In this document: positions 1 through 64,000 of the stretch, piece by piece
Layout of the letters: each line of letters begins with the position of its first letter
Numbering within the stretch: position 1 is the first letter of the stretch
Origin: Pelodictyon luteolum DSM 273
Lineage (GTDB): Bacteria > Bacteroidota > Chlorobiia > Chlorobiales > Chlorobiaceae
Length of the DNA: 64,000 nt
Reading direction: 5' to 3'
Assembly (NCBI RefSeq): GCF_000012485.1
Contig: NC_007512.1
Coordinates: 2,196,501 to 2,260,500, forward strand
The notes under the pieces: model-generated
The model's database searches: none
The model's input: only the letters and a program-made list of their open reading frames with translations
Told to the model about the DNA's origin: nothing
Position numbers and translations under genes: made by a program

Positions 1-1
1 C

Positions 2-1855
2 TGCAAACTGAACATCATAGACACGCCCGGCCTGATTGACTTCCATGGCGACGTAAAGTCCGCTATGCGCGTGGCCGACACGGTGCTGGTCACCGTCAAT
101 GCGTCCACCGGCGTGGAGGTTGGCACCGATACAATCTGGGAGTACACCAAAGAATACTATAAGCCGACCGTCTTCGTCCTGACCAAGCTCGACGCCGACC
201 GAACGCGCTTCAACGAGACAATCCAGGAACTGCAGGACCATTTCGGGCACCTCGTCACCCCGATCCAGTTCCCGGCAGAAGAGGGCGTCGGACATCATAT
301 ACTCATCGATGTCCTTTTGATGAAGCAGCTCGAATTCAACCCGGACAAACCGGGCAGCATGACAGTCTCCGACATCCCGGACATTTATCTGAAACGGGCT
401 GAGGAACTTCACCAGCAGCTTGTCGAAGCAGTCGCCGAAACCGATGAAGAGCTTATGGAGCGCTTCTTCGAGATCGGTTCCCTGACCGAGGACGAACTGC
501 GCCACGGCATCAAAAGTGCACTTGTATCCCGCACCTTCTTTCCGGTGTTCTGCACCTCTCCCCTGCACCTCATCGGCTCTGAGCGTCTGCTGAACGCGAT
601 GGTCAACCTCTTTCCTTCGCCCATAGAGCGTGGCCCGGAGCACTCCCTCTGCACGTCCGGCCAGAACGAACAGCTCCTCGAACCCGATCCGGCAGGCGCC
701 ACCATCGCCTTCATCTTCAAGACCATGTCGGAACCACGAATCGGTGAAATATCCTACCTACGGGTCTATTCCGGCCATCTTGAATCCGGTCATGAACTCC
801 AGGACGTGCAGACCGGCCAACTTGAAAAACCCGGCCAGATCCACACCGTCATCGGCGAAAAACGTACTCCGGTCGACAGCCTTCTTGCCGGTGACATCGG
901 CATGGTCGTCAAGCTGAAGGATGCACATACGAACGACACCCTTGCCGACAAGGGCACCAACTGCCGCATCAGCCCCATCACTTTTCCCGTTCCGGTACTC
1001 GCCACGGCCATCGTGCCGATCACACAGGGCGATGAAGAAAAGATCTCGGCGGGACTCCACCACCTGCATGAAGAGGACCCGAGCTTCTCGATCGAGCATG
1101 ATGTCGAGTTCAACCAGACCATTCTCAAGACGCAGGGAGAGACACACCTCGATATCATCCTCAGCCGCCTTGAAAAGAAGTTCAATGTGAAAGTCGAGAC
1201 CGCCCCGGTAAGGGTCCCATACCGCGAAACCATCCGCGTACAGGCCTCTGCCCAGGGTCGCCACAAGAAGCAGTCGGGTGGACGCGGGCAGTACGGTGAC
1301 GTCTGGGTAAGGCTCGACCCCGCCCCTCGCGACAGCGGATTTGAATTCACAAGCGAGGTGGTCGGCGGCGTGGTCCCCACCCGCTACATCCCTGCCGTTG
1401 AAAAAGGACTCCGCGAGGCTATCGCCTCCGGAACCCTAACCGGCTACCCTGTGGTCGATTTGAAGGCTGTCGTTTACGATGGCTCGTACCACCCTGTCGA
1501 CAGTTCTGAATTCGCGTTCAAGATTGCAGCCGGAATGGCGTTCAAGGCGGCCATCGAAAAAGCTAAGCCGATGGTTCTTGAACCTATTGCGGAGCTCACC
1601 GTGACCGCACCCGACCAGTACACCGGAGAAATCGTTGGGGATATTTCAGCCAAACGGGGAAAGATACTCGGCATGGAGGCGGACGTCCGGATGCAGGTGG
1701 TCAAGGCGGAGATTCCGCAGTCAGCTCTTCCGGCCTTCCATCACTCGCTGACGCGCCTCACCCAGGGCAGAGCACGTTACAGCTATCATTTCAGCCACTA
1801 TGAAGAAGCGCCGGCCGAGGTGGTGCAGCAACTGGTTGCTGAAAAGAATGACTGA
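2..1855 (+). CDS. Elongation factor G-like GTPase (EF-G paralogue), 5' end outside window
   Basis: A translational GTPase of the EF-G family; canonical EF-G moves tRNA and mRNA through the ribosome after peptide bond formation. The reading frame is already open at base 2 and carries the G3 motif DTPG before the first in-window ATG (base 65), so the gene begins upstream. The G4 position reads TKLD instead of the usual NKxD of housekeeping EF-G, which fits the EF-G-like paralogues found beside a normal fusA in many bacteria. The remaining length covers domains II to V, including a C-terminal stretch like EF-G domains IV/V (GGRGQYGDVWV, PTRYIPAVEKGL). It ends at a strong terminator. The exact role of the paralogue is not known from sequence. 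Confidence 0.9.
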   Translation, partial: CKLNIIDTPGLIDFHGDVKSAMRVADTVLVTVNASTGVEVGTDTIWEYTKEYYKPTVFVLTKLDADRTRFNETIQELQDHFGHLVTPIQFPAEEGVGHHILIDVLLMKQLEFNPDKPGSMTVSDIPDIYLKRAEELHQQLVEAVAETDEELMERFFEIGSLTEDELRHGIKSALVSRTFFPVFCTSPLHLIGSERLLNAMVNLFPSPIERGPEHSLCTSGQNEQLLEPDPAGATIAFIFKTMSEPRIGEISYLRVYSGHLESGHELQDVQTGQLEKPGQIHTVIGEKRTPVDSLLAGDIGMVVKLKDAHTNDTLADKGTNCRISPITFPVPVLATAIVPITQGDEEKISAGLHHLHEEDPSFSIEHDVEFNQTILKTQGETHLDIILSRLEKKFNVKVETAPVRVPYRETIRVQASAQGRHKKQSGGRGQYGDVWVRLDPAPRDSGFEFTSEVVGGVVPTRYIPAVEKGLREAIASGTLTGYPVVDLKAVVYDGSYHPVDSSEFAFKIAAGMAFKAAIEKAKPMVLEPIAELTVTAPDQYTGEIVGDISAKRGKILGMEADVRMQVVKAEIPQSALPAFHHSLTRLTQGRARYSYHFSHYEEAPAEVVQQLVAEKND

Positions 1856-1880
1856 GCAGCATTGAAGGCAGCAATAGTAG

Positions 1881-1918
1881 CGCCGGGCAGCATCATGCGG
1901 CCGCCCGGCGTTTTTTTT
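1881..1918 (+). terminator. Rho-independent terminator after the EF-G-like gene
   Basis: An 8-bp perfect stem (CGCCGGGC / GCCCGGCG) with a 14-nt loop is followed directly by eight T residues, 25 bases after the EF-G-like stop codon. Confidence 0.9.
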
Positions 1919-1941
1919 CGTCCCCCCAAAAAAAACTCCGA

Positions 1942-2694
1942 CTAAAGCATTCCGACAAGCGATTTCAGTTTCAGCCACCAGACCATCCATACCGCTTCGC
2001 GGATGTTCCCTCTCGTCATCTTCGACAGCCCCACGGTCCTGTCGGTGAACACAATCGGTACCTCCTGAATCCGGAACCCTTTCTTCCATACCCTGAAGTT
2101 CACCTCGATCTGAAACGAGTACCCCTGCGAAGCGATGCGGTCAAGATCGATTGCCTCAAGCACTTCACGCCGGAAGCACTTGAACCCCCCGGTCGGGTCT
2201 GCAACGGGCATGCCGGTGATGACCCGGGTATAGATGCTAGCCATTTTCGATAGAATCAGGCGGCTGAGCGGCCAATTGACAACGTTGACCCTGTTGCCGA
2301 CATATCGGGACCCTATCACGAGATCCGCAGTTCCAGCAGCGTCAATAAGTACGCCGACCATGGCAGGGTCATGCGAGAAATCGGCATCCATCTCCAGTAT
2401 GAACCTATATCCACCCTCAAGCGCATAGCGGAATCCCTGAATGTAGGCAGTGCCTAGCCCGAGTTTTCGCTCCCGCTTGATGAGATGCAGCCCCCGACAG
2501 TGCTGCTGCATTTCAGCGACAATACTGGCGGTCCCGTCAGGCGAACTGTCGTCGATGACCAGGATGTCGAGAAGCCGGCCGAACGACTTCTGAAGGGTGT
2601 CGATGAGACGCCCGATGTTCTGGCTTTCGTTGTAGGTTGGTATGATGACGAGGGCGGAGGCATAGCCCGCTCCCCCGATCTCTTGCTCGTTCAT
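1942..2694 (-). CDS. GT2 glycosyltransferase, polyprenol-phosphate mannosyltransferase type
   Basis: A 250-residue family 2 glycosyltransferase resembling dolichol/polyprenol-phosphate mannosyltransferase (DPM1), which moves a sugar from a GDP-sugar to a lipid phosphate on the cytoplasmic membrane face. Visible motifs are VIIPTYNES near the N terminus, DDSSPDGT (nucleotide binding), the metal-binding EMDADFSHDP and the acceptor-loop DPTGGFKCFRR. There is no C-terminal membrane domain, so this is the short soluble DPM1-like form. It stands alone, pointing towards the EF-G-like gene. The actual donor and lipid acceptor cannot be told from the sequence. Confidence 0.87.
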   Translation of the reverse strand: MNEQEIGGAGYASALVIIPTYNESQNIGRLIDTLQKSFGRLLDILVIDDSSPDGTASIVAEMQQHCRGLHLIKRERKLGLGTAYIQGFRYALEGGYRFILEMDADFSHDPAMVGVLIDAAGTADLVIGSRYVGNRVNVVNWPLSRLILSKMASIYTRVITGMPVADPTGGFKCFRREVLEAIDLDRIASQGYSFQIEVNFRVWKKGFRIQEVPIVFTDRTVGLSKMTRGNIREAVWMVWWLKLKSLVGML

Positions 2695-2718
2695 ACGTCT
2701 ATTGACAGAGGAGACTCG

Positions 2719-2753
2719 AAAAAAAAGAGCATTGTCAGGCTGACAATGCTCTT
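2719..2753 (-). terminator. Rho-independent terminator of the pscA-pscB unit
   Basis: A 13-bp stem (AAGAGCATTGTCA / TGACAATGCTCTT) with a 3-nt loop is followed on the minus strand by a run of T residues. It lies about 30 bases beyond the pscB stop and just before the glycosyltransferase start. Confidence 0.92.
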
Positions 2754-2784
2754 GTAAAAAACAACGATACGTTCCAGCCTCTCT

Positions 2785-3501
2785 TCAGCGGGCTTCGCGG
2801 TGGAAGCGATGCAGGAAGCGGAGATCAAAATCAAGACGATCAGGCGGCGTGAATGAGAAGTCGAGGACTTCTCCGTCAGGCAGCACTTCAACAAGCGCGC
2901 CGGAAGGGCACTCATCACCAGAGAAGCAGGCCGAGCAGGAAATACATGCAACCTGATCGATGTAGCAGCGGAAGCCGCCTTCCTGAACGTCCCCGTAGAA
3001 CTTGTAGCCGATGGCGTTGACCTTCGGTGGACACTTGTCAAGGCAGAGGCCGCATCCTACACAGAGATTCTCGAAGATGAAGTAATGCTTCTTCGCCCTC
3101 GGAGCCGCAGGCTTCATGGCCGGAGCGGCAGCAGGTGCGGCCTTCGGTGCCGGAGCTGCGGTCGGTGCCGGTTTTGCTCCTGCAGCGGGCTTGGCAGCGG
3201 GTGCTCCTTTAGCCGCAGGTGCTGGTTTTGCAGCGGGCGCTGGTTTTGGAGCAGCAGGCTTCTTATAGGGCAGCGCGGATTCCTGCCGGACGCCGCAACG
3301 GCCAAGGTTGACATTCAGCGGCTCAAGGCGGGCCTTGCCGGCCGGTTTCGCCGCCGCACCCTTCGGCGCTGCCTGCCCCTGCTTCGCGGCTGGTGCCGGT
3401 GCCTTAGGCGGCGCACCCTTCGGCGCTTCCGCCTTGGGCGCAGCCGGAGCCTTCGCGGCTGGTGCCGGCTGAGTTTCTGGCTGTTTTACAGGATCGGCCA
3501 T
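2785..3501 (-). CDS. pscB: Photosystem P840 reaction-centre iron-sulfur protein PscB (FA/FB)
   Basis: PscB carries the terminal FA and FB [4Fe-4S] clusters that take electrons from FX in PscA and pass them to soluble ferredoxin on the cytoplasmic side. The C-terminal third has two cluster motifs: C147-C150-C153-C157 followed by Pro, and C186-C189-C192 then C198 followed by Pro, the last gap being five residues. The first 140 or so residues are an Ala/Pro/Lys-rich, low-complexity, positively charged extension typical of green sulfur PscB. A strong ribosome site (AGGAGGG) precedes the ATG. It lies about 90 bases downstream of pscA, with a hairpin between, and is probably co-transcribed. Confidence 0.95.
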   Translation of the reverse strand: MADPVKQPETQPAPAAKAPAAPKAEAPKGAPPKAPAPAAKQGQAAPKGAAAKPAGKARLEPLNVNLGRCGVRQESALPYKKPAAPKPAPAAKPAPAAKGAPAAKPAAGAKPAPTAAPAPKAAPAAAPAMKPAAPRAKKHYFIFENLCVGCGLCLDKCPPKVNAIGYKFYGDVQEGGFRCYIDQVACISCSACFSGDECPSGALVEVLPDGEVLDFSFTPPDRLDFDLRFLHRFHREAR

Positions 3502-3552
3502 CAGGGAACCCTCCTCTATTGATTATAGTCTTCTGTAGTTTCCTATTGCATT

Positions 3553-3589
3553 CTGACCATAAGGGGAGCCCGGAAGCCCCCCCGGTCAG
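3553..3589 (-). promoter_or_regulatory. Intercistronic hairpin between pscA and pscB
   Basis: On the minus strand CTGACC and GGTCAG, six perfect base pairs, enclose a G-run and C-run that can extend the stem. No T-run follows, so it is unlikely to be a full terminator. A role in mRNA stability or in setting the pscA:pscB ratio is inference. Confidence 0.5.
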
Positions 3590-3594
3590 GCAGT

Positions 3595-5799
3595 TCATGC
3601 AATAAGCTTCATCAGGTAGTCCACCACCTGAGTCAGGAGCACCTGACCGGACACCGCTGCGTCACTGACGGTCGGCGGTAGGGGTGAATCAGTCTGATAG
3701 AACCCGTTGGCCATGAAAAGGAACACAAGCATAAAGGTTCCGCCGAAGTACAGGAAGGTACCTGCAAGCTTCGAGTCCGAGATGGTCAGGACAGGGAAAC
3801 GGAAGTTGACGTCCCTGCCGAGGAACTTCTTGCCTAGCCAGCGGATGGTGCGGGTCTGGATATCGGCACCTTCAAGACGGGAACCGCGATCCTCGAACCA
3901 TACTGCAAAGCTGATGAACCATACAAGGTGACCGATCATCAGAATGGTCGAGAGATGCGAGCTCGAGAAAATCGTCACGGTCTCTGTCCAGAAATAGTAG
4001 AAAATGCCGGAGGTATAGTGGTGGGCTAGGCCGGCCACAGAGTCCCAGGCTTTTGCGTCAGCCGCAGGCACACCGTACATCATCGAAGCAATCCATGCGC
4101 CGTCGATATACCAGCAGACTGCAGACAGACCCTTCACTCCCCAGAGCATGGCAAACCAGAGCTGATCCTGGATCGAAACGCCGCAGGTACCGCCGTAGAC
4201 AGGTCCGAGACAGGGGAAGGAGTACGAGTTCTTCTTCAGACCGAGATCATCCCAGAGGGGTGAGGTGTGGGCGAAGAAGGCGATGCGGACAAGTGCGATA
4301 AGCGAGAAGAGCGAACCTGCCACGATGACGTGGACCATGACCCAGTCGTTGATGCTCGGGTCTGCAAACATCCACTGGAACATCGGAAGCGGCTTCAGCC
4401 AGTAGAACGACATCATGATGTTCGTTCCGAAGATGTTCAGCTCGCAGATGGTGTTCCACACGATGACAGCGTAAACGGAAAGCATGGTGGCGAAACACAG
4501 CGCCATGACAGTACCGAGGATCTTGACCTGGACTTCCTGATTGCGGCCCTTTGTGATCCAGATGGACTTGATCTGATTGTAGAGGCCGTTGAGCTGGATC
4601 TTGAGGAGGTACTGGCCACCATGGTAGACACCTGCGAAGACATAGAGTACACCGCAGATGATGTGGTTGAAGGTGATGAGGTTGATGACAACCCTCGACA
4701 TGCCGAACGATGCGCCGTTCTTGGGAAGGATTGCGAAGGGAGCGAATTCCGAGAATTCCTTCGAGCCGGAGACGATCCGGCCGCCTTCCTGCACGAAGTC
4801 GTAGCTGACACGGTTGAACGGCTCACCATAGAGATAGAACACCAGCTTGTCGAGCTCCTTGTAATAGGGCGCGAAAGATGGCTGCTGGAAAGCGACGAAG
4901 GCGATGACACCAAGAGCGATGTTGATGTAGCCTATCGCGGTGAGATGCACCGAGAAGGCTGCTTTCATGTCGTCATTGAGGTGAATGGCCGCATTCGGGG
5001 GGTTGTTCCACCAGTAGATGCCGAGAGCAAAGAAGGCCACGAACCACACGAACGACATAAACGTCTCGGAGTTGATGGTCTGGAAATCAGGAACAGGTGC
5101 GAAACCGAGCACGAACCACATGAGCAGGCCCCATCCGAGGAACAGGAGGGACATGTAGACGGCGTGGGGTCCGAGAGCATCTTTGTATGTCTTTGCGCTG
5201 GTTCCGTTGAAGACCATGTCACCGAACTTGCCGAGGAAACGGAAATCGCGGAAGTTGCCTGCGCGGCCGGTAAACGGATTGGTCAGGTTGTGGGTCCAGT
5301 GACGCCAGCCGCCGAAGAGGAGGATGGAGCCGGAAAGGAAGTGGAACGCTGCCCAGCCGATGAGATTGGTCGCTGCCTGCTGGAGATCTGCTGTCTGGGT
5401 GCTGTAGGTGTCGATGCCGAGAGAGACCATCCTCGGTTTGATGGTGAGGTAGAACCAGTTGTCATGGAACCCGGGCATTCCACCGAGCCATGCCGGGAAG
5501 ACCTGGATGCCGGAGAAATAATAAATGGCCATGAGGAATCCAAGAACGCCGAGAAGGGCGAGATGGCCGCCGACGACCTGTTCGTCGTCGATCTTGTCGG
5601 TGTCGAACACCTGGTACCATTTCGTGGACCGGGTCTCTGTCCGCTGGAACAGGAACCTTCTCATTTTGGCGGCATCCTGCTCCTTGATGACGGAAGGACC
5701 GCCCGAAGCGCCGCTCGCCTTCGGAGAAGGAGCGCTCCCCTTGGGAGGCGGAACCGTCCCCTTTGGCTTGACTCCTGCCGGATTCACTTGTTCAGCCAT
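3595..5799 (-). CDS. pscA: Photosystem P840 reaction-centre large subunit PscA
   Basis: PscA forms the homodimeric type I reaction-centre core that binds the P840 bacteriochlorophyll pair and the FX cluster. The product has 734 residues with many hydrophobic helices. The FX loop reads FPCLGPVYGGTC with ligand cysteines C530 and C539, two from each monomer making one shared [4Fe-4S] cluster. The start was set at MAEQVNPAG because AAAGGAGAG sits just upstream; the open frame runs 63 codons further back but that part has no such site and does not look like PscA. The Pro/Lys-rich N terminus precedes the first helix. First gene of a pscA-pscB unit. Confidence 0.97.
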   Translation of the reverse strand: MAEQVNPAGVKPKGTVPPPKGSAPSPKASGASGGPSVIKEQDAAKMRRFLFQRTETRSTKWYQVFDTDKIDDEQVVGGHLALLGVLGFLMAIYYFSGIQVFPAWLGGMPGFHDNWFYLTIKPRMVSLGIDTYSTQTADLQQAATNLIGWAAFHFLSGSILLFGGWRHWTHNLTNPFTGRAGNFRDFRFLGKFGDMVFNGTSAKTYKDALGPHAVYMSLLFLGWGLLMWFVLGFAPVPDFQTINSETFMSFVWFVAFFALGIYWWNNPPNAAIHLNDDMKAAFSVHLTAIGYINIALGVIAFVAFQQPSFAPYYKELDKLVFYLYGEPFNRVSYDFVQEGGRIVSGSKEFSEFAPFAILPKNGASFGMSRVVINLITFNHIICGVLYVFAGVYHGGQYLLKIQLNGLYNQIKSIWITKGRNQEVQVKILGTVMALCFATMLSVYAVIVWNTICELNIFGTNIMMSFYWLKPLPMFQWMFADPSINDWVMVHVIVAGSLFSLIALVRIAFFAHTSPLWDDLGLKKNSYSFPCLGPVYGGTCGVSIQDQLWFAMLWGVKGLSAVCWYIDGAWIASMMYGVPAADAKAWDSVAGLAHHYTSGIFYYFWTETVTIFSSSHLSTILMIGHLVWFISFAVWFEDRGSRLEGADIQTRTIRWLGKKFLGRDVNFRFPVLTISDSKLAGTFLYFGGTFMLVFLFMANGFYQTDSPLPPTVSDAAVSGQVLLTQVVDYLMKLIA

Positions 5800-6186
5800 T
5801 GTATTCTCTCCTTTGTTTGGACATATTTCAGGTTGAAGAAACCGAAAGAAACCCTCCGGACCAGCGCCATACACCGTACTGAGGAATGGTCCATCGGAGC
5901 AAGTGTTCCACCCATCCCCGGCAAAGCAACGAAGGCACCTTTCCCGGTGCCGGCCATACCGGAATGGCTGCTGAGGCGGTCTTCCCACCTGACGCAGTAT
6001 TAAATAAAATAAGAAAAATTATTTAATAATAAATTTTTTTGGGCCGCCATTACAGGGCTATTGTTTTATTATAAAGTAGGAAAGCCCCTACGGGGACTGC
6101 TTTGGCGGAGCATTGGCGGCAAGGGTCCTCATGAAAAGCCAGGAGCACGAAGCCCCTCATCAACACCATTCCAACACATTCTGGGC
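5800..6186. promoter_or_regulatory. Divergent control region between pscA and dapF
   Basis: No convincing gene lies here. Bases 6001-6045 are strikingly AT-rich in an otherwise GC-rich sequence and include TAATAATAAA at 6024-6033 and a T-run at 6034-6040. The pscA promoter and 5' leader (about 200 bases) are expected here, with a dapF promoter in the opposite direction, but no clear -35/-10 pair could be assigned. Confidence 0.5.
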
Positions 6187-6993
6187 ATGAGACGAGAGAT
6201 CCCATTCAGCAAACTGTCCGGTGCAGGCAACGACTTCATCATCATGGACAACCGTGACCGCTCCATCACCCTTGAGGCTTCGGCCATCCGTGCGCTCTGC
6301 ACACGCCGTACCGGCATCGGCGCCGACGGGCTCATCCTCATCGAGCCGTCAGAAACAGCATCATTCAGCATGCTCTATCACAACGCCGATGGTCTGCCCG
6401 GCACGATGTGCGGCAACGGAGGCCGCTGCGCGGTCTGGTTCGCCAGGAGCATCGGGGTGCAGCCGGACGCCGGGGGGTGCTTCCGTTTTGAGGCAAACGG
6501 CGACCCCTATCAGGCATGGGTGAGCGGACCCGAAACGGTACGGCTCCGGATGCGCGAGCCACGGGGCATAAGGGACGAAATCGATCTCGGCGGTCAGTAC
6601 TGTGCCTTTATTGATACCGGCTCGCCGCACGCCGTGATCCGCACCGAAGGGCTTGATGCCGTGGATGTGGTCGGGGAGGGCCGCGCCATTCGCCACCGCA
6701 CCGACATCTTCCCCGGCGGCACCAATGTCAATTTCATCGAAGTGACCGCCACCGACAGCATCGACCTCAGAACCTTCGAGCGGGGCGTCGAAGATGAGAC
6801 CCTCGCATGCGGAACCGGAGCGGTCGCAGCCGCACTTCTCAGCCGCCGCCTCGGCATGACCTCAGCCGACAGCATCAGGGTCCGGGTGAAAAGCGGTGAC
6901 ATGCTCAACGTGACGTTCAGCGAAGATATGCGGGAGGTCTATCTCACCGGACCGGCGGTCATCGTCTATACCGGCGTGGTGAAAGCAGGCTGA
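6187..6993 (+). CDS. dapF: Diaminopimelate epimerase
   Basis: Converts LL-diaminopimelate to the meso form, the last step before lysine and the source of the peptidoglycan cross-linking residue. Both catalytic cysteines are visible, in MCGNGGRC and ACGTGAVAAAL, and the N terminus has the family signature KLSGAGNDFI. I placed the start at MRREIPFSKLSG because family members begin only a few residues before this signature; the frame stays open back to 6061 but that stretch has no family likeness. The product is 268 residues, a normal length. No clear ribosome-binding site is seen. It stands alone between pscA and the rubredoxin gene. Confidence 0.93.
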   Translation: MRREIPFSKLSGAGNDFIIMDNRDRSITLEASAIRALCTRRTGIGADGLILIEPSETASFSMLYHNADGLPGTMCGNGGRCAVWFARSIGVQPDAGGCFRFEANGDPYQAWVSGPETVRLRMREPRGIRDEIDLGGQYCAFIDTGSPHAVIRTEGLDAVDVVGEGRAIRHRTDIFPGGTNVNFIEVTATDSIDLRTFERGVEDETLACGTGAVAAALLSRRLGMTSADSIRVRVKSGDMLNVTFSEDMREVYLTGPAVIVYTGVVKAG

Positions 6994-7124
6994 ACATCGG
7001 TCGATGAAATCGGCAGGACACGATGAACTTTTTACAGGCGGGGGGAATTCATTTTCGCTGAATGGGCAATAGCCCCCGATACAGCCTTAAATCAGAACCC
7101 TTCAACACCAAACGGAGAATCATC

Positions 7125-7292
7125 ATGCAGAAATGGGTATGTGTGCCTTGCGGTTACGTATACGATCCCGAAGCCGGAGACCCCGACAGCGGCGTCCAGC
7201 CCGGAACGCCTTTTGAAGATGTGCCCGAAGACTGGGTATGCCCTGTCTGCGGCGTCGACAAGACCCTCTTCGAACCCTACGAAGAACGTTGA
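7125..7292 (+). CDS. Rubredoxin
   Basis: A 55-residue rubredoxin, a small cytoplasmic one-electron carrier with one iron held by four cysteines in CVPCGY and CPVCG. Conserved aromatic and acidic residues ([16 protein letters not shown]) complete the fold. The start MQKWVC is preceded by ACGGAGAA at a good distance; an in-frame upstream ATG at 7062 is discounted because it would add an untypical tail. Green sulfur bacteria use rubredoxins in oxygen and peroxide defence and in pyruvate metabolism; which partner applies here is not visible from its neighbours. Confidence 0.93.
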
Positions 7293-7339
7293 GCCTGAGG
7301 GCCGCAGCCAAAGGCGCACTCCTTCCCTCGTATCCATCT

Positions 7340-7362
7340 GCACGCCGCCATCCGCGGCGTGC
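7340..7362 (+). terminator. Hairpin between the converging rubredoxin and transglycosylase genes
   Basis: A 9-bp stem (GCACGCCGC / GCGGCGTGC) with a 5-nt loop ends one base before the stop of the converging gene. The following T content is poor, so it is a weak or Rho-assisted terminator at best. Confidence 0.45.
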
Positions 7363-8190
7363 TCAGTTTCCGCCCTCTCCAGAATCCATGAACACCCCGT
7401 CGATCAGCTCGCGTGGAACACCGATCGTGATGGTATCTGAGGCTGCCGCCGTAGCCGTGGTATCGACCGGAAGCGGCACGCGTCCCCCATAGGATGGCGC
7501 CACAATCCCCCGTTTCTGCATGATGCGGTAAATGATGGCGGAGCGCTTCCGGACATAACGGGAACTGCCGGTGGGTGACCAGCGGATGGGGTTTGGGAGT
7601 ACGGCGGCAAGACGTGAGGCCTGACGGGCGTTCAGCCGGCCGGCACTGGTGCCGTAGTAGTGGCGGGCAGCGGCTTCAATGCCGAAAATGCCATCACCCC
7701 ATTCGGCAGAGTTGAGGTAGAGCTCCAGAATGCGGCTCTTTGAGAGCGACCGCTCGATCCGCCAGGTGAGGATCGCCTCCTTGATCTTGCGCACCGGGTT
7801 CTTCGATGGTGAGAGATAGAGGTTCTTTGCCAGCTGCTGGCTGACGGTGCTCCCGCCCATGGCGATTTTGCGCTCCTTGAGGTTTTTCTCCAGCGCATGC
7901 TCCATCGCATCGTAGTCGAACCCGTCATGCTGCCAGAACTTGTCATCTTCAGCAATCAGCACAGCCTTGACGACGTTTTTCGATATGGCGGAGAGAGGGA
8001 CGACCTTCCGGTCGGTCTTCCTTCCGCTGTATCCGGCACGGCGCCATGCCTCCACCCGGTAGCGCATGAACGCGGTGGTCTCCGGGGTTTTCCGGGCAAG
8101 ACCCTCCACATCGGGAATGACGAAGTAGCGCACGATATCTACCACAAAAAGGCAGAAAAGCAGGATGGCGATGTTCCGAAGGAACTTCAT
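7363..8190 (-). CDS. mtgA: Monofunctional biosynthetic peptidoglycan glycosyltransferase
   Basis: A GT51 transglycosylase that polymerises lipid II into glycan strands without a transpeptidase domain. The 275-residue protein starts with one membrane anchor (residues 5-25), followed by the catalytic block: EDDKFWQHDG with the first catalytic Glu, GGSTVSQQLAKNLYLS, and ELYLNSAEWG with the second. The length matches MtgA and excludes a bifunctional PBP1. It acts on the periplasmic side of the inner membrane. It is divergent from the cytochrome gene and convergent with rubredoxin. Confidence 0.93.
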   Translation of the reverse strand: MKFLRNIAILLFCLFVVDIVRYFVIPDVEGLARKTPETTAFMRYRVEAWRRAGYSGRKTDRKVVPLSAISKNVVKAVLIAEDDKFWQHDGFDYDAMEHALEKNLKERKIAMGGSTVSQQLAKNLYLSPSKNPVRKIKEAILTWRIERSLSKSRILELYLNSAEWGDGIFGIEAAARHYYGTSAGRLNARQASRLAAVLPNPIRWSPTGSSRYVRKRSAIIYRIMQKRGIVAPSYGGRVPLPVDTTATAAASDTITIGVPRELIDGVFMDSGEGGN

Positions 8191-8278
8191 ATGCTGGGGC
8201 GGTTAGTTTTTTTGGGTACCTTTTCCTTTCGAAGGCAGGAATATTTCTTCATCCAATGTAACACGAGGAAGCACCGAC

Positions 8279-8695
8279 ATGAAACTGGTCATACTGCCGC
8301 TTGCGGCTGGACTCATCCTCTCGGCAGCAGCCGTTGACTGCTTTGCCGCCGCTCCGGACGGGAAAGCGGTCTTCGAGCGCAACTGCAGCGTCTGCCACAG
8401 CGTGGCGCCGCCGCCAAAATCCGCTCCACCGATCATTCCCATCGCCTCCCGCTACCGTGCAAAGTTCTCATCGAAAGCCGAAGGCGTCAAGGCAATGACG
8501 GCATTCATGCAGTCGCCCTCCAAAGCGGCATCGGTCATTGAAGCGCAGGCCATCGAACGCTTCGGCCTCATGCCCGCAATGTCGGCACTCAGCGAAGCAG
8601 ACCTCCGGGCCGCAGCCGGATGGGTCTGGGATCAGGGCGGTGCAGGCATGGGTCCCGGCAGGGGTGCTGGCCAGCCAAAAGGCAGCTGCCGGTAG
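8279..8695 (+). CDS. Monoheme c-type cytochrome, exported
   Basis: A 138-residue protein with a signal peptide (hydrophobic core about residues 3-20, Ala-rich cleavage region near 23), one heme attachment site CSVCH, and a class I cytochrome c C-terminal part with a probable Met ligand in FGLMPAM. The C terminus ends in a Gly-rich tail (GAGMGPGRGAG). It should be a small periplasmic electron carrier of the cytochrome c-555 type, possibly linking sulfur compound oxidation to the reaction centre, but its exact partner is not shown by its neighbours. Confidence 0.85.
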   Translation: MKLVILPLAAGLILSAAAVDCFAAAPDGKAVFERNCSVCHSVAPPPKSAPPIIPIASRYRAKFSSKAEGVKAMTAFMQSPSKAASVIEAQAIERFGLMPAMSALSEADLRAAAGWVWDQGGAGMGPGRGAGQPKGSCR

Positions 8696-8700
8696 TATTG

Positions 8701-8724
8701 AAAAACCCGGAGGGTTGCTCCGGG
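8701..8724 (-). terminator. Terminator downstream of tRNA-Arg
   Basis: A 7-bp stem (CCCGGAG / CTCCGGG) with a 5-nt loop is followed on the minus strand by five T residues. It closes the mutL-tRNA direction and may also slow transcription from the cytochrome gene, whose stop is a few bases away. Confidence 0.75.
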
Positions 8725-8740
8725 CTCTCTGTTCTTTATG

Positions 8741-8813
8741 TACCCTTGGGCAGACTCGAACTGCCGACCCACAGTTTAGGAAACTGTTGCTCTATCCACT
8801 GAGCTACAAGGGT
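8741..8813 (-). tRNA. tRNA-Arg (anticodon CCT)
   Basis: A 73-base cloverleaf on the minus strand. The acceptor stem ACCCTTG pairs with CAAGGGT, with discriminator A. The D arm is TAGCTCAGTGGATAGAGC. The anticodon stem ACAGT/ACTGT holds the 7-base loop TTCCTAA, giving anticodon CCT. The T arm has loop TTCGAGT closed by GGCAG/CTGCC. CCA is not encoded. It lies 50 bases after mutL on the same strand and could share its transcript. Confidence 0.95.
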
Positions 8814-8862
8814 AGCTGTCTGAAGCGGGAATTTAGCATCTTTGGCCGAAAGAAGCAAACAC

Positions 8863-10743
8863 TCAGGACCTGCCGAACATATGGTCGAGCTCGGTCAGCG
8901 TCATCTTGATGATGACGGGCCTGCCATGCGGGCATGAGTAAGGTTCCCTGGTGGCGAAAAGATTGTCGATGAGGGTGCGCATCTCCCCCATCGAGAGTTT
9001 CTGGCCCGCCATGATGGCGTTGCGGCAGGAGTATGATTTCGCCAGATTGTCGCGCCTCTCCAGCCGCAGCCGGGTGGCGTTCTCCCTGTACTCGGCAATC
9101 ATGTCCTGCATGATGGTGGCCTCGCTTCCGGGCCGCACATCCTGCGGGACGCCCTCGATCATCACCGCCCGGGTCCCGAACGAACGAAGGTTGAAGCCCA
9201 GCCGGTACAGATCGTCTTTGATCTCCTCGAACACTTCATACTCCCACGGCCGGAACTCGACCTTCTGCGGAAAGAGCAGCTGCTGGGAGTTCGGCACGCG
9301 GCTCTCCATCACCTCCACCGCGCGTTCGTAGAGCACCCGCTCATGAGCCACGTGCTGGTCGATGATCATGAGCCCGGTCTTGATCTGGCAGATGAGGTAC
9401 TTGTTGTGGAGCTGCCAGATCTTCGGTTCCTCCCCTTTCGGCTCCACTCCGGCGCCTTCCGGGCCCTCGTGCATGCTCGAGCGGAGCAGCTGTGAGATAT
9501 CCTCACGGGCCGCCGGGACTTCAGGAACAGGGAACATCACCTCCTGGTGTGAAGGCTGCGGAACTGCCGGGCGGGAACTGCCGAATGCCCCTTCGCGATA
9601 GCTGCCGTAGAGCTCTCCGGTCGTAATGGCCCGTTCCGGGACCTCCTGAAAAGCAAGGGTCCTGAATCCACCCCCGCCGGCATGAGTGAACCCCCGGGAA
9701 GCGGAATCATCCCCTGCCTGCGAGGTCCGTCCTCCTGCGGCAAGATCGGGGGAAAAGTCATGCAGTGTCACGGCCCGCTTGATGACGGGGTAGAACATGT
9801 TGCGCACGCTTCGCTCATCGTCGAACCGGACCTCGAGCTTCGCAGGGTGCACGTTGACATCCACCCGTGAGGGATCGATACCGAGAAAGAGGAGGGCGAA
9901 GGGTGCCTGGCGCTCTACAAGCAGCTCGGCATATGCCTGCTGGAGAGCCTGGGTGAGCATGCGGTTCTGGATCGGGCGACGGTTGATGAAGAAGTACTGG
10001 TCGAGCTTCTTTCGCTTCTGGAGCGCCGGGCGGCCGATGTATCCCCTGATGGAGAGGTAGTCGTTTTCTTCGCCGACCTCGATGAGGCTGTCGGCAAACC
10101 CTTTTCCGTAAAAGGTATCGAGGCGCTCCAGCATATCGGAAGTGCGGAAGTTGAACAGCTCCTGGTCGTCGTTCAGGAGCTGCCACTGTATTTCAGGGTA
10201 GGCGAGGGAAAACGAACGGACGAGTTCGAAAATATGGCCGTACTCGGTGGCGTTGGACTTCAGGAACTTCCGGCGCGCGGGGACGTTGTAAAAGAGATTG
10301 CGGACGCTCACCGAGGTGCCCGCCTCACCCTGCACCTCAGACTCTTCCACTGCAATGCCGCCCTCGTAACGGAAACGGAGCGCGACAGGCGCATCGGTCA
10401 TGCGGGTGCGGAGCTCGAAATGGGAGACGGAGGAGATGCTGGCGAGTGCCTCGCCACGGAATCCGAGGGTCCCGAGGGTATCGAGGTCATCGACGTCCCT
10501 GAGCTTGCTTGTGGCGAACCGCTCGACCGAAAGAAGTGCATCCGCCCTGCTCATTCCCCGTCCGTTGTCGATGATGCGCACCAGTTCCCTGCCGGCGTCT
10601 TTTATAACGACTGAAATCCGGTCGGCGCCGGAGTCTATGGCGTTTTCAAGGAGTTCCTTGACGACGGAAGCCGGCCGCTGGACGACCTCCCCCGCTGAAA
10701 TCTTGTTGGCTACATTGTCCGGAAGCCTGGCAATGGATGGCAT
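8863..10743 (-). CDS. mutL: DNA mismatch repair protein MutL (endonuclease type)
   Basis: MutL couples mismatch recognition by MutS to strand incision. The N-terminal GHKL ATPase is clear: ELLENAIDSGAD, DNGRGM and GFRGEALASIS. A poorly conserved linker follows (about residues 335-440). The C-terminal domain has the metal-binding endonuclease motif beginning DQHVAHERVLYE at residue 462 (Val in place of the usual Ala) and the CPHGRP motif at residue 604. MutL proteins with these motifs nick DNA themselves, as in bacteria without MutH and Dam-directed repair. The length of 626 is usual. An 8-bp dyad lies 20 bases upstream of the start. Confidence 0.96.
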   Translation of the reverse strand: MPSIARLPDNVANKISAGEVVQRPASVVKELLENAIDSGADRISVVIKDAGRELVRIIDNGRGMSRADALLSVERFATSKLRDVDDLDTLGTLGFRGEALASISSVSHFELRTRMTDAPVALRFRYEGGIAVEESEVQGEAGTSVSVRNLFYNVPARRKFLKSNATEYGHIFELVRSFSLAYPEIQWQLLNDDQELFNFRTSDMLERLDTFYGKGFADSLIEVGEENDYLSIRGYIGRPALQKRKKLDQYFFINRRPIQNRMLTQALQQAYAELLVERQAPFALLFLGIDPSRVDVNVHPAKLEVRFDDERSVRNMFYPVIKRAVTLHDFSPDLAAGGRTSQAGDDSASRGFTHAGGGGFRTLAFQEVPERAITTGELYGSYREGAFGSSRPAVPQPSHQEVMFPVPEVPAAREDISQLLRSSMHEGPEGAGVEPKGEEPKIWQLHNKYLICQIKTGLMIIDQHVAHERVLYERAVEVMESRVPNSQQLLFPQKVEFRPWEYEVFEEIKDDLYRLGFNLRSFGTRAVMIEGVPQDVRPGSEATIMQDMIAEYRENATRLRLERRDNLAKSYSCRNAIMAGQKLSMGEMRTLIDNLFATREPYSCPHGRPVIIKMTLTELDHMFGRS

Positions 10744-10762
10744 ACCTGTTCACAGATGAATA

Positions 10763-10788
10763 CTGTTCGACTGAACGTGCTCGAACAG
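10763..10788. promoter_or_regulatory. Perfect dyad upstream of mutL
   Basis: CTGTTCGA and TCGAACAG form an 8-bp perfect inverted repeat with a 10-base spacer, 20 bases before the mutL start. Within it GTTCGACTGAAC is a second, shorter dyad. No T-run follows, so an operator is more likely than a terminator. Confidence 0.4.
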
Positions 10789-10805
10789 CAACTTATCGAT
10801 AAATA

Positions 10806-10826
10806 CCCGTCTTTGAAAGCGACGGG
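10806..10826 (-). terminator. Possible weak terminator after cinA
   Basis: A 6-bp stem (CCCGTC / GACGGG) with a 9-nt loop lies a few bases after the cinA stop on the minus strand and is followed by TATTTAT, a poor T-run. Confidence 0.35.
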
Positions 10827-10832
10827 GGGAAG

Positions 10833-12128
10833 TTATCCGCCCTGTTCACCCCGAAGCGCCACCCAGAGATCACGAAGCGCAGCCTCCGAGAACCGGTGCT
10901 TGTTCTGAAGGCGGTCGCCGTGCATATGGAGAGTCCGGACTCCGACCGACGGCCCCGAGCCCGGAACCTGGCGGGCGATGGCAAGACAAAGGGTGCCGAC
11001 AGGCTTTTCAGGGCTCCCGCCCCCGGGGCCGGCGATGCCGGTAGTGGCAAGAGCAATCGAGGTTCCGCTGCGGCGGAGGCAGCCGAGCGCCATGGCGCAG
11101 GCCACCTCTTCGCTGACCGCTCCGTGTGTGTCGATGAGGCCCCGGCTGACGCCGAGCAGTTCTTCCTTGGCGCTGTTGCTATAGACTATGAACCCCTGCA
11201 TCAACGAAACCGATGAGCCGGGCACATCGGTCAGGCGGCTCGCTATGAGCCCTCCGGTGCAGGACTCCGCAACGGAAAGTGTCAAGCCGCCAGAAGCCAG
11301 CATGCCGATGATGGTCTCCTCGAGGCTTGCCGTTCCGACGGCGAAGATGAAAGCCGCGGCCCGCTCCCGGATGGCCTCGACCACAGCGGCATTGTCCCGT
11401 TCTGCACGCAGGGGGTCCCGGGCGATGGTGCTGACCATGAGGTCGACCCCTGCGCCGTGCGGCAGGTATGCCAGGCTCGTGCCCTCCGGCAGCGAGTCCT
11501 CGATGTCGGGGAGCATGTCGGCAAGCGTGGACTCGCCGATGCCGGTGGTCTTTACGGGGGTGTGGATGATCGTCGTATCGCTGAGGCCCCTGAGCCACGG
11601 CTGGACCGTCAGCTCCATCATGGCCTCCATCTCTACCGGCACACCGGGCATCAGCACCAGATGGCTTCCGCCGAAACGCTCTCCTGCGGGGATGATCATT
11701 CCCGCTGCCGTACCGCGGGTGTTCGGGATGGCCCTCGAGCCATCAAGCACCATGGCCTGGCCCTGCATGAGTTCGCTCATTGTCCTGCCGTGGGCCGTGA
11801 CCCGCCGTTCGACCTCCCTGAGGGCATCGGGGTCGAGCCGGAGGCCGAGCCCCAGGAGTTCCCCGGCGGCCTTCCGCGTACGGTCATCCCTCGTAGGTCC
11901 GAGTCCGCCGGTCACAAGCACCACATCGGCACGGCCGAGCGCCTCCCTGAACACTGAGGCCATCTCGCTCTCGAAATCGGAACATGCCGTGACGCGAACG
12001 ACCGGAATGCCGACGGAGCCTAGGCTGCGTGCGATGAAGGAGGCGTTGGTGTTGACGCGCTGGCCTTTCAGCAGTTCATCGCCGACCGAGACGATTTCCG
12101 CCCGAATGGACGGCACCCGTTCAGACAA
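10833..12128 (-). CDS. cinA: CinA-family protein (nicotinamide-nucleotide amidase type)
   Basis: Two domains are visible in 431 residues. Residues 9-175 form the MoCF-like/COG1058 domain (VSVGDELLKG, VTGGLGPTRDD), known in CinA as an ADP-ribose or NAD-related pyrophosphatase. Residues 270-420 form the CinA domain (SVAESCTGGLIA, TGIAGPGGG), which deamidates nicotinamide mononucleotide in the pyridine nucleotide salvage cycle. The length and domain order match full-length CinA. Its start overlaps the 3' end of thrA by eight bases, so it is probably translated from the thrA transcript. Confidence 0.92.
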   Translation of the reverse strand: MSERVPSIRAEIVSVGDELLKGQRVNTNASFIARSLGSVGIPVVRVTACSDFESEMASVFREALGRADVVLVTGGLGPTRDDRTRKAAGELLGLGLRLDPDALREVERRVTAHGRTMSELMQGQAMVLDGSRAIPNTRGTAAGMIIPAGERFGGSHLVLMPGVPVEMEAMMELTVQPWLRGLSDTTIIHTPVKTTGIGESTLADMLPDIEDSLPEGTSLAYLPHGAGVDLMVSTIARDPLRAERDNAAVVEAIRERAAAFIFAVGTASLEETIIGMLASGGLTLSVAESCTGGLIASRLTDVPGSSVSLMQGFIVYSNSAKEELLGVSRGLIDTHGAVSEEVACAMALGCLRRSGTSIALATTGIAGPGGGSPEKPVGTLCLAIARQVPGSGPSVGVRTLHMHGDRLQNKHRFSEAALRDLWVALRGEQGG

Positions 12129-14580
12129 GGTAGCCGGCGATGCGCAGGATGTCGGCGAACACGCCTCCTGCGGTTACTTCTCCGCCCGCACCAGGTCCCT
12201 TGACAACAAGCGGAGTCTGGAGGTATCGGTCGGTGGTGAACACAACCATGTTCTCGGAACCGCTTAGTCCGGCAAGGGGGCTTTCCAGCGGGACCCGCTT
12301 GACGCCGATACTGGCTTTCCCGTCACGGATCTCGCCGGCAAATGAGATGGTCATCCCTTCCCGGCCTGCATCTTCGATGGCATCGCTGTACCCGTCGTCC
12401 ACACAGCTGAGGCGCTCAAGGAAGGTGTCGACATCCATCTCGCCCCGGAGTTCTTCGGGAACAAGGCTCTCGCACTCCACATCGTCATACTCGAGCTCGA
12501 AGCCGAGTTCGCGGCCGAGAATGAGGAACTTGCGTGCGAAATCCGCTCCAGAAAGGTCATCGCGGGGGTCCGGCTCGGTGTAGCCGGCCTGGCGCGCGCT
12601 GCGAACAATTTCGCTGAACCGTCCACCCTTGCGGAGTTCGTTGAAAATGAAGCTGAGGGTCCCGGACAGCACACCCTCGATGCTCCTGATTCTGTCGCCG
12701 CTGTTTTTAAGGTCACCGAGGGTGTTGATGATCGGCAGGCCGGCGCCGACGTTGGTCTCATAGAGAAAACGCGCATTGCTCAGACGGCGAGCATCGCGGA
12801 TTGCGCGGTAGAGCGGCCAGGGCCCCGCCATGCCGAGCTTGTTTGCCGTGGCGACGGAGATGTCGGAGCGTAGCAGCTCGGGATATTTAGCGGCGACATC
12901 GGCACTTGCGGTACAGTCGACAAAAATGGTGTTGTGCAGGTTCTTCTCCATGATGAAGCGGAGGTAGCCATCGATTCCCTGGTAGTCGCCACGCGGCTCC
13001 AGGGCATCCTGCCACCCTTCGAGGTCGATGCCGGAGGGGTTGAATGCGATGCTGCGGGTGTTGGCCATCGCGGCCACAACCACGTCGAGTCCGTTCTCCT
13101 CCTGGAGTTTCTTTCGATGCGCCGAAATCTGGCCGATCAGGCTTTTTGCAATCGTGCCGGTGCCCGCGATGAAGACATGCACCCTTCGGCGTGAGAGGAA
13201 GAAGGATTCGTGGATGCAGTTGAGTGCCTTGTCCTCGTCATGGCTCTCGACGACGAAGGAGATGTTCATTTCATTCACCCCCTGGGCGACGGCAATGACA
13301 TTGATGCCGTTCTTTCCGAGGGTTTCGAACAGCTGGGCCGACACGCCGGGATGCCCCGACATGTTGTTGCCGACAACGGCGATCATCGCAAGGTCGCGGC
13401 GGACGGCGAGCGGGTCGATCTGGCGGGCAGTTATTTCGGCAGAGAACTCGTCATCGAGTACAAGCTTCGCCTCGGCGGCCTGCGCGGGGTTGATGGCCAG
13501 GCTGATAGACTGCTCAGAGGAGGCCTGCGAGATGAAAATGACGTTGATGCGGTGCCGTGCCAGGCGGGTGAAGAGTCGCGAGGCAATACCCGGTACACCG
13601 ACCATGCCGCTTCCGGAAAGATTGAGGAGCACCACCGTGTTGATGGAGGTGAGGCCCGTAACAGGAAGAACGACCGCTTCATCGCGATGCTCGTCGCGCT
13701 CGATGCGCGTTCCGGCGGCCCCGGGGTTGAACGAGTTCTTGATAATCAGAGGAATGGATGCCTTCATGGCCGGCTGCACGGCGAGGGGGTGGAGAATCTT
13801 CGCGCCTGCGTGCGACAGCTCCATAGCCTCGGCATAGCTGATATAGGGCAGCACCCGTGCATCGGTGACACGCTTGGGGTCGGCGCTGAAGAAACCATCA
13901 ACGTCGGTCCATATCCATATTTCACGAGCACCGAGCGCAGCGCCGAGAATAGAGGCCGTGTAGTCTGATCCGCCACGGCCGAGTGTGGTCACGGTACCAT
14001 CAGCGGCGGCGGCAATGTAGCCGGTCACCACGGCAAGCTCGGTCTCCCGGGCAAGGCGGAGGGCGACGCGTTCGCGGGTAGCCGGTTCGTCAAGCCGGGC
14101 GTCGGGATAACTGGCATCGGTCACAATCAGCTCGCGGCCGTCGACATAAACGGCAGGAAGTCCCGCCTGGCGGAGCCATGCGGCAACGATCCTTGCCGAC
14201 ATGCGCTCTCCGAAGCTCTGCACGAGAGCGGAGCTTTTGAAGGATAGTTCACGGAGAAGGAAAATCCCGTGCAGGACATCGTGCAGTTCTTCGAGTTCCC
14301 GGCGAAGGATGCCACTGAGCTCCTCAAGGGCTTGCCCCTCGAGCAGATCTGCCGCCACACTAAGATGGCGTTCCGCCAGTTCTTCGTGAACGGCCACGTA
14401 CCCGCTGTCGCCTCCGCATGCCCTTCTGGCGGCTTCCAGCAGGCGGTCGGTCACCCCATGCATGGCAGAGATGACAATGACAAGGCGGTCGTCAGCGAGC
14501 GCCCTGGAGATTATGCCGGAAACGTTCCTGATACGGTCGGCCGATCCGAGGGAGGTTCCCCCGAACTTGAATATTTTCAT
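12121..14580 (-). CDS. thrA: Bifunctional aspartokinase / homoserine dehydrogenase
   Basis: Catalyses the first and third steps from aspartate to threonine and methionine. Residues 1-290 are the aspartokinase catalytic domain (KFGGTSLGS at the start), followed by two ACT regulatory domains (about 310-450) that usually bind threonine as feedback inhibitor. From about residue 455 the homoserine dehydrogenase begins with the nucleotide fold FIAGTGTIAKS and continues to the C terminus. I chose the ATG at 14580; a TTG two codons upstream is also in frame. The other threonine genes, thrB and thrC, lie 3 kb away on the other strand, beyond atpAG. No threonine attenuator was recognised upstream. Confidence 0.95.
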   Translation of the reverse strand: MKIFKFGGTSLGSADRIRNVSGIISRALADDRLVIVISAMHGVTDRLLEAARRACGGDSGYVAVHEELAERHLSVAADLLEGQALEELSGILRRELEELHDVLHGIFLLRELSFKSSALVQSFGERMSARIVAAWLRQAGLPAVYVDGRELIVTDASYPDARLDEPATRERVALRLARETELAVVTGYIAAAADGTVTTLGRGGSDYTASILGAALGAREIWIWTDVDGFFSADPKRVTDARVLPYISYAEAMELSHAGAKILHPLAVQPAMKASIPLIIKNSFNPGAAGTRIERDEHRDEAVVLPVTGLTSINTVVLLNLSGSGMVGVPGIASRLFTRLARHRINVIFISQASSEQSISLAINPAQAAEAKLVLDDEFSAEITARQIDPLAVRRDLAMIAVVGNNMSGHPGVSAQLFETLGKNGINVIAVAQGVNEMNISFVVESHDEDKALNCIHESFFLSRRRVHVFIAGTGTIAKSLIGQISAHRKKLQEENGLDVVVAAMANTRSIAFNPSGIDLEGWQDALEPRGDYQGIDGYLRFIMEKNLHNTIFVDCTASADVAAKYPELLRSDISVATANKLGMAGPWPLYRAIRDARRLSNARFLYETNVGAGLPIINTLGDLKNSGDRIRSIEGVLSGTLSFIFNELRKGGRFSEIVRSARQAGYTEPDPRDDLSGADFARKFLILGRELGFELEYDDVECESLVPEELRGEMDVDTFLERLSCVDDGYSDAIEDAGREGMTISFAGEIRDGKASIGVKRVPLESPLAGLSGSENMVVFTTDRYLQTPLVVKGPGAGGEVTAGGVFADILRIAGYLV

Positions 14581-14899
14581 GTGCAATCGAGTTACTGGGT
14601 ATTAATGTCTCCGTAGAATTTCATCCATTGCGCGTTAAAATACAACTATCCTGATGCAGCGTAACGACCGGAACGATTGAGGGAAACGGTCCGGCTGCGC
14701 GTGACATCCCGATAAGCCGCGGCACTCGTTGCTCCTAATATAAAAACCTTTACCATAACAGCCACCGAAACCGTAACCCTCTCATTTATTGCGTGATACG
14801 CCCTTGCATTTTGTGATGGATGAGCCCTCATGCCCATCCCCGGTCCGTGCACGGCACACGCCCCCGGGCTGGTCTATGGAACGAGACGGCAATGCGCTC
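14581..14899. other. Intergenic stretch between atpG terminator and thrA start
   Basis: About 320 bases without a supportable gene. Several short ORFs overlap each other here, but none has a ribosome site or recognisable product. The thrA-cinA promoter must lie here; AT-rich patches at 14737-14760 are candidates, but no clear promoter elements were seen. Confidence 0.4.
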
Positions 14900-14926
14900 A
14901 AAAAAAAAGCGCCCCGAGCGGGGCGC
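14900..14926 (-). terminator. Terminator of atpA-atpG
   Basis: A 7-bp GC stem (GCGCCCC / GGGGCGC) with a 4-nt loop. On the minus strand it is followed by nine T residues and preceded by an A-rich stretch, about 30 bases beyond the atpG stop. Confidence 0.92.
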
Positions 14927-14955
14927 CTTTTCTTGTTCTCCATGGGAGAAGTGTA

Positions 14956-15828
14956 TCAGTTCTGCAGTGCATCGGCACCACCGACGATCTCGCTCAGCTC
15001 CTTGGTGATCGCCGCCTGGCGGGCACGGTTGTAGCTGATATTGAGGCCGCGGAGCAGTTCCTTTGCGTTCTCGGTCGCAGAGTCCATGGCGGTCATCCTT
15101 GCTGCCTGTTCGGCGGCATTGGATTCGAGCATCATTCCCCAAACCTGCGTATTGAGGTGCTTCGGAACCAGCTCTTCGATGATCGCTGCCGGCGAGGGCT
15201 CGTAGATGTAGTCGCCACCCTCGGCAACAGGCAATTCGCTCTTGATCGGAAGCAGTACCTCGGCCTTCAGGGTCGGGGCAAGCACCGACTTGAACTCGTT
15301 GTAGACCACGACCACCCTGTCCACCTCTCCCTTGACGTACATCGAGGAAGCGGTTTCGGCAATCTCGCGTGCCGTCGAGAAATCAAGGTTCTGGAACACC
15401 GCGGGATACCCTTTCAGCACACTGTAGCCCCGCTTGCGGAAGAAATCAAACCCGCGGGTACCGGCGCAGATCAGCTGGACGTTGCCGGCAGCGTATGCCG
15501 CAGCATACTCTTCATGGATCGTGCGGTGCGCAAGCTTGATGATGTTGGTGTTGAAGGCGCCGCAGAGCCCCCTGTCAGAGGTGATGAGGACCACCAGGAC
15601 CCTTGAGGCATCCGCACGGTCGGCAAGCAGCGGCGATGCGGAGGTATCGACCTTGCCGGAAAGCGAGCCGAGCATCTCCTTGAGCTTGGCTGCGTAAGGT
15701 CGGGCCATGACCGCCCGCTCCTGCGCCTTGCGGAGCTTCGCAGCAGCAACCATCTTCATGGCCTTGGTCACCTGCTGCGTCGACTTCACACCCTTGATGC
15801 GAACTCGTATGTCCTTTAATGTTGGCAT
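14956..15828 (-). CDS. atpG: ATP synthase F1 gamma subunit
   Basis: The central rotor stalk of F1 ATP synthase, which turns inside the alpha3beta3 ring. The 290-residue protein has the paired N- and C-terminal helices of the family: the start [19 protein letters not shown], the conserved [10 protein letters not shown] in the middle, and the C-terminal [20 protein letters not shown]. It follows atpA by 48 bases. No atpD, atpC, atpH or atpF is present, in keeping with the split atp loci of this phylum. Confidence 0.96.
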
Positions 15829-15876
15829 GTATTACGGGTCGTTAATGAATTATCTGAATTACCCTGCACCGGCCAG

Positions 15877-17457
<1,581 letters not shown>

Positions 17458-17670
17458 ATGCTTATTCCGCTTGGTTATTTGTTAAGAAAAGAGAAAGATT
17501 CTGCTTACTTTCATTTGAATTCAAAGGGTCTCTTCCCTTTCCAAAAATAAAAGCCAAATTTAATGAAAAGCTTTTAGTTATTCAAGTACTCTCTCGCATT
17601 TGAACAACTTGGTTTTTCAAGGGACACGGCAGGAGCCACTCTGGCCCATATCCGGCCCGCATCATACGGT

Positions 17671-18633
17671 ATGAAAACAGTCAGGGGATTTGCTTCAGCG
17701 ACCGTCGGAAACGTGGCATGCGGTTTTGACGTTCTCGGATTTGCCATAAAGGAGCCCGGCGACGAGGTCATCCTGACGCTTTCGGAGCGGAAGCACTCAT
17801 CGTGCCCCGTCACCATATCCTCCATCTCCGGAGACGAAGGAAAACTCCCCCTCGACCCGAAAAAGAACACGTCAAGCTTCGTCGTCCTGAAGTTCCTCGA
17901 ACACCTGCGCGCCCAGAAAGGCATCGCCTTCAACGGCCACATTTCGCTCGAACTGAAGAAGCACCTGCCGCTCAGCAGCGGCATGGGCAGCAGCGCGGCC
18001 AGTGCGGCCGCAGCCCTTGCGGCGGCCAATGAACTCCTCGGCCAGCCCTGCACGAAAATGGAGCTGGTCCACTTCGCCATCGAAGGCGAGCGGGTCGCCT
18101 GCGGCTCGGCCCACGCCGACAACGCCGCTCCGGCCATCCTCGGCAACTTCGTCCTCATCCGCAGCTACACGCCGCTCGACCTCATCGTCATCCCTCCGCC
18201 CGACGAGCTCTACTGCTCGCTCGTGCATCCCCATACGGAACTCAGAACCTCATTCGCCCGCTCGGTGCTGCCGAACGAAATCCCGCTCAAGATGGCGACC
18301 CAGCAGTGGGGCAACGTAGGGGCGCTCGTCGCCGGGCTCCTCACCGCCGACTACCCGCTCATCGGCCGCTCACTCATCGATGTTGTCGCCGAACCCAAAC
18401 GAGCTCCACTTATTCCGGGATTCTTCGAAGTGAAGGAAGCCGCCCAGAGGGCCGGCGCCCTCGGCTGCAGCATCGCCGGCTCGGGCCCCTCGATATTCGC
18501 ATTCTCCTCTTCTCCCGACACCGCACGGGAAGCCGGCATCGCCATGCAGGAAGCATTCCTCACCTCCAAGGCGAAGCTGCCCTCCGACATGTGGGTGTCG
18601 CCGATATGCAGGGAAGGCGCAAGGATACTGTAA
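17671..18633 (+). CDS. thrB: Homoserine kinase
   Basis: Phosphorylates homoserine in the threonine pathway. The 320-residue protein is a GHMP kinase: the N-terminal motif ATVGNVACGFDVLGFA, the ATP-binding LPLSSGMGSSAASAAAAL at about residues 95-112, and a C-terminal GSGPSIFAF motif. The start MKTVRGFAS sits right at the family's normal N terminus. It is divergent from atpA and is followed after 29 bases by thrC, forming a thrB-thrC-plsC unit. Confidence 0.95.
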   Translation: MKTVRGFASATVGNVACGFDVLGFAIKEPGDEVILTLSERKHSSCPVTISSISGDEGKLPLDPKKNTSSFVVLKFLEHLRAQKGIAFNGHISLELKKHLPLSSGMGSSAASAAAALAAANELLGQPCTKMELVHFAIEGERVACGSAHADNAAPAILGNFVLIRSYTPLDLIVIPPPDELYCSLVHPHTELRTSFARSVLPNEIPLKMATQQWGNVGALVAGLLTADYPLIGRSLIDVVAEPKRAPLIPGFFEVKEAAQRAGALGCSIAGSGPSIFAFSSSPDTAREAGIAMQEAFLTSKAKLPSDMWVSPICREGARIL

Positions 18634-18662
18634 CGAACACAACCGCCGAAGCCTTACCGCAC

Positions 18663-19979
18663 ATGATCTACTTCAGCACCAGCAAATCATCCACGCCGGT
18701 CTCCATGAAACGGGCCACCCTCGAGGGGCTCGCGCCCGACGGCGGCCTCTACGTCCCCTCCGCCATCCCCTCGTTCACCCGTCAGGAAATCAAGCAGCTT
18801 GAGGGCGCCACGTTCAGCGATGTGGGCTTTGCCATTGCAAAGAAGTTCGTCGACGGCGAAATCCCTCCGCTGGAACTGCAGGAGATTGTCAGCGAGTGCT
18901 GCAACTTCCCGACACCGCTCGTCCAGCTTGATCCGGCAACCTTCGTCCTTGAGCTTTTCCACGGACCGACCCTCGCCTTCAAGGACTACGGCGCCCGTTT
19001 CCTCGCCCGCATGACCGGATGGTTCGCTGCCGAGGACAACCGGCTGATCACGGTACTCGTGGCAACATCCGGTGATACAGGAAGCGCCGTGGCATACGGA
19101 TTCCAGGGGATCCCGAACACCCGCGTGGTGCTGCTCTACCCCTCCGGCAAGGTCAGCCGCCTTCAGGAGCAGCAGCTGACGACAGCCGGCGGCAACGTCC
19201 ACGCGCTTGAAGTGAAGGGTGATTTCGACGACTGCCAGCGCCTGGTGAAGGAGGCCTTCGTCGACCCGTCGATGAAAGAGCGCCACACCCTCACCTCTGC
19301 CAACTCGATCAACATCTCGCGCCTCATTCCGCAGTCTTTCTACTACGCCTGGGCTACCCTCCGGCTCAAAGAGGACCACGGTCTGGAAAACCCCATATTC
19401 AGCGTTCCCTCCGGCAACTACGGCAACCTGACGGCCGGCGTGCTCGCAAAAAAGATGGGGTTCCCTGTCGGAGGCTTCATTGCCGCCTCGAACGCCAACG
19501 ACAGCGTCACCCGCTACCTCACCGACGGACGCTATGAACCCCGTCCAACCCGCCGCACGCTCTCGACGGCGATGGACGTCGGCAACCCCAGCAACTTCGC
19601 GCGGCTCATCCATTTCTACCAGGGTGAGCACGATGCCATGGCCCGCGACATCACCGGCACCTCGGTCACCGACCGGGAGACCCTTGAGACCATCCGCCTT
19701 GTACACAGCCGGTTCGGCTATGTCATGGATCCCCATACCGCCGTCGGCTACTGCGCCCTCCTCAGGATGCGCCAGGACGGTGTGTACCGCGAAAACCCCG
19801 GCGTCGTCCTTTCGACGGCCCATCCGTCGAAGTTCCTCGAGGCCATCCATGAAGCCCTCCAGCTGGAAATCGAGGTCCCCGAACGGCTCGGGTGCCTTCT
19901 TGCGAAAGAAAAACACTCGACCATGATCAAGCCGGATTACCGCGATCTTGCGGACTTTCTCAACGGGCTGGACCACTGA
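18663..19979 (+). CDS. thrC: Threonine synthase
   Basis: A PLP enzyme that turns O-phosphohomoserine into threonine. The PLP lysine lies in GPTLAFKDYGARFL; the substrate-binding region SGDTGSAVAYGF and the phosphate-binding PSGNYGNLTAG are also clear. The 438-residue length and N terminus (MIYFSTSKSS, then APDGGLYVP) fit the long threonine synthase group. The frame is open further upstream through the end of thrB, but that portion is a shadow. The start lies 29 bases after the thrB stop. Confidence 0.95.
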   Translation: MIYFSTSKSSTPVSMKRATLEGLAPDGGLYVPSAIPSFTRQEIKQLEGATFSDVGFAIAKKFVDGEIPPLELQEIVSECCNFPTPLVQLDPATFVLELFHGPTLAFKDYGARFLARMTGWFAAEDNRLITVLVATSGDTGSAVAYGFQGIPNTRVVLLYPSGKVSRLQEQQLTTAGGNVHALEVKGDFDDCQRLVKEAFVDPSMKERHTLTSANSINISRLIPQSFYYAWATLRLKEDHGLENPIFSVPSGNYGNLTAGVLAKKMGFPVGGFIAASNANDSVTRYLTDGRYEPRPTRRTLSTAMDVGNPSNFARLIHFYQGEHDAMARDITGTSVTDRETLETIRLVHSRFGYVMDPHTAVGYCALLRMRQDGVYRENPGVVLSTAHPSKFLEAIHEALQLEIEVPERLGCLLAKEKHSTMIKPDYRDLADFLNGLDH

Positions 19980-20008
19980 CTTGTGTCCACCGACCCACAC
20001 CACATCCC

Positions 20009-20704
20009 ATGAACGCTCGCACCCTGCTCTTCTTCATCATCCTCATACCCGTGATGTTCTTCGGAATGCTCACCGGCTATATCATGAACACCATTGACGG
20101 GACCGGAGACCGGTTCCACCGCCTCGCCTCCTGGTGGGGGCGTTTCAGCGCGTGGCTCTTCGGCATCACGGTGGAGGTGGAAGGCGAGGAAAACTACAGG
20201 GCGGGCGGCAGCTACCTCGTTGTAAGCAACCATGCCGGCATGGCAGACATCCCGCTGCTGCTCGGCTCAATGAAGCTCAACCTCCGCTTCGTCGCCAAGG
20301 AGGAGCTCGGCAGAATCCCCGTCTTCGGATGGGCCCTGAAGAACGGCGGCTACGTGATGATCAAACGCGGCCAGAACCGCGAAGCCCTTAAAAGCCTGCT
20401 GGCTGCATCGGAAGTAATCAAAAGCGGGCGGTCCGTCCACATCTTCCCCGAGGGGACCCGGTCCGCCACCGGCAAGCTGCTCCCCTTCAAGCGCGGTGCG
20501 TTTCTCGTGGCTGAAAAAGCAAAAGCCGAGGTCCTGCCCGTCACCATCATCGGCAGCCACATCATCACCCCGAAAAAGAGCCTTGCCATCCACCGCGGCA
20601 AGGTCCGCCTCATCATCGGCAAACCCCTCCGCACCACCGACTTCCCGAACGTCGAAACCCTCATGCAGGCCTCGCGCGACGCCATCGCAGCGAACCTCAA
20701 CTGA
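20009..20704 (+). CDS. plsC: 1-acyl-sn-glycerol-3-phosphate acyltransferase
   Basis: Adds the second acyl chain to lysophosphatidic acid to give phosphatidic acid in membrane lipid synthesis. The 231-residue protein has an N-terminal membrane helix (residues 5-28), the catalytic NHAGMAD (NHx4D) and the glycerol-phosphate-binding FPEGTRS. It begins 29 bases after thrC and probably shares its transcript, although its pathway is unrelated to threonine. Confidence 0.92.
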   Translation: MNARTLLFFIILIPVMFFGMLTGYIMNTIDGTGDRFHRLASWWGRFSAWLFGITVEVEGEENYRAGGSYLVVSNHAGMADIPLLLGSMKLNLRFVAKEELGRIPVFGWALKNGGYVMIKRGQNREALKSLLAASEVIKSGRSVHIFPEGTRSATGKLLPFKRGAFLVAEKAKAEVLPVTIIGSHIITPKKSLAIHRGKVRLIIGKPLRTTDFPNVETLMQASRDAIAANLN

Positions 20705-20759
20705 GGAGCGGCACCGGGGGGACCCCACACCCCCGAGCCCGGCGAGGAAAAACAACAAA

Positions 20760-20794
20760 GGGCCGCTGCGTTTCCATTTGACACGCAGCGGCCC
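20760..20794. terminator. Bidirectional terminator between plsC and ribH
   Basis: A perfect 12-bp stem (GGGCCGCTGCGT / ACGCAGCGGCCC) with an 11-nt loop. The minus-strand side is followed by a T-rich tract (TTTGTTGTTTTT), the plus-strand side by a weaker T-rich tract. It serves two converging genes. Confidence 0.88.
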
Positions 20795-20828
20795 TCTCGT
20801 ATTGTTTGGCGTTCACCAAAAACGTGGA

Positions 20829-21296
20829 TCACATGTTCCGGTAGAGGTTCACCATTTCGATGGCGGTAAGGGCGGCATCAAAGCCCTTGTTGCCGGCCTT
20901 CGTGCCTGCACGCTCAATCGCCTGCTCGATGTTCTCGGTAGTAAGCACGCCGAATGCGATCGGCACGCCGGTTTCGAGCGAAGCCTGGGCGATGCCTTTG
21001 GTGGCCTCGGCAGCAACGACGTCGAAGTGAGGGGTGCTTCCGCGGATGATGGCGCCGAGGGTGATGAGGGCATCGTACTTGCCGGTAAGGGCCGCCTTCT
21101 TGGCGACCATCGGTAGCTCAAACGCTCCGGGGCAGCGGTAGATGGTGATGTTATCTTCCGATCCGCCGTGGCGGCGGATGCAGTCGATGGCACCTTCCAT
21201 CAGCTTCTGGCCGATGAAATCGTTGAACCGGGATATGACGAGGGCGAACCGGGCGTCTTTGGCGCTGAGCGCCCCTTCAATCTGTTTGATCTGCAT
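20829..21296 (-). CDS. ribH: 6,7-dimethyl-8-ribityllumazine synthase
   Basis: Joins the ribityl pyrimidine with 3,4-dihydroxybutanone phosphate in the penultimate riboflavin step; it usually assembles as a pentamer or 60-mer shell. In 155 residues the motifs RFN (residues 23-25), [24 protein letters not shown] and FGVLTTE are intact, including the catalytic His. The start MQIKQIEGA was chosen for family length; 32 extra upstream codons are not supported. It follows gmhA by 26 bases. Confidence 0.95.
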
Positions 21297-21322
21297 ACTG
21301 GTTGGTTGTTTATGGGTTAGGC

Positions 21323-21958
21323 CTAGGTGTCGCAGTATCCGAGAATCTGCTCCACAAGATCGATGATGACGTGGCCGACAGTGATATGGCACTCCTGCAC
21401 CCGGTCGGCCGTACCGGAGTGGGGAACAATGAGCTGGAGGTCGGCCATTCCTTTCATGAGTCCACCCTCACCGCCAAGAAGGGCGATGGTCTTCATCCCC
21501 TGCTGCCGAGCAACTTTCATTGCATTGATGACGCTCATGCTGTTGCCGCTGGTGGAAAGGCCCACGAAGAGGTCCCCTTCCTTGCCGTATGCCTCCACAA
21601 GCCGCGCAAAAACAGCGTCATAGCCAAGATCGTTGGCCCCGGCAGTGAGCGCCATGCTGTCGCTGGACAGGGCGATGGCGGGCAGGGCAGGGCGCTTCAC
21701 GGTGCTTCGGTAACGGATGGTAAGTTCCGTTGCAAGATGCTGGGCATCGGCCGCGCTTCCGCCGTTTCCGGCAAAAAGCACGCTCCGGCCCGCAGAAAAA
21801 GTATCAGCCATGAGGCGCGCCATTGCGGCAATGACCGCGCTGTTCTCTCTTGCGACACGTTCCTTAAGGCGTGCGCTGTAGAGCATCGTTTCAAGGACAC
21901 TCTCTTCAAGTCGGCTCCTGTCAGTGAGCCTGCAGGAACATTTTCCGCCATTGTCCAT
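21323..21958 (-). CDS. gmhA: Phosphoheptose isomerase (SIS domain)
   Basis: Converts sedoheptulose 7-phosphate to D-glycero-D-manno-heptose 7-phosphate, the first step towards the ADP-heptose used in lipopolysaccharide core. The SIS fold shows [25 protein letters not shown] for sugar phosphate binding, and [17 protein letters not shown], including the metal/acid-base His and Glu residues. The length from this start is 211. An ATG 11 codons upstream (21991) is equally possible; neither has a strong ribosome site. The much longer open frame runs into the channel gene and is not real. First gene of a gmhA-ribH pair. Confidence 0.9.
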
Positions 21959-22070
21959 TGTTTCGGATGGTACGGGTTCAGGGTGTCTCATCCGGACTAC
22001 GCAACAGGAGGGCCTCCGGACAAAATTGTACGCTAATATAACGAAAAAGGCAGGAAGCGAAGAAAAAGCC

Positions 22071-22910
22071 TCAGCTGAGGCCATCGCCATCCGGAGCATC
22101 CTCAAGCGGAAGGCCGCAGCGGCGGCAGAACGCGGCATCAGGTTCGTGGCGGAGGCCGGGGCATGCGCGGCAGAGCCTTTCGGGGCTGCAGGATGAGCGC
22201 ATGGAAGACATTTCTGCAGAGACGATGCCCGTCGGGACAGCAATCACGCTGTAACCGGTGATCATGAGCAAAGCCGCCAGAAATCGTCCAAGCGGGGTCT
22301 CTGGAGATATGTCGCCGTATCCGACTGTCGTAACGGTAACGATGGCCCAGTAGATACTTTCAGGAATGCTTCGGAACCCATGTTCCTCACCCTCTATCAG
22401 GTACATGAGGGCGCCGACGATGCTCGTAAGCACAATGACGAAAAATAGAAACACCAGAATCTTGCGCGAAGAGGCCACAATTGATGCCCGGACAAAGTTC
22501 GCCTCATGGACGAACTGCATGAGCTTCAGAAGACGGAAGATACGCAGCACCCTGAAAAAGCGGATGACCAGCAGGTACTGGGTGCCGGGTATGAAGAGAC
22601 TGAGCCAGGTAGGAAAGATGGAGAGGAAGTCGACGACGCCGAAAAAACTCAGGGCGTAGCGCCCTCTCCTTTCGGCTGCATAAATACGAAGTCCGTACTC
22701 GATGGAGAAGAGGATGGTGAAAAACCACTCGAAAGCGAGGAAGATATCCCCGGCTGCGGCATGGAAGGACGGCACGCTGTCAAACATGACGACCAGCACG
22801 CTGCAGGAAATTGAGAAAATGAGCAGAAGGTCGAAAGCCTTGGCCGGCAATGTGTCATAGTCGAAGATGACGTGCCGGAGTCGTTCTCTTGGTGTACCGG
22901 TTCTTTCCAT
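22071..22910 (-). CDS. Voltage-gated potassium channel with C-terminal zinc ribbon
   Basis: A 279-residue six-helix ion channel in the inner membrane. S4 carries regularly spaced arginines ([16 protein letters not shown], about 115-130), and the pore has the K+ selectivity filter TVGYGD at 195-200. After S6 there is no RCK or cyclic-nucleotide domain; instead a four-cysteine ribbon occurs (C247, C250, C262, C265). I chose the ATG at 22910 because the upstream in-frame ATG at 22982 lies inside the hemE terminator. It stands alone between hemE and gmhA on the same strand. What the ribbon binds or senses is unknown. Confidence 0.88.
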
Positions 22911-22930
22911 GATTCGATCCTGTTGCACAT

Positions 22931-22965
22931 AAAAAAAACTCCGCCGGTGCATGGCACTGGCGGAG
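22931..22965 (-). terminator. Terminator of hemE
   Basis: A 12-bp stem (CTCCGCCAGTGC / GCACCGGCGGAG read on the minus strand, with one wobble pair) and a 3-nt loop is followed by eight T residues, 26 bases after hemE. Confidence 0.92.
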
Positions 22966-22991
22966 ATGGGAAAAACGGGCAAAAAAACGCC

Positions 22992-24047
22992 TTAGTGGTA
23001 CTTTGCGCTCTCTTCCTTGACGAACTCGACGAGCAGCTTCAGGTTGGCCGGGTCGACGTCGGGCAGGATGCCGTGGCCGAGGTTGAAGACGTGGCCGGAC
23101 TGAGCGGTGTGCTGGCCGAACTGGCGGAGGACCTTCGCGGCTTCCGCCTTGATCTTCTCGGGCGTGCCGTAGAGGACTGTCGGGTCCATGTTGCCCTGCA
23201 GGCAGACGCGGTCGCCGAGGATGGTGCGGGCTTTCTTGATGTCGATACCCCAGCCGAGTCCTACGGCGTCGCAGCCGGTGTCGGCGATTTCCGAAAGAAT
23301 GGTGTTGCAGTCCTTCGAGAAGACGATGACCGGAACGTCAGGATACTTGGCCTTCACCGCCTGCACGTTCTCCTTGATGTAGGGAAGCGCGAACTCGCGG
23401 TAGTCGTCCTCGGACAGGGCGCTGGCCCATGAGTCGAAGATCTGGATGGCGTCGGCTCCGGCTTCGACCTGCGCACAGACGTATTCGGAGATGACGGCGG
23501 AAATCTTGCTGAGGAGCATGTGCGCCATTTTCGGCTCACGGTACATCATTTTCTTGGCGAACGCGTAGTTCTTCGATCCGCCGCCTTCGACAGCGTAGGT
23601 GAAGAGGGTCCATGCTGCACCGGAGAAACCGATGAGGGGAACGCGGTTGTCGAGTACTTTCTTCGTGAGGCGGATGGCATCAAGCACGTATCCGAGCTTG
23701 TCCTGTACCTCGGGGATGATGAGACGGTTGATGTCGGCCTGTGAACGGATCGGGGGGGTAAGCTTGATGCCCTTGGTTTCAATGATCTCAACGTCCATGC
23801 CCATAGCCTCGTTGACGACAAGGATGTCCGAGAAGATGATTGCCGCATCGACGCCCATCAGCTCGACCGGCTGGATGGTGACCTCCATGGCAAGTTCAGG
23901 AGTCTTGCAGAGGGTGAGGAAGTCGGTTTTTTCCCTGATTGCGCGGTACTCGGGGAGGTAACGGCCGGCCTGTCGCATCACCCAGATGGGGGTCCGTGAG
24001 CATGGCTGGCGCTTCAGTGCCCGGAGGAAAAGATCATTTTTGAGCAT
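22992..24047 (-). CDS. hemE: Uroporphyrinogen decarboxylase
   Basis: Removes four carboxyl groups from uroporphyrinogen III to give coproporphyrinogen III, on the shared route to heme and bacteriochlorophyll. The 351-residue protein has the family signatures PIWVMRQAGRYLPEYR near the N terminus and the substrate-cleft IIFSDILVV, plus GFSGAAWTLFTYAVEG in the middle. Length and start agree with the family. It is a single-gene unit with its own terminator. In a phototroph that makes large amounts of bacteriochlorophyll it is a high-flux enzyme. Confidence 0.96.
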   Translation of the reverse strand: MLKNDLFLRALKRQPCSRTPIWVMRQAGRYLPEYRAIREKTDFLTLCKTPELAMEVTIQPVELMGVDAAIIFSDILVVNEAMGMDVEIIETKGIKLTPPIRSQADINRLIIPEVQDKLGYVLDAIRLTKKVLDNRVPLIGFSGAAWTLFTYAVEGGGSKNYAFAKKMMYREPKMAHMLLSKISAVISEYVCAQVEAGADAIQIFDSWASALSEDDYREFALPYIKENVQAVKAKYPDVPVIVFSKDCNTILSEIADTGCDAVGLGWGIDIKKARTILGDRVCLQGNMDPTVLYGTPEKIKAEAAKVLRQFGQHTAQSGHVFNLGHGILPDVDPANLKLLVEFVKEESAKYH

Positions 24048-24198
24048 GCAGTGCTAAAGTTTGATGGTTGAACAAAACAGGCGGCCTTTCAGAGCGTGTC
24101 CCCGGAGACCCCGGGGGGAGGGCTGAACGCGATTCGAACCAGCAAAGGTACGATTTTTCAGCCTTTTTTTAAAACTTCGTCCTCACCCAGGCGCCACG

Positions 24199-25047
24199 TC
24201 AGCTGACGATATGGCGCTTGATGCCGAGTTCCTTCGGGCTGTAGCCGAGCGCAAGACCGACCATCTCCGACAGGTGAAACACCGGAATGGAGCTGTGGAT
24301 ATGGGCCTGCTTGAGGGCTTTCGACTGGTAGCCATCGAGCACCGTGTGGCAGAGCGGACAGGGGGTGACGATGAAGTCCGCCTTCTCTTCGATGGCTTCC
24401 CCGAGCGCCTCGGCTGCAACGCTGAGCGATTCCTCCTCTGCGACGAGCAGAGTGTGGAATCCGCAACAGCGGTTCTTATGGCGGTAGGGAATGGTCTTGC
24501 CGCCGAGTGCCTCGATAAGCTGGTCGAGCGAGGAAGGATCGAGCGGGTTGTCCTTGCCGAGTACCGTCGAAGGGCGCAGGATATGGCAGCCGTAGAACGG
24601 CGCGATGCGGTACTTCGAAAGCGGCACCTTCACCTTTGACTTGATGGCCTCCAGGCCGACGTCGTCGATAAGTACCCAGAGCAGGTGGCGGACTTCGGAG
24701 GTGCCGCGGTATTCCAGCCCCTCTTTTTTCAGGATCTCATTGACCTCCGCCCTCAGTTCCGGCGAGGCATCAAGTTTCTTCTTGGCGCTGCGGATGGTCA
24801 TGAGACAGGTATTGCAGGAGACCACGAGGTCGAGGCCCATCTTCTCGGCATGGGCGATGTTGCGCGCGTTGACCAGCGCAAAGTGCTTCGGACTGACATA
24901 GTCGAGGTTGCTCCCGCCGCAGCAGGTGCTCTCGTGCAGGTGCACAAGCTCGATGCCGAGGTCCTTCTGCCAGAGTGCAATCGAGCGGTCAACCTCCTTG
25001 GTCATGGACTCATTGATGCAGCTCAGGTAATATGCGTATCTCTTCAT
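24199..25047 (-). CDS. Succinate dehydrogenase/fumarate reductase CCG-domain subunit
   Basis: A 282-residue protein with two CCG (cysteine-rich, HdrB-like) domains: [11 protein letters not shown] with SCNTC in the first half, and [15 protein letters not shown] and CPLCHT in the second. This is the membrane-associated partner in non-classical (type E) succinate:quinone oxidoreductases and fumarate reductases, where it replaces the heme b membrane anchors. It ends an A-B-C operon, 17 bases after the iron-sulfur subunit. In green sulfur bacteria the complex is expected to run as fumarate reductase in the reductive TCA cycle. No true membrane helices are visible. Confidence 0.88.
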
Positions 25048-25064
25048 CCGGTCATGCCTCCCGA

Positions 25065-26099
25065 TTATTTATTATGGGTCTTGTGATCATCTTTCACATG
25101 CTCAGTCATCTCACGGAACTCCTCGCGGAACTGCTTCATGCCTTTCGACGATTTGACGAGCGGCGGCGGAGGCGGCGTGCGGCGTTTCATGATCATTTTC
25201 ACGGCCATCGGCAGGAGGTTCTTCACCGTCCATGCAACGCCATTGGTGCGGAACGGCAGGGTTGCCTCGACCAGCTTGCCCTTCTTCTCGATATCGGACA
25301 TGAACGCCTCGGCATGCTTCGCGCCGGCACTGTCTTTCAGACCGCGGCACTCGATGGCATCTTCTCGGATGCCGTGGATGGCTTCCATGATCGGGATATT
25401 TTTCACGCAGGTCTCCTGGCAGCGGTAGCAGTGGGTGCAGTCCCACACGCCGTGATCCTGCACCAGTTCGGCGAGGCGGACATCATGGAGACTGTCGCGC
25501 GTGTCGACGTTCATGCGGTACGACTTCAGGAGCACTGCAGGCGAAACGTACTCCTTGTTGGCACGAAGGATGCTGCACTCCGAGACGCAGGAGGCGCAGA
25601 GGATGCAGTCGGTGGCCTTGTCGTAACGCGAGAACTCCTCTTCGGAGACGAGAAACTCTTTCTTCCCCATCTCTGGTTCCGGCATGCTCGACTCAACCCA
25701 GTTCCGGTAGTGCTTCATCTTGCCGACAAGCGGATCCATATCGACGATGAGATCCTTGAGAAGCGGCAGGTTGCGCAGCGGCTCGATCTTGATGATGCCC
25801 GCTTCCCGGCACTTGGGGAGCTCGTCCCATACCTGGGTGGTGCAGGCGAGCTTGGAAATGCCGTTGATGCGCATGCCGCAGGAACCGCAGATGCCTGCCT
25901 GGCAGAACACCCGGTAGCTGACGGAGGCATCGATGTTCTCCTTGATGTAGTTCAGCGCACGAAGCACCGTGATACCCCGTTCGACCGGGATGGTATAGTC
26001 ATCGAAATAAGGCTTGCTGTCAACCTGGGGGTTCAGCCTGAACACCCGGAAGGTGACATCCCGCTTGCCTTCGATATGCTGTTCGCTTGTGACAGTCAT
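25065..26099 (-). CDS. Fumarate reductase/succinate dehydrogenase iron-sulfur subunit
   Basis: Carries electrons between the quinone/CCG side and the flavin. The N-terminal plant-type ferredoxin domain binds a [2Fe-2S] cluster (C66, C71, C74, C86). The C-terminal part has two further sets: C165, C168, C171, C175 and C221, C224, C227, C231. At 344 residues it is longer than the usual 230-260; the extra 80-100 residues at the C terminus are basic and Pro-rich ([15 protein letters not shown]). It sits 12 bases after the flavoprotein gene. Confidence 0.93.
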
Positions 26100-26111
26100 G
26101 GGCTCGTGTGG

Positions 26112-27815
26112 TTAATAAGTTCTTTCCTGGAGTTCATAACGGCCCATCGTCACCGGCTTTTCGCCGAGCTCCAACCTGCCGTCGACAAGGGTCGCCATCG
26201 TATGCTTGTGCCATTTCCCGTCGTCCCTCGTCGGGAAGTCGGTACGGGTATGTGAACCGCGGCTCTCTTCACGGGCATAGGCGCCGGCTGCGACGGTTTC
26301 GGAGAGGTCGAGCATGTTACGGAGCTCGAGGACCTGAAGCAGGTTGGTGTTGAACACGTCGCTGGAGTCAAACACCCTGACCTTCTTGAAGCGCTCCCTC
26401 AGGGCGGCGATGTCCTCGATGCCCTTCCGGAGGAGCGAGGCCTCGCGGTAGATGCCGACGTTGGTGCCGAGAGTATGGCCAAGCTCTTCACGGAGTGCGC
26501 CGTAGCGCTCATAGTGGCCAGAAGGCTGCATGTAGCTGCGGATCTCGTCGGCATGCTCCTTCAGTTCGGCGTCGGTGATATTGCCGGGTTCGAAGCTGCG
26601 GGCCTCCTCGGCTGCGGTATGGCCTGCGATGCGGCCGAAGACGAGGATGTCGAGCAGGGAGTTGCCGCCGAGGCGGTTGGCGCCGTGGACGGATACGCAG
26701 GCGCATTCGCCGGCGGCGTAGACGCCCTCCATCACGGTACGGCCCTGATTGTCGGTATCAATGCCGCCCATTGAGTAGTGGGCCGTCGGGCGGACGGGAA
26801 TGGGCTCCTCGATCGGATCGACACCCTCGAAGTACATCGACATCTCACGGATCTGGGGAAGGCGCTGGCGGATGAGGTCGGCACCGAGATGGGTAAGGTC
26901 AAGGTGGATGTATTTGCCGGCAGGGCTGTCGAAGCCGCGGCCCTGGAGAATTTCGGTTTCGATGGAACGGGAGACGAGATCCCTCGGTCCGAGCTCCATC
27001 TTTTCAGGTGCATAACGCGACATGAACCGCTCGCCGAGGCTGTTGACGAGGTAACCGCCCTCGCCGCGCGCACCCTCGGTGACGAGCAGGCCGCTCTTGC
27101 GCAGTCCGGTCGGGTGGAACTGGACGAACTCCATGTCTTTCAGCGGGATGCCTGCGCGGTAGGCGATGGCCTGGCCATCACCGGTGTTGCCGAGGGCATT
27201 GCTGGAACGGTTCCAATACATCTTGGCATAGCCGCCGGTGGCGAAGATCACGGTCCTTGCGGTAAACGCCTCGATCTTGCCGGTCTTGATGTCCATGGCG
27301 ATGAGCCCCTTGGAGCGGCTGCCCTTCACGGACAGGTTGAGTGCGAGGTACTCGTTGAAAAACACCACGCCTTTCTTCAGGCACTGTTCGTAGAGGGTCT
27401 GCAGAATCGTGTGGCCAGTCTTGTCTGCGCAGTAGCAGCAGCGGGGACGGCCTGCGCCGCCAAAGGGGCGCTGGGCGATGGTCTTGTCGTCGAGGCGCGA
27501 CCAGGGGGTTCCCATGTTGTCGAGCTCGCGGATGATTTTCGGGGCCTCGGTGCAGAGCACTTCCGCTGCATCCTGGTCGGCGAGGTAATCGCTTCCCTTG
27601 ATGGTGTCGAAAATATGCAGTTCGACCGAGTCATCCTTGGCGGTGTTGCCGAGAGCGGCATTGGCGCCACCCTGAGCCGCAGAAGTGTGGGACCGGTTGG
27701 GATAGACCTTCGAGAGCACGGCGATGTTCAGCGACGGATTCGTCTTCATCGCTTCCATGGCAGCGTAGAGCCCGGCGCCCCCCCCTCCGACGATAATGAT
27801 ATCAAATGGTTTCAT
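26112..27815 (-). CDS. Fumarate reductase/succinate dehydrogenase flavoprotein subunit
   Basis: The catalytic subunit, with covalent FAD expected at the His of SHTSAAQGGANAAL. The N-terminal dinucleotide fold (IIIVGGGGAGLYAAMEA), the substrate-binding HPTGL and ARGEGGYLVN regions and the conserved SVHGANRLGGNSLLD near residue 385 are all intact. The length is 567. It is the first gene of the three-gene unit. In green sulfur bacteria the reductive TCA cycle needs fumarate reduction, so the reductive direction is inferred from the organism, not from sequence. Confidence 0.95.
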   Translation of the reverse strand: MKPFDIIIVGGGGAGLYAAMEAMKTNPSLNIAVLSKVYPNRSHTSAAQGGANAALGNTAKDDSVELHIFDTIKGSDYLADQDAAEVLCTEAPKIIRELDNMGTPWSRLDDKTIAQRPFGGAGRPRCCYCADKTGHTILQTLYEQCLKKGVVFFNEYLALNLSVKGSRSKGLIAMDIKTGKIEAFTARTVIFATGGYAKMYWNRSSNALGNTGDGQAIAYRAGIPLKDMEFVQFHPTGLRKSGLLVTEGARGEGGYLVNSLGERFMSRYAPEKMELGPRDLVSRSIETEILQGRGFDSPAGKYIHLDLTHLGADLIRQRLPQIREMSMYFEGVDPIEEPIPVRPTAHYSMGGIDTDNQGRTVMEGVYAAGECACVSVHGANRLGGNSLLDILVFGRIAGHTAAEEARSFEPGNITDAELKEHADEIRSYMQPSGHYERYGALREELGHTLGTNVGIYREASLLRKGIEDIAALRERFKKVRVFDSSDVFNTNLLQVLELRNMLDLSETVAAGAYAREESRGSHTRTDFPTRDDGKWHKHTMATLVDGRLELGEKPVTMGRYELQERTY

Positions 27816-27949
27816 TCGCTCAAGTCTTGTGTATGACCTCTCGGGGAGGCGTACGGATTAAATGGCCGGGCACAGCAGTGGCGGAGCCCCGCATTCTGGA
27901 TAGTCTCTTTCTCGGAATCCCTCAGGAAATGCCGCTGGGGAGCGCCCCC

Positions 27950-28396
27950 TTACAGGGCGACATGGTCGTCGTGAGCCGGCAGTTCCTCGACGGCATGGAG
28001 AACGTCAGTCATATTGAGGACGCCGACCACTGCATTGCCGTCCATCACCGTCAGGCGGCGGACATTGGTGCGCTTCATCATGCGGAGCGCGTATTTGATG
28101 CGGAGGCTCGGGTTGACGCTGATGACAGGCTTGCTCATGATTTGGAAGACCGGAGTGTTCCAGGGGTCACGGTGCACATCTTCGCCGGGATCGATAACCT
28201 TGCCGAGGATGTCTTTTTCCGTGATGACGCCGTAGCAGTCGTCTTCATTGCGCGGCTCGACGATAAGACCGCTCTCGCCGCTTTTTTTCATGATCTGCAG
28301 GGCCTCTGCAACCGTGCAGCTTCCCTTGATCATTGCGAAATCCTTCTGCATGAGGGCCGATACCGGCAGCGTCCGTAATGTGATAAGCTGGTCCAT
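27950..28396 (-). CDS. CBS-domain pair protein
   Basis: A 148-residue protein made almost wholly of two CBS domains (about residues 10-75 and 80-140), each ending in the typical GVITEKDIL / GVLNMTDVL pattern. Such stand-alone CBS pairs bind adenine nucleotides and regulate enzymes or transporters. It precedes the fumarate reductase genes on the same strand by 134 bases, so a link to them is possible but unproven. Confidence 0.85.
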
Positions 28397-28523
28397 AGTC
28401 GAGATCTGGTTACTTTAGAATGGATAAAACGCCGGACGGGCCGGAGAAGCTGCTGCCCGCGCGCTCTGTCATACTGCATGAAAAACTGCACCGGGGCGCA
28501 GAGGGGCCTGCCACCCGAAGGGA

Positions 28524-28560
28524 AAAATCTCAGCCTATAATGTATGAAATACGGGCTGAT
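28524..28560 (-). terminator. Possible terminator of the efflux operon
   Basis: TCAGCC and GGCTGA form a 6-bp stem with an 18-nt AT-rich loop that can pair further, followed on the minus strand by GATTTTT. It lies about 40 bases after the last gene of the operon. The rest of 28397-28601 holds no gene. Confidence 0.45.
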
Positions 28561-28601
28561 TCACAAAATTGCGCAGGAAAATCGCCACCGGCATCCCGGA
28601 G

Positions 28602-29249
28602 TCAGGCGATCCCGTGCTCCTTTTTGTAGGCCGCCCAGTTCCTCTTTAGTTCAATAAACCCGGCAACATCCGCCCGCATAAGGAAGGGATTCGTCATCCT
28701 CTCGGTGCCAATGTCCGACACCGGCCGGAGGCCGTAGTCATGACCCGGCCAGAGCGTTGTTTCGGGCGGGAGCGTCAGGAGTTTTTTGTGGAGGGAGTCG
28801 TACTCGCTCCGGGCGTCATCGTCAGTAGCGGTGCCGCCGACTTTTCCGACAAAGAGCGTGTCACCGGTGAAGAGCGAACCTCCGGAATAGAGGCAGATGG
28901 AGTCGGGAGTGTGGCCGGGAGTATGGATGAGGGCAAGTTCATGAGCGCCGAGAGGAAAACAGGCGCCGTCAAGAACCCTGATGCCCGTCAGAGGACAGGT
29001 GCTGCCGTAGAGAAGGGGTTCAAGGCCCGTAAGCCGACCGGCAAGATCGTTGCCACAGGTATGGTCCTGGTGGCTGTGGGTCGAGAAGATGTAGCGGACA
29101 CTGTAGCCGCGCGCTGTGGCGGCATGGACAATGGAGCGGGGGTCGTAGGAAGCATCGACGATGAAAGCCAGACGGCTCTCCTCATCGGCGGCGAGGTACC
29201 CGAAGTTCCTGTCGCCGCCGGTGCGGAACTGTTCGACCAGCAATGCCAT
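28602..29249 (-). CDS. Metallo-beta-lactamase-fold hydrolase, ETHE1/glyoxalase II-like
   Basis: A 215-residue MBL-fold enzyme. The metal site motif THSHQDH (H58, H60, D62, H63) is intact, with later ligands in HTPGHTPDS and FTGDTLF and the C-terminal WPGHDYG. The stretch LTLPPETTLWPGHDYG resembles persulfide dioxygenase (ETHE1) and hydroxyacylglutathione hydrolase. Green sulfur bacteria are reported to use a bacillithiol-type thiol instead of glutathione, so a thiol persulfide or thioester would be a plausible substrate (inference). It begins 7 bases after the PII-like gene and is the last gene of the CsoR-family efflux operon. Confidence 0.82.
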   Translation of the reverse strand: MALLVEQFRTGGDRNFGYLAADEESRLAFIVDASYDPRSIVHAATARGYSVRYIFSTHSHQDHTCGNDLAGRLTGLEPLLYGSTCPLTGIRVLDGACFPLGAHELALIHTPGHTPDSICLYSGGSLFTGDTLFVGKVGGTATDDDARSEYDSLHKKLLTLPPETTLWPGHDYGLRPVSDIGTERMTNPFLMRADVAGFIELKRNWAAYKKEHGIA

Positions 29250-29256
29250 CTTCCCT

Positions 29257-29565
29257 TTATACGAACTTTTCGACGTTCATGAGGAACGCGCGTGCAGGAA
29301 AGTCCTTGTCGACGGCGATGGGGTTGCGCTCGAGCGCCTCCATGATCTCATCGGCTTTCGAGGAGTCGAGGATGGCGAAGCACAGCGAAGAGTACGTCCC
29401 CAGGCTTTCGTCAGAGGGCCACCACGACTGGTGCTCCATGTCGGAACGCTGGCAGTTGCAGCCACGGATGGCGATGTTCGAGAACATATGGACCCGGTGC
29501 TCCTTGAACAGCTTGCGGACCTGGGGGCGGGTCTCCTCATGCCCCATGATTGCGAGAAATTTCAT
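29257..29565 (-). CDS. Small PII-like protein in the efflux operon
   Basis: A 102-residue protein of unknown role. The predicted pattern of strands and helices (MKFLAIMGHE, then RPQVRKLFKEHRVHMFSNIAIRG, then SSLCFAILDSSKADEIMEALE, ending ARAFLMNVEKF) is that of a PII-like ferredoxin fold. Small PII-like proteins are known beside RND and other transporters, where they are thought to sense metals or other ligands. It has a C36-x-C38 pair and several His and Trp residues. The start was set at MKFLAIM, which has AGAGGGAC in front. It lies between the RND pump (22 bases) and the MBL hydrolase (7 bases). No firm family name is claimed. Confidence 0.75.
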   Translation of the reverse strand: MKFLAIMGHEETRPQVRKLFKEHRVHMFSNIAIRGCNCQRSDMEHQSWWPSDESLGTYSSLCFAILDSSKADEIMEALERNPIAVDKDFPARAFLMNVEKFV

Positions 29566-29587
29566 AATGGTGTCCCTCTGGTTGGGG

Positions 29588-32500
29588 TTATGCGTTTTTC
29601 TTTTCAGCCATATAGTAGACCAGCGGCACGACGACAAGCGTCAGGATGGTCGAGAGCACGCCGCCCCAGATCATCGAGATGGCAAGACCCTGGAAGATCG
29701 GATCGAACAGCATGACGATGGAACCGATGACCACCGCACCGGAAGTGAGGATGATCGGACGGGTACGGACTGCGGCAGACTCGATGATGGCCTGCTTGAG
29801 CCCCTCGCCCTCGTCGCGGCGGATCTGGATGAAGTCAATGAGCAGCACCGAGTTGCGGACCATGATGCCTGCAAGCGCAATCATGCCGATCATGCTTGTT
29901 GCCGTAAAGAACGCCCCGTGTATCCAGTGGCCGGGAATGATGCCAACAAGGCTCAGCGGAATGGCAATCATCATGATGAGCGGCGTCTTGAACGACTGGA
30001 ACCAGCCGACAATAAGCAGATAGATGATGACGAGCACGACAGCAAACGCCGTACCGAGATCGCGGAACACCTCGAAGGTGATCTGCCACTCGCCGTCCCA
30101 CTTCATGGCCGTCTTGGCCTCGCTCTCAGGAAGAGAGGTGTAGAGCGGAGAAACGCTATGGCCGTCAGGCAGTTTCAGGGCCTGGATCTTCTTGTCCATG
30201 TCAAGCATTGCGTAGACAGGGCTTTCGGTCACACCGGCGACGTCAGCCGTAACGTAAACTACATCGTGCAGGTCCTTGCGGTAGATACTCTTGTCCTGCA
30301 CGCCCTTCTCCACCTTCACCAGTTCCGACAGCGGAATCATCTCTCCGGCACGAAGGCGGCTCGTCATAGAGCCCATGCCCTGCGACTGGACAAAGATGTT
30401 GGAGAGGTCGCTGAGCGAGGTGCGGTCTGCTTTCGGCAGACGGACATGGATGGTCACCTGCTCAAGGTCCGGCTGGCCGTGCAGTGCGCCGATGTCCATG
30501 CCGGCAACCGACATGCGGAGCGTCTGGGCGATCTGCTGGACCGAAACACCGCGGAACGCAGCCTTTTTCTTGTCGACGACGAGGTCGTAAACCTCCTGAT
30601 CGTCCTCGACAAGCCAGTCGACGTCAACAACGCCGGGTGTCTCCAGGAAAATCTCCTTCACCTTCGCTGCAAGCTCGATGCGGTCTTTCTCTGTCGGGCC
30701 GTAGATTTCGGCAACGAGGGTGGAGAGGACCGGAGGGCCCGGAGGGATCTCGACGATCTTGGCATTGGCACCGTACTTTCTGCCGATCTCCTGCACGCCC
30801 TCGCGGACACGCTTGGCGATAGCGTGGCTCTGGTCGCTGCGCAGACCCTTGTCAACGAGGTTCACCTGCACGTCAGCCATATTGTCGGCCTGGCGGAGAT
30901 AGTAATGGCGCACGAGTCCGTTGAAGTTGATCGGAGCGTTGGTGCCCACATAGTACTGGCAGCTCTCGACCTCGGGAACAGTGCGGAGGTACCCGGATAT
31001 TTCCTGAGCAACCCGCCCGGTTTCTTCAAGGGCTGTACCTTCCGGCATGTCGATGATGACCTGGAACTCGTTCTTGTTGTCGAACGGCAGCATCTTCATC
31101 TCAACGGCTTTCAGCGGCACGAGGGCTATGGCGCCAAGCAGCATAAGGCCGACTACGCCAAAAGCCATCCAGCGCTTCAGGCTGCTGTCGATGAGCGGTG
31201 AGAGCACCGAGTTGAACACGCGGTAGTAGGGAGTCTTCTGGATGTCATACTCCTCATGACCGCCTTCATCTGCCTTCAGCAGGCGGTAGGAGAGCCAGGG
31301 GGTGGCAATGAGGGCGACAAGCAGCGAGAAGATCATGGCCAGCGATGCGCCGATGGGCATCGGGCTCATGTAGGGGCCCATAAGGCCGGAAACGAAAACC
31401 ATCGGGAGCACTGCGGCGATGACCGTGAAGGTGGCCAGGATGGTCGGGTTGCCGACCTCGCTGACCGCTGTGATGGCCGCCTGCAGTTTCGGCTGGCGCT
31501 TCATGGCGAAGTGCCGGTGGATGTTCTCTGCGATGATGATGGAGTCATCGACCACGATGCCGGTCACGAAAATGAGCGCAAAGAGCGTCACACGGTTCAG
31601 CGAATAGTCGAAGAGGAAGTAGACAAGCAGGGTAAGAGCAAAGGTGATCGGCACCGACATGAAGTTGACGAGTGCGCCCCTCCAGCCGAGGAAGAAGCCG
31701 ACGACGATCGTCACGGCGACAACGGCGATGCTGAGGTGCTCAAGAAGGGTGAAGACCTTTTCGGTAGCGGTTTCACCGTAGTTGCGGGTTTCGGTGACGG
31801 TGATGCCGTGGGGAACGACCTTCTGCTCCTCGAGCTGCTTGACTTTGGCGATCACCTTGCCTGCCAGCACGCTGGCATCAGTGCCCTTGCGCTTGGCAAC
31901 GGTGAGGGTCACGGCCGGGTACTCGCCTTCCGGCATGCCGGCCGGAGCAGCTGCCCCCCAGGTGAGGAAGTTGTAGTTGTTCACCTCTTCAGGGCCGTCG
32001 CTGATGGTGGCAACATCACGGACGTAGACGGGCGAGCCGCCGTAAACGCCGACAACGACACTGCCCACATCCTCGGCGCTCTCAAGGAACCTGCCGGTGC
32101 GGACGATGACCTCGCGGTTCATCGAGGTGAAGTCGCCGGAAGTGATCTGGCTGTTGGCCGACTGGATCTGCTGCATGATCTGCGGCGCGCTGACATTGTA
32201 GCGCTGCAGCTTGTTCTTGTCAAGCAGGATGCGGACCTGGCGCTTCAGGCCGCCCTTGATCTCGACATCACCGATGTCGGGGATCTTCTTCAGTTCGTCG
32301 GCCACGTCGATGGCAGCCAGACGGAGCTGATAGGGATCGGTTTTGCCGCCCCAGAAGGTCAGGTTCAGGACGGGAACATCATCGATGGCTACCTTCTTCA
32401 TGAGGGGCATCTGGACACCGGCAGGCATCTTGTCCATGTTCTTCATGAGGGTCGACCAGAGCTTGACCATGCTCTCCTCGGTGCTTGCGCCCACATCGTA

Positions 32501-32797
32501 GCGGACGGTCACAAGAGCGAAATCAGGCATGGAGGTCGAGTAGACGTAGTCGACGCCCTGGATTTCGGTGAGCGCGCGCTCGAACGGCTTTGCAACGCGC
32601 TCGGCAACCTCGGAAGGCGCTGCGCCGGGATAGGGGATATAGATGTCGACCATCGGCACGACGATCTGCGGCTCTTCCTCCCTCGGGGTCATGAATGTCG
32701 CAATGACACCAACCAGGAGCGCCGCAACCATCAGGAGGGGCGTAATCTTCGAATTGATAAACTGCTTGGCAAGTTTACCGGCAATACCTTCATTCAT
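29588..32797 (-). CDS. RND-family efflux pump, inner membrane permease
   Basis: A 1069-residue AcrB/CzcA-type transporter with the usual two halves, each with six helices and a large periplasmic loop. The proton-relay helix reads GIVVDDSIIIAENIHRH, with the Asp pair typical of hydrophobe/amphiphile pumps (AcrB-like) and unlike the single-Asp pattern of heavy-metal CusA/CzcA pumps. It should form a trimer that drives export across both membranes with TolC, powered by the proton gradient. Its start overlaps the stop of the tiny adaptor gene by four bases (ATGA). The substrate is unknown; the nearby regulator and hydrolase hint at sulfur compounds (inference). Confidence 0.93.
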   Translation of the reverse strand: MNEGIAGKLAKQFINSKITPLLMVAALLVGVIATFMTPREEEPQIVVPMVDIYIPYPGAAPSEVAERVAKPFERALTEIQGVDYVYSTSMPDFALVTVRYDVGASTEESMVKLWSTLMKNMDKMPAGVQMPLMKKVAIDDVPVLNLTFWGGKTDPYQLRLAAIDVADELKKIPDIGDVEIKGGLKRQVRILLDKNKLQRYNVSAPQIMQQIQSANSQITSGDFTSMNREVIVRTGRFLESAEDVGSVVVGVYGGSPVYVRDVATISDGPEEVNNYNFLTWGAAAPAGMPEGEYPAVTLTVAKRKGTDASVLAGKVIAKVKQLEEQKVVPHGITVTETRNYGETATEKVFTLLEHLSIAVVAVTIVVGFFLGWRGALVNFMSVPITFALTLLVYFLFDYSLNRVTLFALIFVTGIVVDDSIIIAENIHRHFAMKRQPKLQAAITAVSEVGNPTILATFTVIAAVLPMVFVSGLMGPYMSPMPIGASLAMIFSLLVALIATPWLSYRLLKADEGGHEEYDIQKTPYYRVFNSVLSPLIDSSLKRWMAFGVVGLMLLGAIALVPLKAVEMKMLPFDNKNEFQVIIDMPEGTALEETGRVAQEISGYLRTVPEVESCQYYVGTNAPINFNGLVRHYYLRQADNMADVQVNLVDKGLRSDQSHAIAKRVREGVQEIGRKYGANAKIVEIPPGPPVLSTLVAEIYGPTEKDRIELAAKVKEIFLETPGVVDVDWLVEDDQEVYDLVVDKKKAAFRGVSVQQIAQTLRMSVAGMDIGALHGQPDLEQVTIHVRLPKADRTSLSDLSNIFVQSQGMGSMTSRLRAGEMIPLSELVKVEKGVQDKSIYRKDLHDVVYVTADVAGVTESPVYAMLDMDKKIQALKLPDGHSVSPLYTSLPESEAKTAMKWDGEWQITFEVFRDLGTAFAVVLVIIYLLIVGWFQSFKTPLIMMIAIPLSLVGIIPGHWIHGAFFTATSMIGMIALAGIMVRNSVLLIDFIQIRRDEGEGLKQAIIESAAVRTRPIILTSGAVVIGSIVMLFDPIFQGLAISMIWGGVLSTILTLVVVPLVYYMAEKKNA

Positions 32798-33207
32798 TTG
32801 GACTGAACCTCCTCTGTCACAGACTGACTCTTTGTTACTGTAATTCCTTCACGAAGTGCCGGATCATAGGACCCGACGACAAGTTCTCCCGCATCAAGGC
32901 CGGCGAGCACGACAAGATTTCCATTTACTGCGCGGCCGGTGCTGATCCAGCGGACTGCTATGCGGCCATCGTCTCCAACGACGAGCACGCCCTGCAAGGC
33001 GCCCTCATGGAACACCGCCGTTGCGGGCACGAGCAGCTGGCTTCCGTTGCCGGAACCCTGAACGGCCTTCACCGGCAGAATATTCTGGACAGCGACCGTC
33101 TCAGCGGCAGCAGGTTGCCGGGGAGGCGTTGCCTCATGGCCGCCGCACCCAGCAAAGAGCAGGAGCGTGAAGGCCGCAAGGACAATGTTTTGTTTTTTCA
33201 GTACCAT
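32794..33207 (-). CDS. Miniature RND periplasmic adaptor-like lipoprotein
   Basis: A 137-residue lipoprotein with an N-terminal signal and lipobox (LFAG before C21). The body matches only the C-terminal beta-barrel and membrane-proximal part of a membrane fusion protein: LLVPATAVFHEG, GVLVVGDDGRIAVRWISTG, GLDAGELVVGSYDPALREG. The alpha-helical hairpin and lipoyl domains of a normal 350-400 residue adaptor are absent. It lies in the usual adaptor position between TolC (41-base gap) and the pump (4-base overlap), and no missing part is found in other frames. Whether it works as a reduced adaptor or is a remnant is open; the intact signal, start and overlap favour a working gene. Confidence 0.8.
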   Translation of the reverse strand: MVLKKQNIVLAAFTLLLFAGCGGHEATPPRQPAAAETVAVQNILPVKAVQGSGNGSQLLVPATAVFHEGALQGVLVVGDDGRIAVRWISTGRAVNGNLVVLAGLDAGELVVGSYDPALREGITVTKSQSVTEEVQSK

Positions 33208-33248
33208 ATATGGATCAATGATTTACCGTTCAGTTGCAGCGGGATGCG

Positions 33249-34586
33249 TTATTTCGCCCCGTAATAAGCCAGTTCGCTTTTCGCTACAGCGTAGTCGTAT
33301 TTCGCCTGGTTCAGCCTCATCTTGGCGTAGGTATATGCACCCTCACGCATAAGAAGCTCGAAGGTCATGGCCTTGCCGGTGCGGTACTGCTCGCCGATGT
33401 AGTCAAGGCTTACCTTTGCCCCGTCAAGCGACTGGCCAGCGACCGCGATCCGCTCTTTTGCGGTCTTCATCGAGCGGAGGGCCTTTGCAACCTCGGCAGC
33501 ACTGTTGCTCTTGGCAGCCTCGTAACTATAGCGGGCCTCACGTTCGCGGGCCTTGGCCTCCTGCACCTTGCCGGAAACAGCCATGCCATCGAATATCTGC
33601 CACTGCATGTTCAGGCCGACCATCCAGCTCGAGCCGTCCTTGTCGAAGTCGGCGGTATGGTGATCGGTGCGGGCGAATGCGTTGAGGCGGGGGAGGCGGG
33701 CGGCGCTGGCCATCTCGCCCTGCTCTTCAGCAAGCTGACGGTAGGTCTCCATCGCCATGAGATCGGAACGGGTAGAAGATGCCTTGAGAGAGGGAAGCGC
33801 AGCATCCACAGCGAAGGTGCCGGTCGGCTCGATATTGACATCGGCCTCAAGGTTGAGCAGGACGCGAAGGGCGTCTTTGGCCTCCTTCACGCCGTCCTGA
33901 AGCATCAGCTTCTGCTCGCGGAGCTCAGCCAGGCGGACATCGGTGGAGAGCTTGTCGGACTTGGGAAGCATGCCGGCATTGAATGCCCTGCCGGCTTCGC
34001 TGCTGTGGCGCTGCATGGTGGCGATCGACTGGTCGATGGCCGTGATATTGCGCAGGGCCAGCATCATGCCGTAATAGGCCTTGCTGACGTAGAGCTCAAT
34101 AGTTTCTTCAGTACGCGCGGTCATGTACTGCTCGGCGACCTTGGCCTTCCTGGCCATGCCGCGACCGATTGCGCCATCACGGTTGAAAATCGGCTGCATG
34201 AGCTGCAGCGATGTGTTGAAGTCGCTGATGGGATCGGCCTCGTTGAGCTTATCGCTCACCGCCATTGTATTCATATTGAACAAATCACCTGCAACAACAT
34301 TTGTCTGCATGAGCTTGATGCCGAACACATTGAGCGGATCGTTGGTGCGTACGAAGTTTTCAGAAAGGGTAACGGTTGGCAGGTAGGATTTGCGGCTCTG
34401 CACGATCCGCCCTTCGGCCTGGTCCACGCGGCTCCGGGCCGCCTTGATGGTGGAGTTGTTCTCGCGGGCCATCGAGATGGCCTCCTTGAGGGAAAGTTTC
34501 AGCGTCTTTGCCGCAGCCTCCGCCCCGGAAGGGGTTGAAAGAGATGCCGCAACCAGAAAAGCGGCGAGCGCCTTGGATACCTTCAT
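33249..34586 (-). CDS. TolC-family outer membrane efflux protein
   Basis: A 445-residue outer membrane factor with a signal peptide ending near AEAAA (residue 25). Two OEP repeats are visible, rich in Ala, Gln and coiled-coil heptads: SLKEAISMARENNSTIKAA in the first and an equivalent in the second. It should form a trimeric channel-tunnel through the outer membrane and periplasm. It starts 7 bases after the CsoR-family gene and is followed by the short adaptor and the RND pump. Confidence 0.92.
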   Translation of the reverse strand: MKVSKALAAFLVAASLSTPSGAEAAAKTLKLSLKEAISMARENNSTIKAARSRVDQAEGRIVQSRKSYLPTVTLSENFVRTNDPLNVFGIKLMQTNVVAGDLFNMNTMAVSDKLNEADPISDFNTSLQLMQPIFNRDGAIGRGMARKAKVAEQYMTARTEETIELYVSKAYYGMMLALRNITAIDQSIATMQRHSSEAGRAFNAGMLPKSDKLSTDVRLAELREQKLMLQDGVKEAKDALRVLLNLEADVNIEPTGTFAVDAALPSLKASSTRSDLMAMETYRQLAEEQGEMASAARLPRLNAFARTDHHTADFDKDGSSWMVGLNMQWQIFDGMAVSGKVQEAKAREREARYSYEAAKSNSAAEVAKALRSMKTAKERIAVAGQSLDGAKVSLDYIGEQYRTGKAMTFELLMREGAYTYAKMRLNQAKYDYAVAKSELAYYGAK

Positions 34587-34593
34587 CGTATTA

Positions 34594-34827
34594 TTACTGT
34601 TTGGAAATCAGTTTGAGAATCTTTTCGACATTTTTCGAATCGTCTTGGCTCATGCACTCCTTGAGGTTGCGCTCGAGCACCAGGGAAAAGGTCTTGTCAA
34701 GTGCCGCCTTGGCCGCCTGGAACTGCGTAATGACCTGCTCGCAGGAAGCACCCCGCTCCAGCATGCGGATGAGTCCTTCGACCTGACCGCCCATTTTCTT
34801 CAGCCTGAGTATCACATCTTCGTCCAT
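34594..34827 (-). CDS. CsoR/FrmR-family repressor, CstR-like (Cys-Asn-Cys)
   Basis: A 77-residue all-helical DNA-binding protein of the CsoR/RcnR/FrmR (DUF156) family: LRLKKMGGQVEGLIRMLERG is the family's N-terminal helix. Copper-sensing CsoR has Cys, then His at +25 and Cys at +29. Here C29 is followed by Asn at 54 (+25) and C58 (+29), in NLKEC. Loss of the His with retention of both Cys is the pattern of CstR, the persulfide sensor of Staphylococcus aureus. It heads a tightly packed efflux operon and has a CsoR-type dyad 40-62 bases upstream, suggesting autoregulation. Confidence 0.88.
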   Translation of the reverse strand: MDEDVILRLKKMGGQVEGLIRMLERGASCEQVITQFQAAKAALDKTFSLVLERNLKECMSQDDSKNVEKILKLISKQ

Positions 34828-34866
34828 GACTGCTCTCCACCTGGTTGTTCCCGATTAAGGCAAGGC

Positions 34867-34889
34867 ATACCCCTACCCAGTACGGGTAT
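34867..34889. promoter_or_regulatory. CsoR-family-type operator in front of the efflux operon
   Basis: A 23-base imperfect dyad with ATACCCC at one end and CGGGTAT at the other, G/C-rich inside. The ATACCC...GGGTAT layout matches operators described for CsoR-family repressors. A further GGGGTAC lies at 34907-34913. It ends 40 bases before the repressor start. Confidence 0.6.
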
Positions 34890-34934
34890 CAAGAATACAA
34901 AAAAAAGGGGTACGGTGCAAATTTTCCTGATCAC

Positions 34935-35537
34935 TCAGACCCGGCCGCCTCCGGCTTCAAGCTCGGCATCGCTGCAGCAGATATCCGACTGCACCTGAGC
35001 GAGCATGCTTTCGGTAGCCTGCTGCATGATCTGCGACATGACGGCCTCGGTCATGAACTTCAGGATCCCCTCGGGCATCATGTTAAGAGGGAACGAAAGT
35101 TCAAAGTCGATGACAATGTCGGTTTCGAAGTGTACTTCGGTACGGCCCTCGGCGAGGTGGTACAGGCAGATTTTCGAATCGGTACGCCCGACGAACGTAT
35201 TCGCCTCTTCGGGGAACTCCTCCCCCTCAGGACTGTCCGCGCTCACCCAGCGTATGCATCGGCCGGTCATGCCGCCCGGCGCCTCGCCGGCATGCGGAGA
35301 GGGGAAGTTGCCGTCCTCCTCGATCTGACGAACGAAAAACACCGCAACGATGGGGTTGTTGCGCGGGTCTTTGACCTGAAACACCCACTTGTACATACCA
35401 TCTTCCGGCATGTGCACCACATGGGTGCAGTAGGGGTTGCAGCGGATGATGCGCTCATGGTCTGAAAAATATGTCGACGAGTCCCTGAGGCAGGACTCGA
35501 TGACGATCTTCGCCTTGCTTTTGCCGACTACCTCCAT
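34935..35537 (-). CDS. Hypothetical protein, possibly START/SRPBCC-like
   Basis: A 200-residue protein with no signal peptide. It looks like an SRPBCC (START-like) lipid- or cofactor-binding fold: an opening KAKIVIESCLRDSSTYFSDHERI, a central run of strands ending KICLYHLAEGRTEVHFETDIVI, and a long C-terminal helix. Related DUF1997-like proteins occur in plants and cyanobacteria, but this assignment is weak. The C terminus has CC near SDICCSD. It lies upstream of and on the same strand as the efflux operon, separated by the operator region, and is divergent from the csmB region. Function unknown. Confidence 0.65.
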   Translation of the reverse strand: MEVVGKSKAKIVIESCLRDSSTYFSDHERIIRCNPYCTHVVHMPEDGMYKWVFQVKDPRNNPIVAVFFVRQIEEDGNFPSPHAGEAPGGMTGRCIRWVSADSPEGEEFPEEANTFVGRTDSKICLYHLAEGRTEVHFETDIVIDFELSFPLNMMPEGILKFMTEAVMSQIMQQATESMLAQVQSDICCSDAELEAGGGRV

Positions 35538-35824
35538 AATAATGCAGTTCTGGTCTTGTGGCCGACCCCGCTGCCAACAAAGAAGGGGGCGTCCGTATTA
35601 CTCTTATATAATAATGTACTGAGAAGCACCGCCGGCACGGGAACGGCTACATCCAAACGGCAGCATCATACTCGAGATGAACCACGCCCCGAAGCGAAGA
35701 GTTCCCCGCAAGGGACGGGGAAACCAGCACCCTCGAAAAGGCAAACCGATGCCCGCAATAGTACCTATTTACAGGTTTTTTATTATTATTGGAAAAGATT
35801 ATCCCCACCACGAACAGGAAGACA
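35538..35824. promoter_or_regulatory. Divergent control region before the small membrane gene and csmB
   Basis: No supportable gene is seen here apart from short overlapping ORFs. A T/A-rich stretch reading TTTTTTATTATTATTGG lies at about 35778-35794, a similar one (TTTTTATTATTACTG) precedes csmB at about 36029-36043, and AGGAAG at 35815-35822 is a ribosome site for the 45-residue ORF. Confidence 0.45.
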
Positions 35825-35962
35825 ATGGAACCGACACTCGAAACAACGTTCAATTACACCGCAATCGTCGCTCCGATCGCATTTTTCCTCGGCGGCATCG
35901 TTATTGTTCTCCTGCTCAACAAGTTCATAGGAAAAAATCAGGGGCCCTCAAAAACGCTATAA
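35825..35962 (+). CDS. 45-residue single-helix membrane protein
   Basis: A gene too short for routine calling. The reading frame encodes 45 residues: MEPTLETTFNYTAIVAP, then a hydrophobic helix (about residues 13-32, IAFFLGGIVIVLLLNKF), then a short basic tail ending KTL. An AGGAAG ribosome site stands 4-6 bases before the ATG, much better than most starts in this window. It lies 145 bases before csmB on the same strand, and its upstream region shares an AT motif with csmB. Small single-helix subunits are known in the green sulfur reaction centre, so a photosynthetic role is possible but not shown. Confidence 0.6.
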   Translation: MEPTLETTFNYTAIVAPIAFFLGGIVIVLLLNKFIGKNQGPSKTL

Positions 35963-36107
35963 CGCGTTGAGCGCCCGTGGCTTCCGTCCCATTTTCCATT
36001 TTTTTATCTCGGGAAAATTAGTTAGCTTTTTATTATTACTGCTCGGGATAAGGTAATTTTACCGGATATTTTCCCTTAACTCTTCTAAAACCAAAACAAT
36101 ACACGCC

Positions 36108-36335
36108 ATGTCAAACGGATCAAACATCGATGTCGCAGGCGCTGTGAACACTCTTGTCGAAACTGCCGGCAAGCTTTTCCAGCTCCAGATGGACCTCATC
36201 AACAACAGCCTGAAGGCTATCACCAACGCTGCCGAGCCGCTTGCAAAGACTGCAACCGACCTCATCGGCAACCTTGCTGACACCGCCAACCAGGTTCTCC
36301 AGAACGTCTCCGCCGCAATCGCGCCGAAGAAGTAA
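36108..36335 (+). CDS. csmB: Chlorosome envelope protein, CsmB type
   Basis: A 75-residue protein of the CsmB/CsmF family, which sits in the lipid monolayer envelope of the chlorosome antenna. The sequence has the amphipathic LFQLQMDLINNSLKAITN, a second ATDLIGNLADTANQVLQNVS and the C-terminal APKK expected of this family. I favour CsmB over CsmF from the N terminus (MSNGSNIDV) and from its position among neighbours, but the two are close. It has a 145-base AT-rich leader and a strong terminator of its own, so it is a high-level single transcript. No clear ribosome site is visible. Confidence 0.8.
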   Translation: MSNGSNIDVAGAVNTLVETAGKLFQLQMDLINNSLKAITNAAEPLAKTATDLIGNLADTANQVLQNVSAAIAPKK

Positions 36336-36354
36336 GTTCACCTGTCCTTAGACA

Positions 36355-36391
36355 AGCACCTTACGCTACAGGCGTAAGGTGCTTTTTTTTT
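36355..36391 (+). terminator. Terminator of csmB
   Basis: A 12-bp stem (AGCACCTTACGC / GCGTAAGGTGCT) with a 5-nt loop, running into nine T residues, 20 bases after the csmB stop. Confidence 0.95.
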
Positions 36392-36426
36392 GCCTCACGG
36401 AACGCCCTGACCATATTGGAACCACA

Positions 36427-37428
36427 ATGATCGAGGACCGCATCAGGAACATGCTCGGCAGGGATGAAAGATCCGAAGCCGCCATCACGAGGATTCAGGG
36501 GGATGCCTCCAGCCGCCAGTACTTCAGGGCTGCCACCCCGAACCGCACCCTCATCGCGTGCTACGACCCGCTGTTCGAAGGCCGTGATGCAGCAGGCTAC
36601 CCGTTCCTCGTCATGCACCGGCTGTTTTCCGCCCACGCGGTTCCGGTACCGGAAATCGTTTCGGCCGACAGCACAAGCGGCCTCATCATGCAGGAGGACT
36701 GCGGAAACCTCCAGCTGCAGGATGCCCTCGCTGCCGCCTCGCCCGAAACAGCGGCCCTGCTTTACCAGGATGCCGTAGAACTCATGATCCGCATCCAGAG
36801 GATCCCCCGGAGTACCGAACCCGTCCCCTTCTCACTGTCGTTCGACATGGAAAAGCTCATGTTCGAATTTGACTTCTTCATCGAGCATGCCATCCTCGGC
36901 TACTTCGGCGACTGGTTCAGCGAAGGCGATGCCCTTGCCCTCAGGATGGAGTTCGAAGCGATCGCCCGACTGCTTGTCCGTCCTGAGCAGTTTGTGCTCA
37001 ACCACCGCGACTACCACAGCCGCAACATTCTCATCCACCGGGGCAGGCCGGTAGTCATTGATTTCCAGGACGCGCGCATGGGCCTCTCACAATACGACGC
37101 CGCTTCACTCCTGCGCGACTCCTACAGCCGCCTCCCGGACAAACTCGTCCTTGATCTCCAGCGCCTCCACCACGAAGGGCTGGCATCGGCAGGCATCCAT
37201 AGAGAAGGGTTCGACGGCTACCTCCGCATGTTCGACATCATGGCCTTCCAGCGGAACATCAAAGCGCTCGGAACCTTTGCATTCCAGATGAAACAGCCGG
37301 GAAAGGCCTCGTTCGAAGCATCCATACCACCGACCCTCGCCTACCTGCCACGTTATATCGAACGGCACCGGGAACTGCAGGGCGCCGGGCGGATCCTCCA
37401 GCGCGTCCTGGAAGGAGAGGGCAGATGA
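36427..37428 (+). CDS. amgK: Sugar kinase, AmgK-like (N-acetylmuramate/N-acetylglucosamine kinase)
   Basis: A 333-residue aminoglycoside-phosphotransferase-fold kinase. The catalytic loop reads HRDYHSRN (D195) and the metal loop VIDFQDARMG, the latter shared with AmgK. AmgK phosphorylates MurNAc at C1, allowing UDP-MurNAc to be rebuilt from recycled cell wall. The following gene, overlapping by four bases, is a MurU-like nucleotidyltransferase, the normal partner. The start at 36427 was preferred to an in-frame ATG at 36379, which lies in the csmB terminator. The name rests on the gene pair. Confidence 0.82.
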   Translation: MIEDRIRNMLGRDERSEAAITRIQGDASSRQYFRAATPNRTLIACYDPLFEGRDAAGYPFLVMHRLFSAHAVPVPEIVSADSTSGLIMQEDCGNLQLQDALAAASPETAALLYQDAVELMIRIQRIPRSTEPVPFSLSFDMEKLMFEFDFFIEHAILGYFGDWFSEGDALALRMEFEAIARLLVRPEQFVLNHRDYHSRNILIHRGRPVVIDFQDARMGLSQYDAASLLRDSYSRLPDKLVLDLQRLHHEGLASAGIHREGFDGYLRMFDIMAFQRNIKALGTFAFQMKQPGKASFEASIPPTLAYLPRYIERHRELQGAGRILQRVLEGEGR

Positions 37429-38399
37429 AAGCCTTTGTTCTTGCGGCCGGTTTCGGCACGCGCCTCCGCCCCCTTACCGAACATCTGCCGAAACCGCTGG
37501 TACCGGTGATGAACATCCCGGGCCTCTTCTACACATTCGCGCTCCTTAAGCAGGCAGGCATCACCGAGATCATCTGCAATATCCACCACCATGCCGAGCA
37601 GATACGGCGCTTCATCGAAGAGAGCCGCCTGCCGGGCCTCTGCATCACCTTTTCGGAAGAACCCTCGATACTGGGCACTGGCGGAGGACTGAAGCGGTGC
37701 GAACCCCTGCTGAAGGGCGGGGACTTCCTGCTCGTCAACAGCGACATCATCACCGACATCGATTTCCGGGCGCTCATCGAACAGCACCGCCGCTCGCAGA
37801 GAGCAGGGACGCTCTGCCTGTATGAAACTCCCGAGGCCGCATCAATCGGCATGGTTGGCATAGAGGGCGAGCTCGTCAGGGACTTCGCCGGCCGGCGCGG
37901 CACCGGCATTGAATCATCATTCATCTACACCGGAAGCGCCGTCTTCAGCCCTGAAATCTTCCGCCACCTCGAGACCGGTTTTTCCAGCATCGTCGAAACA
38001 GGGTTCTACGGCCTCGTCGAGCGCAACACGCTCGGATACCACCCGCACCGGGGCCTCTGGCAGGACATCGGCACCCTTGAGAGCTACCTTCGGGCGAACC
38101 TCGATACCCCGGCCGTTCCGGACCGCCTCGGCGCCATCTTAGAGCATGCGCTGGGCATGCGGCCGCACCGGATCGCACCCGATGCCCGGATCGCATCCGA
38201 TGCATCCATCACGCACTCCGTCATCGGAAGCGGGTGCGTCATCGGCAAGGGGTGCCGGGTCCAACGCTCCGTCCTTCTGCCCGGCACGGTGGTGGAAGCG
38301 GGCACAGTGGTGGAGGATTCGGTTGCCGACCAGTACGGAGCAACCCTCGTCAAACCAAAACCTGCAGCCCGGAACATCATCATGGAGCAGAATCAATGA
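37425..38399 (+). CDS. murU: Nucleotidyltransferase, MurU-like
   Basis: A 324-residue sugar-nucleotidyltransferase. The N-terminal GlmU/RmlA-type fold begins AFVLAAGFGTRLRPLTEHLP, with PKPLVPV, the GTGGGL loop and VNSDI. The C-terminal 90 residues carry hexapeptide-like turns (IAPDARIASDASITHSVIG, GCVIGKGCRV), which the shortest MurU proteins lack. As the partner of AmgK it is expected to make UDP-MurNAc from MurNAc-1-P and UTP; a mannose-1-phosphate or glucose-1-phosphate activity cannot be excluded. It overlaps both neighbours by four bases (ATGA). Confidence 0.82.
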   Translation: MKAFVLAAGFGTRLRPLTEHLPKPLVPVMNIPGLFYTFALLKQAGITEIICNIHHHAEQIRRFIEESRLPGLCITFSEEPSILGTGGGLKRCEPLLKGGDFLLVNSDIITDIDFRALIEQHRRSQRAGTLCLYETPEAASIGMVGIEGELVRDFAGRRGTGIESSFIYTGSAVFSPEIFRHLETGFSSIVETGFYGLVERNTLGYHPHRGLWQDIGTLESYLRANLDTPAVPDRLGAILEHALGMRPHRIAPDARIASDASITHSVIGSGCVIGKGCRVQRSVLLPGTVVEAGTVVEDSVADQYGATLVKPKPAARNIIMEQNQ

Positions 38400-39562
38400 T
38401 ACTGACTGGACTTGACCGGCTCCTTGCAGAGCCGGATGGCATAAGCGGACGCTCCATAGGCCTGCTCGTCAACCAGACATCCCTCACCCGGGAGTTCGAG
38501 TACTCCTGGAACGCCCTGAATAGGCGCGGCATCCCCGTCCGGAGGCTCTTCTCCCCAGAACACGGACTGTTCGCCATCGAGCAGGACCAGGTGGCGGTGG
38601 GCTTCGAACCGGAAACCGGATGTGAAACGGCAAGCCTCTACGGCAGCACCGCCGACTCCCTCATCCCGAAAAAGGAGCTCCTTCCGGACCTTGACCTGAT
38701 CATATTCGATATACAGGATGTCGGCTCCCGATACTACACCTACCTCAACACCCTCGCACTCCTCATGGAGGCGGTCTCCGGCATGGGGATCGAAATCATG
38801 GTGCTGGACCGCCCGAACCCCCTCGGGGGAACAGCCGTCGAAGGCCCCATGCTGGATCCTGCATTCCGCTCATTCGTCGGCATTTTCCCCGTCCCGGTCC
38901 GCCACGGCCTCACAGCCGGAGAGCTCGCCCACCTCTACCGCGACTACCGCAAGCTCGATCTGGAGCTCAGCGTGGTCCCTATGGAGGGATGGCGGCGCGA
39001 TATGCTCTTCGGCGATACCGGTCTGCAATGGGTCCCCCCGTCCCCGAACATGCCGACCGTCCAGACTGCCGCCGTCTATCCCGGCATGTGCCTCTTCGAG
39101 GGCCTCAGCGTGTCGGAAGGCCGCGGGACGACGACCCCGTTCGAACTCTCCGGCGCTCCGTTCGTCCATCCCGAAGCGCTGGCTGAAGCATGCCGCTCCT
39201 ATAACCTTCCGGGAATCGTGTTCCGGCCGGCCTGGTTCCGTCCGGGGTTCCACAAGTTTGCAGGGGAAGCGGTGGGCGGGATCGCCCTGCAGGTGAGCGA
39301 CCTCCGGAGCTTCCGCCCCTTCGCAACCGGCGTGGCCATGACCGCTGCGCTCCACCGGCTATACCCCGGTGATGTCCGCTTCCTCCGGGGGGTGTACGAG
39401 TTCAACGACACCGTTCCCGCCTTCGATCTCCTTGCGGGCAACGCTTCAGTGCGGACCTCCATTGAAGAGGACCTCCCGGTTGAGGCCATCATCGACTCAT
39501 GGAGAGCCGACGAAGCAGCATTCAGCGCCGAAAAACAGGCATTCCACATCTACGGCCACTGA
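38396..39562 (+). CDS. namZ: DUF1343 protein, exo-beta-N-acetylmuramidase NamZ-like (GH171)
   Basis: A 388-residue member of DUF1343, now known in Bacillus subtilis (YbbC/NamZ) as an exo-acting beta-N-acetylmuramidase that releases MurNAc from glycan ends. Typical stretches are GLLVNQTSLT, FSPEHGLFA, FDIQDVGSRYYTY, DRPNPLGG and PSPNMPT. The Glu/Asp cluster in these motifs is intact. There is no signal peptide at this start, so the enzyme may act in the cytoplasm, unlike the exported Bacillus protein, or it relies on a different start. The start overlaps the murU stop by four bases. Confidence 0.87.
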   Translation: MILTGLDRLLAEPDGISGRSIGLLVNQTSLTREFEYSWNALNRRGIPVRRLFSPEHGLFAIEQDQVAVGFEPETGCETASLYGSTADSLIPKKELLPDLDLIIFDIQDVGSRYYTYLNTLALLMEAVSGMGIEIMVLDRPNPLGGTAVEGPMLDPAFRSFVGIFPVPVRHGLTAGELAHLYRDYRKLDLELSVVPMEGWRRDMLFGDTGLQWVPPSPNMPTVQTAAVYPGMCLFEGLSVSEGRGTTTPFELSGAPFVHPEALAEACRSYNLPGIVFRPAWFRPGFHKFAGEAVGGIALQVSDLRSFRPFATGVAMTAALHRLYPGDVRFLRGVYEFNDTVPAFDLLAGNASVRTSIEEDLPVEAIIDSWRADEAAFSAEKQAFHIYGH

Positions 39563-39593
39563 CACTCCATGCCGAAACGACAAGCTTCCGCCC

Positions 39594-41015
39594 ATGCAGC
39601 CCCTTGACATCACAATCGTCGTCGTCTTTCTTCTCGGCAACACCATCTTCGGTCTCTGGCAGGGAAGAAGCAACCGGAGCACCGGCGACTACTTTCTCGG
39701 CAGCCACCGTCTTCCGTGGGTGGTGGCCATGCTCTCCATCGTCGCCACTGAAACCTCGGTACTTACCTTCGTCAGTGTTCCGGGACTTGCCTACCGCGGC
39801 GACTGGTCGTTCCTGCAGCTCCCGCTCGGCTACATCGCCGGCAGGATCCTCGTCAGCGCCCTGCTCCTGCCGATGTATTTCCGAGAAGGGGTAACATCCA
39901 TCTATGAGAGCATCGGAACCCGCTACGGCCGGGGCATGCAGCGCCTCGCCTCCGTGGTTTTTCTCGTAACACGCATCCTTGGCGACGGCGTGCGCTTCCT
40001 TGCCACCGCGGTGGTGGTGGAAGTCGTGACCGGCTGGAGCATGCCGCTCTCGGTGCTGATCATCGGCGCCGTCACCCTCATCTACACCATTTCGGGTGGG
40101 CTGAAGGCAGTCGCCTGGCTCGACAGCTTCCAGTTTGCCCTCTACCTGCTCGGCGGCATCATCACCATCGTCTTCATAGGCCTCCACATCGACGGAGGCA
40201 TCCCCGCAGCGCTCCAGACGCTTGGCGCTGAAGGGAAGCTGCAGATGTTCAACTTCGACCGAAACATCCTCCTTGATCCCATGGCGTTCGGCGGCGCATT
40301 CATCGGTGGCATGTTCCTTTCGCTCGCTTCGCACGGAGTCGACCACATGATGGTGCAGCGCGTTCTTGCCTGCAGCAGCCTCGGTGCAGCCCGAAAAGCC
40401 CTCATCGGCAGCGGATTCTTCGTGTTCCTCCAGTTCGCCGTGTTCCTTCTTGCCGGCTCGCTCATGTTCGTTTTCACTGGCGGCGCGCCGCGGGAGCAGG
40501 ACCGGGAGTTCGCAACGTTCATCGTCCAGAGCCTCCCCCCGGGCCTCAAGGGGCTCCTGCTTGCCGGCATCCTCTCAGCCGCCATGTCGACCATTGCATC
40601 CTCCATCAACTCCCTGGCATCCTCCACCGTCACCGACATCATGGGAGGGAATGCCTCGCTCCGGACATCACGCATCATAAGCCTCGGATGGGCAGGGGTG
40701 CTCATCGCCATCGCGCTCGCCTTCAATGAGGGCGACAAGGCGATCATCATGGTCGGGCTGAAAATCGCATCCTACACTTACGGAGGGCTGCTGGGGCTCT
40801 TCCTCCTCTCGACCGGCCGCTGCAGCTTCCACCCCTCGAGCCTTGCCGCAGGCCTCGTTGCCGGCATGGGCACCGTCTTCGCCCTTGACGCCGCAGGGCT
40901 CGCCTGGACCTGGTACATTCTGCTCTCGGCCGCCGTCAACATCCTCATTGTCCACGCAGCCGACGCTTTCCGTCGGGAGAGCTCGGGCAGCAGAGAAAAC
41001 ACCCCCCGAGAGTAA
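39594..41015 (+). CDS. Sodium/solute symporter (SSS family)
   Basis: A 473-residue inner membrane transporter with about 13 hydrophobic segments; the family signature begins DYFLGSHRLPWVVAMLSIVA and includes the conserved GGLKAVAWLD. SSS proteins bring in sugars, amino acids and similar solutes with Na+. It follows the namZ-like gene by 31 bases and may import MurNAc or another wall sugar; in the Bacteroidota species Tannerella forsythia an SSS-family protein is reported to import MurNAc. Substrate is inferred from context only. Confidence 0.85.
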   Translation: MQPLDITIVVVFLLGNTIFGLWQGRSNRSTGDYFLGSHRLPWVVAMLSIVATETSVLTFVSVPGLAYRGDWSFLQLPLGYIAGRILVSALLLPMYFREGVTSIYESIGTRYGRGMQRLASVVFLVTRILGDGVRFLATAVVVEVVTGWSMPLSVLIIGAVTLIYTISGGLKAVAWLDSFQFALYLLGGIITIVFIGLHIDGGIPAALQTLGAEGKLQMFNFDRNILLDPMAFGGAFIGGMFLSLASHGVDHMMVQRVLACSSLGAARKALIGSGFFVFLQFAVFLLAGSLMFVFTGGAPREQDREFATFIVQSLPPGLKGLLLAGILSAAMSTIASSINSLASSTVTDIMGGNASLRTSRIISLGWAGVLIAIALAFNEGDKAIIMVGLKIASYTYGGLLGLFLLSTGRCSFHPSSLAAGLVAGMGTVFALDAAGLAWTWYILLSAAVNILIVHAADAFRRESSGSRENTPRE

Positions 41016-41084
41016 GCTGAAGTCCGCTTTCTTTTGAGTGGGGGTATTGCTACATTGGTTATTAAATCCCCATACGGCAATGGC

Positions 41085-42443
41085 ATGGAACATGCACACG
41101 AACAATTGAGACGCGAGAACGAACGCCTGCGGATGGAGCTCAAGCTCCTGCGGGCCCAGACCTGCGACGGAAACGCCTGCCAGACGCTTGAAATGGCCGC
41201 TGAAGCCAGCCGGACAGGGACCTGGGACTGGAACATCGCCACGGGGGAGCTGAGGGTCGACGAGCGGTGGGCGGAGATGATCGGATTCACTCTCTCGGAG
41301 CTCGGCCACTTCACCCTCGACGCCTGGCACGAACGCTGCCACCCGAACGATCTCGAGCAGTCGGAGCGGGTGCTTCAGGAATACTTTGAAGGCAAACGCC
41401 CGCTTTATGAGGTTGAGCTCCGCATGCTCCACCGTAACGGCCGCTGGGTATGGGTCGTGGCACGCGGCAAAGTGTTCGAGCGCGACTGTGAGGGCAGGCC
41501 GATCCGGATGGTCGGCTCACACCACGACATCACCGAACGGAAAGCCGCCGAAGAAGCCCTCACCCGGAACATCGGGTTCGAGCGGCTGATCACCGCCCTG
41601 TCGAACCGCTTCATCAGCCTCGGTTTTGAGGAAATCGACGGCATGATCATGAGCATCCTCCAGCTCATCGGTGAGTTTGTCGGCGCTGATAGAAGCTATG
41701 TCTTTCAGTTCAGCGACGACCTGCAGCTCATGGACAACACCCACGAGTGGTGCGCTGAGGGTACCGAACCGCAGATTGATGCACTGAAGGGCCTGCCGAC
41801 CGACATCTTCCCCTGGTGGATGGAGCGCATCAACCGCAATGAGTCCATCCTCCTGCCCCGGATCGAAGAGCTGCCTCTGGAGGCCTCGGCCGAACGGGAT
41901 ATCCTCGAAGCGCAGGACATCAAGTCCCTGATCGTTATTCCGCTTACTTCCGGGGCGATCCCGTTCGGCTACATCGGCTTCGACACCGTACACCGCGAAA
42001 TGGAGTGGCAGCCGGACACCGTCTCCATCCTCAAGTTCGCAGGCGGCATCATCGCCAATGCCCTCCAGCGCCAGCGTGCCGAGCAGTGCATCCAGGCCGA
42101 GCTCGACCTTGCCATCAAGCTCAACACCTCAACCTCGTTCCAGGAGACCCTCGCATTCTCTCTCCATGCGGCCATGTCGGTCTCAGGCATGGACTGCGGC
42201 GGCGTCTACCTGGTCAACAAGAACGAAAAGACCATCACCCTCGCTTACCATGAAGGACTCCCGGACGCGTTCGCCCGTGAAGCCGCATGCTACCCCTTCG
42301 ATTCAGAGAACGCCCGGATCATCCAGGAGGGAAAACCGATATACCAGCAGTTCAGCAGGCTCCTGAGTACGGAAAAAAGGAGATCGGTGCCGAAAACCTC
42401 CAGGCCATCGCCATCATCCCGATCATTTACAAGGGAGAGGTGA
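41085..42443 (+). CDS. Hybrid sensor histidine kinase, N-terminal part (frame broken)
   Basis: The front half of a large sensor kinase. A short coiled coil (EQLRRENERLRMELKLL) leads to a PAS domain (about residues 35-150, ending HHDITERKAAEEAL), a GAF domain (about 155-330) and the first half of a second GAF domain. The frame is lost after LLSTEK: it continues for about 20 unrelated residues and stops at 42443, while the second half of the same GAF domain goes on in the -1 frame. The break lies in a run of six A residues at 42373-42378; seven would restore one frame. I chose the ATG at 41085; a TTG at 41034 is also open. Confidence 0.8.
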   Translation: MEHAHEQLRRENERLRMELKLLRAQTCDGNACQTLEMAAEASRTGTWDWNIATGELRVDERWAEMIGFTLSELGHFTLDAWHERCHPNDLEQSERVLQEYFEGKRPLYEVELRMLHRNGRWVWVVARGKVFERDCEGRPIRMVGSHHDITERKAAEEALTRNIGFERLITALSNRFISLGFEEIDGMIMSILQLIGEFVGADRSYVFQFSDDLQLMDNTHEWCAEGTEPQIDALKGLPTDIFPWWMERINRNESILLPRIEELPLEASAERDILEAQDIKSLIVIPLTSGAIPFGYIGFDTVHREMEWQPDTVSILKFAGGIIANALQRQRAEQCIQAELDLAIKLNTSTSFQETLAFSLHAAMSVSGMDCGGVYLVNKNEKTITLAYHEGLPDAFAREAACYPFDSENARIIQEGKPIYQQFSRLLSTEKRRSVPKTSRPSPSSRSFTRER

Positions 42444-44884
42444 TCGGCAGCCTCAACGTTGCATCGCACACCATCAGCCAGGTCCCCGGGTTTGCGCGCA
42501 AGGCGCTTGAAACCGTGACCGCCCATATCGGCGCGGCAATCATTCAGGCCCGGCATGAAGAGGAAATCGCGACAGCAAAGACCAATTTCGAGGTACTCTT
42601 CGACACCATTGACGACTTCCTCTTCATCGTCGACATGGATGGTCTGGTCATCCACACCAACGAAACGGTCCGCCAGCGGCTGGGCTATTCGACCGACGAA
42701 CTGCAGGGCTGCCATGTGCTCCACTTCCACCCCGAGGAACAGCGGAAAGAGGCCGAAGCCAACATCACGGCGATGCTCAAGGGAACAGGGGATGCATGCC
42801 TCGTGCCGCTGCGAACCAAAAGCGGCGAGCTCATTCCGGTTGAGACACGGGTGACGCCCGGCACATGGAACAGCCGCCCGGTGCTCTTCGGCACCAGCCG
42901 CGACATGTCCGAACGGATGCGGGCAGAAGAGACCCTCATGGAAAGCGAACGACGCTTCCGGGAGCTGACCGAGTTCCTGCCGCTGCCCCTCTTCGAGATC
43001 AACCGGCAGGGCATGGTGACTTACAGCAACAACAAGTCAACGGAAGTGTTCGGCTACACCAAGGAGGAGTTTGCCGACAACTTCCCTGTCGCACGCTTCA
43101 CCGTGGCAGAAGAACGCGACCGGGCGTTGCTGAACATGAGCCAGATGCTGGCGGGGCAGCGGCCGGCAAACAGCACCGAATACGGAGCAACAAAAAAAGA
43201 CGGCAGCAGGATCCCGATGCTGCTCTACAGCTCGCCGATCATGCAGGAGGGCGTAATCAAGGGAATACGCGGCATCGCCATCGATCTTACCGACCTGAAA
43301 CAGGCCGAGGACGCGTTGCGCAACATCGCAATTCAGCAACGTCTGGTCAGCGAGTTCCAGGCACTTATCGACAACATCCCGGGCGCGGTCTACCGCATCA
43401 ACCGGGAGGGAAAAACCGTCATTCTCTCGATGGTTGACGACTTCCAGAACGAATTCTCAAAAGAGCGGTTCGAGGCAGAGCTGTTCAACGAGCCCTCCAT
43501 CATCCACCCCGACGACCTGGAAGCCGTTCTCGGATCGAATCGAACCATCGGAGAATCCGGCACCTCAGAAACCCTCACATACAGGATCATCTCCGCCAGC
43601 GGCACCGTTCGATGGATCGAGGACCGCCGCACGCCGGCATTCGGGGAAGACGGCACATTCAACGGCATCGACGGCATCCTGTTCGACATCACCGAACGGG
43701 TCCGGATACAGGAGGACAAGCGGGAGCTTGAGTCAAGGCTCCGCAACACCCAGCGCCTCGAAACCATCGGCACCCTGGCTGGTGGCATCGCGCACGACTT
43801 CAACAATATCCTCACCCCGGTGCTCGGATACGCCGAGATGGGGGCGCTTGAGGTTCCGGTGGAGAACCACCTGCGGGATTATTTCAGGGAAATCGTTCAG
43901 GCTGCCGAGCGGGCAAAGAACCTTGTGTCGCAAATCCTGACATTCAGCCGGGCCCAGGAGAGCGAAGCGACAGCGGTCAACATGCAGTCCATCATCACCG
44001 AAGCCCTCAAACTCCTCCGGCCCTCCATTCCCAGCACCATCACCATTAAGAGGAATCTCGACCAGAAATGCGGAAACATTCTGGCAGATCCGTCGCAGAT
44101 CCATCAGGTAATCGTCAACCTCTGCACCAACGCCTTCCAGGCGATGGAACAGTCGGGCGGCACCCTTTCCCTTGAACTCGGCGAGATTGCTCCCGGGAGC
44201 GAACGACTGAAAATGTTCCCCCGCCTGGAACAGTTGAACTGCATCCACCTCTCCATTACCGATACCGGGTCAGGCATGGACGAAGCCACGATGGAGCGCA
44301 TCTTTGAGCCCTTCTTCACCACGAAATCGGTCAACAAGGGCACCGGGCTCGGCCTGTCGGTCGTGCACGGCATCATCACGAGCTACAATGGCGAAATCAC
44401 CGTTGAAAGCCAGCCCGGAATCGGAGCCACCTTCCACGTCTACCTGCCGGTCATCAACGAGGAGATCCATGAGGAGCCGATGCAGGAACCCATGTCGGGC
44501 GGAATCGGGCGCATCCTCTTCGTCGATGACGAAGTGGCGACCGTCAAGCTGATGCAGGAGATGATCCCGAAACTCGGTTTCAGCATCGCATGCTTCAACT
44601 CCCCCCACAACGCCCTCGAGGCATACAGCAAAGAGCCTGACCGGTTCGATCTGCTGTTGACCGACCTGACCATGCCGGAGATGACCGGCATCGAGCTGGC
44701 ACGAAACATCCACAAGCTCAATCCCTCAATTCCTGTCATACTCCTGACAGGTTACGGCAAGGACATCGAACTCACCTCGCCGCTCAACCGCTACGGCATC
44801 ACGAAGTTCCTGAAAAAACCGGTCCAGCGAAGCGAACTCGGAGCAGCAATCAATGAAGTCATTTCAGCAAATAAGCCCCAATGA
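42287..44884 (+). CDS. Hybrid sensor histidine kinase, C-terminal part (frame broken)
   Basis: The rest of the same sensor: the second half of GAF2 (IGAENLQAIAIIPIIYKGEVIGSLNVA), then three PAS domains, a HisKA box with the phospho-His in GGIAHDFNN, the ATPase (NLCTNAFQAMEQ, DTGSGMD, FEPFFTTK, GTGLGLSVVHG) and a C-terminal receiver (LLLTDLTMPEMTG, KKP). Its real coding part starts at about 42374; the ATG at 42287 lies upstream in the shifted frame and has no GAF likeness before that point. It is followed, with a four-base overlap, by a response regulator gene. Confidence 0.85.
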   Translation: MLPLRFRERPDHPGGKTDIPAVQQAPEYGKKEIGAENLQAIAIIPIIYKGEVIGSLNVASHTISQVPGFARKALETVTAHIGAAIIQARHEEEIATAKTNFEVLFDTIDDFLFIVDMDGLVIHTNETVRQRLGYSTDELQGCHVLHFHPEEQRKEAEANITAMLKGTGDACLVPLRTKSGELIPVETRVTPGTWNSRPVLFGTSRDMSERMRAEETLMESERRFRELTEFLPLPLFEINRQGMVTYSNNKSTEVFGYTKEEFADNFPVARFTVAEERDRALLNMSQMLAGQRPANSTEYGATKKDGSRIPMLLYSSPIMQEGVIKGIRGIAIDLTDLKQAEDALRNIAIQQRLVSEFQALIDNIPGAVYRINREGKTVILSMVDDFQNEFSKERFEAELFNEPSIIHPDDLEAVLGSNRTIGESGTSETLTYRIISASGTVRWIEDRRTPAFGEDGTFNGIDGILFDITERVRIQEDKRELESRLRNTQRLETIGTLAGGIAHDFNNILTPVLGYAEMGALEVPVENHLRDYFREIVQAAERAKNLVSQILTFSRAQESEATAVNMQSIITEALKLLRPSIPSTITIKRNLDQKCGNILADPSQIHQVIVNLCTNAFQAMEQSGGTLSLELGEIAPGSERLKMFPRLEQLNCIHLSITDTGSGMDEATMERIFEPFFTTKSVNKGTGLGLSVVHGIITSYNGEITVESQPGIGATFHVYLPVINEEIHEEPMQEPMSGGIGRILFVDDEVATVKLMQEMIPKLGFSIACFNSPHNALEAYSKEPDRFDLLLTDLTMPEMTGIELARNIHKLNPSIPVILLTGYGKDIELTSPLNRYGITKFLKKPVQRSELGAAINEVISANKPQ

Positions 44885-45249
44885 ACATGAACATCCTGGT
44901 TATTGACGACGATGCTGCCGTCAGAAAATTCATATGCACGACCCTGACACGGGAACACCACAACGTATTTGAAGCGGACAACGGCAAGACTGGACTGCAG
45001 ATGCTGGCCCAGCACCCGGAGGTCGAACTGATGGTCACCGATCTCATCATGCCGGAAAAAGAGGGCATTGAAACCATTATGGAGGCACGCCAGAGCCATC
45101 CGGAGCTTAAAATCGTAGCCATGTCAGGCGGCGGGAAGGTCGGCCCTGAAAACTATCTGGTCCTGGCCGACGCCCTCGGAGCCAATGTCACCCTGAAAAA
45201 GCCCTTCAGTGCACAGGAACTGCTCCTCAGCCTGAAGTTCATGGAGTAG
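44881..45249 (+). CDS. Stand-alone response regulator receiver
   Basis: A 122-residue CheY-like receiver without an output domain. The acidic pocket (DDD at 9-11), the phosphoacceptor Asp in MVTDLIMP, and the conserved Lys in LKKPF are present. The Thr/Ser position falls in AMSGGG. The ATG overlaps the kinase stop by four bases, so it is a cognate partner of that kinase and will depend on its frame status for translational coupling. Confidence 0.92.
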   Translation: MNMNILVIDDDAAVRKFICTTLTREHHNVFEADNGKTGLQMLAQHPEVELMVTDLIMPEKEGIETIMEARQSHPELKIVAMSGGGKVGPENYLVLADALGANVTLKKPFSAQELLLSLKFME

Positions 45250-45374
45250 GGCCTAAAAGACGGGGCGCGGGGAAAGGTTTTGATGATAACCGATATTTTT
45301 ACGATATTATAAGTAAGCGATACTACCGACCCTATCGGTCGGCGATACCAACCATTTCAGAGGAAACAACAGCG
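45250..45374 (+). promoter_or_regulatory. csmE leader with direct repeats and a small hairpin
   Basis: The 125 bases before csmE contain two copies of CGATAT (about 45292 and 45302), two copies of GCGATAC (45317-45323 and 45342-45348) and, between the latter, a 6-bp hairpin (CCGACC / GGTCGG, 45326-45342). AGAGGAAAC precedes the start. Regulatory use is inference. Confidence 0.45.
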
Positions 45375-45632
45375 ATGAACGGCAGCACAGGCGCATTCGT
45401 ACAGGGAGCAGAAGCCTACGGAAGGCTTCTTGAGGTGTTCATCGACGGGCACTGGTGGGTGGTCGGAGACGCTCTGGAGAACATCGGCAAAACCACCAAG
45501 CGGCTTGGCGCCAATGCCTACCCCTATCTCTACGGCGGCAGCGGAGCTGGAGCGGGCCTGAGGGGTTCGTCACCGGAAGCTTCCGGATACGCGAGACCGG
45601 ATAAAGACGTCGTAAGCCGCTTCAACGACTGA
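45375..45632 (+). CDS. csmE: Chlorosome envelope protein, CsmE type (CsmA family)
   Basis: An 85-residue CsmA-family protein. CsmA forms the chlorosome baseplate and binds bacteriochlorophyll a through a conserved His; the equivalent His here is in IDGHWWVVGD. The C-terminal LRGSSPEASGYARP matches the region removed from CsmA during maturation. The N terminus (MNGSTGAFVQGAEAYGRLLEV) and length fit the paralogue CsmE better than CsmA itself. It has its own leader and terminator. Confidence 0.85.
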   Translation: MNGSTGAFVQGAEAYGRLLEVFIDGHWWVVGDALENIGKTTKRLGANAYPYLYGGSGAGAGLRGSSPEASGYARPDKDVVSRFND

Positions 45633-45666
45633 GGCCGGCCTTACAGCCGAAAGGCAGGAAACACCG

Positions 45667-45696
45667 CGGGACCCGATCAGGGTCCCGTTTCTTTTT
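45667..45696 (+). terminator. Terminator of csmE
   Basis: An 8-bp stem (CGGGACCC / GGGTCCCG) with a 5-nt loop followed by TTTCTTTTT, about 35 bases after the csmE stop. Confidence 0.9.
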
Positions 45697-45748
45697 GTGC
45701 CGCAGGCAACAGCAGTGCACTCCATATGTCCCCGACGATATGCCTCAG

Positions 45749-46444
45749 TCAGGACAGGTTGTCGTAACAGTACTCAAGGCTGTCCTGCACCTGCTCTTCA
45801 CCACTCACAACTTCAAAGGTCCGGTTCCGGGCCTTATCCAGCCATAACGACAGAACGAGAAGTTCAGCCACGTCCGAACGGTTTGTCCAGCCCGACCACA
45901 TATGGTCACCCTGCCCCACCACCATAGTATGCTGAAGCGGCTCCCCGTCCTTCAATCCGCCGGGCCGCACGATGGTGTAGCTTCTGCCGTTCTGGGAAAA
46001 GATCTTTCGAATGTGCTCCTCGGCCGCAAATTTCATGGAAAGAACTCCACCGAACAGGTTGAGCGGATGGTACCAGCGGGTTACGGCAAGCGAGCTTACC
46101 AGCCCGAAATGCTTCACCCCCGCAGAGAGGGCTGCGTCAGCAAGCCTGATGACCCCGTCGCGGTCCACAGCAGATGGAGACGCATCGCCGGTGAGGGCGC
46201 TGGAGCCGACCGCCGAAATCACCCCCGTGCAACCCGTCACCGCCTTGTCGAGTGCGGCCCGGTCCTGCAGTGAGCCAAGAGCAATCTCCACGTCGGCGTC
46301 GAAACCCGATGCCCGCTCAAGTGAACGGACGAGCGCACGAACAGGAATATTGTAATGCCGCAACCGCTTCACGACCCAACTCCCGGTACGGCCGCTTGCT
46401 CCCGCAACAAGCACCCTGCCGCTGAAAAGATCCCTGCTATCCAT
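45749..46444 (-). CDS. Atypical SDR / NAD(P)-binding protein
   Basis: A 231-residue Rossmann-fold protein. The nucleotide motif is VLVAGASGRTGSWVVKRL, followed by VRALVRS, a LQDRAALDKAVTGC-VISAVGS segment and VSSLAVTRWYHP. It lacks a clear YxxxK catalytic pair, as is usual for the atypical NmrA/SDR_a5 group that includes plastid and cyanobacterial proteins of photosynthetic assembly. Its substrate is not known. It is convergent with csmE and single. Confidence 0.8.
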   Translation of the reverse strand: MDSRDLFSGRVLVAGASGRTGSWVVKRLRHYNIPVRALVRSLERASGFDADVEIALGSLQDRAALDKAVTGCTGVISAVGSSALTGDASPSAVDRDGVIRLADAALSAGVKHFGLVSSLAVTRWYHPLNLFGGVLSMKFAAEEHIRKIFSQNGRSYTIVRPGGLKDGEPLQHTMVVGQGDHMWSGWTNRSDVAELLVLSLWLDKARNRTFEVVSGEEQVQDSLEYCYDNLS

Positions 46445-46573
46445 TGTATTCCTTTGGTTTATAATTACAGAAGTTCTACAGTAACTAACGCAGCGGGCTC
46501 AGCCAAAAGTTTCGTACGGCGCCATGAATTCATTACTTTTCCTTCATACAGCATCAAACCAGACCAAGCCGCC

Positions 46574-47917
46574 ATGAAGCCTCAGCTCCTCAAGTGGGTA
46601 CTCAGTGTAACCCTTGTCCTCATCCTCCCACCGAAGGGCGCTCCTGCGTTTGAGCGTGAGGCCCTCCAGACACTGAAGGGAAGCCTCACCGAGTGGAACG
46701 GCATGCGCAACGCTGCCAATGGTGCCCCGGTCGACCTCTACAAGGCCGATCTTGAGGATGCCGAACTTGCGGGAGCGGATCTCCGCCGCACGGTCCTCAT
46801 CCGTGCCGACCTCAGCGGCGCCAACCTGAACGGAGCGAACCTCCGGGAGGCGAACCTCGCCATGGCATTCATCAGGAAAGCCGACATGAAGGGCGCGGAC
46901 ATGACGGGAGCCTGGCTCGTGAAGGCCAACCTGAAAAGCTCGTTCATGAACGGCGCCAGTTTCAGGGGCGCGAACCTCCTCGGGGCCAACCTTCGCTGGA
47001 GTTCGCTGAGAAAAGCCGACTTGACGGGTGCCAACCTTTCGAACGCCGTACTCTTCGAAGCCAATCTCGCCGGAGCCGATCTCAGCGGGGCGAACCTCTC
47101 GGGGGCGACGTTCCTGCCGAATGCGAACCTCGAGGGGGCGACACTGTCGGCAAACACCATCCTGCCCTCCGGCGCCCGTGCCGATGCCGGCTGGTGCACC
47201 CGCAACCGCGCCCGCTTCGTCAATGAGGCTCCGCGCACCACACCATCCTGGATTGAAAAACCTGCCGTTGAATATCTCCCACCAGCAGCGCCAAAAGCAG
47301 GAACTGCCGCAAAAGATGCCGCCATACCGGCCGTCGCTGGTCAGAAGCAGCAGGAACTTCTCTTTGAGGACGTGGAGGCATGGAACCGGATGCGCAAGGA
47401 CAATCCCGCAATGAAGGTCGAACTGAAAAAGGAAAAACTTGAAAGCAGCTCGCTGGAAGGTGCCGACCTCCGCCAGGCCGACCTCGGAGCGAGCAGCTTC
47501 AACGGAGCAACCCTTGACAATGCCGACATGAGGGGTGCAAACCTCAGGAACGCATACATGAAAAAAGCCGACCTTAAATCAGCAAAGCTCGGCGGAGCAT
47601 GCCTTGAGGGAGCGAATCTGGACAGGGCTTTTTTGAAGGATGCGGACCTCAGTGGCGCAAACCTCCGGGGAACCATGCTTTACGGAGCGACCCTCAGCGG
47701 CGCGAACCTTGAGGGTGCGGACCTTGCAGGCGCATCACTCTTTGATGCCGACCTCCGGGGCGCAAACCTCGACGGGGCAGATCTGGAAGGAGCCAATGTC
47801 ATGGACGCAGATTTCACCGACGCGGTGTTTTCCCCGACGACAACGCTGCCGTCGGGGAAAAAGGCGACGAAAAGCTGGACCGCCATGCATCGCGCGCGGT
47901 TCATCAGCCACAACTAA
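46574..47917 (+). CDS. Exported pentapeptide-repeat protein with internal duplication
   Basis: A 447-residue protein with a signal peptide (residues 5-25, then GAPAF). Two long blocks of A(D/N)LxX pentapeptides (about residues 56-200 and 290-420) should form right-handed beta helices. Each block is preceded by a similar helix (LTEWNGMR and VEAWNRMR) and ends in the same capping motif: TILPSGARA-W-RARF and TLPSGKKATKSW-RARF, so the protein arose by duplication. A poorly conserved Ala/Pro linker joins them. The role is unknown; such proteins often act as scaffolds. The upstream frame to 46355 is not supported. Confidence 0.85.
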   Translation: MKPQLLKWVLSVTLVLILPPKGAPAFEREALQTLKGSLTEWNGMRNAANGAPVDLYKADLEDAELAGADLRRTVLIRADLSGANLNGANLREANLAMAFIRKADMKGADMTGAWLVKANLKSSFMNGASFRGANLLGANLRWSSLRKADLTGANLSNAVLFEANLAGADLSGANLSGATFLPNANLEGATLSANTILPSGARADAGWCTRNRARFVNEAPRTTPSWIEKPAVEYLPPAAPKAGTAAKDAAIPAVAGQKQQELLFEDVEAWNRMRKDNPAMKVELKKEKLESSSLEGADLRQADLGASSFNGATLDNADMRGANLRNAYMKKADLKSAKLGGACLEGANLDRAFLKDADLSGANLRGTMLYGATLSGANLEGADLAGASLFDADLRGANLDGADLEGANVMDADFTDAVFSPTTTLPSGKKATKSWTAMHRARFISHN

Positions 47918-47934
47918 CAGAGACGGAGCTCACG

Positions 47935-48168
47935 ATGGCCAACATCCTTGTTGCCAGTTATTACAGCAGATGGAACCTGCATAACCATACGGGGCGAATC
48001 GCCCTGTATGATTCAGGCAGCCAGCTGATAGAGAACCATATATTCAGCGACCCTGCGGAATTCCAGGTCGTCGTCAGCATGCTGCGGAATGAAAGGCCCC
48101 TGTGGTATGAAACCGAGGCGCATCACCTCCGGGCCGGGCACGAACCGGCAGGTGAGGCCGAGGACTGA
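47935..48168 (+). CDS. Small hypothetical protein
   Basis: A 77-residue protein of unknown function, rich in His, Tyr and Trp (ASYYSRWNLHNHTGRIALYDSG, LWYETEAHHLRAGHE), with no signal or membrane helix. CGGAG lies just before the ATG, and the gene follows the pentapeptide-repeat gene by 17 bases, so it is probably real and co-transcribed. Confidence 0.6.
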   Translation: MANILVASYYSRWNLHNHTGRIALYDSGSQLIENHIFSDPAEFQVVVSMLRNERPLWYETEAHHLRAGHEPAGEAED

Positions 48169-48176
48169 GCCGGTCC

Positions 48177-48470
48177 CTACTTCTTGCTGGACAGCACAGG
48201 AAAGCGCTTCCTGTACACGAGATGGTGGAACAGATGCGTCCGTGAAATGTTCGGATCGCTGGCAGGCAGGCGGTGGGTCTTGCCGGTGCGGGTCACTACG
48301 TCGATGGTGCCGTCGCCGTTGACGCCGGTCACAGTCCAGAACTTGTCGACCACGTAATGGTACTCTTCTCCCCGGGCAAGCGGATATACCTGGCGCGCCC
48401 GAGGGCCGGGGCTGTAAGAGATTTTCGCTTTGTGATAGACAATAGTGTCGCCAACCCTGAAACTGATCAT
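48177..48470 (-). CDS. Small hypothetical protein
   Basis: A 97-residue soluble protein of unknown function with a beta-rich look (FRVGDTIVYHKAKISYSPG, YHYVVDKFWTVTGVNGDGTIDVVTRTGKTHRL), like a small SH3/KOW-type barrel, though no family is claimed. An almost perfect ribosome site (AAGGAGGT) precedes the ATG at 48470, which decides the start over an upstream ATG at 48551. It converges with the preceding small gene. Confidence 0.65.
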   Translation of the reverse strand: MISFRVGDTIVYHKAKISYSPGPRARQVYPLARGEEYHYVVDKFWTVTGVNGDGTIDVVTRTGKTHRLPASDPNISRTHLFHHLVYRKRFPVLSSKK

Positions 48471-48541
48471 CTCGACCTCCTTTCCGGCATCATCGACCGG
48501 CAGTTTGAAACTGATTGTAGTTATAAAACCTATATAGTAAC

Positions 48542-48578
48542 AAAAAAACACACCACCGCAAAACGGCCTGTTTTGCGG
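48542..48578 (-). terminator. Terminator after the HTH/PAS-like regulator
   Basis: A 9-bp stem (CCGCAAAAC / GTTTTGCGG) with a 5-nt loop, followed after seven bases by seven T residues on the minus strand. The distance between stem and T-run is longer than ideal. Confidence 0.65.
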
Positions 48579-48641
48579 GGCTGCGAGCCCATGGGGAGGA
48601 AAGCAATGGAAGGGGAAAACTCGGTCGAGGCTGATAGGAAC

Positions 48642-49316
48642 TCAGCAGCTTTTACGCAGGATCATCGCATACTCGTTCAAGTCGGACATCGGACGGCTTT
48701 TCACATAGAGGCTCCACTCCACATCCACGTAAGCCCCGCCTCCTGTCAGGAACTTGGAGTTGAAGGTGAATATGCCGTCGTCCGGGCCGTCCTCCCTGAG
48801 CGCGCTTTCCACATCGGGGAAGTCTTCGGGATGGATGATGCTGTCGAGACGTGCATTATGCAGCGCATTTTTCTCATAGGCCAGAAACTTCTCGATGGAT
48901 CCCGTCAACTCGACGATGCGGGCAGCGTGGTCGAGCACGGCATATGCCTCGATAACCGGCTTGTACATGCCTCCGTACCGCCCCATATGCATACGGACCT
49001 GGCGAAGCAGGCCCTCAATGTCCATTCGGTAGCGGGAAAGCAGGAGTGCGTTGCCGAGCGGATCGGACGAAGATGCGGGTGAATGACCGCTGAGCAGCCA
49101 CTCAATGTCCGCGCCGTCCTTCGCGAGGCGGGCCAGCATTTTCTTGCCGGGAAGGCAGCGGCCTTTCAGGTAGGGGGTCATCTGGGCGGGATACTTGATG
49201 CCCGCCACTTTGCAGAACGCGTTGACTGAACCGTGCTTCTTCAGGATATACTCCCTCAGGCGCTGACTGAAGCCATTGCGTGAAGAAACCGGATGGGGAA
49301 TACTGCTGGGAGTCAT
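48642..49316 (-). CDS. Regulator with XRE-like HTH and PAS-like domain
   Basis: A 224-residue protein. Residues 15-75 look like a helix-turn-helix of the XRE/CI type (LREYILKKHGSVNAFCKVAG, PYLKGRCLPGKKMLARLAKDGADIEWLLSG). Residues 100-220 look like a PAS-type sensory domain (AVLDHAARIVELTGSIEKFL, FTFNSKFLTGGGAYVDVEWSLY). The combination suggests a ligand- or redox-responsive repressor, but no target is evident. It is divergent from none of its neighbours: the 97-residue gene lies downstream on the same strand and kup upstream on the same strand. Confidence 0.65.
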   Translation of the reverse strand: MTPSSIPHPVSSRNGFSQRLREYILKKHGSVNAFCKVAGIKYPAQMTPYLKGRCLPGKKMLARLAKDGADIEWLLSGHSPASSSDPLGNALLLSRYRMDIEGLLRQVRMHMGRYGGMYKPVIEAYAVLDHAARIVELTGSIEKFLAYEKNALHNARLDSIIHPEDFPDVESALREDGPDDGIFTFNSKFLTGGGAYVDVEWSLYVKSRPMSDLNEYAMILRKSC

Positions 49317-49415
49317 GAAGTCACCTTGGGCCCGGGGGGCCGATTTTCAATCCAGGGTTGAACTACTCTGGAATATAACACTTTTAATAACCATGCAACA
49401 TGAGAGTCAGGTTGC

Positions 49416-51347
49416 CTATATCTGCACCTGCACGCCGATTTCGATAACCTGGCCGGACGGGAGGTCGTAGTATGCTGTCGCGCTCAGCGCATTGCGGGCC
49501 ATGAGGGCAAAGAGCTTCTTGCGTGAAGGGAACATCTTCGTCTTCTCGCCGGCAACGATCTTTTCGCGACTCAGGAAGAAGCTGATGCCCTCGGGCTTGA
49601 AGTTCAGGCCCTGCTGGTTGGCGAGTGCCAGCACCTGACTGATATTGGGATATTCAAGGAACCCGTACCGGGCAATCACGCGGGTGAATCCGTCACCCAG
49701 CCGGTCGACCTCGATCTTTCGGCTGTTCGGAACCCGCGGCACACGCTCGTTACTGAAATGGAACAGTGCAACCTCGGAATGCAGCACCTTGTTGTGGCGG
49801 AGGTTGTGCAGGAGCGCGATTGGAACCACATCGGGATTCGCAGTGAGATAGACCACCTGGCCCGGCACCCGTTGCGGCTGCTGGAGGGCAAGACTCCTGA
49901 TGAACTCGTCGACGGTGAGGGTGCGGTCCTGGAGTTGACGCATGAGCAGCTTCCGGCCCTGCTTCCAGGTGTTCATGATGGTGAACATGACGAGGGCAAC
50001 CGCAAGCGGTACCCAGGCACCGTGGAAGAGTTTACTCATGCTGGCACCGAAGAAGGAGAGATCAATTGCGGCGAAAAAGGTGATCATGACGTTGAGTGCG
50101 GCCGGATTCCATTTCCACAGATCGCGGGCAATATAGTAGAAAAGGATGGTGGAGATCAGCATCGTTGCCGTCACCGCCACACCATACGCCGCGGCAAGCT
50201 TGCTGGATGAACCGAACCATGCAACGATGCCGATGGTGCCAACCATCAGAGACCAGTTGGCCGCCGGCACATATATCTGACCCATATGGCGCGCCGAGGT
50301 GTGCGTCACCGTAAGACGCGGCAGGTATCCGAGCTGTATGGCCTGCTGGGTGAGCGAAAACACTCCGGTGATCAAGGCCTGCGATGCGATGATGGTGGCC
50401 GATGTAGCAAGGAGCACCATCGGAATCATGGCCCATGAAGGCACCAGCCCGTAAAAGGGATGGTGCGCCTCGCCGGGAGAAGACAGCAGCAGGGCGCCCT
50501 GTCCGAAGTAGTTGAGCAGCAGCGCAGGCAGCACCAGAAGGAACCAGGTAATACGGATCGGACGTCGGCCGAAATGCCCCATGTCGGCGTAGAGGGCCTC
50601 TGCGCCTGTCACGGACAGGAATACCGCACCGAGCACGGTGAACCCTTTGAGATTGTTGCCGAGCAGGAAAGAGATCCCGTGCCAGGGAAGCATGGCCTGG
50701 AGAACCTGCGGGTACTTGACGATCTCGATAATGCCGAGAATGGCGATGGCAATGAACCATAACAGAATGATCGGGCCGAACAGTGCGCCCACGCGGGCCG
50801 TTCCGTTATGCTGGAACAGAAAGAGTCCCGCAAGCACCAGCATGGTGAGAGGGATGACCATTTCATGGAAGGCAGGCGCGATGATCTGGAGCCCCTCGAT
50901 GGCACTGAGCACGGAGATGGCGGGGGTGATCATCCCGTCCCCGTAAAGCAGCGATGCGCCGAACAGCCCTATTGCGACGAGAAGCCAGCGTTCATAGCCA
51001 CGGTTTCGGCTATGGGTGATGATCAGGGCGGTAAGGGCGAGGATGCCCCCTTCACCGTCGTTGTCAGCCCGCATGATAAAGGTCAGGTACTTCAGCCCGA
51101 CAATGAGGACCAGTGCCCAGAACAGGAGTGAGAGCACCCCGAGCACGTTGCCGGCTGAAGCCGTGATGCCGTATTCGCCGTGAAAACACTCCCTGACGGC
51201 GTACAGCGGGCTCGTGCCGATGTCACCAAACACCACGCCAAGGGCGGCAAGCGAGAGCCCCGCAAGCCGTTTCATGCCGGACGGACCGTGATCGGTCATC
51301 ACGGAACTGCGTATATCAGAGTCTTCTGTCTTGGATGAAATGCTCAT
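49416..51347 (-). CDS. kup: KUP-family potassium transporter
   Basis: A 643-residue low-affinity K+/H+ symporter of the inner membrane. The signature GVVFGDIGTSPLYAVRECF opens the first of about 12 helices, and the TALIITHSRNRG and GALYADMGHFGRRPIRITW loops are characteristic. The hydrophilic C-terminal domain is complete. It stands alone with a 590-base upstream region. A voltage-gated K+ channel is encoded 27 kb away. Confidence 0.94.
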   Translation of the reverse strand: MSISSKTEDSDIRSSVMTDHGPSGMKRLAGLSLAALGVVFGDIGTSPLYAVRECFHGEYGITASAGNVLGVLSLLFWALVLIVGLKYLTFIMRADNDGEGGILALTALIITHSRNRGYERWLLVAIGLFGASLLYGDGMITPAISVLSAIEGLQIIAPAFHEMVIPLTMLVLAGLFLFQHNGTARVGALFGPIILLWFIAIAILGIIEIVKYPQVLQAMLPWHGISFLLGNNLKGFTVLGAVFLSVTGAEALYADMGHFGRRPIRITWFLLVLPALLLNYFGQGALLLSSPGEAHHPFYGLVPSWAMIPMVLLATSATIIASQALITGVFSLTQQAIQLGYLPRLTVTHTSARHMGQIYVPAANWSLMVGTIGIVAWFGSSSKLAAAYGVAVTATMLISTILFYYIARDLWKWNPAALNVMITFFAAIDLSFFGASMSKLFHGAWVPLAVALVMFTIMNTWKQGRKLLMRQLQDRTLTVDEFIRSLALQQPQRVPGQVVYLTANPDVVPIALLHNLRHNKVLHSEVALFHFSNERVPRVPNSRKIEVDRLGDGFTRVIARYGFLEYPNISQVLALANQQGLNFKPEGISFFLSREKIVAGEKTKMFPSRKKLFALMARNALSATAYYDLPSGQVIEIGVQVQI

Positions 51348-51940
51348 TCGTGAAAATAGAAGTGGGGGGTACCGCCGCGAAAGGCCCTCGGCCTGTCATG
51401 CGGAAACGGTCGTCGATCGACGGCCTGTGATGAGCCGGCAATAACATGGAGATGTCCGGCATACGGCAATTGCGCCATGCAGGATGGTCGACGCTGCAAA
51501 GGAGCGGGACTGATGAAGCGAAGCTAGCTGTCAGCATACGGTAACATTCAATGCATAAGCAGATCTATGCAGGTGTCAATATAGGGAATAGTTGCCAAAC
51601 CAAACAATCCCCGGCACCTGAGTTGCGACCCCCGATGCCTGCCGATGCTGATGAATAGTATTCATAAAAAAGGATTGAAATACGCCCTTTTCAGTCCAAA
51701 AGCTTTCAATTACAAAGCAGAAAATAAAAAGAAGCACCCATTACCCGGAGCCCGCAGACCCGCACAAAACCGCCCAAACAGCCTATAAAAACAGGGGATT
51801 TCGCTCAATTTGGACATATGGGTCGAGCCGTCGTATATTGATTGAACGGAAACGAATGGATACGAATCTGATTTTTATTCATAAATGGGGCCTCCCCGAA
51901 CAAATGAGGGAGGCTGAACGCGAACATAAATGAACGCTCT
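51348..51940. promoter_or_regulatory. Long divergent intergenic region between kup and the RlpA-like gene
   Basis: About 590 bases without a supportable gene. It holds a perfect 15-base palindrome ATGAATAGTATTCAT (51651-51665), an inverted repeat TGCATA/TATGCA (51552-51571) and an AT-rich stretch at 51660-51735. Just before the RlpA-like start is a 7-bp hairpin GCCTCCC/GGGAGGC (51890-51914). No known riboswitch was recognised before kup. Confidence 0.45.
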
Positions 51941-52438
51941 ATGGGCACGAGAAAGCTCTTTTTCCCCACAATTCTGACCCTTCTGGCAATTACGGCCGTC
52001 ACATCCTGCCAGAGCTCCCTCCAGGTATCCAGCCAATCCCCCCGCACCGACAGAGGAACAACTCCGGAGTGGGAAGCTGTGGCGGAACATACCGCAGTTG
52101 ACAGCAACAACGGACTCTTTCTCGTTACTGAAGGCCTGGCATCTTACTATGCCGACCGCTTCCACGGACGCATGACGGCCAACGGAGAAAGGTTCAACAT
52201 GGACGCCCTGACAGCAGCGCACCGCACCCTGCCCTTCGGCACCTGGGTCAGGGTCACCAACATGGAAAACGGCAAAGAGGTCATGGTCCGCATCAACGAC
52301 CGCGGCCCGTATGTCAACGGCAGAATCATCGACCTCTCGCGCGGAGCTGCCCGTGAGCTCGGGCTCATTAAGCCGGGCACCGGCGAAGTGAAGCTCGAGG
52401 CCTTCGAATCCAACCCGGAAGCATCATTCAACGGCTGA
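51941..52438 (+). CDS. RlpA-like lipoprotein (first of a tandem pair)
   Basis: A 165-residue lipoprotein with a lipobox (AVTSC, Cys at about 23). The double-psi beta-barrel of RlpA is complete: [46 protein letters not shown] with the catalytic Asp, and GRIIDLSRGAA. RlpA cleaves naked glycan strands at the septum; no SPOR domain is present here. A close relative follows 88 bases downstream. Confidence 0.88.
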   Translation: MGTRKLFFPTILTLLAITAVTSCQSSLQVSSQSPRTDRGTTPEWEAVAEHTAVDSNNGLFLVTEGLASYYADRFHGRMTANGERFNMDALTAAHRTLPFGTWVRVTNMENGKEVMVRINDRGPYVNGRIIDLSRGAARELGLIKPGTGEVKLEAFESNPEASFNG

Positions 52439-52526
52439 GAACCCTTCATAATGGCATAGGGGCTGTGAGGATGTAATTACCTATATTAGAGGAAACTGCA
52501 GGAGCACCTCAATCCAGCCGTCCCCC

Positions 52527-52946
52527 ATGGCACCAAAGGAACTGCTCAAAAGACTCATTGCCGCGACGTTTCTCGTCACGGCCAGCCCCGTTGCTCAGGC
52601 TGAAACCGAGCTGGTGGCCGATACATCCATGACAGGGCCGCAACCCTCCGCAGCCTTCGTTGACGAAGGCAGAGCGTCCTATTATGCCCTGCGCTTCAAC
52701 GGAAGGAGAACTGCAAGCGGCGAAAAGCATGACGGCGCGGAACTCACAGCCGCGCATCGCACCCTCCCCTTCGGCACCAGCGTAAGGGTCACGAACCTCC
52801 GCAATGGAAAACAGGTGGTCGTACGCATCAACGACCGGGGTCCGTTCCGCAAAGGACGGATCATCGACATCTCGCCGGCGGCTGCAAGAGAGATCGGCCT
52901 CATCAGAAGCGGAACAGCGAAGGTACGCATCGAAACCCTCGACTGA
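52527..52946 (+). CDS. RlpA-like protein (second of a tandem pair)
   Basis: A 139-residue protein with a signal peptide ending near VAQAE (residue 25) and no lipobox, so it is probably a soluble periplasmic protein. The RlpA barrel ([57 protein letters not shown]) is very similar to that of its neighbour. The two genes are evidently duplicates that differ in anchoring. It converges with the DUF1847 gene, the stops being three bases apart. Confidence 0.88.
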
Positions 52947-52949
52947 GAC

Positions 52950-53618
52950 TCACTTCGGCCTCTCCTCCATCACGCGTTTATAATAGGATGCGCTGGTATA
53001 GAGCGCAGCTGCAGGATTGTGACCGAGCACCCTGTCTTTCACGATAAGGGTTGTAGCGGGAGCCTCAGAGTGCTTGCAGAACAGCGCATCGTGCCCCACG
53101 CAGAGACCTACCACCACGTTGAGGTCCGACTTCCACCCGTTCAGCAGTTGGGCCTGCAGGAGAGGATTGCAGGCCCCTTCGAAGCTGCCCGGCCTGATTT
53201 TCAACTCCTCATCTATCCCTATGTCAGCCTTATCCACCGACCCCGCCTTGCAAAGCGCCGCCCTGTACTCGAAACCGTTCGCCTTCAGGATCCGGCCGAA
53301 CAGGCGCGTCTCCCCGATGAGCCCCACACAGGTGGCGATGCCGACCTTCCGAGCCCCGATGCGCCTCGCAAACTCCACCGTCTCCTCCACACGGGTCAGC
53401 TTCCCATAGAACAACCCTTCGACCTCCGCCGCAGCATGGGCCACACGGGCATCGGTGCCGTCTCCCCCATACTCCGAAAGAGCTCTGCCGAGAGCCGCCT
53501 CATCAAGCGCCTCTCCCGGACAGAAAGGAGGGAACTCGCCCTCACGCCGGTAACAGTTGAGGGTTCCGCACTCCAGGCATCCCGGTTCATGCCGGCCTTC
53601 GCTCTCAGATGATGACAT
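52950..53618 (-). CDS. DUF1847 cysteine-rich metal-binding protein
   Basis: A 222-residue protein with nine or so cysteines. The N-terminal GCLECGTLNCYR resembles a metal site, and later CxGs occur in VGLCVGHDALFCKHSEAP and IATCVGLIGETRLFG. The family DUF1847 is widespread in anaerobes and thought to bind metal, but its function is not known. A single gene between the second RlpA-like gene and pfkA. Confidence 0.82.
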   Translation of the reverse strand: MSSSESEGRHEPGCLECGTLNCYRREGEFPPFCPGEALDEAALGRALSEYGGDGTDARVAHAAAEVEGLFYGKLTRVEETVEFARRIGARKVGIATCVGLIGETRLFGRILKANGFEYRAALCKAGSVDKADIGIDEELKIRPGSFEGACNPLLQAQLLNGWKSDLNVVVGLCVGHDALFCKHSEAPATTLIVKDRVLGHNPAAALYTSASYYKRVMEERPK

Positions 53619-53763
53619 AGTCCTTATTTCCGTTTACAATGTAATTAATGCACTTTATTGCATGTAAAAACCCTCCCCATCGTCAAACGCCAGAAACCCG
53701 CCGGTCTCGAGAGACCTGCGGCATGCTCCGGGGGGAGCACACAATTCACTTCTCAATGTAACA

Positions 53764-54786
53764 ATGACACGCAATAACGATAACGAAGGACTTTCATTCA
53801 CGTCGAGCAGAATCAAAAAAATAGGCATACTGACCTCAGGGGGCGATGCGCCCGGCATGAATGCCGCCATCAGGGCGGCAACCCGGTCAACCATAGCCGC
53901 AGGACGGGAGGCCGTCGGCATCCTCCGTGGCTACCAGGGCATGATTGATGGGGAGTTCCTCCCTCTGCAGTCATCGGACGTCAGCGGCATCCTGCAGCTC
54001 GGCGGAACCATGCTCAAGACGGCCCGCTGCAAAGCATTCCGCACGCCCGAAGGACGCCGCAAGGCCGGGGAGCAGCTGAAGGCCGCGGCCATCGACGCCG
54101 TTATCGTCATCGGCGGCGACGGCTCGTTCACCGGAGCCTGGGTCATGTCGCAGGAGTGCGACATCCCGTTCGTCGGCATTCCAGCCACCATCGACAACGA
54201 CATGTACGGAACAGACTATACCATCGGTTATGAAACGGCCCTGAACTCTGTGGTCTGCGCAGTCGACAAAATCAAGGACACGGCCCGCTCGCACGGACGG
54301 ATCTTCTTCATCGAGGTCATGGGCCACGAAGCCGGCCTCCTCGCCCTCAACGGCGGAATCGCCTGCGGAGCCGAGGTCATCCTCATTCCCGAATCGAAAG
54401 CCCAGCACGACGAACTGCAGAAATTCCTGGAGAAGGGATACCGCGACAAGGAGTCCAGCGGCATCGTCATGGTGGCCGAAGGCGACGAGGCCGGGGGCGC
54501 CCTGCACATCGCCGAACAGGCCCAGAGGGATCACCCCGACCTCGATGTGCGCATCTCGATCCTCGGCCATATCCAGCGTGGCGGAAGCCCCGTGGCCAGG
54601 GACCGGATCAACGCCACACGGATGGGCATCGCCGCCGTTGACGCCCTCCTGAACGACCAGAAAAGCATCATGATCGGCCTCGACAACGACAGGATCGTGC
54701 ATGTGACCTTCAACAAGGCGGTCAAAATGAACCACAGCATCGACACCGGCCTTTTGGAGGTGCACAACCTGCTGAACGGCATGTAG
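53764..54786 (+). CDS. pfkA: 6-phosphofructokinase
   Basis: A 340-residue phosphofructokinase. The N-terminal KKIGILTSGGDAPGMNAAIR, the nucleotide-binding IGGDGS (ATP type, rather than the GGDD of PPi enzymes) and the catalytic PATIDNDMYGTDYTIGYETA are all intact, with C-terminal ILGHIQRGGSP. The residues after GGDG agree with ATP as phosphate donor. In an autotroph it would serve glycogen or polysaccharide breakdown in the dark. It has an extra 15-residue polar N terminus. Confidence 0.93.
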   Translation: MTRNNDNEGLSFTSSRIKKIGILTSGGDAPGMNAAIRAATRSTIAAGREAVGILRGYQGMIDGEFLPLQSSDVSGILQLGGTMLKTARCKAFRTPEGRRKAGEQLKAAAIDAVIVIGGDGSFTGAWVMSQECDIPFVGIPATIDNDMYGTDYTIGYETALNSVVCAVDKIKDTARSHGRIFFIEVMGHEAGLLALNGGIACGAEVILIPESKAQHDELQKFLEKGYRDKESSGIVMVAEGDEAGGALHIAEQAQRDHPDLDVRISILGHIQRGGSPVARDRINATRMGIAAVDALLNDQKSIMIGLDNDRIVHVTFNKAVKMNHSIDTGLLEVHNLLNGM

Positions 54787-55133
54787 GATGCGGGGCTGTG
54801 CCCGGATAAAATCCTGCAGCCTCCGCATGCGACGCTTCTCACTCGAAACCGGAAGACTGAGGGAGGGAACACTCCGGCCCTCAACAAAGGGGGCCAAAGC
54901 CTCTGCGATGCAGGCCTGAAGCAGCTGCCGATAGAGCAGTGAAGCGCCCATAAGCGTATGCGGAAAAAGTCGGGGGAATCAGGAATTAAACCTCGAATAT
55001 TCCGGATGATAGGATCGGGGTATCGGGAATACAAAAATACAACCGCATAAGCCTCTTTCGTCTCGGCTCTGTATGAACGCCGGTATGAACGCCGCACCAC
55101 CCAAGGCCGCATACGCTCTCAGCAGCCGCTCAC
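54787..55133. other. Intergenic stretch after pfkA
   Basis: About 350 bases with no supportable gene. Minus-strand ORFs run from here back over pfkA and are shadows. The beginning of this stretch, read on the minus strand, encodes a helical segment (LLYRQLLQACIAEALAP) that could be a gene remnant, in line with the decayed gene next to it. Confidence 0.35.
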
Positions 55134-55750
55134 TTACCCATGCAGAACCGCCTGAAAACCGTATTGCAAAGATCTTACGCCCCCCTCACCGCCAAACCGG
55201 AGCAGTTCAGGAGGAGAGCAGATGAACCACGATGCGTACGAGGTTCTCCTTTTCCTACTATCAGATTCAGCGAAGGCTCCACGCAACCGGTCGACCACCC
55301 GATGGTCCTCTTCATAACCGAGCGGCATGAGTACCATGCCGCTTGTCTCAGGAAGGGTTACCCGCTGGTGGTCATAATCATCAAGCAAGCCGAGCGCCCG
55401 ACTGTAATCACCGATGATGGCAAGCAGAGCCTTTGCCTCATCCACCTCGAGAGTGCGGCGATGAGCCGTATAGACAATAAGCTTTAATGCTCGGTTGAGC
55501 TCTTTGAGACGGGCCTGGTTAAGGGTATAACCCCGGACAACATGCTCACGAAGGGTCCGCGCCGCCCTTCAGCCTGAAATACGCTGCCGACATGCTCGCT
55601 GATGGTTCTAACATTCTTTTCGAACAATACCGACATCTGCTTCTGCATGAGCCATATCGATTCCTTTTCCAGACAAACATCGAGAGTGAGGCTCCCATCA
55701 GGGGAACTGTAGAGGAGGATCTTCCCCCTGGCATCCTGCTCCTTCATCAC
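55134..55750 (-). pseudogene. Decayed RhuM-family gene
   Basis: Two fragments of one RhuM/virulence-type gene in different frames. The first, from 55750, reads KILLYSSPDGSLTLDVCLEK and SIWLMQKQMSVLFEKNVRTI, the RhuM N terminus, up to VFQAEG. At about 55560 the frame changes and the homology jumps directly to TLREHVVRGYTLNQARLKEL and then LGLLDDYDHQRVTLPETSG. The middle 50 or so residues of the usual protein are missing, so there is both an internal deletion and a frameshift. The Fic-like C-terminal part is absent. It marks a former accessory gene between pfkA and mnmE. Confidence 0.8.
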
Positions 55751-55851
55751 AAATGATGCTCAAAGCTGAAAACAAGGTCGACGCGACACACTCAAAAAAC
55801 ATAAGGCCATTCTTTGCCGAAAGACAACACGCTCAAGCAGGACATCGCCCC

Positions 55852-57273
55852 CTACTTTCCGATGCAGAACTGCCCGAATATCGTATTCAGCAGTTCTTCA
55901 CTGACAACCTTTCCCGTGATTTCTCCGACATAATCGAGTGCGGAACGGAGCTCAAAGGCGATAAGTTCTGTAGCCTCACCGCCCTCTATCAGTCCGAGGG
56001 CGTTATGGAGTGCATCCGAAGCGTTGCGGAGGGCCTCGTAGTGGCGGAGGCTGGTGACGAGCACGCTGGCTTCATGGAGCTTGTCGAGCCCTTCGACCAT
56101 GGATGCCATAAGGAGTTTGAGTTCCTCGATCCCTTCGCCGCTCCGTGCCGCCATGGGAACGACCGGGCTGCCTGCGGCAGTCTCCAGGGCAGCAATTCGC
56201 AGGGCGGAGTCCTTTACGAGATCGGTCTTGTTGGCAAGGAGGATCATCCGGGCTTCAGGGTGCCCGGCGCAGAGCGCCGCGGCAGACACAGCCTCCTCAC
56301 GGAACCCCTCCCCCGACACATCGAGCATGTAAAGGATGAGATCCGCCTCGGATATCTTGCGGTAGCTTCGCTCTATGCCTTCGTGCTCCACATCTTCCTC
56401 TGACTCCCTAAGGCCGGCGGTGTCGGTAAGTCGGAACATGGTCTTGTCGTAAACGAAGCACTCTTCGATATAGTCCCGCGTAGTGCCCGGCATGTGGCTG
56501 ACGATGGAGCGCTCCTCTCCGAGCAGCTTGTTGAGGAGGGTGGACTTGCCGGCGTTCGGGCGGCCGGCGATAACGGTAGAGACCCCTTCCGAGAGCAGCC
56601 TGCCATGCTGATAGGAATCGACAAGGCCTGAAAGCTCCGTCTGGAGCCGGATAACTTCGCCCCTGAGTTCCTCCCGGCTCTGGAACTCCACGTCCTCTTC
56701 GCTGAAGTCGAGTTCGAGCTCAAGGAGGGCGCAGGACTGCAGGAGCCCCTCCCTCATCTCCAGTAGGCGGCGCGAAAGGCCGCCCTGCATCTGCGTCACG
56801 GCCGTGCGGAATGCCCCATCGGTACGGGCGTGGATCATCTCGCCGATGGCTTCGGCCTGCAAAAGGTCGATGCGGCCGTTGAGGAAGGCGCGCCGGGTGA
56901 ACTCTCCGGGTTCGGCGAGCCGGCACCCCCCGTCAAGCAGCGCGGCGAGCACCCGGCGAACCACAACGGGCCCGCCATGACAGGTAAACTCGACCATATC
57001 CTCCATGGTGAACGACGAGGGGGCCCGGAAGACGAGCGCAACGACCTCGTCGACCATCCCCTCACCATCAAAAAGCGTACCCACATGGGCAGTGAACCCT
57101 TCAGCCGCCTCGAAACTGAACGCCTTCCCGCTTTTTTTCCTGAACGCCCTGTCAGCAATACCGAAGACGCCTTTCCCGCTCATCCGGACAATGGCGAGCG
57201 CCCCGACCCCCACCGGCGTGGCGATTGCGGCTATCGGGATATCGGGCTGCTGAAGTACGACAGATGCAGGCAT
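55852..57273 (-). CDS. mnmE: tRNA uridine-5-carboxymethylaminomethyl modification GTPase MnmE
   Basis: With MnmG it modifies the wobble uridine of several tRNAs. The 473-residue protein has the N-terminal folate-binding domain (PIAAIATPVGVGALAIVRMSG), a helical domain, and the inserted G domain with GRPNAGKSTLLN, DTAG and NKTD. The C-terminal CIGK with the catalytic Cys (FGQFCIGK) is intact. The SDR gene sits 30 bases upstream on the same strand and probably shares its transcript. Confidence 0.96.
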   Translation of the reverse strand: MPASVVLQQPDIPIAAIATPVGVGALAIVRMSGKGVFGIADRAFRKKSGKAFSFEAAEGFTAHVGTLFDGEGMVDEVVALVFRAPSSFTMEDMVEFTCHGGPVVVRRVLAALLDGGCRLAEPGEFTRRAFLNGRIDLLQAEAIGEMIHARTDGAFRTAVTQMQGGLSRRLLEMREGLLQSCALLELELDFSEEDVEFQSREELRGEVIRLQTELSGLVDSYQHGRLLSEGVSTVIAGRPNAGKSTLLNKLLGEERSIVSHMPGTTRDYIEECFVYDKTMFRLTDTAGLRESEEDVEHEGIERSYRKISEADLILYMLDVSGEGFREEAVSAAALCAGHPEARMILLANKTDLVKDSALRIAALETAAGSPVVPMAARSGEGIEELKLLMASMVEGLDKLHEASVLVTSLRHYEALRNASDALHNALGLIEGGEATELIAFELRSALDYVGEITGKVVSEELLNTIFGQFCIGK

Positions 57274-57303
57274 GGCTTCAAGAGGATATTGAAGGGTTAA
57301 TGT

Positions 57304-57987
57304 TTAGAGCGGACAGATGATGAGCTCTTCGTGCAGGATATCATCATCCGCAGCTATTGCGGCAATGATGGCGTTGACAACGGCCATGGTGTCCATGCGT
57401 TTTTCAGGCTGTATGCTGGTCGTATCGAAAAACGGAGTATCGACGGCTCCGGGACATATGCAGGACACCCTGATGCCATGCTCCCGGAACTCCTCCTTCA
57501 GCGATGCAGACAGACCAACGAGACCGAACTTGGTGGCACAATATGCCGCAGCCCCCTTGATGCCCCGCTTGCCGGCAATCGAGGCAATGTTGATGATCAT
57601 GCCACGGCGCCGTTTCTTCATCGCAGTGACCACCTCCTGAATCGCGAAAAACGGAGCTGCGAGGTTGACGGCAAGCATCCCCTCCCAGCTTTCTCGCGGG
57701 AGGGCTTCCATGTCACCGAATTCACCCCACCCGGCATTGTTCACCAGAACGTCAACCGGCGGGCCCTCCTCGCGGATCCGGCGAAACGCCTCGGCAATAT
57801 CCTCGGGGAGAGAAAGATCCGCCTGAAAGGAGCGGAACCGTCCCCCGCCCGACCCGGCCGGAATAAGGGTCTTTCTCCTGCTGAGCCCTACGACATTCCC
57901 GCCTTTTTCGACAAGGGCTTCCGAAAGGGCCAGCCCTATTCCGGAGCTTGATCCGGTAACAACGATTCCTGCATCCCTGATTTCCAT
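57304..57987 (-). CDS. Short-chain dehydrogenase/reductase
   Basis: A 227-residue classical SDR. The cofactor motif TGSSSGIGLAL, NNAG, the catalytic Ser in NIASIAG and the Tyr/Lys pair in YCATKFG are all present. Cofactor choice and substrate cannot be read from sequence. It lies 30 bases upstream of mnmE on the same strand. Confidence 0.9.
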   Translation of the reverse strand: MEIRDAGIVVTGSSSGIGLALSEALVEKGGNVVGLSRRKTLIPAGSGGGRFRSFQADLSLPEDIAEAFRRIREEGPPVDVLVNNAGWGEFGDMEALPRESWEGMLAVNLAAPFFAIQEVVTAMKKRRRGMIINIASIAGKRGIKGAAAYCATKFGLVGLSASLKEEFREHGIRVSCICPGAVDTPFFDTTSIQPEKRMDTMAVVNAIIAAIAADDDILHEELIICPL

Positions 57988-58103
57988 GGTCGTTCTCCAA
58001 TCGCATTATGCAAGGGGGGATCAGTTCAAGTATACGCAATAGCTCAGAGGAAATTGCTAACTTCACCCCAAAGTCAAGGAAACCGATCAATCCCCCACGC
58101 ATC

Positions 58104-58961
58104 ATGGATGAACATACACCCAACGAATCCCTGAAAGCTGAAATCACCGCCGTTCGCCAGCGCACCCTCCCCGAACAGTTCGACCGGGTACTCAGCCTGT
58201 TGAAGGTCCTTCGCCGGGAGTGCCCCTGGGACCGCAAACAGACACCGCAGTCGCTCGCGCACCTGCTTCTTGAGGAGAGCTATGAACTGGTGGACGCCAT
58301 CGACGGCAATGATGACGAGGAGTTGAAAAAAGAGCTGGGAGACCTGTTTCTGCATGTCTGCTTCCAGGCCGAGCTTGGCGAGGAGTCGGGGAAGTTCACC
58401 TTCAACGAGGTGATGGACGGCCTCTCCAGGAAACTGATCCACCGCCACCCGCATGTGTTCGCCGATACTGTCGCTGAAACAGAGGGCGATGTGCTTCGCA
58501 ACTGGGAGTCGCTGAAAATGAAGGAGGGGCGCAAGCGCCTGCTTGAGGGTGTACCGAAGGCTATGTCGGAGCTGCTGCGCGCCTACCGGGTGCAGAAAAA
58601 GGTTGCGGGGGTCGGCTTCGACTGGCCGAGTGGCGAAGGGGTGCTTGAGAAGCTTGCAGAGGAGGTTCGGGAACTGCAGGAAGCTCAGGGCCCACGAGAA
58701 CAGGAAGAGGAGTTCGGCGACATCCTCTTCACCCTCGTCAACTACAGCCGTTTCATCGGCACCAACCCGGAAGATGCGCTGAGAAAGGCTACGAACAAGT
58801 TCATGGGCCGGTTCGAGAACGTCGAGGATCGGGTTCAGGCATCAGGTCGCAGCTGGCAGGACCACACACCCGAAGAACTCGACACCCTCTGGCGGGAAGC
58901 AAAAAATACCCTCAGGCCGGATTCAGCCCTGCACACACCCGGAGAGAAACGCCCCGGCTGA
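58104..58961 (+). CDS. mazG: Nucleoside triphosphate pyrophosphohydrolase MazG
   Basis: Hydrolyses NTPs and dNTPs to monophosphates, and cleans out aberrant nucleotides. The 285-residue protein has the duplicated MazG fold: LRRECPWDRKQTPQSLAHLL and EESYELVDAI with the EExxE metal motif in the first copy, and EEVRELQEA and EEEFGDILFTLVN in the second. The start at MDEHTPNESL was chosen; 32 codons further upstream are open but not supported. The 3' end overlaps the converging esterase gene by 39 bases. Confidence 0.93.
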   Translation: MDEHTPNESLKAEITAVRQRTLPEQFDRVLSLLKVLRRECPWDRKQTPQSLAHLLLEESYELVDAIDGNDDEELKKELGDLFLHVCFQAELGEESGKFTFNEVMDGLSRKLIHRHPHVFADTVAETEGDVLRNWESLKMKEGRKRLLEGVPKAMSELLRAYRVQKKVAGVGFDWPSGEGVLEKLAEEVRELQEAQGPREQEEEFGDILFTLVNYSRFIGTNPEDALRKATNKFMGRFENVEDRVQASGRSWQDHTPEELDTLWREAKNTLRPDSALHTPGEKRPG

Positions 58962-59600
58962 CCGGAGGTACTCTACCCCGGGGCCGTGCCCGCCGATGAA
59001 TGCAGAGAAATCCACCCTCACACCTGCATCCCGGAGCCGGCGTCTATCTTCATTGCATTTTTCTTCTGTATACAACCGGTCCCTGAAACCGCGGCCAAGG
59101 TGCACCCGCCCCATCCCACCAAGCCCCTTTGCGTCGGGAGGGATGTCGCCGCCAAGCAGCATCACGGCCACCGGAGGGCGGCGACCATGAAGAGCGGCTC
59201 TTACAGCCATCGCCGCGCCCTGCGAAAATCCATGGAAAACAATCGTACCGGAAGCGCCGCCCCCGGCGGCAAGTGCGTCAAGCACCCCGTCCACATAGCC
59301 TACATTCTCTTCGATCCGCCGCAGCCGGTCCCGGGAAGTCATCCAGCTGCTGCCCTGTCCGCCGTCCCGCAAGATGACGGGATGGAGCGCCTCGATGGAC
59401 AGAAGAGTCCATCGATCGCTCCCGGGAATGGAGGAAAGAAGGCGGAGCTCATCTTCTGCGGTGCCGCCGTACCCGTGAAAGCCGACCAGGTACCCCGCTG
59501 GAGTCGGGGCCCCGGAAGGGCGCAGCAGTGTGCGCCCGCCGATCGTAACCGGGATCATGTGTTCGTTCACCATTTCCTCATGCACATCTTCTGTTACCAC
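58923..59600 (-). CDS. Alpha/beta hydrolase, phospholipase/carboxylesterase type
   Basis: A 225-residue alpha/beta hydrolase of the YpfH/acyl-protein thioesterase type. The oxyanion loop FHGYGG, the nucleophile GFSQGA and the catalytic His in GGHGPGVEY are visible. The substrate is unknown. The first 14 residues may be extra, an internal Met (MIPVTIGG) being a possible start. Its 3' end overlaps mazG on the other strand by 39 bases. Confidence 0.85.
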   Translation of the reverse strand: MVTEDVHEEMVNEHMIPVTIGGRTLLRPSGAPTPAGYLVGFHGYGGTAEDELRLLSSIPGSDRWTLLSIEALHPVILRDGGQGSSWMTSRDRLRRIEENVGYVDGVLDALAAGGGASGTIVFHGFSQGAAMAVRAALHGRRPPVAVMLLGGDIPPDAKGLGGMGRVHLGRGFRDRLYTEEKCNEDRRRLRDAGVRVDFSAFIGGHGPGVEYLRSAGAFLSGCVQG

Positions 59601-59610
59601 CCTGAAAAGG

Positions 59611-59637
59611 AAGGGGCCGCATCCCTTGCGGCCCCTT
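59611..59637. terminator. Terminator between treS and the esterase gene
   Basis: A 10-bp stem (AAGGGGCCGC / GCGGCCCCTT) with a 7-nt loop lies 15 bases beyond the treS stop. On the minus strand it is followed by CCTTTTC, on the plus strand by CTTCTTTTG; the T content is moderate. Confidence 0.75.
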
Positions 59638-59652
59638 CTTCTTTTGTTTCCC

Positions 59653-62955
<3,303 letters not shown>

Positions 62956-63005
62956 GGTGGGGTTGAACGGGTAAAGTGATTGAATTTTCAGATCGACAAA
63001 ATTTT

Positions 63006-64000
63006 TCAGCCGAAGCTCACCCTGAACACATGCGCCGGCATGATTGAGGGATCAAGCTCCACATAGTTCCACTCCCCCCTCCACTCATACTGCATGCCGC
63101 TGAAGAGGTCCTCGACCCTGAAGGCGTGGTCGTGGGAGAGGCCGAACTGCTCAAGCGGAAAGCGCATCCAGCCGCTGCGGCGCCGCTGGTGGTCGAGGTT
63201 GACGACGGTGAGAATGATGTTCCCTCCATCGTCGGACTGCTTGACGTAGCCCATGAGCCAATCGTTCTCGTGGCCGGGTGAGTCTTCGATGGTGAGGAAA
63301 GAGATGGACGGGGTCTGCTGCAGAGCGGCATTCTCCCTGCGGATGCGGTTGATGCGGGTGATCTCGGCGCGGATGTTGCCGGGGCGGTCGAGGTCCCACT
63401 CCCGGATCTCGTACTTTTCCGAATCAAGATATTCCTCCTTGCCCGGTGCCGGCGGCAGGTGCTCGCAGAGCTCATAGGCGGGGCCGTACATGCCGTAGTT
63501 CGACGAGAGGGTTGCGGCAAGCACCATGCGGATGATGAATTTCGGCCTGCCGCCGGTCTGCAGCTCCTCATGGAGGATGTCGGGGGTGTTCGGCCAGAAG
63601 TTCGCCCGCATGAACTGGCTGAGCGGAGGCGTGGTGAGCTCCTTCATATATTCCTGGAGCTCATGCTTGGTGTTGCGCCAGGTAAAGTAGCTGTAGGACT
63701 GGCTGTAGCCGATCTTGCCAAGGCGGGCCATGAGCTTCGGGCGGGTGAATGCCTCGGCGAGGAACACCGTATCGGGATGCTCCGCCCTGATGGAGGCGAT
63801 GGCCCACTCCCAGAACCCGAATGCCTTGGTGTGCGGGTTGTCGACGCGGAAGATCTTCACCCCTTTTCCGATCCAGAACAGGAAGATGCTTTTCAGCTCA
63901 ATCCAGAGGTTCTGCCAGTCGGCAGTCTCGAAATCGATCGGAAGGATGTCCTCATACCTCTTCGGGGGGTTCTCGGCGAACTGCACCGTGCCGTCCGGGC
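63006..64000 (-). CDS. glgE: Maltose-1-phosphate maltosyltransferase GlgE, 5' end outside window
   Basis: The C-terminal 331 residues of GlgE (GH13_3), which adds maltosyl units from maltose-1-phosphate to alpha-1,4-glucan. The catalytic Asp lies in IFRVDNPHTKAFGFWEW and the Glu in FLAEAFTRP. The frame is open to the window edge (residues PDGT before the first in-window GTG), so the N-terminal half lies outside. It precedes treS by 50 bases in the same operon. Confidence 0.93.
   Translation of the reverse strand, partial: PDGTVQFAENPPKRYEDILPIDFETADWQNLWIELKSIFLFWIGKGVKIFRVDNPHTKAFGFWEWAIASIRAEHPDTVFLAEAFTRPKLMARLGKIGYSQSYSYFTWRNTKHELQEYMKELTTPPLSQFMRANFWPNTPDILHEELQTGGRPKFIIRMVLAATLSSNYGMYGPAYELCEHLPPAPGKEEYLDSEKYEIREWDLDRPGNIRAEITRINRIRRENAALQQTPSISFLTIEDSPGHENDWLMGYVKQSDDGGNIILTVVNLDHQRRRSGWMRFPLEQFGLSHDHAFRVEDLFSGMQYEWRGEWNYVELDPSIMPAHVFRVSFG

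Follow-up and report, generated by a model that had tools for sequence, protein, structure and literature searches.

The window, meaning the whole stretch of 64,000 nucleotides analysed here, belongs to the single-contig genome of Pelodictyon luteolum DSM 273 (2,364,842 bases). It carries a compact group of four genes encoding an AmgK-like kinase, a MurU-like nucleotidyltransferase, a NamZ-type glycosidase and an SSS-family symporter (Table 1). The amgK/murU and murU/namZ junctions are 4-base overlaps, the namZ/SSS gap is 31 bases, and a plus-strand search within the group revealed nothing resembling a terminator between one gene and the next. The preliminary description of this DNA had read them as a single operon with this spacing, and the coordinates, the overlaps and the 31-base gap were all reproduced. 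Among 20 fetched operons, the amgK-murU overlap was exactly 4 bases in 16, while the other gaps ranged from -7 to +27 and from 13 to 90 bases. All four Pfam families (APH, NTP_transferase, NamZ_N plus NamZ_C, and SSF) scored over their cut-offs, the NamZ domains far over.

Table 1. Features of the four-gene operon and the terminator preceding it (window coordinates)
Feature	Position	Strand	Description
intrinsic terminator	36354..36384	+	strong; 14-pair stem, T-tract; ends upstream 74-75-aa ORF, just before operon
amgK-like	36427..37428	+	333 aa; APH-fold sugar kinase, proposed MurNAc/GlcNAc 1-kinase
murU-like	37425..38399	+	324 aa; sugar-1-phosphate nucleotidyltransferase, proposed MurNAc-1-P uridylyltransferase; predicted extra C-terminal left-handed beta-helix
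namZ	38396..39562	+	388 aa; exo-beta-N-acetylmuramidase (GH171 type) by homology, without signal peptide
SSS-family sodium:solute symporter	39594..41015	+	473 aa; putative uptake system for MurNAc or for a saccharide ending in MurNAc

The small ORF just upstream of the operon (36108-36334, 74-75 aa) had no Pfam match, and we take its product to resemble a chlorosome envelope protein of the CsmB type. Downstream, two overlapping ORFs at 41034-44884, the first PAS/GAF-like and the second with a PAS-HisKA-HATPase-receiver arrangement, look like the two halves of a single sensor kinase whose frame shifts near 42370.

The kinase matched Pfam APH with 88.5 bits, and its catalytic motifs HRDxHxRN and IDFQDAR were invariant, as expected of an APH-fold kinase. 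Its AlphaFold model (pLDDT 92.4) was closest in the PDB to 3csv, a putative aminoglycoside phosphotransferase. Against the NCBIfam AmgK equivalog NF045759 it scored 132.8 bits (E 1.4e-38), well under the cut-off of 550. AmgK itself acts on both MurNAc and GlcNAc (PMC5371407). The possibility that the gene product is simply the common AmgK-like protein of Bacteroidota was ruled out, as that protein is only 24-32% identical to it, far apart on the tree and usually fused to a C-terminal domain bearing an FGCTGGQHRSVY motif. This additional domain, seen in the AmgK-like proteins of L201, L202, L204-L210 and L212 (other Bacteroidota), resembles the C-terminal domain of RapZ.

The second protein has the MurU-type TGGG motif, and its best PDB sequence match was P. 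putida MurU (4y7t), with 37.7% identity over 215 aa. This value is similar to the 36.6% identity between the MurU proteins of P. aeruginosa and Caulobacter, the latter belonging to a pathway supported in vivo (PMC13046382). In the structural model (pLDDT 91.2), the catalytic domain aligned with P. putida MurU at 34% by structure alignment and a TM of 0.88 on the target. At whole length, the additional beta-helix beyond the catalytic domain made the model more similar to GDP-mannose pyrophosphorylases than to MurU. The score against the NCBIfam MurU equivalog was 137.6 bits and did not reach the cut-off of 250. The earlier naming of the two proteins as AmgK and MurU therefore stands as far as families and motifs go but falls short of the equivalog cut-offs, and since the scores lie below these thresholds, the names are putative ones that rest on homology, motifs and context. 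Both equivalog models may be narrow.

The operon NamZ matched NamZ_N with 249 bits and NamZ_C with 162.6 bits, both over the curated cut-offs, and retained the SPEHG, DxQDxG, LDRPNP and SEGRG blocks. To our knowledge, the NamZ proteins described so far are exported. We compared the N termini of the operon copies with those of their relatives. None of the 20 operon copies had a signal peptide; all shared the same start Met and lacked a hydrophobic stretch, and many of the frames open only 2-12 codons before that Met, so that no signal peptide could be encoded. In contrast, a second type of Chlorobiaceae NamZ bore a classical hydrophobic signal in 14 of 15 fetched sequences, the exception (L064) having an open frame that begins too late to show one. 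Signals were likewise present in 5/5 NamZs examined from other Chlorobiales, and a signal or lipoprotein-like start was seen in 15 of 16 from other Bacteroidota, L199 being the one without. These results confirm the earlier remark that the NamZ-like protein lacks a signal peptide and, because the signal-less operon copies stand against signal-bearing paralogs and relatives, a cytoplasmic location is a conserved, predicted property of the operon copy.

The operon NamZ is conserved at 62-91% identity, and its ancestry differs from that of the exported copy. In the NamZ tree, operon and spirochaete proteins formed one clade (support 100/99), and every exported NamZ of Bacteroidota fell outside it. 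A recent duplication within the lineage was rejected: forcing all Chlorobiaceae NamZs together gave an AU p of about 5e-148, a value to be read with caution since the tree has long branches. Two individual sequences merit description. The NamZ of L199 (G138) has no room for a signal peptide and is a long-branched neighbour of the operon clade. The exported second namZ of the P. luteolum genome (L053, 4698-6158) lacks an evident start codon: the 70 codons preceding its signal peptide include neither ATG nor GTG nor TTG, and its frame reads back through an apparent tRNA gene.

The symporter scored 103.8 bits against Pfam SSF (cut-off 22.8), matched NIS, SMVT and a SiaT-type symporter in the PDB, and its gene is conserved in the fourth operon position. 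Tannerella MurT is known to import free MurNAc (PMC7670621; PMC5790795). The cargo of the operon symporter is probably a MurNAc-ended saccharide.

The preliminary description had proposed a gene-order survey across Chlorobi, and we carried this out on 61 genomes sampled across the class (54 Chlorobiaceae and 7 other Chlorobiales). The results showed that amgK, murU, operon-type namZ and the SSS gene occur in 53 of the 54 Chlorobiaceae, in a fixed order wherever contigs are unbroken (contig breaks interrupt the region in G003, G005 and G027), and only G013 lacks all four. A second, named collection contained 69 Chlorobiaceae loci, of which 63 were fully collinear and 5 others stop at contig ends; at the remaining locus, L134, the roughly 2 kb following murU showed no NamZ. 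This gene order is found again and again within the family, so the arrangement is not a product of chance. The set as such is missing from 7/7 other Chlorobiales, each of which has one NamZ, convergent with an SSS gene in 3 of the 7. An old Bacteroidota pairing of NamZ and SSS was considered and rejected, since adjacency was limited to these 3/7, was convergent, and was not general in the phylum sample.

The close relative G014 has an operon symporter with 96% identity and an operon NamZ with 91% identity to the window proteins. The G014 operon (L033) is a mosaic: over 1554-3529, compared with window positions 36427-38399, AmgK and the first ~80 MurU residues are about 50% identical, whereas the remainder of MurU, NamZ and SSS are 81-96% identical. 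Its AmgK is closer to that of G036 than to the window AmgK. This pattern suggests that a recombination event replaced amgK of G014, one breakpoint lying within murU.

An AmgK profile search matched Spirochaetota MAGs at 44-49% identity, and both NamZ and AmgK of the operon were closest to Spirochaetota homologues. The order amgK-murU-namZ occurs in L182 and L177, with NamZs that are 55-57% identical and have no visible signal peptide, and in L172 amgK-murU is followed by a truncated SSS gene. Among 11 spirochaete loci, NamZ lies beside amgK-murU in 2 and SSS in 1, indicating that the four-gene unit is not obligatory there. The pair adjoins ftsA and ftsZ in L173 and L177 and ftsZ in L180 and L181, and in L182 a Mur ligase gene, MurC-like by sequence, lies a few kb upstream. 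Such neighbours argue, as independent evidence, for a role in peptidoglycan rather than in another nucleotide sugar. The spirochaete link also suggests that the cassette moves between phyla; the NamZ and AmgK trees disagree on how Spirochaetota and Chlorobiaceae are nested. Our literature search found no paper describing the four-gene set in green sulfur bacteria, in keeping with the preliminary description, but the set is not confined to them, as amgK-murU-namZ also occurs in Spirochaetota.

We then surveyed the recycling enzymes that accompany AmgK and MurU elsewhere, with two Chlorobiales proteins as queries, the AnmK of G001 and the MurQ of G032. AnmK was found in 0/54 Chlorobiaceae compared with 7/7 other Chlorobiales, and MurQ in 0/54 compared with 5/7. 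E. coli queries against eight genomes agreed, detecting AnmK and MurQ only outside Chlorobiaceae. The same eight genomes gave no AmpG match with the E. coli query (nor did TIGR00901 match in the P. luteolum genome) and, as a weak result from a single E. coli query, no NagA match. Most of the eight contain two GH3/NagZ-like genes, and these proteins carry export signals in P. luteolum (both) and in two Chlorobaculum genomes. With AnmK, MurQ and AmpG not found and the NagZ-like GH3 enzymes exported, the usual feeders of AmgK are missing, and the operon NamZ is therefore the likely source of its MurNAc. Mutual exclusion of MurQ and AmgK-MurU has been described in proteobacteria (PMC5371407). Our search found no report of AnmK loss together with the gain of an internal NamZ.

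MurNAc-GlcNAc would most obviously come from a GH73 endo-glucosaminidase, but none was found in P. luteolum or in four other operon-bearing Chlorobiaceae, and this source of the disaccharide was set aside for P. luteolum. The operon-less G013 (L095, L067) was the only one of nine genomes tested with a GH73 glucosaminidase domain. As for the origin of the sugars, the preliminary description had spoken of salvage, but the uptake of foreign wall was not borne out: MurA was found at 47-52% identity in 8/8 genomes with E. coli queries, and most gave a weak MurB-like match. Because MurA is present and a MurB-like match was found, the cell more likely recycles its own wall than salvages foreign wall.

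On balance, and with real reservations, we favour the view that the operon by itself encodes a complete route by which amino sugars of the cell wall are recycled in the cytoplasm, with activities assigned by prediction. In the periplasm, exported enzymes, including the NagZ-like GH3 proteins and the second NamZ, would trim turnover saccharides. Before import, exported NagZ may leave MurNAc as the non-reducing end, a form of substrate suited to an exo-muramidase inside the cell. The symporter would then import MurNAc-GlcNAc or a similar short MurNAc-ended saccharide, from which cytoplasmic NamZ would cleave the non-reducing-end MurNAc. Free MurNAc would thus be supplied by NamZ in place of AnmK (or, compared with Pseudomonas, in place of AnmK plus MupP). 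AmgK would phosphorylate MurNAc at C1, and probably the released GlcNAc as well; MurU would convert the former product to UDP-MurNAc, bypassing MurA and MurB, and GlcNAc-1-P would pass to GlmU. Import before cleavage has a precedent in S. aureus, which takes up MurNAc-GlcNAc and splits it intracellularly with MupG (PMC6262408). The least secure elements of this account are the molecule that the symporter carries and where that molecule comes from, given that no GH73 enzyme was found.

The closest competitor keeps the same sugars and moves the cleavage outside: exported NamZ and NagZ would release monosaccharides in the periplasm, the symporter would import free MurNAc for activation by AmgK and MurU, and the cytoplasmic NamZ would merely clean up incidental saccharides. 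An exported NamZ occurs in nearly all Chlorobiaceae, exported GH3 enzymes are present, and MurT sets the example of free MurNAc import (PMC7670621; PMC5790795). We nevertheless regard this as unlikely, though a serious contender, since it leaves unexplained why a NamZ so tightly bound to the operon is cytoplasmic, conserved at the level given above and of other ancestry. A more distant alternative is that the kinase and nucleotidyltransferase activate another sugar, for instance GlcNAc alone or a component of LPS or capsule, and that the cytoplasmic NamZ acts on another glycoside. The missed equivalog cut-offs and the likeness of the whole MurU model to GDP-mannose pyrophosphorylases are consistent with it, but NamZ is encoded in the same operon, the nucleotidyltransferase has the MurU-type TGGG motif and the identity to P. 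putida MurU given above, the spirochaete relatives neighbour a Mur ligase gene and ftsA-ftsZ, and within Chlorobiales the operon is present exactly where AnmK and MurQ are absent, G013 excepted. We consider this reading improbable. It is harder still to credit that NamZ is exported to the periplasm by some unrecognised signal and that the operon works like the known secreted-NamZ systems. Non-classical export is conceivable as far as sequence tells, but the exported-type paralogs in the same genomes bear classical signals and the operon partners are cytoplasmic enzymes and an inner-membrane symporter.

The proposed cytoplasmic route shares with AmgK-MurU recycling in Pseudomonas, Caulobacter and Tannerella the adjacent kinase and uridylyltransferase genes, the order of the chemistry, the predicted bypass of MurA and MurB, and the absence of MurQ where AmgK-MurU is present. 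Unlike the Pseudomonas-type pathway, it lacks the AnmK-MupP feed, as none of the 54 Chlorobiaceae genomes has AnmK, and it adds the predicted cytoplasmic NamZ, the SSS symporter and the C-terminal beta-helix of MurU to the AmgK-MurU systems. The likeness to S. aureus MurP-MupG-MurQ is one of principle only, in that a MurNAc-GlcNAc-type fragment would be imported and then cleaved by a muramidase inside the cell; here the importer is an SSS protein rather than a PTS, the muramidase is NamZ rather than a DUF871 6-phospho-muramidase, the proposed substrate is unphosphorylated, and the outlet would be anabolic rather than through MurQ. The operon NamZ has both Pfam domains and the conserved blocks of B. 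subtilis NamZ (GH171) and T. forsythia NamZ1/NamZ2, but is predicted to be cytoplasmic and falls in its own clade with Spirochaetota. As in Tannerella MurT-MurK-MurQ, a gene for a sodium-symporter-superfamily protein, here a putative MurNAc importer, lies beside genes for MurNAc enzymes, whereas MurK and MurQ are absent here and phosphorylation is predicted at C1 instead of C6.

Cell-wall sugar recycling is known mainly from anhydro-muropeptide routes (AmpG, NagZ, AnmK) or PTS-based uptake. Chlorobiaceae are a photoautotroph family in which AnmK and MurQ either disappeared or were never present and which carries this compact unit instead, with a glycosidase predicted to lie on the opposite side of the membrane from its described NamZ relatives. 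Tentatively, and short of what we would call probable, the operon may represent a new route that green sulfur bacteria share with part of the Spirochaetota, in which a MurNAc-GlcNAc-type saccharide would enter by sodium symport, a signal-less NamZ would cleave it, one kinase would activate both sugars at C1, and MurU and GlmU would yield UDP-MurNAc and UDP-GlcNAc, all without AmpG, AnmK, MupP, MurQ or a cytoplasmic NagZ. If this is true, genomes annotated as having AmgK-MurU without AnmK would be complete rather than broken, and predictions would follow for fosfomycin tolerance and for the release of unrecycled anhydro-MurNAc by Chlorobiaceae.
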